The position numbers were made by a program, and so were the translations under genes. A stretch of DNA of 45,735 nt from Nitrospirales bacterium. Its GTDB lineage: Bacteria > Nitrospirota > Nitrospiria > Nitrospirales > UBA8639. Below are positions 1 to 45,735 of the stretch, piece by piece (the first letter of the stretch is position 1; each line of letters starts with the position of its first letter). The notes under the pieces are model-generated. The model was given only the letters and a program-made list of their open reading frames with translations, did not search any database and was not told the origin of the DNA. Location of the stretch: positions 1 to 45,735 of the forward strand of contig BQIV01000037.1 in the NCBI GenBank assembly GCA_021604005.1, in the 5' to 3' direction.

Positions 1-223
1 CTGCCGGGGTTCGTCCCGGCGGCCGAGGCCCTTGTGTTTCGGCAAAAGGACCCAAAACCATGAACGCCCAGGCCAGGCTCATCGGATGAGCTGAACCCCG
101 GTTGGTGGGGCGGGCTAACTCGCTGCGCTCAAACAAGCCCGCCCAGTATGAGAGGCGTTCACTCAGCAGACTGGCCTGCAGGCGTCAGGTCATATATGTT
201 GAGAAAAAGTTAAAATACAATAG
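1..223 (-). repeat. Dispersed hairpin-rich repeat, copy A (reads on the minus strand)
   Basis: Read on the minus strand, this stretch matches the window end (copy C, from about 45481) almost base for base, and matches both ends of copy B at 39562-39894. It begins with the T-rich edge TATTTTAACTTTTTCTC (complement of about 202-218) and is cut by the window start. It contains a perfect 9-bp inverted repeat (GGGCGGGCT at 108-116 with AGCCCGCCC at 136-144), a CTCAT/ATGAG hairpin and a CCGGG/CCCGG hairpin. An open frame without stops runs through it on the minus strand (peptide core SYWAGLFERSELARPTNR) and is shared with copy C. No transposase is present, so it looks like a non-autonomous repeat (REP- or MITE-like). 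Confidence 0.85.
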
Positions 224-435
224 CGAAACCAAATAACTTCCAGCCGAATGTACATCATGTACACAGCGCAAAAACACACGTCATACAGACGGAAGTATAT
301 TGGAACGACTATAGGATGTAATTTTAGGATGAGAGATTGGAGGACTACGGGGAAAGGTGAAACAACCCACAGCATCGAATGGCTAGAGCATGCCGTTCAT
401 TTTTCATAAGCACCAGAACTCGATCCACACCTGGG
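224..435. other. Intergenic tract between repeat A and the AAA+ gene
   Basis: No gene is supported here; the 61-codon minus-strand frame has no family features. A motif at 291-313 (GGAAGTATATTGGAACGACT followed by ATA) resembles motifs at 24951-24973 and 32871-32892, so this tract probably holds remnants of a second dispersed repeat family. Confidence 0.5.
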
Positions 436-1248
436 CTAGAATATGGCCTTGACAAGTTCCTGAATGCTTCGTTGCATATCTTGATCATCAGTAATCGGTC
501 GCGTCACAGCCGCGTCACAGGCTCGATCTGGCGCCAGACCTTGACGAATTAATGTGCCGGCGTAGATAAGCAATCGTGTACTGACTCCCTCTTCCAGACC
601 ATGACTTCTTAAATTACGAACCTTCTCGCCGAGCTTGACAAGACGCACCGCCACATCATGGTTAACGCATGCTTCATGTTCAACGATGCGGACTTCAATC
701 TCTTTGGGTGGATGAGAAAACTCAATCGCAACAAAACGCTGCTTGGTGCTTTGCTTCAGTTCCTTTAAGACGCTTTGATAGCCGGGGTTGTACGAGATCA
801 CCAGCATAAAGTCATCGACCGCCTCAAGCACTTGCCCTTTTTTTTCAAGCGGAAGAAACCGGCGGTCATCACTGAGTGGATGTATAATGACCGTTGTATC
901 TTTTCTGGCCTCGACGATTTCATCCAAGTAGACGATTGCGCCGTGCTTGACCCCTAACGTCAACGGCCCATCGACCCAGACCGTCTCTTCTCCCTTGAGC
1001 AAATATCTCCCAACAAGGTCCGACGCGGTCAAATCTTCATGACAGGCAACGGTAATCAACGGCCGGCCAAGCTCATGGGCCATATGTTGAACGAAACGGG
1101 TTTTGCCGCATCCAGTCGGGCCTTTCAGCATGACAGGCATTTTACTCTCAGCGGCTATTCGTAAGAGGGCTTTCTCCCCGTTCACTTCCTCATAAAACGG
1201 CTTCTCCGATACCCGATATTGCTCAATCCCTAATTCTTGGCCCTTCAT
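436..1248 (-). CDS. MoxR-type AAA+ ATPase of the CbbQ/NirQ/NorQ family
   Basis: A 270-aa cytosolic ATPase. Walker A GPTGCGKT lies at residues 43-50 and Walker B AIVYLDE near 104-110; a sensor-1-like segment (VISYNPGYQ) and an arginine-rich C-terminal lid follow. CbbQ/NirQ/NorQ proteins activate metalloenzymes such as Rubisco or nitric oxide reductase, working with a von Willebrand factor A partner (CbbO/NorD). No such partner or client enzyme lies in this window, so the target is unknown. The frame stays open upstream for 71 more codons, but that extension is unlike the family and overlaps the next gene, so I chose the ATG at 1248. The gene ends a minus-strand run with the DUF2156 and YkgJ genes. 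Confidence 0.85.
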
Positions 1249-1336
1249 ACGTGTTTTCCCATCATGTCGCCAACCTTCCTGTTGTAAGATTAAACCTTGA
1301 TTATACTGAGGCGCCGAGAACGAGAACAAGCACCAA

Positions 1337-2290
1337 TTACGGGGTTGCAATAAAATTAGAGACCAGACGAACGGGATGATAGGCTCGTTTGGAACGAGCG
1401 AGACTCGTAAGACTGGAGTCATCCATCGTATTAATAAAGGGATATGACTCCATGTCTCCACAAAACTCTCGAAACAAAAATTGCGCGGCCCCAGAGAGCG
1501 TCCGGTCTACAACCTCAGCCAATATACAGAAAACGTCTGGAGATCGCTCATACCCGAACGTATACCCGCATATCGCTCCATCAACACATATAACTCTTCC
1601 TACGAGACCCAATGCGTCCGATGACTGCAAGATGCATCGATGCGCTGGCTCGGCATCTTCCAACATGTATCGCGCCAGGATGTCACTAGGCATACCGGCC
1701 TGTGCATGCTGCGCTTCTTTCTGCGCAGTCCAACGATGAAAGAGCGCCAGACATTCATCTCGATCCATCACGTCATATGGTCGATACTGTGCTCGATTTT
1801 CGCGCAAAAACCGATTACAGGCCGCCCGAGGCCGTTTATATCGATCGCCCTTCAGATCCACGAGGTCTTGACGACGATACAGATAGTCAGGATCTTTCTC
1901 TCGGAGGGTAAATCCCAATTCGTACAATCGAGGCTTCAGCTCTTCTGGCACATTTTCAATTCGTGTCACTGCCGAGCCTTTGTTGTGTGTCATCATGTAT
2001 TCAATAACATGTTGGACCACGTCCTTAAACGCGCAAGAGGGGTGAAACTCTCCCTGAGGACAGGGACCCAGAGGAGGTAACGGCATGAAGAGGCCGTCGC
2101 TATATTCGGCAAACAGACACCACCATCCATCGATTTCAGTCCACGCATACGCAAACATGTCCTGCCAAATCATGTGCGGAGCAAATGCCCAGGTTGCCAG
2201 TGAAGTTGCCCCTCCTTCGCGTGTGCACGTCAATGCCTGCTCGAACCTTAAACGGTCATGTACGGTGAGCGAAGTCAACAGGGATGACAC
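1337..2290 (-). CDS. DUF2156 / phosphatidylglycerol lysyltransferase C-terminal-like (GNAT-fold) protein
   Basis: A 317-aa soluble protein resembling the DUF2156 (LPG_synthase_C, PF09924) family, a double-GNAT acyl- or aminoacyl-transferase fold. Visible family features are an N-terminal segment starting near [12 protein letters not shown], a central segment with [19 protein letters not shown], and a C-terminal half ending in [22 protein letters not shown]. Unlike the full MprF synthase it has no membrane domain, so lipid lysylation should not be assumed. An ATG at 2356 would overlap the upstream gene by 59 bases. The GTG at 2290 begins just after that gene's stop and fits the domain start better. 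Neither has a clear ribosome-binding site. Confidence 0.75.
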
Positions 2291-2297
2291 GTGTGAA

Positions 2298-2939
2298 TTA
2301 ATCCACGTCGCTAAGAGCGTGCGTGAGTTGTGGCAATGGTTGAAGAACCACAACATCAGGCTGAAACGGTGTCACAAGACGTGGGTGGGCTTTAATGCGC
2401 AAGGGCAAATCGCCATTCTCTAATTGCGCACATAACTGATACGCAGCATTCATCATCTCAGAAGGCAACGTTGGCAAGACGGGGAGACTCGACACATCCT
2501 GAAGAGGTTCATACTCACCCTCCGATGGCCACAAAAATGGGCATTTGCTATCCCAACCCAACAGAACCGACTCATGCTGCTGATCCCACATCAGCACAAA
2601 GGGGTAAATCTGACAGTCTAATGGACGCACGTCATAGATTCGGCAATGGGATGTTTCAGCATCAAAGGCAGGACACACATACCCTTCTCCAGAAGGATTC
2701 GGCACCACGTCAACCTGACACCCCTCCGCATTAGAGAAAAATTTTGAATCGACCCCACCCGTTATTGCTTGCCCTATTTCAGGTTTCGTGAAAAACGGGC
2801 GGAGAAAACTCTCGCGCTCCGGGAATCGACAACACACCTCACAACTCAAACACACCCGAGAAGGAACAATTTGTGGAATCGCAGACGTTGGCATACCCAC
2901 CTTCATCACTGAGGATGTAAGGATTGCTAAGAGCCTCAC
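2298..2939 (-). CDS. YkgJ-family cysteine-cluster protein
   Basis: A 213-aa protein with the CxxCxxCC-like cluster of the YkgJ/PF03692 family: CLSCEVCCRF near residues 32-41, then a Cys in the middle (NAEGCQVD), CPAFD and CRIYDVRPLDCQIYPF. The family is thought to bind zinc or an Fe-S cluster, and its biochemical role is not established. The start at 2939 has an AGGAT stretch a few bases upstream, but an in-frame ATG about 15 codons in cannot be excluded. It is the first gene of the minus-strand trio with the DUF2156 and CbbQ-like genes, which suggests joint expression. Confidence 0.8.
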   Translation of the reverse strand: MRLLAILTSSVMKVGMPTSAIPQIVPSRVCLSCEVCCRFPERESFLRPFFTKPEIGQAITGGVDSKFFSNAEGCQVDVVPNPSGEGYVCPAFDAETSHCRIYDVRPLDCQIYPFVLMWDQQHESVLLGWDSKCPFLWPSEGEYEPLQDVSSLPVLPTLPSEMMNAAYQLCAQLENGDLPLRIKAHPRLVTPFQPDVVVLQPLPQLTHALSDVD

Positions 2940-3149
2940 ATCCTAATCATCCTGTGGCCTCTTGAGCAAGAATTCCTCTTCGGCTATCCCATTACCTTGT
3001 TTGATTTGGAAGCCACATGTTACGATTATACGGAAGTCCAACATTTTTCTGGAGACGGGTTCCTTCGAACGTAATCCAAATGCCCGACACGAGCACACGA
3101 GAATACAGCCCCTCACATCTCGACTCTATACGTTGAGGGGTTCCATCAT

Positions 3150-4637
3150 TTGAAATCCACTCAGTCAGTAAAAAAGCCTAATCTCATGACACCAACGGGA
3201 ACAATTTCCCCAAGCCTCGCTATCTCTCGTACAACCGCATTACTAAACGGTTCGACTCGGCACGACATCATTCGAAAGGCCCTGATTAAAGATGGCTTGC
3301 TCCGAGAGGGTGAGACCGACTCTTGGAGGATTGCCCATTCCCCTTTTCACATTTCCTCCACCGAAGTGACGTTTTTCGAGCAGCTCGGCCACCATCTGCT
3401 GACATTCTACCGGACTCTGAATCGCCTCTATCTGGAAAGCGTCAAGGGTCAGCAACCGGCTTGGATCCATCAGTATTTTGATCAAGGCAAACCTGAGGCC
3501 CTGCTTGCCTATGCCAGAATGAACCGTTTTAAAAACTTGCTTCCTGATGTCATACGGCCAGATCTTATCCCAACAGACACTGGCATGATCATGACCGAAC
3601 TAGATTCTGTTCCAGGCGGCATGGGACTTACTGGAAGCTTGGCACTCACGTATGGCGAACTGGGCGAACATATCATTGGAGGGGCCGATGGACTGTCCCA
3701 AGGCTTTGCGTCCATACTGCGTTCCCGCGCAAAAGACCCTTCACCAACAGTTGCCATCGTGGTTTCGGATGAGTCCGACTCGTATCGCACGGAAATGCAG
3801 TGGCTCACGGCTCAGTTAAAAGGCCAAGGGTTACCTGTGGCCTGTGTGCACCCGCAGGATCTTCGCTTCCGCGATGATGGGCTGTTTCTTCCTTCCCACT
3901 TTGGGGAACAGCCGGTGTCGCTTGTGTATCGTTTTTTTGAGCTCTTTGATTTACCAAATATACCGAAATTTGAACTATTGATGTATGCTGCGAAGAAAGG
4001 GTTGACGGCTGTTACCCCACCCTATAAGCCGTGGCTTGAGGAAAAATTGGCTTTTGCCTTGGTTCACCATCCAATGTTAGAACAGTATTGGAAGGCTCAC
4101 GTGGCTGATGAAACGTTTCAGGTACTACAAAGACTCATGCCACATACATGGGTACTCGATCCTCAACCGATTCCGCCTATGGGAGTCATCCCAGGCTTAA
4201 CATTGGGCACGCAACCGATTTCTGATTGGCGTGTGCTCGGAACGGCAAGTCAAAAAGAGCGCCAATACGTTGTGAAACCCTCTGGATTTTCTGAACTGGC
4301 CTGGGGAAGTCGGGGTGTCACTATTGGTCATGACCATTCGCAAGCTGAGTGGGCACAGACTATTGATCATGGATTGGAGTCATTTTCCACGACGCCCTAC
4401 ATCCTCCAAGAATTTCATAAAGGCCGACTCTACACCGTGGAGTACTATGACGAGCAACAACGCGATTGGACCACGATGACCGGTCGAGTTCGCCTTTCCC
4501 CATACTACTGCGTCGAGGGTGAAGAAGCGAAACTTGCCGGTATACTGTCTACTGTTTGTCCAAAAGATAAAAAAATTATCCATGGCATGCGTGATGCGGT
4601 CATGATGCCATGTGGGACAAGAGATAATGAAAACTGA
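3150..4637 (+). CDS. ATP-grasp-like protein of unknown substrate
   Basis: A 495-aa protein I cannot assign to a named enzyme. The C-terminal half carries ATP-grasp-like elements: a YVVKPSGFSELAWGSRGV stretch near residue 370 (nucleotide-binding lysine and glycine-rich loop) and YILQEFHKGRLYTVEYYD further on. An upstream acidic/glycine segment (MTELDSVPGGMGLTGS) resembles the glutathionylspermidine synthase/ATP-grasp ligase superfamily. ATP-grasp enzymes join a carboxylate to an amine or thiol. I used the TTG at 3150 because GAGGGG lies about 10 bases upstream; the ATG at 3186 is an alternative with no obvious site. It heads a plus-strand run with a glutaredoxin-like gene and lysine 2,3-aminomutase, so an amino-acid ligation role is possible. 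Confidence 0.6.
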   Translation: MKSTQSVKKPNLMTPTGTISPSLAISRTTALLNGSTRHDIIRKALIKDGLLREGETDSWRIAHSPFHISSTEVTFFEQLGHHLLTFYRTLNRLYLESVKGQQPAWIHQYFDQGKPEALLAYARMNRFKNLLPDVIRPDLIPTDTGMIMTELDSVPGGMGLTGSLALTYGELGEHIIGGADGLSQGFASILRSRAKDPSPTVAIVVSDESDSYRTEMQWLTAQLKGQGLPVACVHPQDLRFRDDGLFLPSHFGEQPVSLVYRFFELFDLPNIPKFELLMYAAKKGLTAVTPPYKPWLEEKLAFALVHHPMLEQYWKAHVADETFQVLQRLMPHTWVLDPQPIPPMGVIPGLTLGTQPISDWRVLGTASQKERQYVVKPSGFSELAWGSRGVTIGHDHSQAEWAQTIDHGLESFSTTPYILQEFHKGRLYTVEYYDEQQRDWTTMTGRVRLSPYYCVEGEEAKLAGILSTVCPKDKKIIHGMRDAVMMPCGTRDNEN

Positions 4638-4729
4638 AAAATGTCAATGGCCAAATGATGGCAATCATTCTCGGTCTTTAATTTTTCACTTTGCACTTTG
4701 CAATTTTCACTTTACCCTGTAGAGAGATT

Positions 4730-4978
4730 ATGACGCTGTATCATGTTTCCTGGTGCCCGGAATGTATTGAAGTCACAAAGAAGCTGGAGGATCTCGCCAT
4801 TTCCTACGACAGCGTGATTGTTCCAGACTTTCAACTTTCTCGAACGCAGGTACATGAAGTATCTGGACAATATTATGTTCCGGTATTAGTTGATAACGAC
4901 ACCGTGCTCACAGAAACGCACGACATCTTATCGTATCTTGACGACTATTCATCTGCTCAATCCCACGGAGACACATAA
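4730..4978 (+). CDS. Small glutaredoxin / GST N-terminal-like thioredoxin-fold protein
   Basis: An 82-aa protein that is essentially one thioredoxin fold. The motif CPEC follows the first strand (YHVSWCPECIEV), a cis-proline region is seen in YYVPVLVDND, and a helix begins THDILSYLDDY. Glutaredoxins and GST N-terminal domains share this layout and act in thiol exchange or glutathione binding. I chose the ATG at 4730 because GAGAG lies just upstream and the fold begins there; the longer frame from 4691 would add 13 non-conserved residues. It sits between the ATP-grasp-like gene and kamA, with short gaps, so the three are probably co-transcribed. Confidence 0.8.
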   Translation: MTLYHVSWCPECIEVTKKLEDLAISYDSVIVPDFQLSRTQVHEVSGQYYVPVLVDNDTVLTETHDILSYLDDYSSAQSHGDT

Positions 4979-5032
4979 CGATTGAGCACTCGATGAGGAT
5001 TTTGCGAACCGCGATAGAGTGAGGAACTCAAT

Positions 5033-6157
5033 ATGGACGATTGGAAACGCATTCTTGCTGAGAGCATCACGAAGCCGAAGGATTTAGCCAAACATCTTGG
5101 CGTTGACCCCAAAGAAATCGAAGATGTCGTAGGCCCTTATCCCATGCGGATCACGCCGACCGTGCTCGCGACGATCAAAGAAAAGGGCGATGCTATCTGG
5201 AAGCAAGTCGTTCCTGAAGCCATAGAAATTGATGATATCGATGCTCCCGATGATCCGTTAGAGGAGGACACTGATAGTCCCGTTCCCCATTTAGTCCATC
5301 GGTATCCAGATCGCGTGCTCTTGATGGTCACGAATCAATGTCCTATTTATTGCAGGTTTTGCACAAGAAAACGACTGGTTGGAAAACCCGGCTTTTTAAA
5401 AAAGGGAGAACTGGATCAGGCCATTGCCTACCTGCGAGAACACACCGAAATACGAGATGTGATTCTCTCGGGCGGCGATCCATTACTCCTGCCAGACCAC
5501 TTGATCGAACGTATATTAAAAGCCCTGAGAACGATTCCACATTTAGAGCTGATACGGTTCGGGACACGAGTTCCGGGTACGCTCCCGCAACGCATCACGC
5601 CGGAACTCTGTGAGATTGTGAAGAAATACCATCCGATTTATATGAATCTGCATTTTAATCATCCGGATGAACTGACCCCTGAAGTCAAAGAAGCCTGCGG
5701 ACGCCTGGCCGATTCCGGGGTCCCGTTGGGCGCGCAAACCGTGCTGCTGAAAGGCGTCAATGATGACCCGGAGATTATGAAACGGTTGATGCACCAGCTT
5801 TTACTCGCACGCGTTAAGCCTTACTATCTGTACCAAGCCGACCTGACAAAGGGCACAAACCATTTCAGGACGTCCGTAGAAACCGGGCTCAAAATCATTC
5901 AAGCCCTTCAAGGACATACGAGCGGGATGGCCGTTCCTCATTTCGTTATTGATGCACCGGGTGGAGGTGGGAAAATTCCAATTCTCCCCAACGACTATCT
6001 CTTGCACCTGGATGAAAAGGGCGCGGTACTCAAAAATTACGAAAACAAGACCTATCACTACCCTCAGCCAGACCATGGGGGCAAACGAGAGCTTCCTATG
6101 GTTGGTGCGCATACGACCAATGGGTCCTGCGGCGCAGGAGCCATGGACGATCTATAA
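5033..6157 (+). CDS. kamA: Lysine 2,3-aminomutase (radical SAM, PLP-dependent)
   Basis: A 374-aa KamA-family enzyme predicted to convert L-lysine to L-beta-lysine. The radical-SAM cluster is CPIYCRFC with Cys103, Cys107 and Cys110. The PLP lysine is Lys314 in GGGGKIPI. Asp270 (YQADLTKG) and Asp307 (VIDAPGGGG) have the same spacing as the two aspartates of clostridial lysine 2,3-aminomutase that bind the side-chain amine, which favours lysine over glutamate as substrate. Length is between EpmB and clostridial KamA, but TRKRLVG after the cluster is KamA-like. An EF-P-modifying role (EpmB) is less likely but possible. The stop codon shares one base with the start of the next gene (TAATG), so translation is probably coupled. 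Confidence 0.88.
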   Translation: MDDWKRILAESITKPKDLAKHLGVDPKEIEDVVGPYPMRITPTVLATIKEKGDAIWKQVVPEAIEIDDIDAPDDPLEEDTDSPVPHLVHRYPDRVLLMVTNQCPIYCRFCTRKRLVGKPGFLKKGELDQAIAYLREHTEIRDVILSGGDPLLLPDHLIERILKALRTIPHLELIRFGTRVPGTLPQRITPELCEIVKKYHPIYMNLHFNHPDELTPEVKEACGRLADSGVPLGAQTVLLKGVNDDPEIMKRLMHQLLLARVKPYYLYQADLTKGTNHFRTSVETGLKIIQALQGHTSGMAVPHFVIDAPGGGGKIPILPNDYLLHLDEKGAVLKNYENKTYHYPQPDHGGKRELPMVGAHTTNGSCGAGAMDDL

Positions 6158-7320
6158 TGCCGGAACCACACAAACAAGGCATTCTTCCGTATCAGCGCCT
6201 CAAGAAACTCACGGCTGCAGGGGCGATCACAGCCGACCCCCCAATTGCCGAGGGACAATTTCAACCGGCGAGCCTTGACTTGCGGCTTGGACGAAAGGCC
6301 TACCGATTAATCAGCAGTTTTCTTCCTGAACACCCGGACACATTCGGCCCCCATTCACACTGGGAAGAAGCCTTTCAGTCAGACTTGGTCATGTACGACA
6401 TGGACATTACCGACGGGGCAATTCTGGAGAAAGGCCATGTGTATCTCATTCCCCTGCTCGAGCACCTCAAACTGCCTAAAAATATTCGAGGACGAACGAA
6501 TCCGAAAAGTTCCACAGGACGGCTTGATATTTTTACGCGGGTCATTACGAATCGGAATGTGGGCTTTGATGAAATTCGTCCAGGCTATGAAGGCCCGCTC
6601 TATCTTGAAATTGTTCCACGTTCGTTTACCATTCGTGTCCAAACAGGGTTATCGCTGAATCAATTGCGCCTTAGCATCGGTCGGCCAACCGTTTCTGATT
6701 CCGACCTTCGAGCGGTTCATCGAAAAACCCCGCTGCTCTATCAAAACGGAGAAGCCAACCGCCCCAATAAATCCTTGCCTGCCAAAGACCTCCACCTTAA
6801 TCACGGATTATTTCTGAGTGTGGATCTTCAAGGGTCTCTCGATGGTGGCGACGCCATTATTGGCTATCGCGCAAAAAAAAACAGCCATGTGATCGATTTA
6901 CAAAAAATTGGCTATTATTCGGCCTTTGACTTTTGGGAACCGATTTCCCGTCATACGAAGAATACGCTGCTCCTTGAACCTGAAGAATTTTATATTCTCG
7001 CATCAAAAGAACGAATCCAAGTCCCGGCCGGGTACGCATCGGAAATGGTCGCGTATGAAGCAGCCTGCGGCGAACTGCGCACGCATTATGCCGGCTTTTT
7101 CGATCCTGGATTTGGCGCAGTCTCAGCAAAACGCAAGGGCACGCAAGTCGTGTTAGAAGTCCGTCCACACGATGTCCCATTCCTCATCTATGACGGCCAA
7201 ACCTTCTTTAAAGTCGTGTATGAGAAACTCCTGCATGTACCGGAGAAATTATACGGATCGACACTGGGCTCTTCCTATCACCAACAGGGACTCACCTTAA
7301 GCAAACACTTTAAATGGTAA
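6157..7320 (+). CDS. dcd: 2'-deoxycytidine 5'-triphosphate deaminase, two-domain form
   Basis: A 387-aa protein, about twice the usual dCTP deaminase length, which belongs to the tandem DCD family. The first half has RTNPKSSTGR near residues 113-122 and RPGYEGPLYLEI near 141-152, with a conserved Glu151. The second half repeats the pattern with AGFFDPGFG near 312-320 and VLEVRPHDVPFLIYDGQ near 332-348. The reaction is dCTP + water to dUTP + ammonia, feeding dTMP synthesis. The two halves probably form one pseudo-trimer unit in place of separate chains, which is inference. It overlaps kamA by one base and the next gene by seven, so it belongs to the same operon. Confidence 0.88.
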   Translation: MPEPHKQGILPYQRLKKLTAAGAITADPPIAEGQFQPASLDLRLGRKAYRLISSFLPEHPDTFGPHSHWEEAFQSDLVMYDMDITDGAILEKGHVYLIPLLEHLKLPKNIRGRTNPKSSTGRLDIFTRVITNRNVGFDEIRPGYEGPLYLEIVPRSFTIRVQTGLSLNQLRLSIGRPTVSDSDLRAVHRKTPLLYQNGEANRPNKSLPAKDLHLNHGLFLSVDLQGSLDGGDAIIGYRAKKNSHVIDLQKIGYYSAFDFWEPISRHTKNTLLLEPEEFYILASKERIQVPAGYASEMVAYEAACGELRTHYAGFFDPGFGAVSAKRKGTQVVLEVRPHDVPFLIYDGQTFFKVVYEKLLHVPEKLYGSTLGSSYHQQGLTLSKHFKW

Positions 7321-7763
7321 CCATGACATCTGATTTAGACCCACAGAAACCAACAGCACCCCCAACACCCTCACCGGCACCACAGCGCCGATCACAGCCG
7401 GACCGTGAGGATGACACCGACGCCAATGACAATCTGCAGATGCGCGTCGCGATGAAAATGATTGGCTCGGCTATGGTGTTTATTGGATTTCTTCAGGTAT
7501 TCCTGGCAGCGCAAACTGGTGCCGAGATCACCGTATTCCCAATGTTCATTTACTTTGGCGGTATGGCGCTTTGGGCTCACTCTTCGGTCGAACATGCCAC
7601 AACTCGCTATCTCATTATCGCATTCTCTCTGTTGTGCGCATTAGCCTTTTTTCACTACGGCGAGGTTCTCTTTTGGCATATCTACGTCATTTATTGGGGC
7701 ACAGTGCTAATGGTTGTCTACTTCATGTTTAAAACTCAGAAAAATCCAACCTCCGGACAATAG
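7314..7763 (+). CDS. Small multi-pass membrane protein, function unknown
   Basis: A 149-aa protein that I do not recognise. The first 40 or so residues are proline-, glutamine- and acid-rich and likely cytosolic. Three to four hydrophobic helices follow, seen in MIGSAMVFIGFLQVFLAA, FPMFIYFGGMALWA, YLIIAFSLLCALAFF and IYVIYWGTVLMVVYFMF. Its ATG overlaps the dcd stop region (ATGGTAACC), so translation is probably coupled to dcd. A second in-frame ATG at 7323 is equally plausible. Confidence 0.65.
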   Translation: MVTMTSDLDPQKPTAPPTPSPAPQRRSQPDREDDTDANDNLQMRVAMKMIGSAMVFIGFLQVFLAAQTGAEITVFPMFIYFGGMALWAHSSVEHATTRYLIIAFSLLCALAFFHYGEVLFWHIYVIYWGTVLMVVYFMFKTQKNPTSGQ

Positions 7764-7833
7764 CCGAACACACATATTTCAATCCGAGGCTTCTCGATTA
7801 CACGCTCTTACTTTTCAGCCCACAATCTTAACA

Positions 7834-8532
7834 ATGACGATTGGAGTCATTATCCCAACCCTCAACGAAGAAGCCACACTCTCCAGCACTCTAGACAGCG
7901 TATCTCAAGCACGCATGGACGAGGTCATCATTGTCGATGGTGGGAGTCAAGATCGAACATGTGACATTGCCGAAGCGTACATCAAGGCACACAGCTCCCC
8001 ACGCAGTCAACTCTTAACCGCGTCCACAGGCCGCGCCTGTCAAATGAATGCAGGGGGAATATCCGCTCAATCCGATATCATCATGTTTTTACATGCCGAT
8101 ACCCATCTTCCCCAAGAGGCTCGTCAACGTATCGAAGACGCGATGCGTAGTGGGAAATACGTCGGAGGGCGGTTTGATGTGCAATTTGGCACCGACCGGG
8201 GATATGCGTGGCTCATTAGCCGAATGATGAACTGGCGTTCTCGATGGAGCGGCATTTTTACAGGAGATCAAGCGATATTTGTTCGCCAAACGGCCTTCCG
8301 TCAATTGAACGGTTTTTCAGATATGCCGCTTATGGAAGATATCGAATTCAGTTCCCGGTTAAAGCAATTGGGTCCGGTGATTTCCCTTCGAGCAAAAGTT
8401 ACCACCTCCTTTCGCCGTTGGGAACACCATGGACCACTCCGCACAATCCTGCACATGTGGACCTTGAGACTTCTTTACTGGCTTGGAATCAGTCCACACA
8501 CCCTGCAACAATTCTATGGCACGGTCCGCTAA
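7834..8532 (+). CDS. TIGR04283-type family 2 glycosyltransferase
   Basis: A 232-aa GT-A fold glycosyltransferase. It starts with the classic nucleotide-binding strand IGVIIPTLNEEATL, followed by VIIVDGGSQDRT and the metal-binding motif HAD in MFLHADTHLP. The pattern GGRFDVQFG and MEDIEFSSRLK is typical of the TIGR04283 family, named for proteins often found near arsenosugar biosynthesis genes. No arsenic methyltransferase or radical SAM partner is visible here, so the acceptor is unknown. The longer frame from 7714 runs back into the previous gene; the domain begins at the ATG at 7834. It overlaps the next gene by 17 bases. Confidence 0.85.
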   Translation: MTIGVIIPTLNEEATLSSTLDSVSQARMDEVIIVDGGSQDRTCDIAEAYIKAHSSPRSQLLTASTGRACQMNAGGISAQSDIIMFLHADTHLPQEARQRIEDAMRSGKYVGGRFDVQFGTDRGYAWLISRMMNWRSRWSGIFTGDQAIFVRQTAFRQLNGFSDMPLMEDIEFSSRLKQLGPVISLRAKVTTSFRRWEHHGPLRTILHMWTLRLLYWLGISPHTLQQFYGTVR

Positions 8533-9274
8533 ATCTTCCCAAAAAAAATTCCCCAACAGTACAAGGGGAAGATCTCCCAAGCCTTCTGAGTCGGCGTTGA
8601 TTGTCTTCGCCAAATCACCCATTCCAGGATCCGTCAAGACTCGATTGTGTCCACCGCTCACACCAGATGAAGCCGCGACGCTACACGGCAGTTTAGTCCT
8701 GGATACGCTGGAACAAACAAAAAGTCTTCAAGGCATGGATCGTATTCTCGCCTGTGCTCCCTCTCAACAACATCCATTTTTTCAGGCAGTCTCGGCGAGA
8801 CAACACATAGCGCTATGGGAACAAATCCCGGATGACGATCTTGGTGGACGAATGGCCCATGCATTTCGTGAAGCATTTACTAAAAATTATATGAACGCAG
8901 TCATGATTGGGAGTGACCTTCCCACCATTTCCAGCGAAATTATCCAGCAGGCAGTACAAGGCCTTCGAAAACATGATGTCGTAATCGGACCATCGCAAGA
9001 TGGAGGATATTATTTAATAGGTCTGAAAAAACCAAACCCTGAGTTATTTTTCGATATCCCATGGTCAACACATCAGGTGACTGCGCTCACCAAGAAAAAA
9101 ACCAGCGACCTCGGACTTTCACTCACCCTCCTACCGCCACAACGAGACCTGGATACAATTGAAGATTTGCAATTTTATATCAAGGAATCTCAACATTCGC
9201 TACAGAAGGCTGTCTCTTCACGAACAGGGCAAGTCTTCAAAACCCTCGGAACGCGTTTAGTTAATCGAGAATAA
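8516..9274 (+). CDS. TIGR04282-type glycosyltransferase (DUF2064 family)
   Basis: A 252-aa protein of the TIGR04282/DUF2064 family, a nucleotidyltransferase-like GT-A fold. Key elements are LIVFAKSPIPGSVKTRLCPP near residue 30, LGGRMAHAF, IGSDLPTIS (the metal-binding aspartate region) and GPSQDGGYYLIGL. Proteins of this family are regularly adjacent to TIGR04283 glycosyltransferases, as here, where the reading frames overlap by 17 bases. The pair probably makes or transfers the same sugar, but the product is unknown. The ATG at 8516 gives a basic, probably disordered N-terminus before the domain; a downstream start cannot be excluded. Confidence 0.85.
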   Translation: MARSAKSSQKKFPNSTRGRSPKPSESALIVFAKSPIPGSVKTRLCPPLTPDEAATLHGSLVLDTLEQTKSLQGMDRILACAPSQQHPFFQAVSARQHIALWEQIPDDDLGGRMAHAFREAFTKNYMNAVMIGSDLPTISSEIIQQAVQGLRKHDVVIGPSQDGGYYLIGLKKPNPELFFDIPWSTHQVTALTKKKTSDLGLSLTLLPPQRDLDTIEDLQFYIKESQHSLQKAVSSRTGQVFKTLGTRLVNRE

Positions 9275-9427
9275 GCGGAACTCATCGCTCGTAACGTGTA
9301 TCTCGTACCAGAAAGAAAAATCTTTTAGCCAAGAGACGCGTCACAAACGACGCATCCTGACAATGCCGTTGCGTATAGTTTTCAATGCTCCATACAAAGA
9401 AATCTTGGACAAGAGGAGAGAGAGCAT

Positions 9428-10162
9428 ATGCCCAATCGTGTCGCACTCATTACTGGTGGAGCCAAAGGCATTGCCCAGGGAATTGCGCTGGACTTAGGCG
9501 CACAACAGTGGTTAGTCGCCATTTGCTACCGGACAAGCGAACAGGACGCCCAACACACCAAGCAAGCAATTGAAAAAGCTGGCGGCCAAGCCATGGCCAT
9601 TCGCTGTGACGTCTCAGATCCAACCGCAGTACAGAAACTCGTCTATCAGGTGGAGTCCACCTGGGGGCAGATCGATGTTCTTATCAACGGGGCCGGGCCT
9701 TATCACCGCGTACATTTATTCGAAGAGACTCCTGCCGGTTGGGCCGAAATGATCCATAATAATTTAGACCCCGTGCTGTACCTTGCGCAAGCTGTTGCGC
9801 CTGGCATGCGAACTCGGCAATATGGACGCATTATTTCTTTTGGCATGGCTAATGTCGACAAAATGGAAGCGCAACCTCATGTCACCGCTCATTATATTGC
9901 TAAAGCCGGAGTCGTAATCTTGACCAAAACCTTAGCCAAAATGCTGGCCCCTGACGGAATCACTGTCAACGCTATTTCTCCTGGATACATTGATTCAGGC
10001 AGCTCTCCACCAAGTGAACTTGATGGCATCGAGAAAAACATTCCAGCCGGGTACATCGGAGAGATAGCCGATATCGTTTCAGCCGTACGGTACTTGCTCT
10101 CCGATGAAGCTCGGTATGTGACAGGAGCAAATCTACAGGTCGGCGGGGGGTGGGGGATATAA
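9428..10162 (+). CDS. Short-chain dehydrogenase/reductase (FabG-like)
   Basis: A 244-aa classical SDR. The Rossmann glycine motif TGGAKGIA lies near residues 9-16, the adenine-pocket motif is CDVSD, the NGAG stretch follows, and the catalytic YxxxK is in HYIAKAG. The family oxidises or reduces hydroxy/keto groups with NAD(P)(H). The usual catalytic serine sits 12-13 residues before the tyrosine. Here the only nearby serine (IISFGMAN) is about 19 residues away, so the loop is lengthened or the serine is replaced, and the substrate is unclear. The start is well set by AGGAGAGAGAG upstream of the ATG. It is separated from the glycosyltransferases by about 150 bases. Confidence 0.85.
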   Translation: MPNRVALITGGAKGIAQGIALDLGAQQWLVAICYRTSEQDAQHTKQAIEKAGGQAMAIRCDVSDPTAVQKLVYQVESTWGQIDVLINGAGPYHRVHLFEETPAGWAEMIHNNLDPVLYLAQAVAPGMRTRQYGRIISFGMANVDKMEAQPHVTAHYIAKAGVVILTKTLAKMLAPDGITVNAISPGYIDSGSSPPSELDGIEKNIPAGYIGEIADIVSAVRYLLSDEARYVTGANLQVGGGWGI

Positions 10163-10271
10163 CAAGTCAAAAGTTCGTGAAAACACGATCAACAATTTGT
10201 TCATCAGTTAGATTAGAAATGAAACTTGAAACTTTGAACCTTAGACTTCTGAGGCACTGCACATTTTTTCA

Positions 10272-11060
10272 TCACAAGACAGACAGGGAAGAACCAGTCT
10301 TCATGCTTGGAAGTGTGTGACGACTCTCCGTCCAATTGATCCCAAATACTTCCGTAAAATGATAGGCGACCCGGTCTTTTACTGCCTTGATATCCACCCG
10401 TTTTCCACACAGTCTTTCCATCGATGTGACCAGACACCCCTGAATCCCACACGGCGTAATCAACTCGAAAGGCTTCAAATCTATACTCACATTCAATGCC
10501 AAACCATGCATAGTCACGCCCTTCGCTATGCGAACACCAACGGCTGCGATCTTTTCAGAAGTAGAATCATCGGCCTCCACCCACACTCCCGGAAATTTTT
10601 CCTTCGCGTGACCTCGGATATGCCATTCGGCCAAGACACGGATAATGACATCTTGCAACATTCCAACATAGGCCTTGGGCCCCCGACAAAAATCACGCAA
10701 CCGGACAATCGGATAGGCCACAACCTGCCCGGGCCCGTGATACGTCACGGACCCGCCTCGTTCAACTGGATAAAGCTCGAACCCTTGGCTGGTCAGTGAC
10801 TCAAGGTGTTCTTTCCAATGTTCTTCTTTGGCCGTCCGGCCAAAGGTAAATACCGGTTCATGTTCAACAAGCAGCAACGTGTCGTCACACCGATCCTCCG
10901 CTCGTTCTTGAAGCCGAGCGCGTTGAAAATCCAATACGTCTTGATACGACCCATGAGACACATTCAAGAGGCACCCTGACCGTCTGTGTGTTTCCACTAT
11001 TGCATAACCTTTGGAAATGTATCCCGGTATACAGCCAGCATTCACTTCATACCTAATCAA
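10272..11060 (-). CDS. lipB: Octanoyl-[acyl-carrier-protein]:protein N-octanoyltransferase LipB
   Basis: A 262-aa LipB that moves octanoyl from ACP to lipoyl-domain lysines, the first step of lipoate assembly. Diagnostic elements are RGGSVTYHGPGQ at 101-112, the catalytic Lys170 in KIAAVGVRI, and the catalytic Cys204 in ITPCGIQG. The N-terminus is some 25 residues longer than many LipB proteins, and the C-terminal tail beyond residue 245 is not conserved, so the true start may lie inside. LipA is not in the window. It lies just downstream of the cytochrome peroxidase gene on the same strand with a 24-base gap, so it could be read through from that operon. Confidence 0.92.
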   Translation of the reverse strand: MIRYEVNAGCIPGYISKGYAIVETHRRSGCLLNVSHGSYQDVLDFQRARLQERAEDRCDDTLLLVEHEPVFTFGRTAKEEHWKEHLESLTSQGFELYPVERGGSVTYHGPGQVVAYPIVRLRDFCRGPKAYVGMLQDVIIRVLAEWHIRGHAKEKFPGVWVEADDSTSEKIAAVGVRIAKGVTMHGLALNVSIDLKPFELITPCGIQGCLVTSMERLCGKRVDIKAVKDRVAYHFTEVFGINWTESRHTLPSMKTGSSLSVL

Positions 11061-11084
11061 TCGACGGTCTCCTCACACAAGCCC

Positions 11085-12161
11085 TCATTGAGGGAATTGA
11101 GTGGGCGGGGTCACATCCCAACCTTCGCCGTTTAATGACTTCAAAAACTCTACTAAATCGGTTTTTTCCTTTTCCGTAAGTTTTAACGGTTGCACAAGTG
11201 GATCTTTGTGAGGGTTTGCAATCCCGCCCTGATCGTAAAATTCCACAACCTGCCTCAGCGTCGCAAATCGACCATCATGCATATAGGGGGCCGTTCGTGA
11301 AATTTCACGTAACGTCGGCGTCTTAAAGGCTCCGATATCTTTTGGATTCTTGGTTACCACATACCGGCCGAGATCGATATGATCCCGGTCCCAATCAACC
11401 CCAAGATTATGAAACTTCTCGTCCGTAAAATTGGCTCCTGAGTGACAGGTAAAACACAGCGCCTTACCACGAAAGATTGTTAATCCATTTTTTGCTTCAG
11501 GAGAAAGCGCCTGTTCATTCCCCCCAGCAGTGTGTTGATCAAACGGACTATTGCCTGAGAGAAGTGTGCGCTGGAAGCTAGCGATTGCCTTCCCGACGGT
11601 TTGAATGGATATACCAGACCCAAACGCTTTCTGAAACAGTGGGGGATACTCTTTTATACGCCTAAGCTTTTCCACGACTTCATCGTCATGACCAAACCCA
11701 TGCTCTATAGGATTCGTGAGCGGACCAACGGATTGCTCTTCAAGCGTTGCAGCCCGTCCATCCCAAAACTGTCCGGAACTGAACACACGATTGATAGCCG
11801 TAGGCGCACTACGGCCACCCTGCTGACGATGAATGCCCGTTGAGACAGCTTGGCCATCCGTAAAGGCCAGACTCGGAATGTGACAACTGGCACAGGCAAT
11901 ACTGTCGTTTTTTGATAGACGCGTATCAAAGAACAACCATTTTCCGAGTTCGACTTTTTCTTTCGTCAAGGGATTGTCGTCCGGAATGACCGCCAACTCC
12001 TTTTTCAACCCTAAAGGAAAGGGAAGATCATAGGACTCCGCAGCACTCTGTTGAGTCGAAAAACCAAGAACAAGGCTCACGACGAATGCTGTATACAGCC
12101 CGCCTCTGACGCACACACTCCTCGTTGACACCCTTGCCTGCCTATCGTTCAACCCGCTCAT
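11085..12161 (-). CDS. Di-heme cytochrome c peroxidase (MauG/CCP family)
   Basis: A 358-aa periplasmic enzyme expected to reduce hydrogen peroxide with electrons from c-type cytochromes. An N-terminal hydrophobic segment (YTAFVVSLVLGFS) ending near QQSAAES is a likely signal peptide. Two heme c motifs are seen, CASCH at 90-94 and CFTCH at 236-240, separated by about the usual distance, with GRFATLRQVVEFYDQGG near the C-terminus as in the family. I use the ATG at 12161 because AAGGAG sits 7 bases upstream; the frame is open further upstream without such a site. It is 45 bases downstream of the Fur/PerR-like gene, consistent with peroxide-responsive co-expression. Confidence 0.9.
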   Translation of the reverse strand: MSGLNDRQARVSTRSVCVRGGLYTAFVVSLVLGFSTQQSAAESYDLPFPLGLKKELAVIPDDNPLTKEKVELGKWLFFDTRLSKNDSIACASCHIPSLAFTDGQAVSTGIHRQQGGRSAPTAINRVFSSGQFWDGRAATLEEQSVGPLTNPIEHGFGHDDEVVEKLRRIKEYPPLFQKAFGSGISIQTVGKAIASFQRTLLSGNSPFDQHTAGGNEQALSPEAKNGLTIFRGKALCFTCHSGANFTDEKFHNLGVDWDRDHIDLGRYVVTKNPKDIGAFKTPTLREISRTAPYMHDGRFATLRQVVEFYDQGGIANPHKDPLVQPLKLTEKEKTDLVEFLKSLNGEGWDVTPPTQFPQ

Positions 12162-12206
12162 TGCAATCTCCTTTCTAGATGTATTTTTCACGCATGCACC
12201 TGCATG

Positions 12207-12620
12207 TCACTTTCGTACGGTCTGTCTTGTTCCTCGAAACAGTATTTGTATCTGAGAAATGTGAAATTCTTTTTTTAGCTTAGACGTTACTTCAACAACA
12301 TCTGGATCGATATCAATGAGTTGGCCAGTTTCGTCATCAAGAAAATGGTGGTGATGAACAACATTGGAGTCATAAATCACTTTCGACATATTGGGAAATC
12401 GATAGTCCTTCAATAGCCCCGCAGCAACTAAAATATTCAGCGTGTTGTAGACCGTCGCCAAACTCATTTTCGGAAAATTCTGATCGGCCCAGTCTTTGAT
12501 TTCTTCTGCTGTCGGGTGATCGGCTTCACACACAATATATTGATAAATTGCGATCCGCTGTGCCGTCGCTTGCACGCCCGCCTCTTCAAGTTTTGCCGCA
12601 ATAGTCTTTGCATCAAGCAT
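12207..12620 (-). CDS. Fur-superfamily regulator, PerR/Irr-like
   Basis: A 137-aa DNA-binding repressor. The winged helix includes GVQATAQRIAIYQYI and the recognition helix SLATVYNTLNIL near residues 53-64. The metal-binding loop is VVHHHHFLDDETG near 87-99. The CxxC pairs that hold structural zinc in Fur and most PerR proteins are absent, and the run of four histidines is reminiscent of Irr. It is therefore a peroxide- or heme-responsive type rather than a classical iron-Fur, though this is inference. It is encoded directly upstream of the cytochrome c peroxidase gene. A palindromic AT-rich box about 30 bases before its ATG suggests self-regulation. Confidence 0.85.
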   Translation of the reverse strand: MLDAKTIAAKLEEAGVQATAQRIAIYQYIVCEADHPTAEEIKDWADQNFPKMSLATVYNTLNILVAAGLLKDYRFPNMSKVIYDSNVVHHHHFLDDETGQLIDIDPDVVEVTSKLKKEFHISQIQILFRGTRQTVRK

Positions 12621-12649
12621 ATCTATACCATATTATAATTAATCTATAT

Positions 12650-12664
12650 TTAGAGTAATTCTAA
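12650..12664 (-). promoter_or_regulatory. Candidate Fur/PerR/Irr-box operator
   Basis: The 15-base sequence TTAGAGTAATTCTAA is a 7-1-7 near-palindrome (outer TTAGA and TCTAA match) and resembles PerR boxes such as TTATAATTATTATAA. It lies about 30 bases upstream of the Fur-like ATG, within a very AT-rich stretch (12621-12680) that likely contains the promoter. The function is predicted from the pattern and position only. Confidence 0.6.
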
Positions 12665-12908
12665 GCATAGATATTGTCAATGCCTGAGACCATCTTTCAG
12701 GATCTGTTTAGTGACGCACACTACCTGTAGGCGAAATCCCTGACATTCCGTAATAATTTCCCATAATTACACAGAATGTCGCATGGCAAAACCCAATATT
12801 ACCCGAGGTCCTTCACCTTTTATGTCGATGGATAACATGGTATCCCTATCCATCACGAATAGTCGTTATCGATTGATGGCCGGCTTTATATACTCTGCAA
12901 TCCTGGTG

Positions 12909-13304
12909 CTACTTCTGCTGCAACCCAAGACCTTTCAGCAACTCCGGGCTCAGGCGCTTGACCGTTCCCTGACTGTTCACGGCCACCAATGTCGCCGATC
13001 CTTCGACCACAACACGATGCGCGTTTCGTTCACGAATGACATGTGAAAACGTCAGTGATATGCGGCGATTGGCCGACAGTCTCGTCTCAACCTGTAGGTC
13101 GTCTCCATATTTGGCAGCCGACTTATAGGCGACCTCTGTATGCGTAACGCGAAACTCCGTTCCTTGTTCAATTAATTCAGCAACAGAATATCCGTGACCC
13201 TCCAAATAATGAGTCCGCGCACGCTCGAAATATTTTAAATAATTCGCATAGTACACCACACCGCCACAGTCAGTATCTTCATAATAAATTCTAATATTCA
13301 TCAA
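12909..13304 (-). CDS. ybgC: YbgC-type acyl-CoA thioesterase (hotdog fold)
   Basis: A 131-aa 4-hydroxybenzoyl-CoA thioesterase-like protein. The opening YYEDTDCGGVVYYANYLKYFERAR carries the conserved catalytic aspartate (D in EDTD) and the YxxYL(K)(Y/F)xERAR motif. YbgC proteins hydrolyse acyl-CoA and are often near tol-pal genes, which are absent here. The start could be the first or second of two adjacent ATGs. It begins 14 bases after the stop of the CARF-type gene, so the two appear to form one transcription unit. Confidence 0.9.
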   Translation of the reverse strand: MMNIRIYYEDTDCGGVVYYANYLKYFERARTHYLEGHGYSVAELIEQGTEFRVTHTEVAYKSAAKYGDDLQVETRLSANRRISLTFSHVIRERNAHRVVVEGSATLVAVNSQGTVKRLSPELLKGLGLQQK

Positions 13305-13318
13305 TAGGACATTCCGTT

Positions 13319-14581
13319 CTACAAGGTCATAGACGGAAACTGCGGGAGGTCGCGCTCCTGGATGTGGGAAACTTTTAATACCATATCGTAGAATTGATGA
13401 AAACGCTCTGCCTTCATCGGCTCAAACCCTTGCCCTAAGATTGCATGATCGGCGGCATCAAGGAGTGTTTTCATTTTTGGCCATTCGGCAAGAAACGTGT
13501 GCCCCATGACGTCGTTTTGCTCAGCCAATACACGAAACTGGACAGGAAATGGAAGTCGATACTTCCCATCCACATCATTCATATAACAACTTCGACAGAT
13601 TGCCTGCATGGCTTGTGGAAGTTGCTCAGGAGTCACGTCCCAACTTTTTATATGATATGCATGAAACAAGCGGACCTGCGCTGATGCAATCAGGGCTCGA
13701 AACACCAGGCGCATGGCGATTTCCGCATCATGTTGTTGTTCGATATGACGCTTCGCATGGGCCAATAAATCAGGGGCTACGGCGCGCTTCACCTCCGCCG
13801 GATCCAATACCATACTTTCGAGGAACCGAATATTCTCTTTCACACTTTTCAGAAAAGACGACATCCCCGGAGGGCCGCCCCAGGCCGAAGCCAAATCAAG
13901 CGCTTTGCTCGCACTTTTGAGTTTTTCCCAAGCCTGCCGATAATGAAATTGTTCCCACTGCCGATACCCTTCGGACATATCCGACAAGGCTCGATACAAC
14001 GGCTTGAGCCTCCCGCTCACTCGAGCTTCAATACGACGAAACATCCTTCCAGCGACGACGTACGATCCTTGATTAAAATAGACTGAAGCTTCCTGGCGAA
14101 TGGAGATGGCCTCTTCATCCCATGGATTACTCTGCATCCAGACCCTTGTCGTTTCTCCCACCTCCATGACCTTCGAATCGGATTGCGCATCAGCACTCGC
14201 CACCCCCAATGTCACAACTTTTGTTGTATAGGGAAATCCAACCAGCATCATCGCTGCGGCCATTGGCGAAGAGGCCATGGTCATGTCAATCACAAGCTCA
14301 CCTGGACTGACGTTCCAAGACTTCAGGATTTTTGGTAATAATTCCGCTAACGTTTTATGCGACTGTGCAAAACTTTCAGGATCAGGCGTAAGAATCCAGT
14401 CCCACTTCTGCGGCATAGTGGAAAGCTGAGGATGGACATCGGATTCCACTAGCTGTGTACTAGATTCCGGGAGAAAAAAACACAATCGCTCTGGAATTAA
14501 GCGTTGAAGCGTACACACAGCTGGCGCAGGGTCCTGCGCTATGGCGATAAGGAGGGCTTTGACTGGCCCGTCGGCACTCAC
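13319..14581 (-). CDS. Orphan CARF-domain protein resembling the TIGR02710 (Cas02710) family
   Basis: A 420-aa protein. The N-terminal half looks like a Rossmann-like CARF domain: repeating hydrophobic strands and VIDMTMASSPMAAAMMLVGF near residues 97-116, the position where TIGR02710 proteins usually have a DxTGGTK loop. Here that loop is changed. The C-terminal half is alpha-helical, with LVFRALIASAQVRLFHAYHI near 292-311, matching the TIGR02710 C-terminal HEPN-like region; Arg304 and His310 could form an RxxxxxH nuclease motif. The family senses cyclic oligonucleotides in type III CRISPR systems, yet no CRISPR array or cas gene is in this window. It sits in an operon with ybgC and divergently from gmhA. 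Family assignment is from pattern recognition and is moderate. Confidence 0.6.
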   Translation of the reverse strand: MSADGPVKALLIAIAQDPAPAVCTLQRLIPERLCFFLPESSTQLVESDVHPQLSTMPQKWDWILTPDPESFAQSHKTLAELLPKILKSWNVSPGELVIDMTMASSPMAAAMMLVGFPYTTKVVTLGVASADAQSDSKVMEVGETTRVWMQSNPWDEEAISIRQEASVYFNQGSYVVAGRMFRRIEARVSGRLKPLYRALSDMSEGYRQWEQFHYRQAWEKLKSASKALDLASAWGGPPGMSSFLKSVKENIRFLESMVLDPAEVKRAVAPDLLAHAKRHIEQQHDAEIAMRLVFRALIASAQVRLFHAYHIKSWDVTPEQLPQAMQAICRSCYMNDVDGKYRLPFPVQFRVLAEQNDVMGHTFLAEWPKMKTLLDAADHAILGQGFEPMKAERFHQFYDMVLKVSHIQERDLPQFPSMTL

Positions 14582-14789
14582 AATGCACCGACTATATCAT
14601 TCTACATACCTGGCAGCAAGAATAGGTGGCAAGTACTTTCCGTTCATTCCACGCTATCGTGCTTGAGCTATTGTTGACATTCCATTTTTCTTTCGTCTCT
14701 ATCAACGGACAGAAACAGCAGAAAGAGAGAGATGATTTCTCCAAGAAAGATGTGAAATTTTCCGAACACCCTGCTAGAATCTTCAAATC
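14582..14789. promoter_or_regulatory. Divergent promoter region between the CARF-type gene and gmhA
   Basis: A 208-base AT-rich gap separates the two oppositely transcribed genes, so it must hold promoters for both. A TTGACA hexamer near 14673 on the plus strand is a candidate -35 element for gmhA, but no convincing -10 element is at the right distance. Nothing else is recognised. Confidence 0.4.
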
Positions 14790-15371
14790 ATGGATACACA
14801 GTTCGTGGTAGAAGCCTTCGAGACAAGCGCCGACATCAAACGCCGGTTCGTACACACCTATGCGACACAGATCATCGATGTCGCCCAGGCCATCATTCGC
14901 GCCTTTCACGACAATAGAAAAGTCCTGCTGTTTGGCAACGGCGGTAGTGCAACCGATGCGTCCCATATTGCTGCAGAGTTCGTCGGACGGTATAAGCGTG
15001 ACCGGGCAGCTCTTCCAGCAATGGCCTTGGCTACCGACATGGCCGCACTGACCTGCATCGCGAACGACTACGACTATTCGGATATATTCTCTAGACAAAT
15101 TGAAGCCCATGGGAAAAAAGGCGATGTGGCCATTGCCATCAGCACAAGCGGGAATTCACCGAATGTGCTGCGAGGCGTTCACGTCGCCCGTGAGCGAGGA
15201 CTTCTTACGATTGGCTGGACAGGCCAAACCGGGGGGCAACTCATGGATCTGGTTGACTACAATTTTCAGGTCCCGTCGACCGTGACGGCCCGTATACAAG
15301 AATGTCACATCACTCTGGGCCATGTATTATGTGAAATTATCGAAGAGCGATTATTTGCCCACACGACGTAA
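14790..15371 (+). CDS. gmhA: Phosphoheptose isomerase (sedoheptulose 7-phosphate isomerase)
   Basis: A 193-aa SIS-domain protein that converts sedoheptulose 7-phosphate to glycero-manno-heptose 7-phosphate for LPS core assembly. GNGGSATDASHIAAEF near residues 49-64 and STSGNSPNVL give the sugar-phosphate site, and the C-terminal QECHITLGHVLCEIIE provides conserved Gln and His ligands. Length matches the family. The gene overlaps the next frame and is divergent from the CARF-type gene. Confidence 0.92.
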   Translation: MDTQFVVEAFETSADIKRRFVHTYATQIIDVAQAIIRAFHDNRKVLLFGNGGSATDASHIAAEFVGRYKRDRAALPAMALATDMAALTCIANDYDYSDIFSRQIEAHGKKGDVAIAISTSGNSPNVLRGVHVARERGLLTIGWTGQTGGQLMDLVDYNFQVPSTVTARIQECHITLGHVLCEIIEERLFAHTT

Positions 15372-16332
15372 TCACCCCACAGCTTCAGTCAAACCGCTGA
15401 ATCTCTCCAGGATACAGACGTATCCCCTCTCCTCGCGACACAGCAAGGTCAACATTTCCGATTTTTCTACTTCCTGGCGTCGAGGGAAAAGTTTTAAAAG
15501 TTTTCTCGATACACTCCCCGACTTCCTTGCCGTCAAATCATTTCGCGCCGTGGTTCGAGCCATTGTCCGTGCACGGGAACGGGGAAGGCCCGTGATCCTC
15601 GGCATGGGCGCTCACCCGACAAAGGTCGGATTGAATCCTGTGCTCATTGATTTGATAAAACGGAATATCATCACCGCTGTTGCCGTGAACGGTGCCGTCA
15701 TCATCCACGACTTTGAACTGGCCTACCTTGGCCATACCTCGGAAGAAGTCGATGCTGAAATAAATTCCGGGCGATTTGGCATGGCGGAAGATACGGGACA
15801 TATCTTAAATTCCGCCATCACGGAAGGATGGGAAGCAGGACTCGGAATTGGAGAGGCCGTTGGTCGGTATATCACCACACACCCGGGCAAATTCCCTTTC
15901 CGCCGAATGAGTGTATTGGCAACAGGGGAGCAATTAGGAGTGCCGATCACCGTCCACGTCGCGATGGGAACCGATATCATTCATATGCATCCATCGGCGA
16001 ATGGCGCAGCAATCGGTGGGGGATCGCTCATTGATTTCCGGAAATTGGTTTCCCTCGTCTCTCAGATGGAGGGTGGCGTCTATATCAATCTTGGGTCAGC
16101 CGTCATGCTTCCCGAAGTCTTCCTCAAAACGGTGACGTTAAGCCGCAACCTCGGTCGATCTCTCAAGAACATCACAACGGTCAATATGGACTTTCTCCCT
16201 CACTATCGCCCCATGACGAATGTAGTGCGACGTCCGACGCAAAAAGGAGGACAAGGGTATTCCCTGGTTGGACATCATGAAATTATGGTTCCATTATTAG
16301 CCGCGGCAATTATTGAACAGATCACTCCCTAA
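15322..16332 (+). CDS. Deoxyhypusine synthase-like protein
   Basis: A protein of up to 336 aa resembling bacterial deoxyhypusine synthase-like proteins. Supporting stretches are VILGMGAHPTKVGLNPVLID, NGAVIIHDFELAYLGHTSEEV and the NAD-binding-like region INLGSAVMLPEVFL. Bacteria lack eIF5A, and such homologues may act on polyamines or sugars; the function is unproven. No ATG, GTG or TTG occurs after the gmhA stop before the conserved region begins (about LSRIQTYPL). Translation therefore probably begins inside gmhA, either at the ATG at 15322 or the TTG at 15355, which has GAAGAG upstream. This makes an overlapping, coupled gene pair with gmhA. Confidence 0.75.
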   Translation: MYYVKLSKSDYLPTRRNHPTASVKPLNLSRIQTYPLSSRHSKVNISDFSTSWRRGKSFKSFLDTLPDFLAVKSFRAVVRAIVRARERGRPVILGMGAHPTKVGLNPVLIDLIKRNIITAVAVNGAVIIHDFELAYLGHTSEEVDAEINSGRFGMAEDTGHILNSAITEGWEAGLGIGEAVGRYITTHPGKFPFRRMSVLATGEQLGVPITVHVAMGTDIIHMHPSANGAAIGGGSLIDFRKLVSLVSQMEGGVYINLGSAVMLPEVFLKTVTLSRNLGRSLKNITTVNMDFLPHYRPMTNVVRRPTQKGGQGYSLVGHHEIMVPLLAAAIIEQITP

Positions 16333-16515
16333 TCATTCAATTCCATAGTCAGAAACTACCCCCTCGCATCATCATCTCGAAAAAAAAGACTTGCAAGATT
16401 AGCGCGTTTGCGACAGACTAGAAAATTATACGGCGTATTTATTGCATTCACATTCATTTATTATCGCAATTGAGCTGTTCACCGTTTCTCATGACCCCGT
16501 GAAGAGGGATATGCC

Positions 16516-17931
16516 ATGAAAAAGAAAATCCTTATCGTTGATGACGATCCAGATATTGTGCTCATGCTCACAGACCGGTTAGAAGGACAAGGCTATACCA
16601 CCGTGTCGGCAGCAGACGGCAAACAGGCCATTGATGCAATTGAACTTGAATCCCCGCATCTGGTTCTTCTGGATTTAACGCTTCCGCGCATGTCTGGCAT
16701 TGATGTCCTTCACGCGTTATTCCCACAGGGGAACCCGACGCATCAGTCCAAAGAACCTTCAGTATCGCCACCGAATCAGCAGGCCACAGATCTCCCCGTC
16801 ATCGTCATGACAGCCAATGCCACGATTGAAAATGCCGTGGAAGCCATGAAAACGGGGGCGTACGATTTCCTGACAAAACCCATCGATTTTGACCATTTAG
16901 AGATTGTGGTCAAGAAAGCCATGGAACGAGAAGTCTTGCGGCAACAAGTCACATCACTCCGGACAGAAGTCGAAAGCCGATATAACACGATTGTCGGCAA
17001 TAGTCCGAGCATCCACTCCATGATTGAACTCGCTAAACGTGCGGCTTCCTGCGACGCCACCGTTTTACTCCTAGGGGAAAGCGGGACAGGAAAAGAATTG
17101 TTTTCCCGCTCCATTCACAAATGGAGCCCTCGCCATGCCATGCCATTCAGTATCATTAATTGCGTGGCCTTAAACGAAACGCTCCTTGAGAATGAACTCT
17201 TTGGACATGAAAAAGGAGCCTTTACCGGGGCAGACTCCCGGCAAAAAGGCCGGATTGAAGAAGCGGACGGTGGAACGCTCTTCCTGGACGAAATCGGCGA
17301 CATGCCGTTGACATTGCAAGCGAAGCTTCTCCGGCTCCTTCAAGATCACGAATTTCATCGTGTGGGAGGAAGCCGGTTGGTGAAAGTGAATATTCGAGTC
17401 CTTGCCGCAACCAATAAAGATCTGAAGCAAGCCGTCAAAGAAGGACGGTTCCGTGAAGATCTCTACTTCCGGTTAAATGTCGTCAGCCTCTCACTGCCTC
17501 CGCTACGGGAACGACCCGATGACATTCTCCCCTTAGCTGAATTTTTCTTAGACTATCATCTTCGAGAGATGAAACGACCACCCCGGACCTTCACCAAAGA
17601 CGCCATCAAATCCATGCGCAGCTACAGTTGGCCCGGAAATATTCGAGAACTTAGTAACGCGATTGCACGCGCCGTCGTGCTGGGCATCGAAGAAGAAATC
17701 GTTTCCGAACAATTGGGGTTAGGCCCGTGGGGCGTCGATCCGTTCCAAGAAGGGGAAAACCTGCCCTACCATGAAGCCATCGAGCAATATAGCCGGCACA
17801 TTCTTGAACAGGCCCTTCGGCGAAGTAACTGGAGTCAAACCAAAGCCGCAGACCTTTTACAACTTCAGCGAACCTACTTGTCTCGCCTTCTCAAACAAAA
17901 GGATATTCAATTCGAACCCTCTGCAAATTAG
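16516..17931 (+). CDS. NtrC-family sigma-54-dependent response regulator
   Basis: A 471-aa regulator with three domains. The receiver (1-130) has the phosphoacceptor Asp53 in LVLLDLTLP and Lys121 in FLTKPID. The AAA+ domain (about 160-390) has Walker A GESGTGKE at 187-194 and the sigma-54 contact GAFTGA at 234-239. A Fis-type helix-turn-helix ends the protein (NWSQTKAADLLQLQRTYLSR). The receiver carries an unusual polar insertion of about 20 residues (71-91), between the alpha-3 segment and VIVMTA. It converges on the sensor kinase encoded on the opposite strand 41 bases away, and the two could be partners. Confidence 0.93.
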   Translation: MKKKILIVDDDPDIVLMLTDRLEGQGYTTVSAADGKQAIDAIELESPHLVLLDLTLPRMSGIDVLHALFPQGNPTHQSKEPSVSPPNQQATDLPVIVMTANATIENAVEAMKTGAYDFLTKPIDFDHLEIVVKKAMEREVLRQQVTSLRTEVESRYNTIVGNSPSIHSMIELAKRAASCDATVLLLGESGTGKELFSRSIHKWSPRHAMPFSIINCVALNETLLENELFGHEKGAFTGADSRQKGRIEEADGGTLFLDEIGDMPLTLQAKLLRLLQDHEFHRVGGSRLVKVNIRVLAATNKDLKQAVKEGRFREDLYFRLNVVSLSLPPLRERPDDILPLAEFFLDYHLREMKRPPRTFTKDAIKSMRSYSWPGNIRELSNAIARAVVLGIEEEIVSEQLGLGPWGVDPFQEGENLPYHEAIEQYSRHILEQALRRSNWSQTKAADLLQLQRTYLSRLLKQKDIQFEPSAN

Positions 17932-17972
17932 CGGCAGCAGAGGTTTCACGACGTTCAACGTAAGCCTTGTCG

Positions 17973-20249
17973 TTACACAGCCGCCACGCCGGCAACCGGT
18001 ACCGTGAAGAAAAACTGACTACCGCATCCAACCTCACTCTGCACCCAAATTTTTCCACCATGAAGTTCGACGAGACTTTTGGATATGGCGAGCCCTAATC
18101 CAGACCCTCTGGCTTCGACAACGACCGACTCCCCACGATAAAACCGTTCAAAAATATGCGGAACTTCATTTGAAGGAATACCGCAACCCGAGTCTTTCAC
18201 GCAAACCTCGACCATGTGATCATCTCGAATACGCCCGTCGACCTGAACATCAGTGCCCGGCTCTGAGAATTTCATGGCATTATTGATGAGATTTGTTAGG
18301 ACTTGATCTAGCTTATCCCGGTCTCCCAGGATAAGCGGAAGAGGCATAGTGTGATCAAAGCCCACGCTCAGTGATATTTGTCGGGCGGCCGGCTGCATCA
18401 CCTCAACCACTTCATGAGCCAGTTCTTCCATGGATATGGGTGCACAACTCAGCTGCATGACTCCAGCATCAATTTTTGACAGATCAAGCAGGTCGTTGCT
18501 CATTCGAGTGAGGCGTTCAAGATTACGCTTCACACGCGATAAATAGAAGGATTGTCGTTCATTCAGGGTACCGGTGAGACCATCGAGCATATTATCCACC
18601 AACCCCTTCATCGACGTCATCGGCGTGCGAAGTTCATGGGACGCAATCGAGACAAACATCGATTTGAGGCGATCATGTTCACGAAGACGCTCATTGGCTT
18701 GCTGCAACGCTTCGGTTCTCTCTTGCACGCGCTCTTCCAGTGTCTGGTTGAACTGTTCGAGTGCCTGGTACGCCCGCGCGTTATCGATAGCCACAGACAC
18801 ATGATTGGCGATGGTCATGAGCACATCAAGATCTTCTTGCGTGCAGGGCCCGTCACTCCGGTCTGCCCCAAGATACCCCAAAATCCGATCTTGGCTTTTC
18901 AGAGGCGCAACCATAAAGGACGTCACGTCAATCTCTCGACAAGCCTTTAAAACGGGCGGGTACAATCGGTCAGCCACAGTCTCGATATCCTTGACCAAGA
19001 TTGGCTTCCCACGAAAGACGAGCTCTGCACTCATGCTTCCGTCATCGTGAATAGGTATCTTCAACCCTTTTACGGCGGATTCCATTTCTTCCGGCACGCC
19101 CGTGATCTGCGAAACGATACCCAGATGCTCCTCCGGTTTATAAAAAATCAACACCATTCTCGCAAACCCTAGATTGTCAGCGAGAAGGTTGAGCACCGTG
19201 GCAAGCAATCGGTCAACATCCAAGTTTGAGGCGATTGCAGCTCCCGTCTGGTTGAGGGCTGAAAGTTGCGAAACCTGTTTGGTAATTGTCTCGACATGCT
19301 TCGAGATCGCATCTTCGCGTTGCTGCAAGGATACCGTCATCTGATTAATGCTTGTCGTCAATTGGCCAACTTCGTCTCGAGTCGCGGCCTCAACCGAGTT
19401 GGATAAATCCCCGGCGGCTATGTGCTTGGCCACCCCTGCCAATTTTCGCAACGGTCTAATAATTTGATTGGCCAACATGGTCGTCAAGGCAATACCGACA
19501 ACCATAAAAAAGATCGCCATGACGGTGACCTTCCAGATCATGGCATCTAGGGTTTTCACCATGGACAATTGCGTTAACCCAACATGGATCACCCCATACA
19601 CCTCGGATGAGTTCGTATCATCACTCATGGAAAATGAGTTTTCTTGATCTTCCAGCGACAAGGGACCGAATGCGGGTTCCGGACTTGCCTGCCGTCTTAC
19701 TGGAAGCGCAAAGTCATAGAGCGTTTCTCCAGTCTTTCCACCTTCGTCCAGTATTGGACCGGGCTTCACACGAATTGACGAAGCGCGTTCCTGTTGGTCG
19801 TATACGGTAAATATAGTCGTAAGGGGTTGGTGTCCAAAGGCTGCAAGTGCCGCTGCCGTCAATGCGTTGTCTGGGTACAATGGACGGTCTACGTTGCGCT
19901 TCTCATAATGCAATACATCGAGACGTCCTTTAGACGATTCAACTAATCGCTCGCCGGTGGGTCCTGCGACGACAACGTACACCACTTCATCCACCGAGAG
20001 CGCGCCTTCCGCAACCTGCTCAAGAGAAACGGTATCTTGGGTAATGAGCCCATATCGACCATTATGAACAAGATTGTTGATCAAAATCGTCCCGGTTTTT
20101 CGTAACGCCTTCTCCATTGAAAGGGCTTGCTGATCAACGAAATACCAGCTTAATCCGGAACAGACGCCAATAATGATCAAACTAATAAACAGGACGAGTT
20201 TGGTCCGAAGACTACTGAAGAACGTTCGTGGGGAAGGATGACGATCCAT
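17973..20249 (-). CDS. Membrane sensor histidine kinase (HAMP-GAF-HisKA-HATPase)
   Basis: A 758-aa kinase. The N-terminal membrane helix (LVLFISLIIIGVCSGLSWYF) is followed by a periplasmic region of about 200 residues and a second helix (VTVMAIFFMVVGIALTTML). A HAMP domain, a GAF domain (about 345-490), a coiled coil and HisKA with His538 in SHELRTP come next. The C-terminal ATPase has N, G1 and G2 boxes (NLINNAMKF, DSGCGIP, GSGLGLAIS). It lies 27 bases downstream of a periplasmic binding protein on the same strand, suggesting that the binding protein presents the signal. Confidence 0.93.
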   Translation of the reverse strand: MDRHPSPRTFFSSLRTKLVLFISLIIIGVCSGLSWYFVDQQALSMEKALRKTGTILINNLVHNGRYGLITQDTVSLEQVAEGALSVDEVVYVVVAGPTGERLVESSKGRLDVLHYEKRNVDRPLYPDNALTAAALAAFGHQPLTTIFTVYDQQERASSIRVKPGPILDEGGKTGETLYDFALPVRRQASPEPAFGPLSLEDQENSFSMSDDTNSSEVYGVIHVGLTQLSMVKTLDAMIWKVTVMAIFFMVVGIALTTMLANQIIRPLRKLAGVAKHIAAGDLSNSVEAATRDEVGQLTTSINQMTVSLQQREDAISKHVETITKQVSQLSALNQTGAAIASNLDVDRLLATVLNLLADNLGFARMVLIFYKPEEHLGIVSQITGVPEEMESAVKGLKIPIHDDGSMSAELVFRGKPILVKDIETVADRLYPPVLKACREIDVTSFMVAPLKSQDRILGYLGADRSDGPCTQEDLDVLMTIANHVSVAIDNARAYQALEQFNQTLEERVQERTEALQQANERLREHDRLKSMFVSIASHELRTPMTSMKGLVDNMLDGLTGTLNERQSFYLSRVKRNLERLTRMSNDLLDLSKIDAGVMQLSCAPISMEELAHEVVEVMQPAARQISLSVGFDHTMPLPLILGDRDKLDQVLTNLINNAMKFSEPGTDVQVDGRIRDDHMVEVCVKDSGCGIPSNEVPHIFERFYRGESVVVEARGSGLGLAISKSLVELHGGKIWVQSEVGCGSQFFFTVPVAGVAAV

Positions 20250-20276
20250 AGTCCTGTTCGCAATCGTGTCATCGAA

Positions 20277-21221
20277 TTAATACATCGTATGAACCCGGTC
20301 TAATACATTCGGCGAGACCGTAATCCCTAAAAAGTTGGCCGTTTTCAGGTTTATGGCCAATCGCAACGGTTCGGGCGATAAGATAACTCCCGGCGTAAAT
20401 TGATGGCCCTCAAGAAATCCTTCAGCTAACCGCGCCGCTTGCTTACCAACATCTTCGTAGTTGAAATGGACACTCAATAATGCGCCCTTCCGAACAAGAT
20501 CGGCAGAAAACCCGATGACAGGAACATTGGCTTCAAGTGTGGTCCGCAAGAGAAAGTCAAAAGACTCTGGAGTGACGACCGTACTATCGGGAAGCAACCA
20601 CAAGGCGTCGATGTCATGCACAATGGCACGAAGCGAAGCCGGCACGTCTTTTTCCGATGACACGACACGTGCGATCAATTTCATCCCCAGGGCATTAGCT
20701 TCGGATGCGGCTTCCTTCACAATTCTCCCGGTTTTTCGGGCATTGTAGATCACGCCCACCCGCTTTACCGACGGCAACACCTCCTGCAGTGATTGGATTT
20801 GATCTTTGAAGGGAATCTCTAAGGCAATGCCAGCCATACGTGACTTGGTGAGATTGTATTTTGCCGGGTCCAAGACCATACAAAACATACTGGGAATCGA
20901 CGGCAGACCCTGCCGGACGACAAGCGCCGCCTTCAAACCCACAGCAACGATAAAGCTTGGCTGTAACGAGCGGATTTTTTCAACGACCGGCTCGCCATGG
21001 CTTAAATCTCCATGGAGAGACAGTCGTTCGACCTGCCGCAACGAGGGTGAAAAGTTATTTAAAAATGCTTTGACGGTTTGATCATAGGACGTAATGTCCG
21101 ATGACTGTACGATCACAACCGATTGGGCAACAGCGGAAGGAGGGAAAAAGCTAAAGTGACAGCCGAGAAAAATGGCAATGCACACCAAAAATGGGAAACG
21201 GCTATTTCTGGCTAGCCACAT
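20277..21221 (-). CDS. Periplasmic ABC substrate-binding-like protein (PF04392 type)
   Basis: A 314-aa protein of the TrpX-like ABC_sub_bind family. A signal peptide (RFPFLVCIAIFLGCHFSFF, cleavage near AVAQS) is followed by two lobes, with VGVIYNARKTG and IVHDIDALWLLPDSTVVTP typical of the family. No permease or ATPase gene is adjacent; the next gene is the sensor kinase. It may therefore act as a signal receptor rather than an importer component. The frame is open for 65 more codons upstream (to 21416), but those residues are basic and unlike a signal peptide, so the ATG at 21221 is preferred. No strong ribosome-binding site supports any start. Confidence 0.82.
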   Translation of the reverse strand: MWLARNSRFPFLVCIAIFLGCHFSFFPPSAVAQSVVIVQSSDITSYDQTVKAFLNNFSPSLRQVERLSLHGDLSHGEPVVEKIRSLQPSFIVAVGLKAALVVRQGLPSIPSMFCMVLDPAKYNLTKSRMAGIALEIPFKDQIQSLQEVLPSVKRVGVIYNARKTGRIVKEAASEANALGMKLIARVVSSEKDVPASLRAIVHDIDALWLLPDSTVVTPESFDFLLRTTLEANVPVIGFSADLVRKGALLSVHFNYEDVGKQAARLAEGFLEGHQFTPGVILSPEPLRLAINLKTANFLGITVSPNVLDRVHTMY

Positions 21222-21588
21222 ATCGAAGGAGACAGCATTAGACCGGTATGACTGAAAACGCAGAAACGAAGGAATCCGGCATTGAGTAGGCATTCGAGGA
21301 ACGATCGGTCGACTGGCTTGAAATAGAGAACGCACGGTTTTCACTCCATGCCGATGTCGCAAACAGGGTTGTGACGCTATCCATTCGACATCGTCCCATA
21401 TTCTTGAACATTTCATCGTCTACCAGCACACGTCTCGGACCATTCGCTCGCTCATATCCATCGTGACTCATCCGCGTAGACGACAAACATAGAGACTATC
21501 ACGAGAGTTTGCTCATTAGGTGTTGTGTTGGATTCATTCGTTGATCCATTCCGAGGACATCCAGCTCTGCATTCATCGGGTGAGAACG
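21222..21588. other. Intergenic tract before the substrate-binding gene
   Basis: About 370 bases without a convincing gene. The minus-strand frame of the binding protein stays open through part of it, so the gene could start further upstream than annotated. No repeat or structured element is evident. Confidence 0.4.
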
Positions 21589-21918
21589 TTATGACACCAA
21601 ACCCGTCGTGCAAAACTGCGCCGTCAATGCACGAATTGACCGGACTTCATCGCTCTCCGTGATCACTCGCGTACCCCACTGGGGCTGCCACCCGCAATTG
21701 ATACATCGTATGTCGTTTTTCGTTGTCAGGTCAATGACTTGAGCCGTCAGTAACCCACGACATTTCGGACATCGTCGAGCGGCAGGAGAGTGAATGCCAT
21801 GCATCTTTACATCAGCGGTCCACATCGTCTGTGCCTCGGTCACCGGAAGTGAGCCCGGAATTGACCGGGTCCGGCGCTTTCGGGGCTTTGGGGTTTTCAC
21901 ATAAGACTTTTTTTTCAT
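21589..21918 (-). CDS. Small zinc-ribbon protein
   Basis: A 109-aa basic protein of unknown role. The N-terminus is lysine/arginine-rich (KKKSYVKTPKPRKRRTR). The middle holds a four-cysteine ribbon, CPKC and CINCGW, separated by about 20 residues, a typical zinc-binding knuckle pair. The start is supported by AAGGAGAA seven bases upstream of the ATG. Charge and ribbon suggest nucleic-acid binding, but nothing shows the target. Confidence 0.75.
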   Translation of the reverse strand: MKKKSYVKTPKPRKRRTRSIPGSLPVTEAQTMWTADVKMHGIHSPAARRCPKCRGLLTAQVIDLTTKNDIRCINCGWQPQWGTRVITESDEVRSIRALTAQFCTTGLVS

Positions 21919-21998
21919 CGCACGTTCTCCTTCTTTACAAGGCTGATACGATATTCAGACGACCATGCGCCCACGATCCAACAAGGAGCTGCACTACA

Positions 21999-22097
21999 AT
22001 GCGAAGAAATAGCAAAGCTGATGCCGAAGCCGTACTCAAGGAACTGCAGTCAAAAGAGGATGGTTCTGTACGGATTTTCGCGGTCGCGGAACACTGA
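21999..22097 (+). CDS. Possible 32-aa micro-protein
   Basis: The ATG at 21999 is preceded by AAGGAG about 10 bases upstream and opens a 32-codon frame, MRRNSKADAEAVLKELQSKE then DGSVRIFAVAEH. The composition is protein-like (amphipathic helix, few rare residues). It lies between the zinc-ribbon gene and apaH, both on the other strand. Homology cannot be tested here, so this is a tentative call. Confidence 0.35.
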   Translation: MRRNSKADAEAVLKELQSKEDGSVRIFAVAEH

Positions 22098-22281
22098 CTG
22101 TCCATAAGGCCGACTTCAATGAATCTGATTAGATACATGTGTTATCTAAACAGATACACCAACAAGTCCTTACCATGAGCAAGACACACTCGTTCAATCC
22201 ATATGATGTTGTCACGAACTGGGGAAGGCCAAAATCGATAAAAGAGCAGGGAATTGAGGAGAAGGACGAACGGCGGACAGT

Positions 22282-23088
22282 TTACTTTGCACAGGAGACT
22301 CGAAAAAGTTTTCGATCTTCAAGTCGAAGGGCCGTCAAGGCTCGGCCCCAGACACATCCGGTATCAAGCCCGATCAGTGTGTCATGAACATAGAGTCCTA
22401 ACGCAGACCAATGACCAAAAATGACGACTTCATGATTGCTTGAACGTCTGGGAGCTTGGAACCAAGGGACCAAACCCTTGTCAGCTTGGTCGGGCGCACC
22501 TTTAAACGAAAAATCAGGCACACCATCGGCCGAACACATCCGCAGTCGTGTCAAGACATTCGTTGAGAAACTCAATCGATCATGATACGACAGGTTTTTT
22601 GACCAGACACCGTGAGCATGTCGAAAATAGATGAACGGCAGCAACTCAACAAAATTCTTACTCCGTAAGGCCGTTTCCACTTCACGCGCCAACGTCACGG
22701 CCTGCGTTGCCGTCCATTGTGGCAATAGACCGGCATGCAACATCAAATACCCGTTTTCCAGATGAATCATCGAGCGAAAACGCAACCAGGTTAACAACTC
22801 ATCACAATCCGGTGCGGAGAGCACCTCTCCCAAGGTATCTTTATGTTGCAACTTGGTGACGCCGGCCCAGATTGCAAGTAAATGTAAATCATGATTGCCC
22901 AACACCGTAACAGCCGCCGGGCCAAGTTCCTTGATATACCGAAGGACAGCCAAAGAGTCCGGGCCACGATTGACCAGGTCGCCAACCAGCCAAAGACGAT
23001 CACAGGCTGCATCAAACTTTATGCGCCTCATCAGCTTTCGCAAGGCTTTAAAACACCCTTGAATGTCACCAATGACATACGTGGCCAT
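22282..23088 (-). CDS. apaH: Symmetrical bis(5'-nucleosyl)-tetraphosphatase ApaH
   Basis: A 268-aa metallophosphatase that splits Ap4A into two ADP molecules. It has the family metal motifs GDIQGC at 7-12, GDLVNRGPDS near 36-45 and GNHDLH near 64-69, with a downstream HAG in LMLHAGLLPQW. Length and order match E. coli ApaH. The start has GAGGTG close upstream of the ATG. It removes Ap4A, which builds up under oxidative and heat stress, and it can also help decap nucleotide-capped RNA. The gene stands alone on this strand. Confidence 0.93.
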   Translation of the reverse strand: MATYVIGDIQGCFKALRKLMRRIKFDAACDRLWLVGDLVNRGPDSLAVLRYIKELGPAAVTVLGNHDLHLLAIWAGVTKLQHKDTLGEVLSAPDCDELLTWLRFRSMIHLENGYLMLHAGLLPQWTATQAVTLAREVETALRSKNFVELLPFIYFRHAHGVWSKNLSYHDRLSFSTNVLTRLRMCSADGVPDFSFKGAPDQADKGLVPWFQAPRRSSNHEVVIFGHWSALGLYVHDTLIGLDTGCVWGRALTALRLEDRKLFRVSCAK

Positions 23089-23194
23089 AACACCTCATGT
23101 CATCACTATTTGCAATTGTCTTGATAACAACGTAGCGTGATATGCGCGAGGAAACAAGCCTTTCAGAGAAAAAGTAACACATGAGGGTTGCACG

Positions 23195-23947
23195 ATGCTC
23201 GACAACCTCTTCGTCTTTCAACCAGCGCCTTGGACCGGACAACGCGGAACACACGGTAGTGAGCTTCCACTCGAAGACGTGTGGCTGACCAGTGACTCCG
23301 ATGTACGGCTGTTTAGTTGGTTTGTTGATGCAGGGCCACAACAACCAGTATTGCTCTGGTGTCACGGCAATGCTGGAAACATTAGTCACCGCCTGGCAAA
23401 TCTTGTCGAATTACACCGGCATGGGCTCTCTGTCATGATTTTTGATTATCGAGGATATGGAAAAAGTACTGGAACGCCATCGGAAACAGGCCTCTACCAA
23501 GACGCCCTGGCGGCCTATGACTTTCTGCGCATACACAAGAAGGTCAATCCCAAACGTCTCGTCGTGTTCGGACGTTCATTGGGTGCAGCTATCGCTGGTG
23601 AAATCGTTCGGCAACGCCCTGCAGCCGGACTGATATTGGAAGGGGCATTCCCCTCTATACAATCAATGGCTGATCATCATTATTTTGGGCTACCGGCTCA
23701 CTGGTTCTTGGACTCACAGTTCAATCTACGCCAAAAGCTTCCAGACATTTCTTTGCCACTCCTCATCATCCATGGAGAACACGACACCATTGTTCCGATC
23801 AAGTTGGGCAGACAAGTATACGAAGCCGCCACACCACCCAAGCACTGGTACCCTGTTCGAGGAGCGGGGCATAACGATGTCCCATTCGTCGGTGGACGCA
23901 CATATTTTCAGCATCTACTCACCTTCATCCAAAAGGTTGTCTCCTAA
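23195..23947 (+). CDS. Alpha/beta hydrolase (ABHD13-like, serine hydrolase)
   Basis: A 250-aa soluble hydrolase. The oxyanion-hole motif WCHGNAGN lies at 55-62, the nucleophile elbow GRSLG has Ser128, and the acid and histidine are probably Asp197 (HGEHD) and His226 (GAGHND). The family includes esterases and lipases of undefined substrate. There is no signal peptide or membrane segment. The gene is divergent from apaH, with a gap of about 100 bases that would hold both promoters. Confidence 0.87.
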   Translation: MLDNLFVFQPAPWTGQRGTHGSELPLEDVWLTSDSDVRLFSWFVDAGPQQPVLLWCHGNAGNISHRLANLVELHRHGLSVMIFDYRGYGKSTGTPSETGLYQDALAAYDFLRIHKKVNPKRLVVFGRSLGAAIAGEIVRQRPAAGLILEGAFPSIQSMADHHYFGLPAHWFLDSQFNLRQKLPDISLPLLIIHGEHDTIVPIKLGRQVYEAATPPKHWYPVRGAGHNDVPFVGGRTYFQHLLTFIQKVVS

Positions 23948-24088
23948 CCGCTCCACTTGAATCGCTTGACGCGTTTTGAGAAGACTCGCTACCATCTCAA
24001 CGCACTGAACAACCTTCAAAGTCGATGAAGGCCCTTCAAGAACCACACCATACGTTCCAGAAAGCTTTACTCTGATGGAGACACATGT

Positions 24089-24751
24089 ATGAATCGCATT
24101 TTAGAGCCTGAGTTGATGGATGACCCTGAACAAGCACATATTTATGCATCGGCCAATTTCACAGAAGAAAATCAAGGTTTTGTCGACCGGTTTTTGCAAG
24201 CACATGGGCATGAATTGGAAAACGCCCATGTCGTTGACCTCGGATGTGGCCCTGGCGATATCCCTATCCGCCTGGTACAGGCACATCCCACCCTGCGGGT
24301 AACGGGGATTGATGCCTCTCAGCCGATGATCGACATTGCGCAACGCATGGTTGCTGAGGCGAATGTAAGCGATCGAATTGAACTTCGCTGCCAACGGGTT
24401 CAAGACGCCAGATTTCCCACTCAAGTCGATGCGATCATTTCAAATAGCCTCGCGCATCATGTGCCCAATCCGCTTCAATTCTGGTACGTCATCAAAACCA
24501 TCGCCAAACCGGGTGCTCCCGTGCTGGTCATGGATTTGATTCGCCCGGAATCGACTGAAGATGCGCAAGCTCTTGTTGACCAATATGCTGCAGAAGAACC
24601 CGAAAGACTCCGACAAGACTTCTACAATTCACTCCTAGCGGCGTTTACCGAGGACGATGTTGCCGCCCACCTGGCCGAGCTCAACTTGAGTCGTTTACTT
24701 CTTGATGTCCCAGATGACCGGCATTGGATTGTTGAGGGACGAGTGTTTTAA
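24089..24751 (+). CDS. Class I SAM-dependent methyltransferase
   Basis: A 220-aa methyltransferase. The SAM motif I is VVDLGCGPGDI near residues 48-58, followed by GIDASQPMIDIA (acidic residue at the end of strand 2) and ISNSLAHHVPNP (motif IV region). The substrate cannot be told; the helices around the motifs resemble small-molecule methyltransferases. The start is supported by GGAG about 10 bases upstream of the ATG. It stands alone on the plus strand, about 340 bases before tRNA-Gln. Confidence 0.87.
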   Translation: MNRILEPELMDDPEQAHIYASANFTEENQGFVDRFLQAHGHELENAHVVDLGCGPGDIPIRLVQAHPTLRVTGIDASQPMIDIAQRMVAEANVSDRIELRCQRVQDARFPTQVDAIISNSLAHHVPNPLQFWYVIKTIAKPGAPVLVMDLIRPESTEDAQALVDQYAAEEPERLRQDFYNSLLAAFTEDDVAAHLAELNLSRLLLDVPDDRHWIVEGRVF

Positions 24752-25093
24752 CACAATTTGACGATTGATCCTCTTTAACACGAGCACACGCGACAAATTC
24801 TCATACGCAAACAAGACAAGTGCGTCGTTCGTATCTCGTAAGAAACTGAAGGACATTTCCCACGAAATACGAACAACTATGAGCAAGTCCCAATAAGTTC
24901 CAGCTGAGGTTGATCAATTAACACCGGCCGATCACTCACTCCAAGCATACGAAAGTTATTTGAAACGGCTATAGCGACGAGATACGCTTCACGAGATACG
25001 AGCGACGTATATTGGAAAGGCCCCCTGCAGTCTTGTTCAATACTCCAAGCATCTTGACTCAGACCGTCTCAAGCCTTAATGTAGGGGCTTGGT
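24752..25093. other. Intergenic tract with inverted repeats before tRNA-Gln
   Basis: No gene is supported. Arms GTTCGTATCTCGT (24827-24839) and ACGAAATACGAAC (24862-24874) pair with one mismatch, enclosing AAACTGAAGGACATTTCCC; a homologous structure occurs at 39466-39514. A second palindrome-like stretch follows at about 24976-25010, with repeated CGAGATACG. The motif at 24951-24973 recurs at 291 and 32871. Confidence 0.6.
24827..24874 (+). repeat. Hairpin-forming dispersed repeat, copy 1
   Basis: The two 13-base arms can pair with a single mismatch, and the loop AAACTGAAGGA is shared with copy 2 at 39466-39514. The arms differ between the two copies, but each keeps its own pairing. This is the pattern expected of a structured repeat family rather than chance. 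Confidence 0.6.
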
Positions 25094-25167
25094 TGGGGGA
25101 TCGTCTAGGGGCAAGACATTAGATTTTGGTTCTAAGAACCCAGGTTCGATTCCTGGTCCCCCAGCCA
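25094..25167 (+). tRNA. tRNA-Gln(TTG)
   Basis: Acceptor arm TGGGGGA (25094-25100) pairs with TCCCCCA (25157-25163); G and an encoded CCA follow. The D arm is GTCTAGGGGCAAGAC. The anticodon stem TTAGA/TCTAA encloses TTTTGGT, giving anticodon TTG (glutamine). The T arm is CCAGGTTCGATTCCTGG. All arms fold canonically. Confidence 0.96.
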
Positions 25168-25527
25168 CTTCATACCTACGATTCAACGTCGCGTTCATAT
25201 GTCTCATCTTACAATTTTCTTCCCGCACTTCACGATCACATCTCGCCCATCGATTTGTCTCATTCCTGGAAGTAACTTCTAGAAATTCTGAGAAGAGTTC
25301 CGCTCACACACACGCCATCAACGAATCATCGGTCACTCGGTTGTACAAGTCCCGCTCGCCAGGTTTATGATATGGCAACCAAGGACGGCATCTCACCAAT
25401 GAGGCACATGTGACGAAAGATCCATTTCATGTGAACAGACCACACGAACTGGGAGACCATTGCCTTGAACGCATAGCGTAAGCGCAAGACAATCGTGCCA
25501 TTCCATTCGTCACAGAAGGATTGCAAC
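25168..25527. other. Intergenic tract between tRNA-Gln and the PilJ-N kinase
   Basis: About 360 bases between the tRNA and the kinase start. No small gene, hairpin or repeat is evident. It probably contains the kinase promoter, but no -35/-10 pair is clear. Confidence 0.4.
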
Positions 25528-28506
25528 ATGAACGCACTATTGGCTCAGGATCCAGCCAGGCACTCAAGGTTAGGGCGTCGTTTTACCATCATGACGGTCA
25601 TGTTTCTGAGTGTGCTCCTTGGCATGTTGGGCTATACCATCACCACAATCTACAATGACCGGTCAAATGCGTTGCTCATCGACATCATGGGGCGCCAACG
25701 CATGCTCCTTCAAAAGCACATCAATGAGGTATTTTTAGCATCGCAAGACATCACGGTTGACTATATTTCGACGAGAGCCATGATTCGTTCAACGCTCGAT
25801 GCACTGATAGAGGGGGAAGCCGTAGCGCATAATCCCGTCACGAATCGGCACCAAAAAGTTCCAGGCATACCAACACACGAAGTCATGCTCAAATTACATG
25901 AACAACGGAACTTCTTCGACGCCGTTACAGCATCTGCCGACCAACTCCTCATGTTATCTCCCAATCATTCGGATTTTCGCCGACACCTTCAAACACTTCG
26001 AGTTCAACACACAACGGCTATCGACATGGCCGACGAGGCCGTGAAACTTTTATATGTGTACTCCGAGTCAAACATGTGGACGATGGTGAAATGGGAGTCC
26101 AGCATTGCTCTCTTGATGGCCATATTAGGGATATGGGTCACGTTACAAGGCATTCGAGCCGGCAAGAAATTAGAAAATGAAATTGCAGAACGCAATCGGG
26201 CCGAACGTGCGTTGCGAAAGAGTGAACTGTTTCTGAATTCGATTATTGAGAATATTCCGAATGTGATTTTCGTGAAACGCGCGAAGGACCTACAATACGT
26301 CCGATTCAACCAATCGGGCGAGGTGCTCACCGGATATACTCAACGGGAGGTCATCGGTAAAAATGACTATGATCTTTTTTCAAACAAGGACGCCGACTTC
26401 TTTACACAGAAAGATCGAGAAGCCTTGTTCCACCAACGGTTAATTGATATTCCAGAAGAAATTCTTCACACGCGGTCTCAGCAAATCCGGCATATGCATA
26501 CCAAGAAAATTCCCTTGTTTGATCAACAGGGCAATCCTGAATATGTGCTAGGCATTTCCGAAGATATTACCGCGCGATTACGGGCCGAAGAGGCGCTACG
26601 ACAAAGTGAAGAACGGTATCGTGCATTGTATGAAAATAACCCGTCCATGTATTTTACCGTCTCTCAAGATGGGCAAATCCTCTCCGTCAACCAATTCGGC
26701 GCCCAACAACTTGGGTTTTCAGCTGAGGAGTTAATTGGACAGCCTGTGACAGATCTCTTTGTGCAAAATGATCGGCTTCCGGTTCAACAACGTTTTGAGT
26801 CCTGCCTACAAAATCCTTTGTCTGTATTTTCTTGGGAATTTCGTAAAGTACGAAAAAATGGAAGTATACTGTGGGTCAAAGAAGTCGCACGAGCCGTATA
26901 TAGCAAAAATGGAGAAATCGTTGTTCTGATTGTGTGTGAAGATATTTCAGGCCGCCGAGAAACAGAAAAATCTTTACAAGAATGGAAAGATCTAACTGAG
27001 AGCATCCTCGGTCAACTCCCGAAAGGATTTGCGTATCGTTGCCTCAACAAGAAGACATGGCCGGTCATGTATAGCAGCGATGGATTCGAAGATGTCACGG
27101 GACTCCCAACATCAGCCCTCCTGAGTGGAGAAGTCACATACGATACATTAATGGCGCCAGGCGAAAACGAGCGAGTCTGGCCCCTTATCCAAGAAGCGCT
27201 CGCTCAACGCATCCCGTATGAAAATGAACATCAAATCATCGCCAAAGACGGGACCACGAAGTGGATTCTTGCTCGCGGCCGCTTTATATTTGATGAGGCA
27301 GGACAACTGCTCTACCTCGATGGACTCAATGTCGACATTACGGAACACAAACAGATCGAGAGTCAGCTACGAGCCAGTGAGACACGGTACAGATCCTTAG
27401 TTGAACACTTACCATTTTGTATTTACGAAATTGAATTAAACGGCACCATTCGTTCAATGAATCAAGTTGGACAGGCCATGATCGGCATCAACGATGAGTC
27501 CCAAATCGTTGGCCGATCCTATCTGTGTTTAGCCAAGGAAGGCGATCACAAACTCATGAAGGAATACTTTACGCAAGCCGTGCAAGGCAAACCGGTAGAC
27601 TTCGAGTTCAAGATGACGACACAAGGCCATGTCAAGGTCTTTTCAAAAAGCTTTATTCCTCTTCGGGACAGCAACAATCACGTTGTGAAGATCGTTGGGA
27701 TTTCAGATGATATCACCGAACGGACGTTTGCAGAAGAACGCCTTCGGGAAAGTGAGGCCAAACGACTCGACGCCCTTCGCCAAAGCGATGCACTGAAATC
27801 AGCCCTGCTCTCCTCAGTGTCTCATGAATTACGAACACCCCTCACCGCGATGAAAACATCGGTATCCACAATTATAGGCAATACTCCAAATGGGATGAAC
27901 TCCATTCAAGAAGAGTTTCTTACAGGAGTCGATAAAGAAATCAATTATATGAGCCGGCTAGTTGATAACCTGTTAGATATGTCACAGATTGAAGCTGGCA
28001 CACTCACTCCCCATCAGGAATGGCATCTACTGGAAGACCTCATAGAAGGCGCACTCCGTCGCACAGAGTTGACATTGGAAGCCCGGGATATCAAACTCTC
28101 TATTCCTGATGATCTTCCCCCCGTATTTGTTGATGCTGTGGAAATACAACAAGTTCTTATTAATTTACTCGATAATGCCATCAAATATTCGACTCCAAAC
28201 TCACCGATTCATATGGTCGTCTGCGCGGAGCATCAACATATCGCAGTCACGGTTTCCAATACAGGAGAGCCCCTAGAAGCACAGGATGCGGAGCGAATCT
28301 TCGAACGCTTTTATCGACGACGCACCGCACACACCGTACCCATCCGAGGCACCGGCCTGGGGCTAGCGATATGTAAAGGAATCATAGAGGCCCATGGTGG
28401 TCGAATTTGGGCCCAGTCAACGGGAACGGACGTCACCATGACCTTTACCCTTCCCATCACCGAATCCATGGTCAGTTTTACGCTTGAAGGACGACACAAG
28501 GTGTAA
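25528..28506 (+). CDS. Multi-PAS sensor histidine kinase with PilJ-type N-terminus
   Basis: A 992-aa kinase. The first helix (IMTVMFLSVLLGMLGYTI) precedes a PilJ-N-type sensor whose hallmark is IDIMGRQRMLLQKHI. A second helix (SIALLMAILGIWVTLQGI) leads to four PAS domains in series, each with a PAC-like end (GISEDITARLRAEEA; VCEDISGRR; GLNVDITEHKQ; GISDDITER). HisKA follows with His766 in SHELRTP, and a HATPase with NLLDNAIKYS and GTGLGLAI, most like KdpD-type catalytic domains. The ATG at 25528 has AAGGAT upstream. The response regulator begins 7 bases after its stop. Confidence 0.93.
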   Translation: MNALLAQDPARHSRLGRRFTIMTVMFLSVLLGMLGYTITTIYNDRSNALLIDIMGRQRMLLQKHINEVFLASQDITVDYISTRAMIRSTLDALIEGEAVAHNPVTNRHQKVPGIPTHEVMLKLHEQRNFFDAVTASADQLLMLSPNHSDFRRHLQTLRVQHTTAIDMADEAVKLLYVYSESNMWTMVKWESSIALLMAILGIWVTLQGIRAGKKLENEIAERNRAERALRKSELFLNSIIENIPNVIFVKRAKDLQYVRFNQSGEVLTGYTQREVIGKNDYDLFSNKDADFFTQKDREALFHQRLIDIPEEILHTRSQQIRHMHTKKIPLFDQQGNPEYVLGISEDITARLRAEEALRQSEERYRALYENNPSMYFTVSQDGQILSVNQFGAQQLGFSAEELIGQPVTDLFVQNDRLPVQQRFESCLQNPLSVFSWEFRKVRKNGSILWVKEVARAVYSKNGEIVVLIVCEDISGRRETEKSLQEWKDLTESILGQLPKGFAYRCLNKKTWPVMYSSDGFEDVTGLPTSALLSGEVTYDTLMAPGENERVWPLIQEALAQRIPYENEHQIIAKDGTTKWILARGRFIFDEAGQLLYLDGLNVDITEHKQIESQLRASETRYRSLVEHLPFCIYEIELNGTIRSMNQVGQAMIGINDESQIVGRSYLCLAKEGDHKLMKEYFTQAVQGKPVDFEFKMTTQGHVKVFSKSFIPLRDSNNHVVKIVGISDDITERTFAEERLRESEAKRLDALRQSDALKSALLSSVSHELRTPLTAMKTSVSTIIGNTPNGMNSIQEEFLTGVDKEINYMSRLVDNLLDMSQIEAGTLTPHQEWHLLEDLIEGALRRTELTLEARDIKLSIPDDLPPVFVDAVEIQQVLINLLDNAIKYSTPNSPIHMVVCAEHQHIAVTVSNTGEPLEAQDAERIFERFYRRRTAHTVPIRGTGLGLAICKGIIEAHGGRIWAQSTGTDVTMTFTLPITESMVSFTLEGRHKV

Positions 28507-28513
28507 AGACATA

Positions 28514-29221
28514 ATGAAACACGGTGCCCGAATACTTGTGGTAGACGATGAGCCACAAATCCGTCGTTCGCTACAAGTCAACTTGGAAAACAAAGACTAT
28601 CTTGTCATGACAGCCGAATCTGGAGAAGAGGCGTTAGACGCGATTGCAAGTCGACAGCCGGATGTTGTGATCATCGATCTCATCCTCCCTTCAATAAGCG
28701 GGATTGAACTGACCCGCCGAATCCGTCGGCATTCTCCTGTGCCGATCATTGTGCTCTCAGCCATTGGAAATGAATCCAAAAAGGTAGAAGCTCTTGAATC
28801 CGGGGCAGACGATTATGTCACGAAACCATTCGGCATGGACGAATTGACGGCACGGATCAGATCAGCACTTCGCAGAACGGTCATGGTTCCTGGAACCGAA
28901 CCAGTCTTCAAAAGCGGAACTCTTACGGTCAATTTTGAACGCCGTGAAGTACTATTGAATGATAGACCCGTCAAGCTGACACCGACAGAATACGACCTAC
29001 TCAAATATATGATTCAGTACACGGGCAAAGTACTGACGCACCGAACGCTCCTCACCGCAATCTGGGGTGATGCCTATGCCAATCAAGCCCAATACCTTCG
29101 GGTATTCATTGGACAACTCAGAAAAAAAATCGAACGCAACACAGCACGGCCACAATATATTTTGACAGATCCAGGCGTAGGGTATCGTTTCGCTCACGAC
29201 CCGCAAGAACCTCAATCATAA
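28514..29221 (+). CDS. OmpR/KdpE-type response regulator
   Basis: A 235-aa two-domain regulator. The receiver has the acidic pair VVDDEP, the phosphoacceptor aspartate in VVIIDLILP and the conserved lysine in VTKPFGMDEL. The C-terminal winged helix has KLTPTEYDLLKYM and the recognition-helix region YLRVFIGQLRKKIE, typical of the OmpR class and closest in feel to KdpE. No potassium-ATPase genes are near, so a Kdp role is not supported. The ATG at 28514 gives the standard domain start, with AAGGTG upstream. It forms an operon with the PilJ-N/PAS kinase. Confidence 0.92.
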   Translation: MKHGARILVVDDEPQIRRSLQVNLENKDYLVMTAESGEEALDAIASRQPDVVIIDLILPSISGIELTRRIRRHSPVPIIVLSAIGNESKKVEALESGADDYVTKPFGMDELTARIRSALRRTVMVPGTEPVFKSGTLTVNFERREVLLNDRPVKLTPTEYDLLKYMIQYTGKVLTHRTLLTAIWGDAYANQAQYLRVFIGQLRKKIERNTARPQYILTDPGVGYRFAHDPQEPQS

Positions 29222-29617
29222 AAGGCGTTCCTTTTCCACACACATTTCGGCACTCTTACGCTTCCCGCAACACGTTCCAGCATGGCTCCCTCCTTGCTGT
29301 ATGCACGCTTCCGCCTCTTAAGGCCGAGTCAAGATCACAAGACCCCATAACGGTCAGACATATGCGTCTTTAGAGCACAAGACGGTCATCCTGGGCAATC
29401 TTTATGAAGTTTTTATGCAATACTGTCGAGTTAAGAATAGTACCTTTATGTCATGCACACGTACACTATAGTTTTTTGAAGTCACCTTGAAATAAGGTAG
29501 ATGAGATTCCCATTTTTTACACATACATATTCTAAGGTTTTTGGGTATCAATCCATGTATGGCCCTGCATCGAGTCGCTTCGATACAGAAATCAGATGAG
29601 AGGAGGCAGGGAATCTT
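29222..29617. other. Intergenic tract before the lone receiver
   Basis: About 400 bases without a supported gene. The second half is AT-rich and likely contains the promoter of the downstream receiver gene. The minus-strand frame that overlaps it also crosses that gene and is judged a shadow. Confidence 0.4.
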
Positions 29618-30040
29618 ATGAAAAGAATTCTCATTGCTGATGATTATGCAAGCACACGGGATATACTTCGCATTAGACTGGAGATGCGGGGGTATTTTTG
29701 TCAGGAAGTCAAGAATGGGGCCGAGGCTCTCGCGGCCATACAACGCAGACATTACGACCTTCTCATCACCGATCATGACATGCCCGTCATGACTGGACTC
29801 GAACTCCTCACACGTGTAGCGAAAATGCCTGACCTGCAACAACCACCGACTATTTTCATTACCGGTCAGCTTCATGACACATTACACCAGGCAGCCACAA
29901 ACGCCGGAGCCAGGGCTGTCTTGCTCAAACCCTTCGCAGACTATGAGCTCATGGTTGAAGTCAACAAAATTTTGTGCCCCCGACTTGTGCAGGAAGATAT
30001 CTCTTCGCCAGACTATGAGCTGAGCATCAGTCCAACGTAA
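29618..30040 (+). CDS. Single-domain response regulator (CheY-like)
   Basis: A 140-aa receiver with no output domain. The acidic pair is ADDYAS, the phosphoacceptor aspartate is in LLITDHDMP, the threonine is in FITGQ and the lysine is in LLKPFADYEL. Such proteins work in phosphorelays or by binding partners. AGGAGG lies 13 bases upstream of the ATG. It may accept phosphate from one of the orphan or hybrid kinases, but no partner is adjacent. Confidence 0.9.
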   Translation: MKRILIADDYASTRDILRIRLEMRGYFCQEVKNGAEALAAIQRRHYDLLITDHDMPVMTGLELLTRVAKMPDLQQPPTIFITGQLHDTLHQAATNAGARAVLLKPFADYELMVEVNKILCPRLVQEDISSPDYELSISPT

Positions 30041-30749
30041 GAAATCAAACTCCCGACGCTCACAGTCCGGAACCTCTACGGCCATGACACGCGACGCCTC
30101 GCAGGTCGTGTTCATGGTCGTTTGACCCACCCAAGCACGTATTCTCTTTCCGATGACGGACACCCGCCATTCAACGGAACATATTCATCTCGTGGAAAGT
30201 CCTGGGCCCGGGTTGTCCTATGCGTACGATTCAATTCAGCACAGGCCGATGTGAACTTCGCTGAATGAGAGGTCACACATAAACGGAACTCGGAGCGTTT
30301 TCAACAAAGATTTCCTTCTACCTGCTTCCGCGACACACTTGCATACAACAACTGTCGGATGACAAATGAAGCGTCTATCACCCGCTCGCATAACTGAAGA
30401 AATCCCACCGTGATAGCTCGGCAAACGGCTTATATCTGAATTCCATAAAATTGACATTGTCGTCTCAGTATACTAGCGTTAACCTCGATTTACGGAGTTT
30501 TGTCAATCACTTATGTATTGTCATGAATAAAGCCGCAGAAATATCCTCCCCCTCGTTCGTCACACAATGCCGTTAACGGCTATGGGAACATGGCGAGACC
30601 GAATAGACACGTAGGCAGTCGGTACAGGCCAGAGTTTCAGCTGAATACTACTGAATGCGAACACTTTCATAATTGTGCCACACCTCAGATATCAGCACGT
30701 CGTTCTATATGTGAGGATGAAAGATTCATATATTATAAGGAGCATTCAT
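30041..30749. other. Long intergenic tract before the Sel1 gene
   Basis: About 710 bases with no supported gene. A perfect 12-base palindrome, GCCGTTAACGGC, lies at 30569-30580 and could be an operator. The Sel1 start is set by AAGGAG at about 30738. The rest shows no repeat or conserved motif that I can recognise. Confidence 0.45.
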
Positions 30750-32165
30750 ATGTTCAATTTATTCACACTCCTCATGAGTCTGTTGTCAACACGACATACG
30801 TCCAGAAACGCAACCTGGCTCTGCGCATGCGCCCTACTGTCGCTTCAGGCATGCGCCTATTTAGATGTCGTCAATGGGGAACAAGCACACACACAATTCA
30901 CATCGATAGAAGAGCAACGCCTCTATAAGCTGGCGACGGACCATGGAGATGTGAAGGCACAAGTGCAGTTGGGTGAACTCTACGTGATTGGGCACGATGT
31001 TCCTCAAAACTACGAAAAAGCCAGTTATTGGTATCAACTCGCCGCAGATCAGGGTGATCTCACCGCCCAGTTGCGTTTAGGCGAAATGTATATGATGGGT
31101 CACGGTGTATCACAAGATCATGACAAAGCCAGTCACTGGTATCGGCTTGCCGCCAGTCAAGGAGACGCGTTAGCCCAATTACGGCTTGGCCGAATGTATG
31201 ATCAGAGCAATGGCGTCCCGCCAAATTATCAAGAAGCGAGCCACTGGTATCACATGGCTGCCAACCAAGGCGATGCGCAGGCTCAATTACGCCTGGGAGA
31301 AATGTTCGAACACGGTCATGGCGTCCCGCAGGATTATCACGAGGCAAGTCTATGGTACCGCATGGCCGCCAACCAAGGCGATGCACAGGCTCAATTACGT
31401 CTGGGAGACATGTTCGAACACGGTCGTGGAATTCCCCAAAATTACACGGAAGCCAGGCGTTGGTACGAAATGGCTGCTTACCGAAGGGAAACTCAAGCGC
31501 AACTACGCCTGGGAGAAATGTTTGAACATGGCCACGGCGTTCAACAAGATGACCAAGAAGCCGGGCGATGGTATCGCATGGCTGCCGAACAGGGCGACCC
31601 CATTGCGCAAATCAGAATGGCCAACATGTGTATTCGCGGACAGGGTATGCCGGAGAATCACGCAGAAGGTGTCCGCTGGTATCGCTTAGCAGCAGAACAG
31701 GGCAATGCCGCTGCCCAATTACTCCTTGGGCAAATGTATGAAGAAGGAAGGGGCGTGGAACAGGATCTTACGGAAGCCAGTCATTGGTATACCCTCGCGG
31801 CCACACAGGATAACCCGCTCGCACAATTCCACTTGGGTCTCATGTACGAGGATGGGCACGGAGTTCCGCAGGATTACCTGAAAGCGATGGAATGGTACAC
31901 GCATGCAGCAAACCAAAGGCACATGGACGCACAATTCAAGCTTGGGAATCTCTATGCCTTGCGAGAAGATTACATCCACGCGCACATGTGGTTCAATCTT
32001 TGCGCGGCCAATGGACACCAAGAAGCGCAATCCCGTCTGGCCGGACTGGCTTCGAGTATGACATATGAACAAATTATGCAAGCACAGGAATTGGCTCGGA
32101 ACTGGGACAATCAGAACAGGAAAAAGGCAAGTCCGCGAGGAGATAATTTGGCAGACCTCTCATAG
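30750..32165 (+). CDS. Sel1-repeat (SLR) lipoprotein
   Basis: A 471-aa protein. The N-terminal hydrophobic segment ends in LSLQAC, a likely lipobox, so it is probably an outer- or inner-membrane lipoprotein. About ten Sel1-like repeats of 36 residues follow, with consensus AAxQGDAxAQLRLGxMYExGxGVPQ then a DYxEAxxWY helix. Such solenoids mediate protein-protein contacts, often in envelope or stress signalling. The repeats at about 31261 and 31369 are nearly identical in DNA, showing recent internal duplication. The start at 30750 has AAGGAG eight bases upstream. It stands alone on the plus strand, with the Tll0287-like gene convergent. Confidence 0.9.
   Translation: MFNLFTLLMSLLSTRHTSRNATWLCACALLSLQACAYLDVVNGEQAHTQFTSIEEQRLYKLATDHGDVKAQVQLGELYVIGHDVPQNYEKASYWYQLAADQGDLTAQLRLGEMYMMGHGVSQDHDKASHWYRLAASQGDALAQLRLGRMYDQSNGVPPNYQEASHWYHMAANQGDAQAQLRLGEMFEHGHGVPQDYHEASLWYRMAANQGDAQAQLRLGDMFEHGRGIPQNYTEARRWYEMAAYRRETQAQLRLGEMFEHGHGVQQDDQEAGRWYRMAAEQGDPIAQIRMANMCIRGQGMPENHAEGVRWYRLAAEQGNAAAQLLLGQMYEEGRGVEQDLTEASHWYTLAATQDNPLAQFHLGLMYEDGHGVPQDYLKAMEWYTHAANQRHMDAQFKLGNLYALREDYIHAHMWFNLCAANGHQEAQSRLAGLASSMTYEQIMQAQELARNWDNQNRKKASPRGDNLADLS
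31261..31426 (+). repeat. Recent 108-bp duplication inside the Sel1 gene
   Basis: Positions 31261-31318 and 31369-31426 match at 54 of 58 bases, with an offset of exactly 108 (36 codons). Other Sel1 repeats in this gene are much less alike in DNA. The pattern points to a recent in-frame duplication of one solenoid unit. Confidence 0.85.
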
Positions 32166-32230
32166 AAAGGAGAAGAACGCTTCGGTTCACACGCAACCCT
32201 CCGGACGGCATCGGTGACAGTGACCGGTCG

Positions 32231-32827
32231 TTACGGACCTTCGGATAAGGGAAACGAAATGACCACACCGCCCATCACATCATGAAGTTTATAATTTTTC
32301 TTAGGGCTCAACGGGTGAGCATTATGACAGGTCACGCAGGAAGAAGACACCGCTCTATCGGCATAGATAGCCGTAAAGTACCGACGGCCATCTTTCTCGA
32401 TCACACCCGTAAACGGCTTACTCGGATCCCCTTCAACCGCCTCCAAGCCAGTTCGTTCAAACCAGGTAGCCGGTCGGTTTTTTTCGTAGATCGGCCATAA
32501 ACTCATCAAGCGATACTCAAGACCGATCTCCTTGCTTTTGACAAGCCGGCTGGACAACATCAGCATTTGAGCCGGCAATGGAAGCGCCGTTTCTTTTTCC
32601 CATTCCTCCTCGGCACTCACGACATCATGCTCCGTCATACGCTCGACGGCATGCGTTGTGTATATCGTTCGATCCGCCTCAAGAACGGTGTGAATAAATT
32701 CTGCAACACGTTCAGCGGCCACGACGTCTTTCTCTCGCGCGTCGGACGTTGCCTGTGCATATCCAATGGACTCAACACACAACAGCAGAGCTACCACACT
32801 TCCCCAGACAACAAAGCGTTGCGTCAT
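32231..32827 (-). CDS. Tll0287-like (DUF3365) periplasmic heme protein
   Basis: A 198-aa protein with a signal peptide (VVWGSVVALLLCVESIGYAQA) and a Tll0287-like sensor domain. A c-type heme motif CVTCH lies near residue 167, followed by NAHPLSPKKNYKLHDVMGG, the family ending. Such domains bind heme c and occur in periplasmic sensors; here the domain is alone, not fused to a kinase or cyclase. The ATG at 32827 has GGAGG eight bases upstream, so the five extra codons to 32842 are not used. The gene is convergent with the Sel1 gene. Confidence 0.85.
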   Translation of the reverse strand: MTQRFVVWGSVVALLLCVESIGYAQATSDAREKDVVAAERVAEFIHTVLEADRTIYTTHAVERMTEHDVVSAEEEWEKETALPLPAQMLMLSSRLVKSKEIGLEYRLMSLWPIYEKNRPATWFERTGLEAVEGDPSKPFTGVIEKDGRRYFTAIYADRAVSSSCVTCHNAHPLSPKKNYKLHDVMGGVVISFPLSEGP

Positions 32828-33150
32828 ACGTGGTTCCTCCATCTCTATACAAATCGTAGTAAGAAAAACGGAAGTTATATGAAACGGTTATAACCGGAAC
32901 TTATTTGAATTCGCTATAATGAATTCCATACGATCTTTATAGGGCAATAGGGATACGAAGTGCAACGTTCGAGACTGCTCGACGTTACCATGGTTTCCTT
33001 GACACATCGCGATTCCCCCTAACGCTGACGATACCTGAATAATTGAGGCCGGTGATGTTTTAGGGTGATATGAACCTTTGTACGGTTAGAAAACCCATGT
33101 CCCTCTTTCTTTTCACTAAACTTTGCTACACTTGCACATAGAATTGCACG
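32828..33150. other. Divergent intergenic tract with a dispersed motif
   Basis: About 320 bases between two divergent genes. GAAGTTATATGAAACGGTTA then TA (32871-32892) resembles motifs at 291 and 24951. A TATAAT hexamer at 32915-32920 flanked by two GAATTC sites could be a -10 element on the plus strand, but the -35 is weak. No gene is seen. Confidence 0.45.
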
Positions 33151-34656
33151 ATGCCCTCACATTTCATTACCGCCTCAATGCTCTACAACCTTGTCAGTTG
33201 TGAGCATCGATTATATCTCGATACATTTGGCGATACATCCCTGCGCGACGAACCCAACGCTTTTATTCAGCTCTTATGGGAAAAAGGCACCCTGTTTGAA
33301 CAGGAAGTCATCCGGAAGCTCGAAACTCCATTTCTGGATCTTTCATGTTATCGAGGAGAGGAAAAGGAGCAGCGTACTCGTAACGCGATGAACGAGCGTA
33401 TTCCACTCATTTATAGTGGAAGATTGTCGGTGGATGACTTGTTGGGCGAACCCGATCTTCTCCGGCACGAAGGCACTGGATATGTAGCTGGGGATATCAA
33501 ATCCGGCTCAGGGGAGGAAGGCGATGAGGGCAAAGGCAAACTCAAGAAAACCTATGCCGTCCAGTTGGGATTGTATACGGATATTCTCGAACGGATACAA
33601 TACTCCGCCGGCCGCTGGTCATTTATTTGGGATATACATGACAACGAAATACGCTATGATTTTTCACAACCCCAAGGCACACGCACCCCGCAAACTTGGT
33701 GGGAACTCTACAACACGTTTCGACAACGCGCTCGCGATATTCTCGAGCAAGCCCACACGACGCAACCAGCGTACAGTAGTGGAATCTGTAAACTCTGCCA
33801 TTGGTACCGCCCCTGCTTACTCAATCTTCAAAAACAGCAGGACCTGACCCTCTTGCCTGAATTAGGTCGCTCCAAACGTGACGCGCTACGGACTTACTTT
33901 TCGACAATTCACGGTTTTGCGACATCTCAACTCGACACGCTGATCCACGGCAAAAACACGGATATCCCCGGCATTGGCGTCGGAACACTTCAAAAACTCC
34001 ACGCCCGCGCCAAATTAGTCTCTGCAGGGAAACAGGCACGTCCCTACCTTCGGAAAGCCGTTGACTTACCTGTTCATCAATCAGAAGTGTTCTTTGACAT
34101 TGAAGTCGACCCACTTCGCGACCACACCTACCTGCATGGGTTTATTGAACGCCGCAATCACGACAACTCCACTGAACAGTATGTCGCATTCTTTGCCGAG
34201 CAACCCACTCCGGAATCAGAACAAGCCGCGTTCGCTCAAGCCGTTAGGTACCTTCAGCAGCATGCCCATTCCAAAGTGTACTATTACTCCAAATATGAAC
34301 GGACGATGTACCGGAAACTTCAAACGAAATATCCTGAAGTCTGTTCAGCCGAAGACATTGAAACACTCTTTTCCCAAGAACGGGCCATCGACTTGTACTT
34401 TGATGTCGTCCTCAAAGCCACCGAATGGCCCACAAGGGATTACTCGATTAAATCGCTTGCGAAATATTTAGGATTTCTGTGGCGGGATACCCATCCCTCC
34501 GGTGCTGCCTCAATCGAATGGTTTCACCGTTTGGTTGAAAGTGACGATCAGGCTATCCGGCAACGGATTCTCGATTATAACGAAGACGACTGCATTGCCA
34601 CGAGAGTCCTACTTGATGGAATTCGACAACTTCCTCTTCACCCCTCGATTACGTAA
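33151..34656 (+). CDS. TM0106-type RecB-like nuclease with Cas4-like Fe-S core and RNase H-like domain
   Basis: A 501-aa protein. The N-terminal Cas4/RecB-like nuclease has one Cys at position 17 and the C-terminal trio Cys213, Cys216 and Cys222, as in Fe-S cluster PD-(D/E)xK enzymes. The active-site elements are Asp102, Asp115-x-Lys117 and Gln138xxxTyr142. A helix-hairpin-helix-like stretch (IPGIGVGTL) follows. The C-terminal RNase H/YprB-like domain has FFDIEVDP and NEDDCIATRVL. The TM0106 family combines both domains and is suspected of DNA repair. No CRISPR or helicase gene is adjacent. A DNA-processing role is inference. Confidence 0.85.
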   Translation: MPSHFITASMLYNLVSCEHRLYLDTFGDTSLRDEPNAFIQLLWEKGTLFEQEVIRKLETPFLDLSCYRGEEKEQRTRNAMNERIPLIYSGRLSVDDLLGEPDLLRHEGTGYVAGDIKSGSGEEGDEGKGKLKKTYAVQLGLYTDILERIQYSAGRWSFIWDIHDNEIRYDFSQPQGTRTPQTWWELYNTFRQRARDILEQAHTTQPAYSSGICKLCHWYRPCLLNLQKQQDLTLLPELGRSKRDALRTYFSTIHGFATSQLDTLIHGKNTDIPGIGVGTLQKLHARAKLVSAGKQARPYLRKAVDLPVHQSEVFFDIEVDPLRDHTYLHGFIERRNHDNSTEQYVAFFAEQPTPESEQAAFAQAVRYLQQHAHSKVYYYSKYERTMYRKLQTKYPEVCSAEDIETLFSQERAIDLYFDVVLKATEWPTRDYSIKSLAKYLGFLWRDTHPSGAASIEWFHRLVESDDQAIRQRILDYNEDDCIATRVLLDGIRQLPLHPSIT

Positions 34657-34731
34657 TATTCACCCATGGTTTTAGCTAGAGGATAGATACTAAAAGCACG
34701 GGGCCTAAAACGATATGATACACTTCTGTCT

Positions 34732-35886
34732 ATGAAACGATGGGTATCTGGACTTTTGATCTTCATTGGCCTCACGATGACGGTCTTTGTCCTCAACGCG
34801 TGGCTGTTGAGCCCTGACCCTATTGATGTCACAGTCGTACGTGTCGAGACGGGACTCGTTGAAGAAACTATCACAAATTCTCGTGCCGGAACCGTCAAAG
34901 CCCGGCAACGCGCGCACCTGTCTTCGGAAGTTGGCGGACGCGTGGTCTCTGTCCCATACAACAAAGGTGACCATGTCCAAAAAGGCGATCTCTTGTTACG
35001 GCTCAACGATGCAGCCGAGGCATCAAACCTTGAGATGGCTCAACGTGAACTGGTTGTCAGTCAAGCCAATCGTACGCGTTCGTGTCTCGAAGCCAGCCGT
35101 GCACAACGCGAATACGCACGGTTTCAAGATCTCTCACACAAAGAATTGGTTTCGACGGATGAACTCGACAAAGTCCATAGCATGGCTCAAGCCAGTGCCG
35201 CCGCTTGCCAAGCTGCGGATGCCAGCGTAGAGAGGGCACGGACACGCATTCAAGAAGCCCACGCTCAACTACAAAAAATGGCTCTCTATGCACCATTTTC
35301 CGGCATTCTCGCTGACGTCAAAGTTGAAGTCGGAGAGTGGACAACCCCAGCGCCCCCCGGAGTCCCCATTCCTGCAGTACTCGACCTCATCGATCCGACA
35401 TCGATTTATATTAGCGCTCCCATGGATGAGGTGGATTCATCAACAATTCATCCTGAGCTTGTGGCACGGATTACCCTGGACCCCTACCCTAAACAATCGT
35501 TTATGGGCCGGGTCGTACGCGTCGCCCCGTATGTAGAAGATATTGAAGAGCAAAACCGCACCGTGGAGATCGATGTGGAACTTGATGACCGCGAGTTTGC
35601 CACCACCCTGCTGCCCGGCACGTCGGCAGATGTTGAAATCATTCTTTCACAAAAGGAACGTGTTCTGAGAATTCCAAGAACGGCGGTGCTTGAAGGTGAC
35701 AAAGTGTGGACCGTGGAACAAAACACTATTACGGAACGGTCTATCCAAATGGGTCTAAAGAATTGGGATTATGTGGAAATCCAGGAAGGACTAGCAGAAG
35801 GAGATCTGGTGATCACCTCGTTAGATCAAGCCGATCTCCACGTTGGTCTCCCTGCACGAATTACGGAAAACGATCATGTACGGTAG
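34732..35886 (+). CDS. MacA/HlyD-type periplasmic adaptor protein
   Basis: A 384-aa membrane-fusion protein. An N-terminal membrane anchor (LLIFIGLTMTVFVLNAWLL) is followed by the lipoyl-like half-motif SRAGTVKARQRAHLSSEVGG, a coiled-coil hairpin (about 95-175), the returning lipoyl half (LYAPFSGILADVKVEVGEW) and beta-barrel and membrane-proximal domains (IPRTAVLEGDKVW). It should link an inner-membrane ABC pump to an outer-membrane channel. No TolC-type gene is near. It is followed, after the tandem repeats, by an ATPase and two permeases on the same strand. Confidence 0.9.
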   Translation: MKRWVSGLLIFIGLTMTVFVLNAWLLSPDPIDVTVVRVETGLVEETITNSRAGTVKARQRAHLSSEVGGRVVSVPYNKGDHVQKGDLLLRLNDAAEASNLEMAQRELVVSQANRTRSCLEASRAQREYARFQDLSHKELVSTDELDKVHSMAQASAAACQAADASVERARTRIQEAHAQLQKMALYAPFSGILADVKVEVGEWTTPAPPGVPIPAVLDLIDPTSIYISAPMDEVDSSTIHPELVARITLDPYPKQSFMGRVVRVAPYVEDIEEQNRTVEIDVELDDREFATTLLPGTSADVEIILSQKERVLRIPRTAVLEGDKVWTVEQNTITERSIQMGLKNWDYVEIQEGLAEGDLVITSLDQADLHVGLPARITENDHVR

Positions 35887-35897
35887 CTGAAAATTCT

Positions 35898-36229
35898 CAG
35901 TCTTCAAGTGCGAGGTAATACTCAGACTATGGCCAGGGAACTAGTAACTCGAACGTGTTATGACAGGTGTTCTTGTGCACGATAGGTCTCAGTCCTCAAG
36001 GGTATGACACGACTCATACGTGGCAGGGGAATTGATAATCGATGGCTCTATTAAAGGTGTGCTCAAACACGATCGGTTTCAGTCTTCAAGCACACGACAT
36101 AGCTCTAACCATGCCTAGGGAACTGTTTATTGACGTGTTATGACAGGTGTTCTTGTGCACGATAGGTCTCAGTCCTCAAGGATATGACATGACTCATACA
36201 TGACAGGGGAATTGATAATCGATGGCTTT
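35898..36229. repeat. Four ~90-bp tandem repeats upstream of the ABC ATPase gene
   Basis: The 11-mer CAGTC(T/C)TCAAG starts units at 35898, 35990, 36080 and 36170 (spacing 92, 90, 90). Units 1 and 3, and units 2 and 4, are more alike, so the higher-order period is 180 bases. Units 1, 3 and 4 each contain ATGACAGGT; in unit 4 this is the start region of the ATPase gene (36230). The array therefore repeats the 5' end of the gene. Units 1 and 3 encode a short frame beginning MTGVLVHDRSQSSR. Confidence 0.9.
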
Positions 36230-36943
36230 ATGACAGGTGCACAAGTGATTAAGCTCAAGAACGTTTCGAAGATTTATCAAGTTGGCGATCAACCGGTTTA
36301 TGCGCTTGCCAATATCACGGAACACATTAAGCCTGGAGAATACGTCGCCATTATGGGCCCGTCAGGGTCCGGAAAGTCGACGCTACTCAATGTATTGGGT
36401 TGCCTGCTCCGTCCAACGGAAGGGTCGTATCAACTCAACGGTCAAGAAATCAACACACTCAACGACAGTGAATTATCGAAATTACGCCAATCAGTCATTG
36501 GGTTTATTTTTCAATCATTTCATCTTATTCCACGATTGACTGCGGCCGGCAATGTAGAATTGCCGATGATCTTTGCCGGCATCGCTCCTCAGGTCCGTCA
36601 ACAGCGAGTCACACAGGCCCTTGAAGCGGTTGGCCTGACCGCACGATCTCACCATCGCCCCGATCAGCTGTCTGTCGGACAACGTCAACGTGTCGTGATC
36701 GCACGAGCTACCGTCATGAATCCTCGACTCATTTTGGCCGATGAGCCTACCGGGAACCTGGATAGTGAGTCAGGGAAACAGATACTCGGGCTTCTGGATC
36801 AGCTCTATGCGCTTGGCCATACGCTCATCATCGTCACGCACGACATCAATGTGGCTCACCGTGCGGAGCGCGTTCTCGTGATCAGTGATGGACACATTGT
36901 CCAACGTACCAGTTCCTGCAACCTCACACCTGAATCGTTATGA
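36230..36943 (+). CDS. ABC transporter ATP-binding protein (MacB/LolD type)
   Basis: A 237-aa ATPase. Walker A is GPSGSGKST, the Q-loop is in FQSFHLIPRLTA, and Walker B with the H-loop appears in LILADEPTGNLD and IIVTHD. The signature is LSVGQRQR rather than the usual LSGGQ, a glycine-to-valine change in a position that normally touches ATP. It powers the two FtsX-type permeases that follow. Two starts are possible: the ATG at 36230, which matches the family start (VIKLKNVSKIY), and the ATG at 36200, which adds ten residues derived from the repeat. Neither has a strong ribosome-binding site. Confidence 0.88.
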   Translation: MTGAQVIKLKNVSKIYQVGDQPVYALANITEHIKPGEYVAIMGPSGSGKSTLLNVLGCLLRPTEGSYQLNGQEINTLNDSELSKLRQSVIGFIFQSFHLIPRLTAAGNVELPMIFAGIAPQVRQQRVTQALEAVGLTARSHHRPDQLSVGQRQRVVIARATVMNPRLILADEPTGNLDSESGKQILGLLDQLYALGHTLIIVTHDINVAHRAERVLVISDGHIVQRTSSCNLTPESL

Positions 36944-36976
36944 ATTGGACGGCCTCCTCCGTCATCCGGATAACCC

Positions 36977-38185
36977 ATGTCCCTTAGAGATTGTGTCGAT
37001 TTCGCCTTTAATGCACTCAAGGGCCAGCCCATTCGCGTTAGTTTGTGCGTCACCGGCATTGCCATTGGCATCATGGCCATTGTGGTTTTGACCGCGTTAG
37101 GGGAAGGGGCACGACGGTATGTCGTGAACCAGTTCATGTCGATCGGAAGCAACTTGCTTCTTGTGGTGCCGGGGAAAACCGAGACCACTGGCGCCATTCC
37201 CGGGTTTGCTGGCGCCCCGCATGACTTGACGATTATGGACAGCCAAGCCATTCGCCGAAACATTCGCTCGATTCAACGACTCGCCCCAATTTCCATGGGT
37301 ACGGAAACGGTTCGCTATGGCGAACGACGACGGCAAGTTCCCATTGTCGGAACCACGGCTGACTTTCTCGAGATCCGCCACCTTCGCATGGCACGAGGAC
37401 AATTTCTGCCCAGAGGCGATCCTCAGCGAGGAGCTCCACTTGTGGTCTTAGGGCACCGCGTTGCCCAAGAGCTGTTCCCCGACACGTCGCCGCTCGGACA
37501 ATTGATTCGCGTGGGAAACTGGCGCATGCGCGTTATCGGCATCCTCGCACCCCGCGGCACGCAATTAAGCATGGATATGGACGACTTAGTTTTGGTCCCT
37601 GTCGCGACAGGCATGCAGCTTCTCAACCGACACTCCTTATACCGAATTCTTCTTGGAGTGCGGAACGTTTCAGACTTGGAAACAACGTGTGGCCGCATTG
37701 TGGCATTACTCACTGAACGTCATGGCGAAGATGACACCACCTGTATTACGCAGGGTTCGGTCGTCGGAACCTTTTCCTCCATCCTCAATGCTCTGACAGT
37801 TAGTTTGGCGGCCATCGGATTCATTTCCCTCACCGTTGCCGGGATTGGCATCATGAATGTTATGTTCGTCGCCGTCGCCGACCGTACCGAAGAAATTGGA
37901 CTCTTGAAAGCGCTTGGGGCAAGAAGCCGGCAAATTTTATTACTATTTCTGATCGAAGCCGTCATCCTGTCTTTAGCCGGAGGGATGATCGGGCTCACCT
38001 TGGGATGGACGATTGTACAAGGATTGACCACGCTGTACCCAGCTATTCCAGCCTCGACTCCCCTGTGGGCATCCGTGTCTGCCGTCTTAGTCTCATTCGC
38101 CGTCGGCGTGGTGTTTGGATTACTTCCGGCACACCGCGCTGGACGTCTTGACCCCGTCCACGCCCTGGAGCGACATGCATCATGA
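36977..38185 (+). CDS. ABC transporter permease (MacB-PCD/FtsX type), first copy
   Basis: A 402-aa permease. An N-terminal membrane helix (GIAIGIMAIVVLTALGEG) precedes a periplasmic MacB-PCD-like domain, and three C-terminal helices form the FtsX domain (ISLTVAGIGIMNVMFVAVADRTEEIGLLKALGARS). The protein lies 33 bases after the ATPase. Its stop overlaps the next start as ATGA, so it is translationally coupled to the second permease. The two should form a heterodimer, since they are paralogous but not identical. Confidence 0.9.
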   Translation: MSLRDCVDFAFNALKGQPIRVSLCVTGIAIGIMAIVVLTALGEGARRYVVNQFMSIGSNLLLVVPGKTETTGAIPGFAGAPHDLTIMDSQAIRRNIRSIQRLAPISMGTETVRYGERRRQVPIVGTTADFLEIRHLRMARGQFLPRGDPQRGAPLVVLGHRVAQELFPDTSPLGQLIRVGNWRMRVIGILAPRGTQLSMDMDDLVLVPVATGMQLLNRHSLYRILLGVRNVSDLETTCGRIVALLTERHGEDDTTCITQGSVVGTFSSILNALTVSLAAIGFISLTVAGIGIMNVMFVAVADRTEEIGLLKALGARSRQILLLFLIEAVILSLAGGMIGLTLGWTIVQGLTTLYPAIPASTPLWASVSAVLVSFAVGVVFGLLPAHRAGRLDPVHALERHAS

Positions 38186-39384
38186 GAGTCAGCGACCTCA
38201 TGCGCCTAGCAATGGGTACCATCACCACACGCCCAACCCGTACTGCCTTATCCTTGCTTGGAATCGCGATCGGCGTCATCACCGTCATTTTGCTCACCTC
38301 CATTGGCGAGGGAACACGCCGCTACGTGCTTTCTCAATTTACCCAGTTCGGCACCAACCTCCTGACCATTACTCGAGGCAAAACGCAAACGGTCGGCATC
38401 CCAGGTGTCCTCGGTGGCACGACGCACAAATTGACAATCCAGGACGCGCAAGCCATTCGACAGCTTGACGGAATCATTCGAGTCGTTCCAGTGTCGGTCG
38501 GCAATGCGAGAGTCGAGGCCGAGGGCAAAGGTCGGAGTGTGTCCGTGTTTGGCATAACCGCGGATATGCCTGAACATTGGAAATTCACCGTGCGTTCAGG
38601 CCGATTCCTCCCACCGGGAGATCCATTTCGCCGGCAATCCGTCGCCGTCCTAGGACCAAAACTCAAAACCGAACTCTTTGGCAACGCTTCACCATTGGGG
38701 AGTTTTGTGCGTATTGCGGGATATCGATTCCGGATCATCGGCGTCATGGCTCCGAAGGGTAATCTTCTGGGATTTGACATTGATGATGCGATTTATGTGC
38801 CGGTCGCCTCCGCCATGACGATATTTAATATGGACGAACTCATGGAGATACAGGTGGCATTTGGCTTCGGACATCAATTAGAGACCATCATTCAACGCAT
38901 TCGAGAACGGCTCATGGAGCGACATCGGGGAGAGGAAGATTTCACAATCGTGACGCAAGCTGCCATGCTTGAGACGATGGACAACATCATGCAGGTCATT
39001 ACGGTCGCCGTTGCCGTCATCGCCGGCATTTCAATGATTGTGGGAGCCATCGGCATCATGACGGTCATGTGGATGGTCGTTCGCGAACGAACGGCCGAAA
39101 TCGGGCTCTTAAAGGCCACAGGAGCCACTTCGGGACAAATCTACCAATTGTTCCTCTGTGAGTCGGTGATCCTCGCCACAATTGGAGGGGGCGTAGGGTT
39201 AGCCGTGGGGTTGAGTATCGTTCAAATCCTCCCAACGCTCATTCCAGGTATCCCAGTGCATCCCCACATACATTACGTCCTTGCCGCCCTGTGTGTCAGC
39301 ACCCTAGCTGGCATCTGCTCAGGATTCATTCCGGCTCGATATGCCGCATCTATTGATCCCGTACGCGCCCTTCATACTCAATAG
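38182..39384 (+). CDS. ABC transporter permease (MacB-PCD/FtsX type), second copy
   Basis: A 400-aa paralogue of the preceding permease, with the same layout: helix 1 (GIAIGVITVILLTSIGEG), a periplasmic domain, then FtsX helices with TVMWMVVRERTAEIGLLKATGATS. Paired sequences such as LTRGKTQTVG versus VPGKTETTG show ancient duplication. The start overlaps the previous stop by four bases. With the adaptor and ATPase this makes a MacAB-like export system whose substrate (peptide, lipid or macrolide-like compound) cannot be told. Confidence 0.9.
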   Translation: MRVSDLMRLAMGTITTRPTRTALSLLGIAIGVITVILLTSIGEGTRRYVLSQFTQFGTNLLTITRGKTQTVGIPGVLGGTTHKLTIQDAQAIRQLDGIIRVVPVSVGNARVEAEGKGRSVSVFGITADMPEHWKFTVRSGRFLPPGDPFRRQSVAVLGPKLKTELFGNASPLGSFVRIAGYRFRIIGVMAPKGNLLGFDIDDAIYVPVASAMTIFNMDELMEIQVAFGFGHQLETIIQRIRERLMERHRGEEDFTIVTQAAMLETMDNIMQVITVAVAVIAGISMIVGAIGIMTVMWMVVRERTAEIGLLKATGATSGQIYQLFLCESVILATIGGGVGLAVGLSIVQILPTLIPGIPVHPHIHYVLAALCVSTLAGICSGFIPARYAASIDPVRALHTQ

Positions 39385-39465
39385 TCATTCCTGGACCAAG
39401 AAATAACTTGCCTTCGTTGGCTTTCTTATGACCAACAGTAATGCTCTGCCGGGTTACCCATGAAT

Positions 39466-39514
39466 CGTCGCTCGCAAAAAACTGAAGGATTTTTTCCACA
39501 ACATACGAGCGACG
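39466..39514 (+). repeat. Hairpin-forming dispersed repeat, copy 2
   Basis: Arms CGTCGCTCG (39466-39474) and CGAGCGACG (39506-39514) pair perfectly. The loop AAACTGAAGGATTTTTTCCAC resembles the loop of copy 1 at 24827-24874. Pairing is kept although the arm bases differ. Confidence 0.6.
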
Positions 39515-39561
39515 AGAGACACGTTTCGAAAGGCAAACGGCGATTTACGAGGTACATTTTT

Positions 39562-39894
39562 CACCTATTGTATTTTAACTTTTTCTCAGTACCTATGATC
39601 TGACATCTGCAGGCTCTAGCCGTGCCACGACTCTTTCATATGGTTGACGTGTGTGCTTGCGTTCGACTGGGCATGTGCATTCTGTAAGAAAGGATGAGGT
39701 TTCGCTTTGCCGAAACAAAAGGGCCTCGGCCGCCGGGACGAACCCCGGCAGAGAGCAAAAACCTAGGACGATAAGACGTGCATACGATGAATAAGGGAAT
39801 AGGCATGAGGAATGTTCTTGAGCAAAAACTCTTCTGACACAACGACTTCCCAGATGAATAGGTCTTAATGAAAAGTTAAAAAACTATATAGGTG
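39562..39894 (+). repeat. Dispersed repeat, copy B, with inverted termini
   Basis: The left end CACCTATTGTATTTTAACTT (39562-39581) and the reverse complement of the right end (39870-39894, CACCTATATAGTTTTTTAAC) are alike, giving terminal inverted repeats of about 25 bases around a 333-base element. The left 50 bases and the part at about 39710-39783 match copies A and C. The middle differs and is about 30 bases shorter. No clear target-site duplication was found. Confidence 0.65.
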
Positions 39895-40077
39895 GCGAAT
39901 GGCGTTTCAGGAATTTGGCTGACTCTCCTTCAGGAGCAAGAGTGATATTCCCCCGTGGCCTCGAGTGAGAAAAAAGGGTGACTCATCTTCATAAGGCTGC
40001 TATGATTCTAAGATTGTCGACACGAGCAACCTCGAGATCATTGGTCACGACATGAAATATATGGAAGGAACTATTCC

Positions 40078-42084
40078 ATGACAAAGCGTATTCGCCTGGC
40101 CCGCATCCTTATTGTAGAACAGGACCCAGCCCAACGAACGGCGCTTATCGCGCAGTTAAAGGATGAAGGGTATGACGTCATCGGAGCAGAAACGGCTCGA
40201 GAAGCCCTTGAACAAGCCAGACAAGAAAATTTTGGCGTAGCCATTATTGAACTCCGTCTGCCCGACCGGAACGGGGTTCAGCTGCTCGAAGACCTCAAGA
40301 CTGCCGCCGTAGGCATTCGCGTGATCATCTATACGGAGCACAGTTCCTTGGACTCGGCGAAAGATGCCGTCAATCTCGGCGCATTCGCCTATATCGAAAA
40401 GGGACAGCGCCCAGGAGAACTCCTGCGTCAGGTCGACCGTGCCATGCGTAGCCAGTTAGACCAATATGCCAGAGAATTGGAAGAATCGGTTGCCGAACGT
40501 ACGGCCACGCTTCAAGAACGGGAAGAGCGTTTTCGGCAGCTCGCAGAGCACATCCATGAGGTTTTTTGGCTATCATCTGCCGACAAAACCCAAATCTATT
40601 ACGTGAGTCCAGCCTACGAGACCATTTGGGGAAGAACATGCGCCAGTCTCTGTGAGGATCCGGCTAGCTTCCTTGAAGCCGTTCATCCTGAGGATCGAGA
40701 ACGTGTCCAACTAGCCATTCCATCCCAAATTCAAGGGACGTACCATGAATGCTACCGCGTGGTTCGACCGGATGGTTCGATACGATGGATCGAATCCCGT
40801 GCCTTTCCCATCAAAAATGAAGAAGGCGAAATTTATCGGATTGCCGGCATAGAAGAAGACGTCACAGACCGAAAACGAGTTGAAGAAGCGCTTCAAAAAA
40901 CAGAGCGAACATACCGCCAATCGAGCAAAATGGAAGCCATTGGGACACTCGCCGGAGGCATTGCGCACGATTTCAACAATATCCTGACAGCGATTCTTGG
41001 CTATACCGAATTAGCGATTGCCACCGTACCCAAAGAAAGCCGAACCAATCGAAATCTTCAAGAGGTATTGACGGCCGGGCACCGGGCGAAACATCTTGTC
41101 CAACAGATTCTCACGTTTAGCCGGCAAAGCGGACAGGAACGGAAATCCATCGACATTCATCAAGTCGTGCAGGAGGCTCTCAAGCTGCTTCGTGCCACAA
41201 TTCCTTCTACCGTGGAAATCCGGCAGAATATTTATTCGCAATCTACGGTTTTGGCCGATGCTACACAAATCCACCAAGTGATCGTTAACCTCTGCACCAA
41301 TGCGGAATATGCCATGCGAGAATGTGGCGGACTCTTAGATCTCACCTTAGAAGACACAGAAATTCACAATTCCCAGTCATCCGACCATCTTGACCTCAAG
41401 CCAGGCCCGTATGTCCGATTAACCGTGAAAGACAGTGGACCGGGCATGACGCCTGAAGTCGTGGAGAGAATGTTCGATCCTTTTTTTACGACCAAGCCGA
41501 CCGGAGAAGGGTCTGGGATGGGGTTAGCTGTGGTGCATGGCATTATCACGACACATGGTGGGACCATTATGGTTGAAAGCGCTCCTGGTATCGGCACAAA
41601 AATCGACGTGTATATTCCGACTATTCAAACGGCTATATGGGATGTCTTTTCTACCAAAGCATCTATCCCGAATGGAAAGGAAAGTATTCTCTTTGTCGAC
41701 GACGAAGAAACCATCGTCCGGCTTGGCCAAGAACTCCTGACGCACCTAGGATACTCGGTCACCATTCGAACAAGTAGTGTGGAGGCCTTAGATTTATTTC
41801 GCAGCGATCCCCATCGATTCGATTTAGTGATCACAGACCAGACGATGCCCACCATGCCCGGCGATGCACTGGCGCGGGAACTGCTCCGCATCAGACCTGA
41901 ACTCCCGATTATCCTCTGCACAGGATTTAGCCACGTGGTCTCTGCGGAAAAAGCCAAGTCAATGGGCATTCGCGGCTATTTAATGAAGCCGCTCGCCATA
42001 CGGGATTTGGCTCCAATCGTACGGCACGTACTTGACGAACAACCGTACTACTCCCACCATAAAGAAAAAACCCCTACAGCATGA
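40078..42084 (+). CDS. Hybrid histidine kinase with degenerate N-terminal receiver
   Basis: A 668-aa soluble kinase with order receiver, PAS, HisKA, HATPase, receiver. The first receiver (1-125) lacks the phosphoacceptor: the expected Asp is Glu58 (IIELRLP), and the acidic pair reads VEQD instead of VDDD. It still has Thr86 and Lys108. The PAS domain (about 150-270) ends with GIEEDVTDR, HisKA has the histidine in GGIAHDFNN, and the ATPase has GSGMGLAVVHG. The C-terminal receiver has a normal Asp (LVITDQTMP). The N-terminal receiver may be locked in an active-like state or serve for binding. The ATG follows GAAGGA. Confidence 0.92.
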   Translation: MTKRIRLARILIVEQDPAQRTALIAQLKDEGYDVIGAETAREALEQARQENFGVAIIELRLPDRNGVQLLEDLKTAAVGIRVIIYTEHSSLDSAKDAVNLGAFAYIEKGQRPGELLRQVDRAMRSQLDQYARELEESVAERTATLQEREERFRQLAEHIHEVFWLSSADKTQIYYVSPAYETIWGRTCASLCEDPASFLEAVHPEDRERVQLAIPSQIQGTYHECYRVVRPDGSIRWIESRAFPIKNEEGEIYRIAGIEEDVTDRKRVEEALQKTERTYRQSSKMEAIGTLAGGIAHDFNNILTAILGYTELAIATVPKESRTNRNLQEVLTAGHRAKHLVQQILTFSRQSGQERKSIDIHQVVQEALKLLRATIPSTVEIRQNIYSQSTVLADATQIHQVIVNLCTNAEYAMRECGGLLDLTLEDTEIHNSQSSDHLDLKPGPYVRLTVKDSGPGMTPEVVERMFDPFFTTKPTGEGSGMGLAVVHGIITTHGGTIMVESAPGIGTKIDVYIPTIQTAIWDVFSTKASIPNGKESILFVDDEETIVRLGQELLTHLGYSVTIRTSSVEALDLFRSDPHRFDLVITDQTMPTMPGDALARELLRIRPELPIILCTGFSHVVSAEKAKSMGIRGYLMKPLAIRDLAPIVRHVLDEQPYYSHHKEKTPTA

Positions 42085-42374
42085 GTGAAAGACGACAAGT
42101 CCGCAACGAGGAGTCTTTCTGACAACATCTACACCGCCTCGCGTGACCATCGCTCAATCATATCCCCCTTCAGGTCGCAACGCCCGGGAGGAGGCAATCC
42201 TCTCGCGCGTGAATCAGGCTTGATTCCAGCCATCAACATACCTTTTCCACATTTTGCAGTCTGATACAAATGCGTTCCTTTTAATAAATCTTTTATTTCC
42301 ATTTTAATCCATAACACGCTACAATCTACTCACATTATTCACCAGAATTTTTCCGAATTTTACACACTGTACTC
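42085..42374. other. Intergenic tract before the second lone receiver
   Basis: About 290 bases. AT-rich sequence from 42240 probably contains the promoter of the next gene; TACAAT near 42321 is a candidate -10. No gene or repeat is recognised. Confidence 0.4.
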
Positions 42375-42752
42375 ATGCCGTCCATCTTAGTTATTGACGA
42401 TGATCAGCAGGTCTGCGGCGTTCTTCGAGAAGCCTTTGAAGTCGCCGGCTATCACGTCAACATTGCGTACGATGGACATAAAGGCATCGCACAGTATCGA
42501 ACGTCTCCGTCAGATCTCGTCATATTGGATATCTTAATGCCGGGAAAAGAAGGATTTGAAACTATCCGTGAGCTACGTCGTGACTTTCCCTCCATTAAAA
42601 TCATCGCGATTTCAGGCGGCGGGGACCATGCTCATGTAAATCTCCTTGACCGGGCAAAGCAGGTCGGAGCAAATCACACATTCACAAAGCCATTTAAAAT
42701 TAGCGACTTCGTTGAATTCGCCGCTTCACTGTTGACAGAATCATCAACATGA
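42375..42752 (+). CDS. Single-domain response regulator (CheY-like)
   Basis: A 125-aa receiver. The acidic pair is VIDDDQ, the phosphoacceptor Asp is in LVILDILMPGKEG, the serine/threonine switch is in IAISGGG, and the lysine is in TFTKPFKISD. It follows the hybrid kinase gene by about 290 bases, so it may take phosphate from it, though it has its own AT-rich upstream region. No output domain is present. Confidence 0.9.
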   Translation: MPSILVIDDDQQVCGVLREAFEVAGYHVNIAYDGHKGIAQYRTSPSDLVILDILMPGKEGFETIRELRRDFPSIKIIAISGGGDHAHVNLLDRAKQVGANHTFTKPFKISDFVEFAASLLTESST

Positions 42753-42830
42753 TTCACGATTGACGAACAACGATCACGTTGACGTGTATCACGGAAGTCA
42801 ACATTTTCTGATCCGTCATTGAAACAGACA

Positions 42831-43427
42831 ATGCTGTACTTTCAAACGAAACCAAACCCGGCGTTTCAAGCTCTTCTCCATGACGCTCTGGAATTAGAAC
42901 GTCAGGAGATTTCACGTATTTCAGTGGAAAAAGATTGTGATGTGTGGGAAGCGGGCTATGGCGCGGTGTCCGAACACTTCTCACCCTACAGTGCGCTGGT
43001 CACCATCGAACAACTGCTCCTGGCCAGTTCACAAGAGACGGTCTACCGACTGAATGACTATCATTATCTCTTGATCTATGAATGTCTTAAAAATTACTGC
43101 GCACTCCATGACGACCTGGTTCAAGAGCCTGACCTCCAGCACATGACCATGCCAGAATATCGACGTCATGCCATAGACTTTCAAGACACGATTGATGTGT
43201 ATTTTTGGGATATCGACTGTTTATTTCTATCCGGCACCCTGCCTCCACATGAGTTTGACCTGGGCCTTTCTTGTTTGCACAACAACGATTCCAGTTATGT
43301 GACAACAGATCTTCGCCCACATCCTCGGTATCTCCGCCTCACCCCAATGACCGACCCAATGTGGAGAGTCTCAGAGCACAATGAGCACTTTTATACACAC
43401 TCGTATCAAGACCCTAACCTCCGTTAA
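42831..43427 (+). CDS. Conserved-looking protein of unknown function
   Basis: A 198-aa soluble acidic protein that I do not recognise. It has no signal peptide or membrane segment, and no metal or nucleotide motif. Aromatic- and acid-rich stretches (YFWDIDCLF, DYHYLLIYECLKNYCALHDD) suggest an alpha-helical fold. The ATG at 42831 is chosen over the TTG at 42819. It sits between a receiver gene and a nitroreductase gene on the same strand, with gaps of 78 and 32 bases, so it may be co-transcribed with the latter. Confidence 0.65.
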   Translation: MLYFQTKPNPAFQALLHDALELERQEISRISVEKDCDVWEAGYGAVSEHFSPYSALVTIEQLLLASSQETVYRLNDYHYLLIYECLKNYCALHDDLVQEPDLQHMTMPEYRRHAIDFQDTIDVYFWDIDCLFLSGTLPPHEFDLGLSCLHNNDSSYVTTDLRPHPRYLRLTPMTDPMWRVSEHNEHFYTHSYQDPNLR

Positions 43428-43459
43428 TATTCATTCATCATACGAAGGATCATCTCGGC

Positions 43460-44059
43460 ATGAACAAACCCGCACACACCCAGTTTCCCATTCATGCTCT
43501 CGTGCAAGAACGGTGGAGCCCAAGGGCCTTTGCCAACGAACCAGTCGAAGAACAAAAACTTCAAAGCCTGTTAGAAGCCGCACGATGGGCCGCATCATGC
43601 TTCAATGAACAACCATGGGGGTTTTTAGTGGCGACCAAACAGCAAACAGACGCACACGATAACATGCTGACGTGTTTGGCCGATGCGAATCAAATTTGGG
43701 CCAAGCATGCCCCCGTTCTCATGCTTACCGTGGCCAAACTGAACTTTGCGCACAACGGGAAATCCAATCGCCATGCTTTTCATGACGTTGGACTCGCCGT
43801 CGGAAATTTGGTGACGCAGGCAACGGCCCTCGGATTAAGCGTGCATCAAATGGCCGGGATTCTTCCGGACAAGGCGAAGTCGTTATACAACATTCCCGAC
43901 GATCATGAAGCGGTAACGGGGCTTGCCATCGGCTACATTGGAGACCCACAGCAATTACCCGATGAACTACGAGAACGAGAACTCGCACAGCGAACCAGGC
44001 ACCCATTATCTGACTTTGTTTTTACCGGGCAATGGGGACAGTCTTCGGCATTCTTGTAG
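43460..44059 (+). CDS. Nitroreductase-family FMN oxidoreductase
   Basis: A 199-aa flavoprotein. The N-terminal RWSPRAFANEPVE and WAASCFNEQPWGFLVAT stretches match the FMN-binding signature (RxSxRxF, then the asparagine in NEQPW), and the C-terminal MAGILPDKAKSLYNIPDDHEAVTGLAIGYIG is typical of the small nitroreductase group. Such enzymes reduce nitro compounds, quinones or unknown natural substrates with NAD(P)H and usually act as dimers. AAGGAT upstream of the ATG supports the start. Confidence 0.9.
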   Translation: MNKPAHTQFPIHALVQERWSPRAFANEPVEEQKLQSLLEAARWAASCFNEQPWGFLVATKQQTDAHDNMLTCLADANQIWAKHAPVLMLTVAKLNFAHNGKSNRHAFHDVGLAVGNLVTQATALGLSVHQMAGILPDKAKSLYNIPDDHEAVTGLAIGYIGDPQQLPDELRERELAQRTRHPLSDFVFTGQWGQSSAFL

Positions 44060-44338
44060 TAATTGCTCTCAACACATTCCTACGCAGCAAACGCTCACGC
44101 GTATTCAATACAGCATTCCATGTATGTCTGCATAGTAGTTTTACGTATGCTTTTGTTATCACATAACGCGTACGCCAAGCTACGTCACATTCTTTCTCCC
44201 ACTTCATCAAGTATCAAAGAATTCAACCGACTTGTATAACAACAGCGGAAAACGCCATCTCTCTATTCAATTAAATTGCAACTCCCACCTCATGTCACAA
44301 CACCCGATTCGTCCGACAACTTGAAAGAAGGATTACAT

Positions 44339-45250
44339 ATGCGATGCTCACAACGCACGGCTTTTTTAGTCAGACTCGCCTTGCTCACGCTCTCGCTTCA
44401 ACTCCTTGTTCCACAGTTTCTCCTGGCACAAAACGTAGAACAGGACAAGGCAACGAGTTGCTTATGGAGCATTACGGCAGGAGATACTACGATATATCTT
44501 TTGGGATCCATTCATGTGCTCAAAGAAGAACATTACCCGTTGCACAACGCAATTTATCAAGCGTTCCGCGCAGCGTCACATCTTGTTTTCGAGGTGAACC
44601 TTGATGAAATCTCGTCTCCTGTCGCGCAGAGAAATTCCCTCACCAAAGGACTATTTACCGATGGCCGTACACTACAGGAAGTCCTCACGCCGGAAAATTT
44701 TGCCTTTACCAAAACCCAGCTTAAAAAGCTTGGGTATGGCATTGAACTATTTGGCCGCATGAAACCCTGGATGTTGGCCACAACAATCACGCTATTGGAA
44801 TTACAAAAACTTGGGTTTGAGACAGGTCTTGGTGTCGATCAGCATATCTTTCAGCAGGCTAAGGCCCAAGGGAAAACCATCGAAGGGCTTGAAACCATTG
44901 ACGACCAACTCAATCTCTTTGATGGGTTGGCATCTCACTCACAGGAACAGTATCTACTTCACACACTTGCCGAAATCGACAGTATCAAGCAACGCACGCA
45001 GTCTTTGATCGACTCTTGGACCAACGGGGAGATTGAAGGGTTACAAGCAACGTTAGACAACATGAAGATACTTCCAGACGTGTACGACGCCCTGATTATC
45101 CGTCGAAACAATAATTGGCTTCCGCAGGTCGAATCATACCTACAGAACAATGAAACCACTATGATTGTAGTCGGGACTCTCCACCTGATTGGAGAACACG
45201 GGTTGCTCGCACGGCTGAAAGAAAAAGGGTACGTCATCAAGCAACTGTAG
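44339..45250 (+). CDS. TraB/GumN-family protein with signal peptide
   Basis: A 303-aa secreted or periplasmic protein. A signal peptide (FLVRLALLTLSLQLLVPQFLLAQ) precedes the TraB/GumN domain, beginning CLWSITAGDTTIYLLGSIHVLK with the conserved GSxH motif and ending in MIVVGTLHLIGEHGLLARLKEKGY with the paired GxxHL motif. The family (PF01963) is thought to include metal-dependent hydrolases or proteases. The ATG at 44339 has GAAGGA seven bases upstream. It is monocistronic; a tract of about 280 bases precedes it. Confidence 0.88.
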   Translation: MRCSQRTAFLVRLALLTLSLQLLVPQFLLAQNVEQDKATSCLWSITAGDTTIYLLGSIHVLKEEHYPLHNAIYQAFRAASHLVFEVNLDEISSPVAQRNSLTKGLFTDGRTLQEVLTPENFAFTKTQLKKLGYGIELFGRMKPWMLATTITLLELQKLGFETGLGVDQHIFQQAKAQGKTIEGLETIDDQLNLFDGLASHSQEQYLLHTLAEIDSIKQRTQSLIDSWTNGEIEGLQATLDNMKILPDVYDALIIRRNNNWLPQVESYLQNNETTMIVVGTLHLIGEHGLLARLKEKGYVIKQL

Positions 45251-45480
45251 TTCATTCCCCCTCCCAGGAAATCAATCTCAGTCCAGGATTTTCACCTCTC
45301 ACCGTCTTCTTGTCACTCGGACTTGTCGTTCCATTTTTTCTTCTTTGCCATTCCATGCCTACCGACTCTTTCACACATTTCTATAAACGAGATGAGAGTA
45401 ATAATAGTGGAAAATCATCCGGAATTAGCATACAGTGAGACGCACAGACCTTGCATATCGAATCGAGCCATTCATAGTAA
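45251..45480. other. Intergenic tract before repeat C
   Basis: About 230 bases with no supported gene. Nothing specific is recognised apart from a rising AT content toward the repeat. Confidence 0.4.
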
Positions 45481-45735
45481 TTATAGTTTTTTAACTTTTT
45501 CTCAGTACCTATGATCTGACGCCTGCAGGCCAGTCCGTTGAGTGAACACCTCTCATACTGGGCGGGCTTGTTTGAGCGCAGCGAGTTAGCCCGCCCCACC
45601 AACCGGGATTCAGCTCATCCGATGAGCCTGGCCTGGGCGTTCATGGTTTTGGGTCCTTTTGCCAAAACAAAAGGGCCGCGGCCGCCGGGACGAACCCCGG
45701 CAGAATGCAAAAACCTAGGACCATAAGAAATGCAT
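45481..45735 (+). repeat. Dispersed hairpin-rich repeat, copy C
   Basis: Plus-strand copy matching copy A in the opposite orientation. It has the T-rich edge (TTTTTTAACTTTTTCTCAG), the inverted repeat GGGCGGGCT (45560-45568) with AGCCCGCCC (45588-45596), and the CCGGG/CCCGG hairpin. A 62-codon frame runs from a TTG at 45538 to TAA at 45724-45726 and shares the peptide core SYWAGLFERSELARPTNR with copy A. The copy is cut by the window end. Confidence 0.85.

Follow-up and report, generated by a model that had tools for sequence, protein, structure and literature searches.

CARF-HEPN proteins are familiar as suicide effectors of CRISPR systems, and a gene for such a protein that lies outside any CRISPR locus raises the question of what it does there. 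We addressed this question for a 45,735-nucleotide stretch of Nitrospirales DNA (the window), in which the initial annotation had described an orphan gene for a CARF/TIGR02710-like protein with a HEPN-like domain, encoded with ybgC and lying opposite gmhA. The gene is a minus-strand open reading frame of 420 codons with a GTG start. The features discussed below are as follows:

12909..13304, minus strand: YbgC/FadM-family acyl-CoA thioesterase (TIGR00051, 94.5 bits, cut-off 68.7)
13319..14581, minus strand: CARF-6H-HEPN protein of 420 aa, TIGR02710/Csm6 family, predicted to be non-catalytic
13367..13777, minus strand: HEPN domain, residues 269-405 (PF09670, 5.8e-13)
13427..13456, minus strand: lost HEPN active site AADHAILGQG, residues 376-385 (canonical [SA]RNxSxLAHG; from the alignment)
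13829..14095, minus strand: 6H helical domain, residues 163-251 (PF22205, 2e-12)
14117..14566, minus strand: CARF domain, residues 6-155 (AlphaFold2 model against the Can2 CARF)
14261..14287, minus strand: altered ligand loop DMTMASSPM, residues 99-107 (canonical DxTGGTKxM; DMTMASSP itself is residues 99-106, 14264-14287)
14790..15371, plus strand: GmhA-like SIS-domain protein, divergent (PF13580, 3.5e-27)
15322..16332, plus strand: GSU2086-family protein, after the gmhA-like gene (NF052581, 429.3 bits)

Family, fold and gene neighborhood

The protein encoded at 13319-14581 matched the NCBIfam model TIGR02710 with 110.8 bits (cut-off 83.9) and scored above the Pfam gathering thresholds for the Csm6 HEPN domain (PF09670, 49.3 vs. 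27) and for Csm6_6H (PF22205, 47.5 vs. 27.6), and the PADLOC model CARF1--CARF_HEPN (PDLC01812) matched it over residues 1-420 at 2e-176. An AlphaFold2 model, built as a single chain from 17 sequences (pLDDT 85.5, pTM 0.74), has the CARF-6H-HEPN fold and domain order of the TIGR02710/Csm6-Csx1 effectors. Thermus Csm6 was the top PDB match of this model both by Foldseek (E 1.6e-12) and by VIA-align (Z 19.6 over 380 residues, with an rmsd of 9.9 that is taken over the entire flexible multi-domain chain). When parts of the chain were compared, 123 residues of the CARF domain alone superimposed on the Can2 CARF at 2.2 Å (Z 15.3). Residues 160-408 matched CARF-truncated Csx1-Crn2 over 212 residues at 4.5 Å (Z 9.6). 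Sequence and structure prediction thus agree that the product belongs to the TIGR02710/Csm6 family and has the CARF-6H-HEPN architecture. The original assignment to CARF and HEPN was borne out by TIGR02710, Pfam, PADLOC and the Csm6-like model, in which both folds are present.

The CARF-HEPN gene is followed after 14 bp by the YbgC-family gene in the same orientation, and its upstream neighbor, the gmhA-like gene, is transcribed divergently, so that the neighborhood described in the initial annotation holds as to position. Its gene names hold in part: the "ybgC" product passes the cut-off at the YbgC/FadM subfamily level only, and the "gmhA" product falls under every GmhA equivalog cut-off (best 209.9 vs. 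276), which makes GmhA/DiaA-like SIS protein the safer label. Of the 49 loci that we examined, 44 have a co-directional YbgC-family gene downstream, which answers the proposed check on conservation of this pair; the divergent gmhA-like gene is present in 45, and in 43 it is followed by the GSU2086-family gene. The reading frames of these last two genes overlap in the window. The gap between the CARF-HEPN and YbgC-type genes is short in many members of the window's family and a few hundred bases in many other loci, and it is 4.4 kb in one. In "Candidatus Nitrospira defluvii," gmhA and the CARF-HEPN gene are separated by genes that by eye encode NfeD-like and SPFH/stomatin-like proteins (L110:9397-10797), and many loci in that organism's family show a gap of ~1.6 kb.

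Both a CARF-HEPN and a YbgC-type gene were found in 188 genomes, the former alone in 17, the latter alone in 2, and neither in 29. This co-occurrence is inflated because the genes are adjacent, such that one deletion or assembly gap removes both, and because the genomes share ancestry.

Changes in the HEPN active site and the CARF ligand loop

We next considered whether the residues on which Csm6-type effectors depend are present, using 95 distinct full-length orthologues from the order Nitrospirales for all residue counts. Alignment to canonical homologues places the HEPN motif at residues 376-385, which ruled out EQNDVMGH (355-362) as the motif. The R-X4-6-H catalytic motif of the TIGR02710/Csm6-Csx1 effectors is absent from the window's protein, where the catalytic Arg and His positions are occupied by Ala377 and Gln384, respectively, a loss that the initial annotation had missed. 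Position 377 is Ala in 90 orthologues, Ser in two, Val in two and Thr in one, and Arg in none of the 95. Position 384 is more variable (His in 70, Tyr in 17, Gln in four including the window's protein, Gly in two, Asn in one and Ala in one). Glu298, which corresponds to the residue that keeps hold of the arginine in Thermus Csm6, is retained in 89 of the 95; together with the frequent retention of His384, this indicates that the HEPN pocket has not fully decayed.

In the CARF domain, the altered loop DMTMASSP to which the initial annotation had drawn attention is indeed present in place of the DxTGGTK cOA-binding loop of Csm6-Csx1 effectors, and it removes the Lys on which Thermus Csm6 depends to bind cA4. 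Profile alignment equates that residue, K137, with position 105 of the window's protein, which is Pro in 69 orthologues, Ala in 13, Ser in six, Val in six, Thr in one and Lys in none. Asp99 is kept in 94 of the 95, and the loop has a conserved form of its own, D-x-[TS]-x-A-T-P-A-M, with A103 in 87 and M107 in 84 orthologues in addition to the common P105. L150, in which Asp99 is lost, has a further degenerated loop (AWADATPPM), and its genome, G188, carries two Cas10 genes.

Alanine in place of R415, N416 or H422 leaves Thermus Csm6 without RNase activity (PMC4748810; PMC10897365), and K137A eliminates both cA4 binding and cA4-driven RNA cleavage (PMC10897365). The changes at the R415 and K137 positions would thus make the orthologues the natural equivalent of two loss-of-function mutations. 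With the catalytic Arg gone, the core protein very probably does not cleave RNA, and the loss of the Lys argues strongly that it lacks the canonical response to cA4. It is nonetheless the case that some HEPN families lack one motif residue and that the activity of such families is uncertain.

A rival explanation is that the protein has stayed a defence RNase and acts as a stand-alone effector with a non-cOA nucleotide activator, in which the remaining His and other polar residues replace Arg. Such an enzyme would account for the retention of His384 in most orthologues and of the CARF and HEPN folds in the model. However, Arg377 is lost without exception, His384 is lost in 25 orthologues, among them the window's own, and single mutants at R or H are dead in Thermus Csm6 (PMC4748810; PMC10897365). 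The distribution of the gene bears on this explanation as well.

Distribution and descent in the Nitrospirales

A CARF-HEPN match is present in approximately 205 of the 236 Nitrospirales genomes, a count that includes at least two genomes (G156 and G158) whose sole match is weak (~2e-19 to 3e-20) and, as both genomes carry Cas10, is probably a CRISPR-type paralogue. The gene is found in 142 of 154 good genomes and in 34 of 37 genera; within the window's family, all 10 genera and 44 of 49 genomes have it. Orthologues are usually single-copy at ~50-82% identity and include those of "Ca. Nitrospira defluvii" (FP929003) and of the Nitrospirales MAGs NPIRA01/NPIRA04 (82%). The gene is an order-wide core gene and not a stray orphan, contrary to how it had first been labeled. 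In one locus (L038:7541-7753), the full gene is followed 1.3 kb downstream by a partial second copy, which comprises the last 71 residues at 55% identity to the window's protein and suggests a duplication remnant.

Likely sources of a nucleotide signal are far rarer. The Cas10 palm domain was found in 11 of the 236 genomes, and a search with the palm model found none in the window's genome, which agrees with the original placement of the gene outside CRISPR, leaves the genome without a sign of the type III system (Cas10) that is a feature of Csm6-Csx1 membership, and led us to reject a co-evolved type III system elsewhere in that genome. SMODS domains (CD-NTase) occur in 21 of 236 genomes vs. 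205 for the CARF-HEPN gene, which is not the co-occurrence expected of a CBASS-type effector. The search for Cas10 and CdnE genes that had been suggested for the window's genome did return one SMODS nucleotidyltransferase domain (G000:C1:254523-255014), a possible CBASS locus. At these frequencies, neither Cas10 nor SMODS can be the general ligand source; a partner CD-NTase in that role was rejected by its distribution, and a SMODS-type enzyme is unlikely to fill it.

These counts also weigh on the proposal of a defence RNase. While the SMODS nucleotidyltransferase in the window's genome could be cited in its favor, there is no universal signal source, and slow, mainly vertical inheritance as a core gene is atypical for defence genes. 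Taken with the residue changes, we regard a surviving defence RNase as highly unlikely. A second alternative is that the protein soaks up cyclic oligoadenylates or other nucleotides as a non-catalytic buffer or sponge, serving as a safety device in an order whose members sometimes acquire type III systems. The CARF fold and Asp99 are retained, and the core gene occurs together with an active-motif paralogue in four genomes (G016, G017, G153 and G154), as a sponge would allow. Yet the Lys for cA4 binding is absent from every orthologue, and ~95% of the genomes are without a Cas10 palm domain and so would have nothing to buffer; we consider this role most improbable.

We then placed the core proteins among their relatives. 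A phylum-wide search recovered a sister clade in another family (f21; 32-36% identity) and CRISPR-type homologues (22-24%), both of which retain DxTGGTK and RNxSxLAHG, apart from one f21 member with DYTCGTK. Cas10 was present in 12 of the 15 genomes tested that carry f21 or CRISPR-type homologues. Two of these genomes, G016 and G017, each carry an intact CRISPR-type paralogue (L064 and L065) in addition to the core gene. The f21 genes adjoin rho, prfA, murA and hisG; in three of these loci (L134, L135 and L137), an intact-motif gene (DYTGGTKPM, SRNxSxLAHG) lies near these genes with no cas neighbours, and most of the genomes concerned carry Cas10 on other contigs.

In the tree, the core proteins form one clade (100/100 support) with f21 as its sister and the CRISPR-type proteins outside. 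The window's family and the window's genus each form clades within it, as expected of mainly vertical descent, and recent horizontal arrival was rejected on the basis of synteny and of these clades. Across nine core pairs, dN/dS was 0.04-0.14, although several dS values exceed 1 and those ratios are rough. Such strong purifying selection indicates that the 13319-14581 frame is no chance ORF, and pseudogene decay was rejected given the low ratios and the open frames in all full-length orthologues listed. A total of 26 positions, mostly structural, are common to the core, f21 and CRISPR-type groups. At another 54 positions, including W60-D61-W62 in the CARF domain, W234, W314 and W367, the core clade has a residue that is ≥90% fixed and that f21 does not invariantly share; combined with purifying selection, these newly fixed positions are the mark of a new function and not of decay.

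Possible function and comparison with known systems

The explanation that we favor, and judge likely, is that the gene descends from an ancillary RNase of type III CRISPR (Csm6/Csx1 type) and has been domesticated, with a catalytically dead product that would now act as a non-cleaving sensor or scaffold. Domestication out of type III CRISPR is well supported, and the gene has probably been co-opted for a task outside CRISPR. Before the families of the order split, an active CARF-HEPN gene would have lost the HEPN Arg and the cOA-binding Lys and settled between the gmhA-like and ybgC-type genes; from then on it would have passed down mainly by vertical descent, as a core gene and without Cas10. 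The protein may still form a Csm6-like dimer, and could act as a non-cleaving switch or scaffold. Its remodelled CARF pocket and HEPN/6H cleft would bind a different small ligand, RNA or protein, and binding would alter the shape of the scaffold and thereby regulate a partner. A nucleic-acid-binding role has been proposed for HEPN domains in which the catalytic residues are missing (PMC3710099). The partner would most plausibly be the co-encoded YbgC-type thioesterase or transcripts of the CARF-HEPN locus; by gene order, the thioesterase would be the best candidate. The envelope or stress role suggested in the initial annotation is a possible reading of the neighboring genes. In its fullest form, which we offer as a tentative possibility, the Nitrospirales, an order of nitrite oxidizers and related bacteria, would have made a housekeeping regulator out of a CRISPR suicide-RNase receptor, in which CARF senses a new non-cOA ligand or protein and the dead HEPN dimer serves as a switchable scaffold that controls the thioesterase and, through it, envelope lipid metabolism.

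Alternatively, the protein may have a housekeeping role that is purely structural or consists in RNA binding, such as one in translation or RNA turnover. It would then sense no ligand and have no functional YbgC link, and the adjacency of its gene to the YbgC-type gene would reflect a shared promoter only. The proposed nucleic-acid binding of HEPN domains that lack catalytic residues (PMC3710099) would suit such a protein, as would the position of its most conserved 30-residue block by column entropies (residues 211-240), which is in the 6H domain and not in the CARF pocket, and the finding of the CARF-HEPN and YbgC-type genes on different contigs in G228 and G231. The conserved form of the CARF loop and the newly fixed sites in the CARF domain, in contrast, suggest that this domain still does something, and we think a purely structural role unlikely.

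If the domesticated scaffold that we favor is correct, a core, non-catalytic CARF-HEPN protein maintained throughout an order would be a clear case of an immune protein exapted for housekeeping, and it would raise the question of what CARF domains sense besides cyclic oligoadenylates. "CRISPR-associated CARF protein" labels and defence-gene catalogues count this probable non-defence gene in nearly every Nitrospira genome, and such catalogues would mislead here if taken as evidence for type III signalling. We found no description of the core, motif-less clade, with its order-wide status and conserved locus, in the literature searched, a body that did not extend to the 2020 CARF classification.

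Among known systems, Thermus thermophilus Csm6 (PDB 5fsh and 8jh1) is the closest in structure, sharing the CARF-6H-HEPN architecture over the whole chain, whereas the window's protein is without residues equivalent to R415 and K137 and lies outside a type III locus. TIGR02710 and PDLC01812 describe the same sequence family, the latter matching the "Ca. N. defluvii" orthologue end to end at 1.5e-251, so that databases already class these proteins as CARF_HEPN; the model name, however, implies a CRISPR-associated effector. By evolution, the core protein is a TIGR02710 member, while by function it departs from three defining features of that family. The f21 clade (L134-L139) has the same architecture and is the sister in the tree, but unlike the core proteins it keeps DYTGGTKPM (DYTCGTKPM in one member) and SRNxSxLAHG, with Cas10 in four of five genomes. 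Every CARF family includes members unlinked to CRISPR (PMC4012209). RtcR likewise has a divergent CARF domain outside CRISPR, one that responds to a signal other than oligoadenylates and exerts control through protein-protein contact (PMC9650030). Its output is a sigma-54 AAA+ and an HTH domain, neither of which a Pfam search found fused to the CARF domain of the 13319-14581 protein, in which the output is instead 6H-HEPN.
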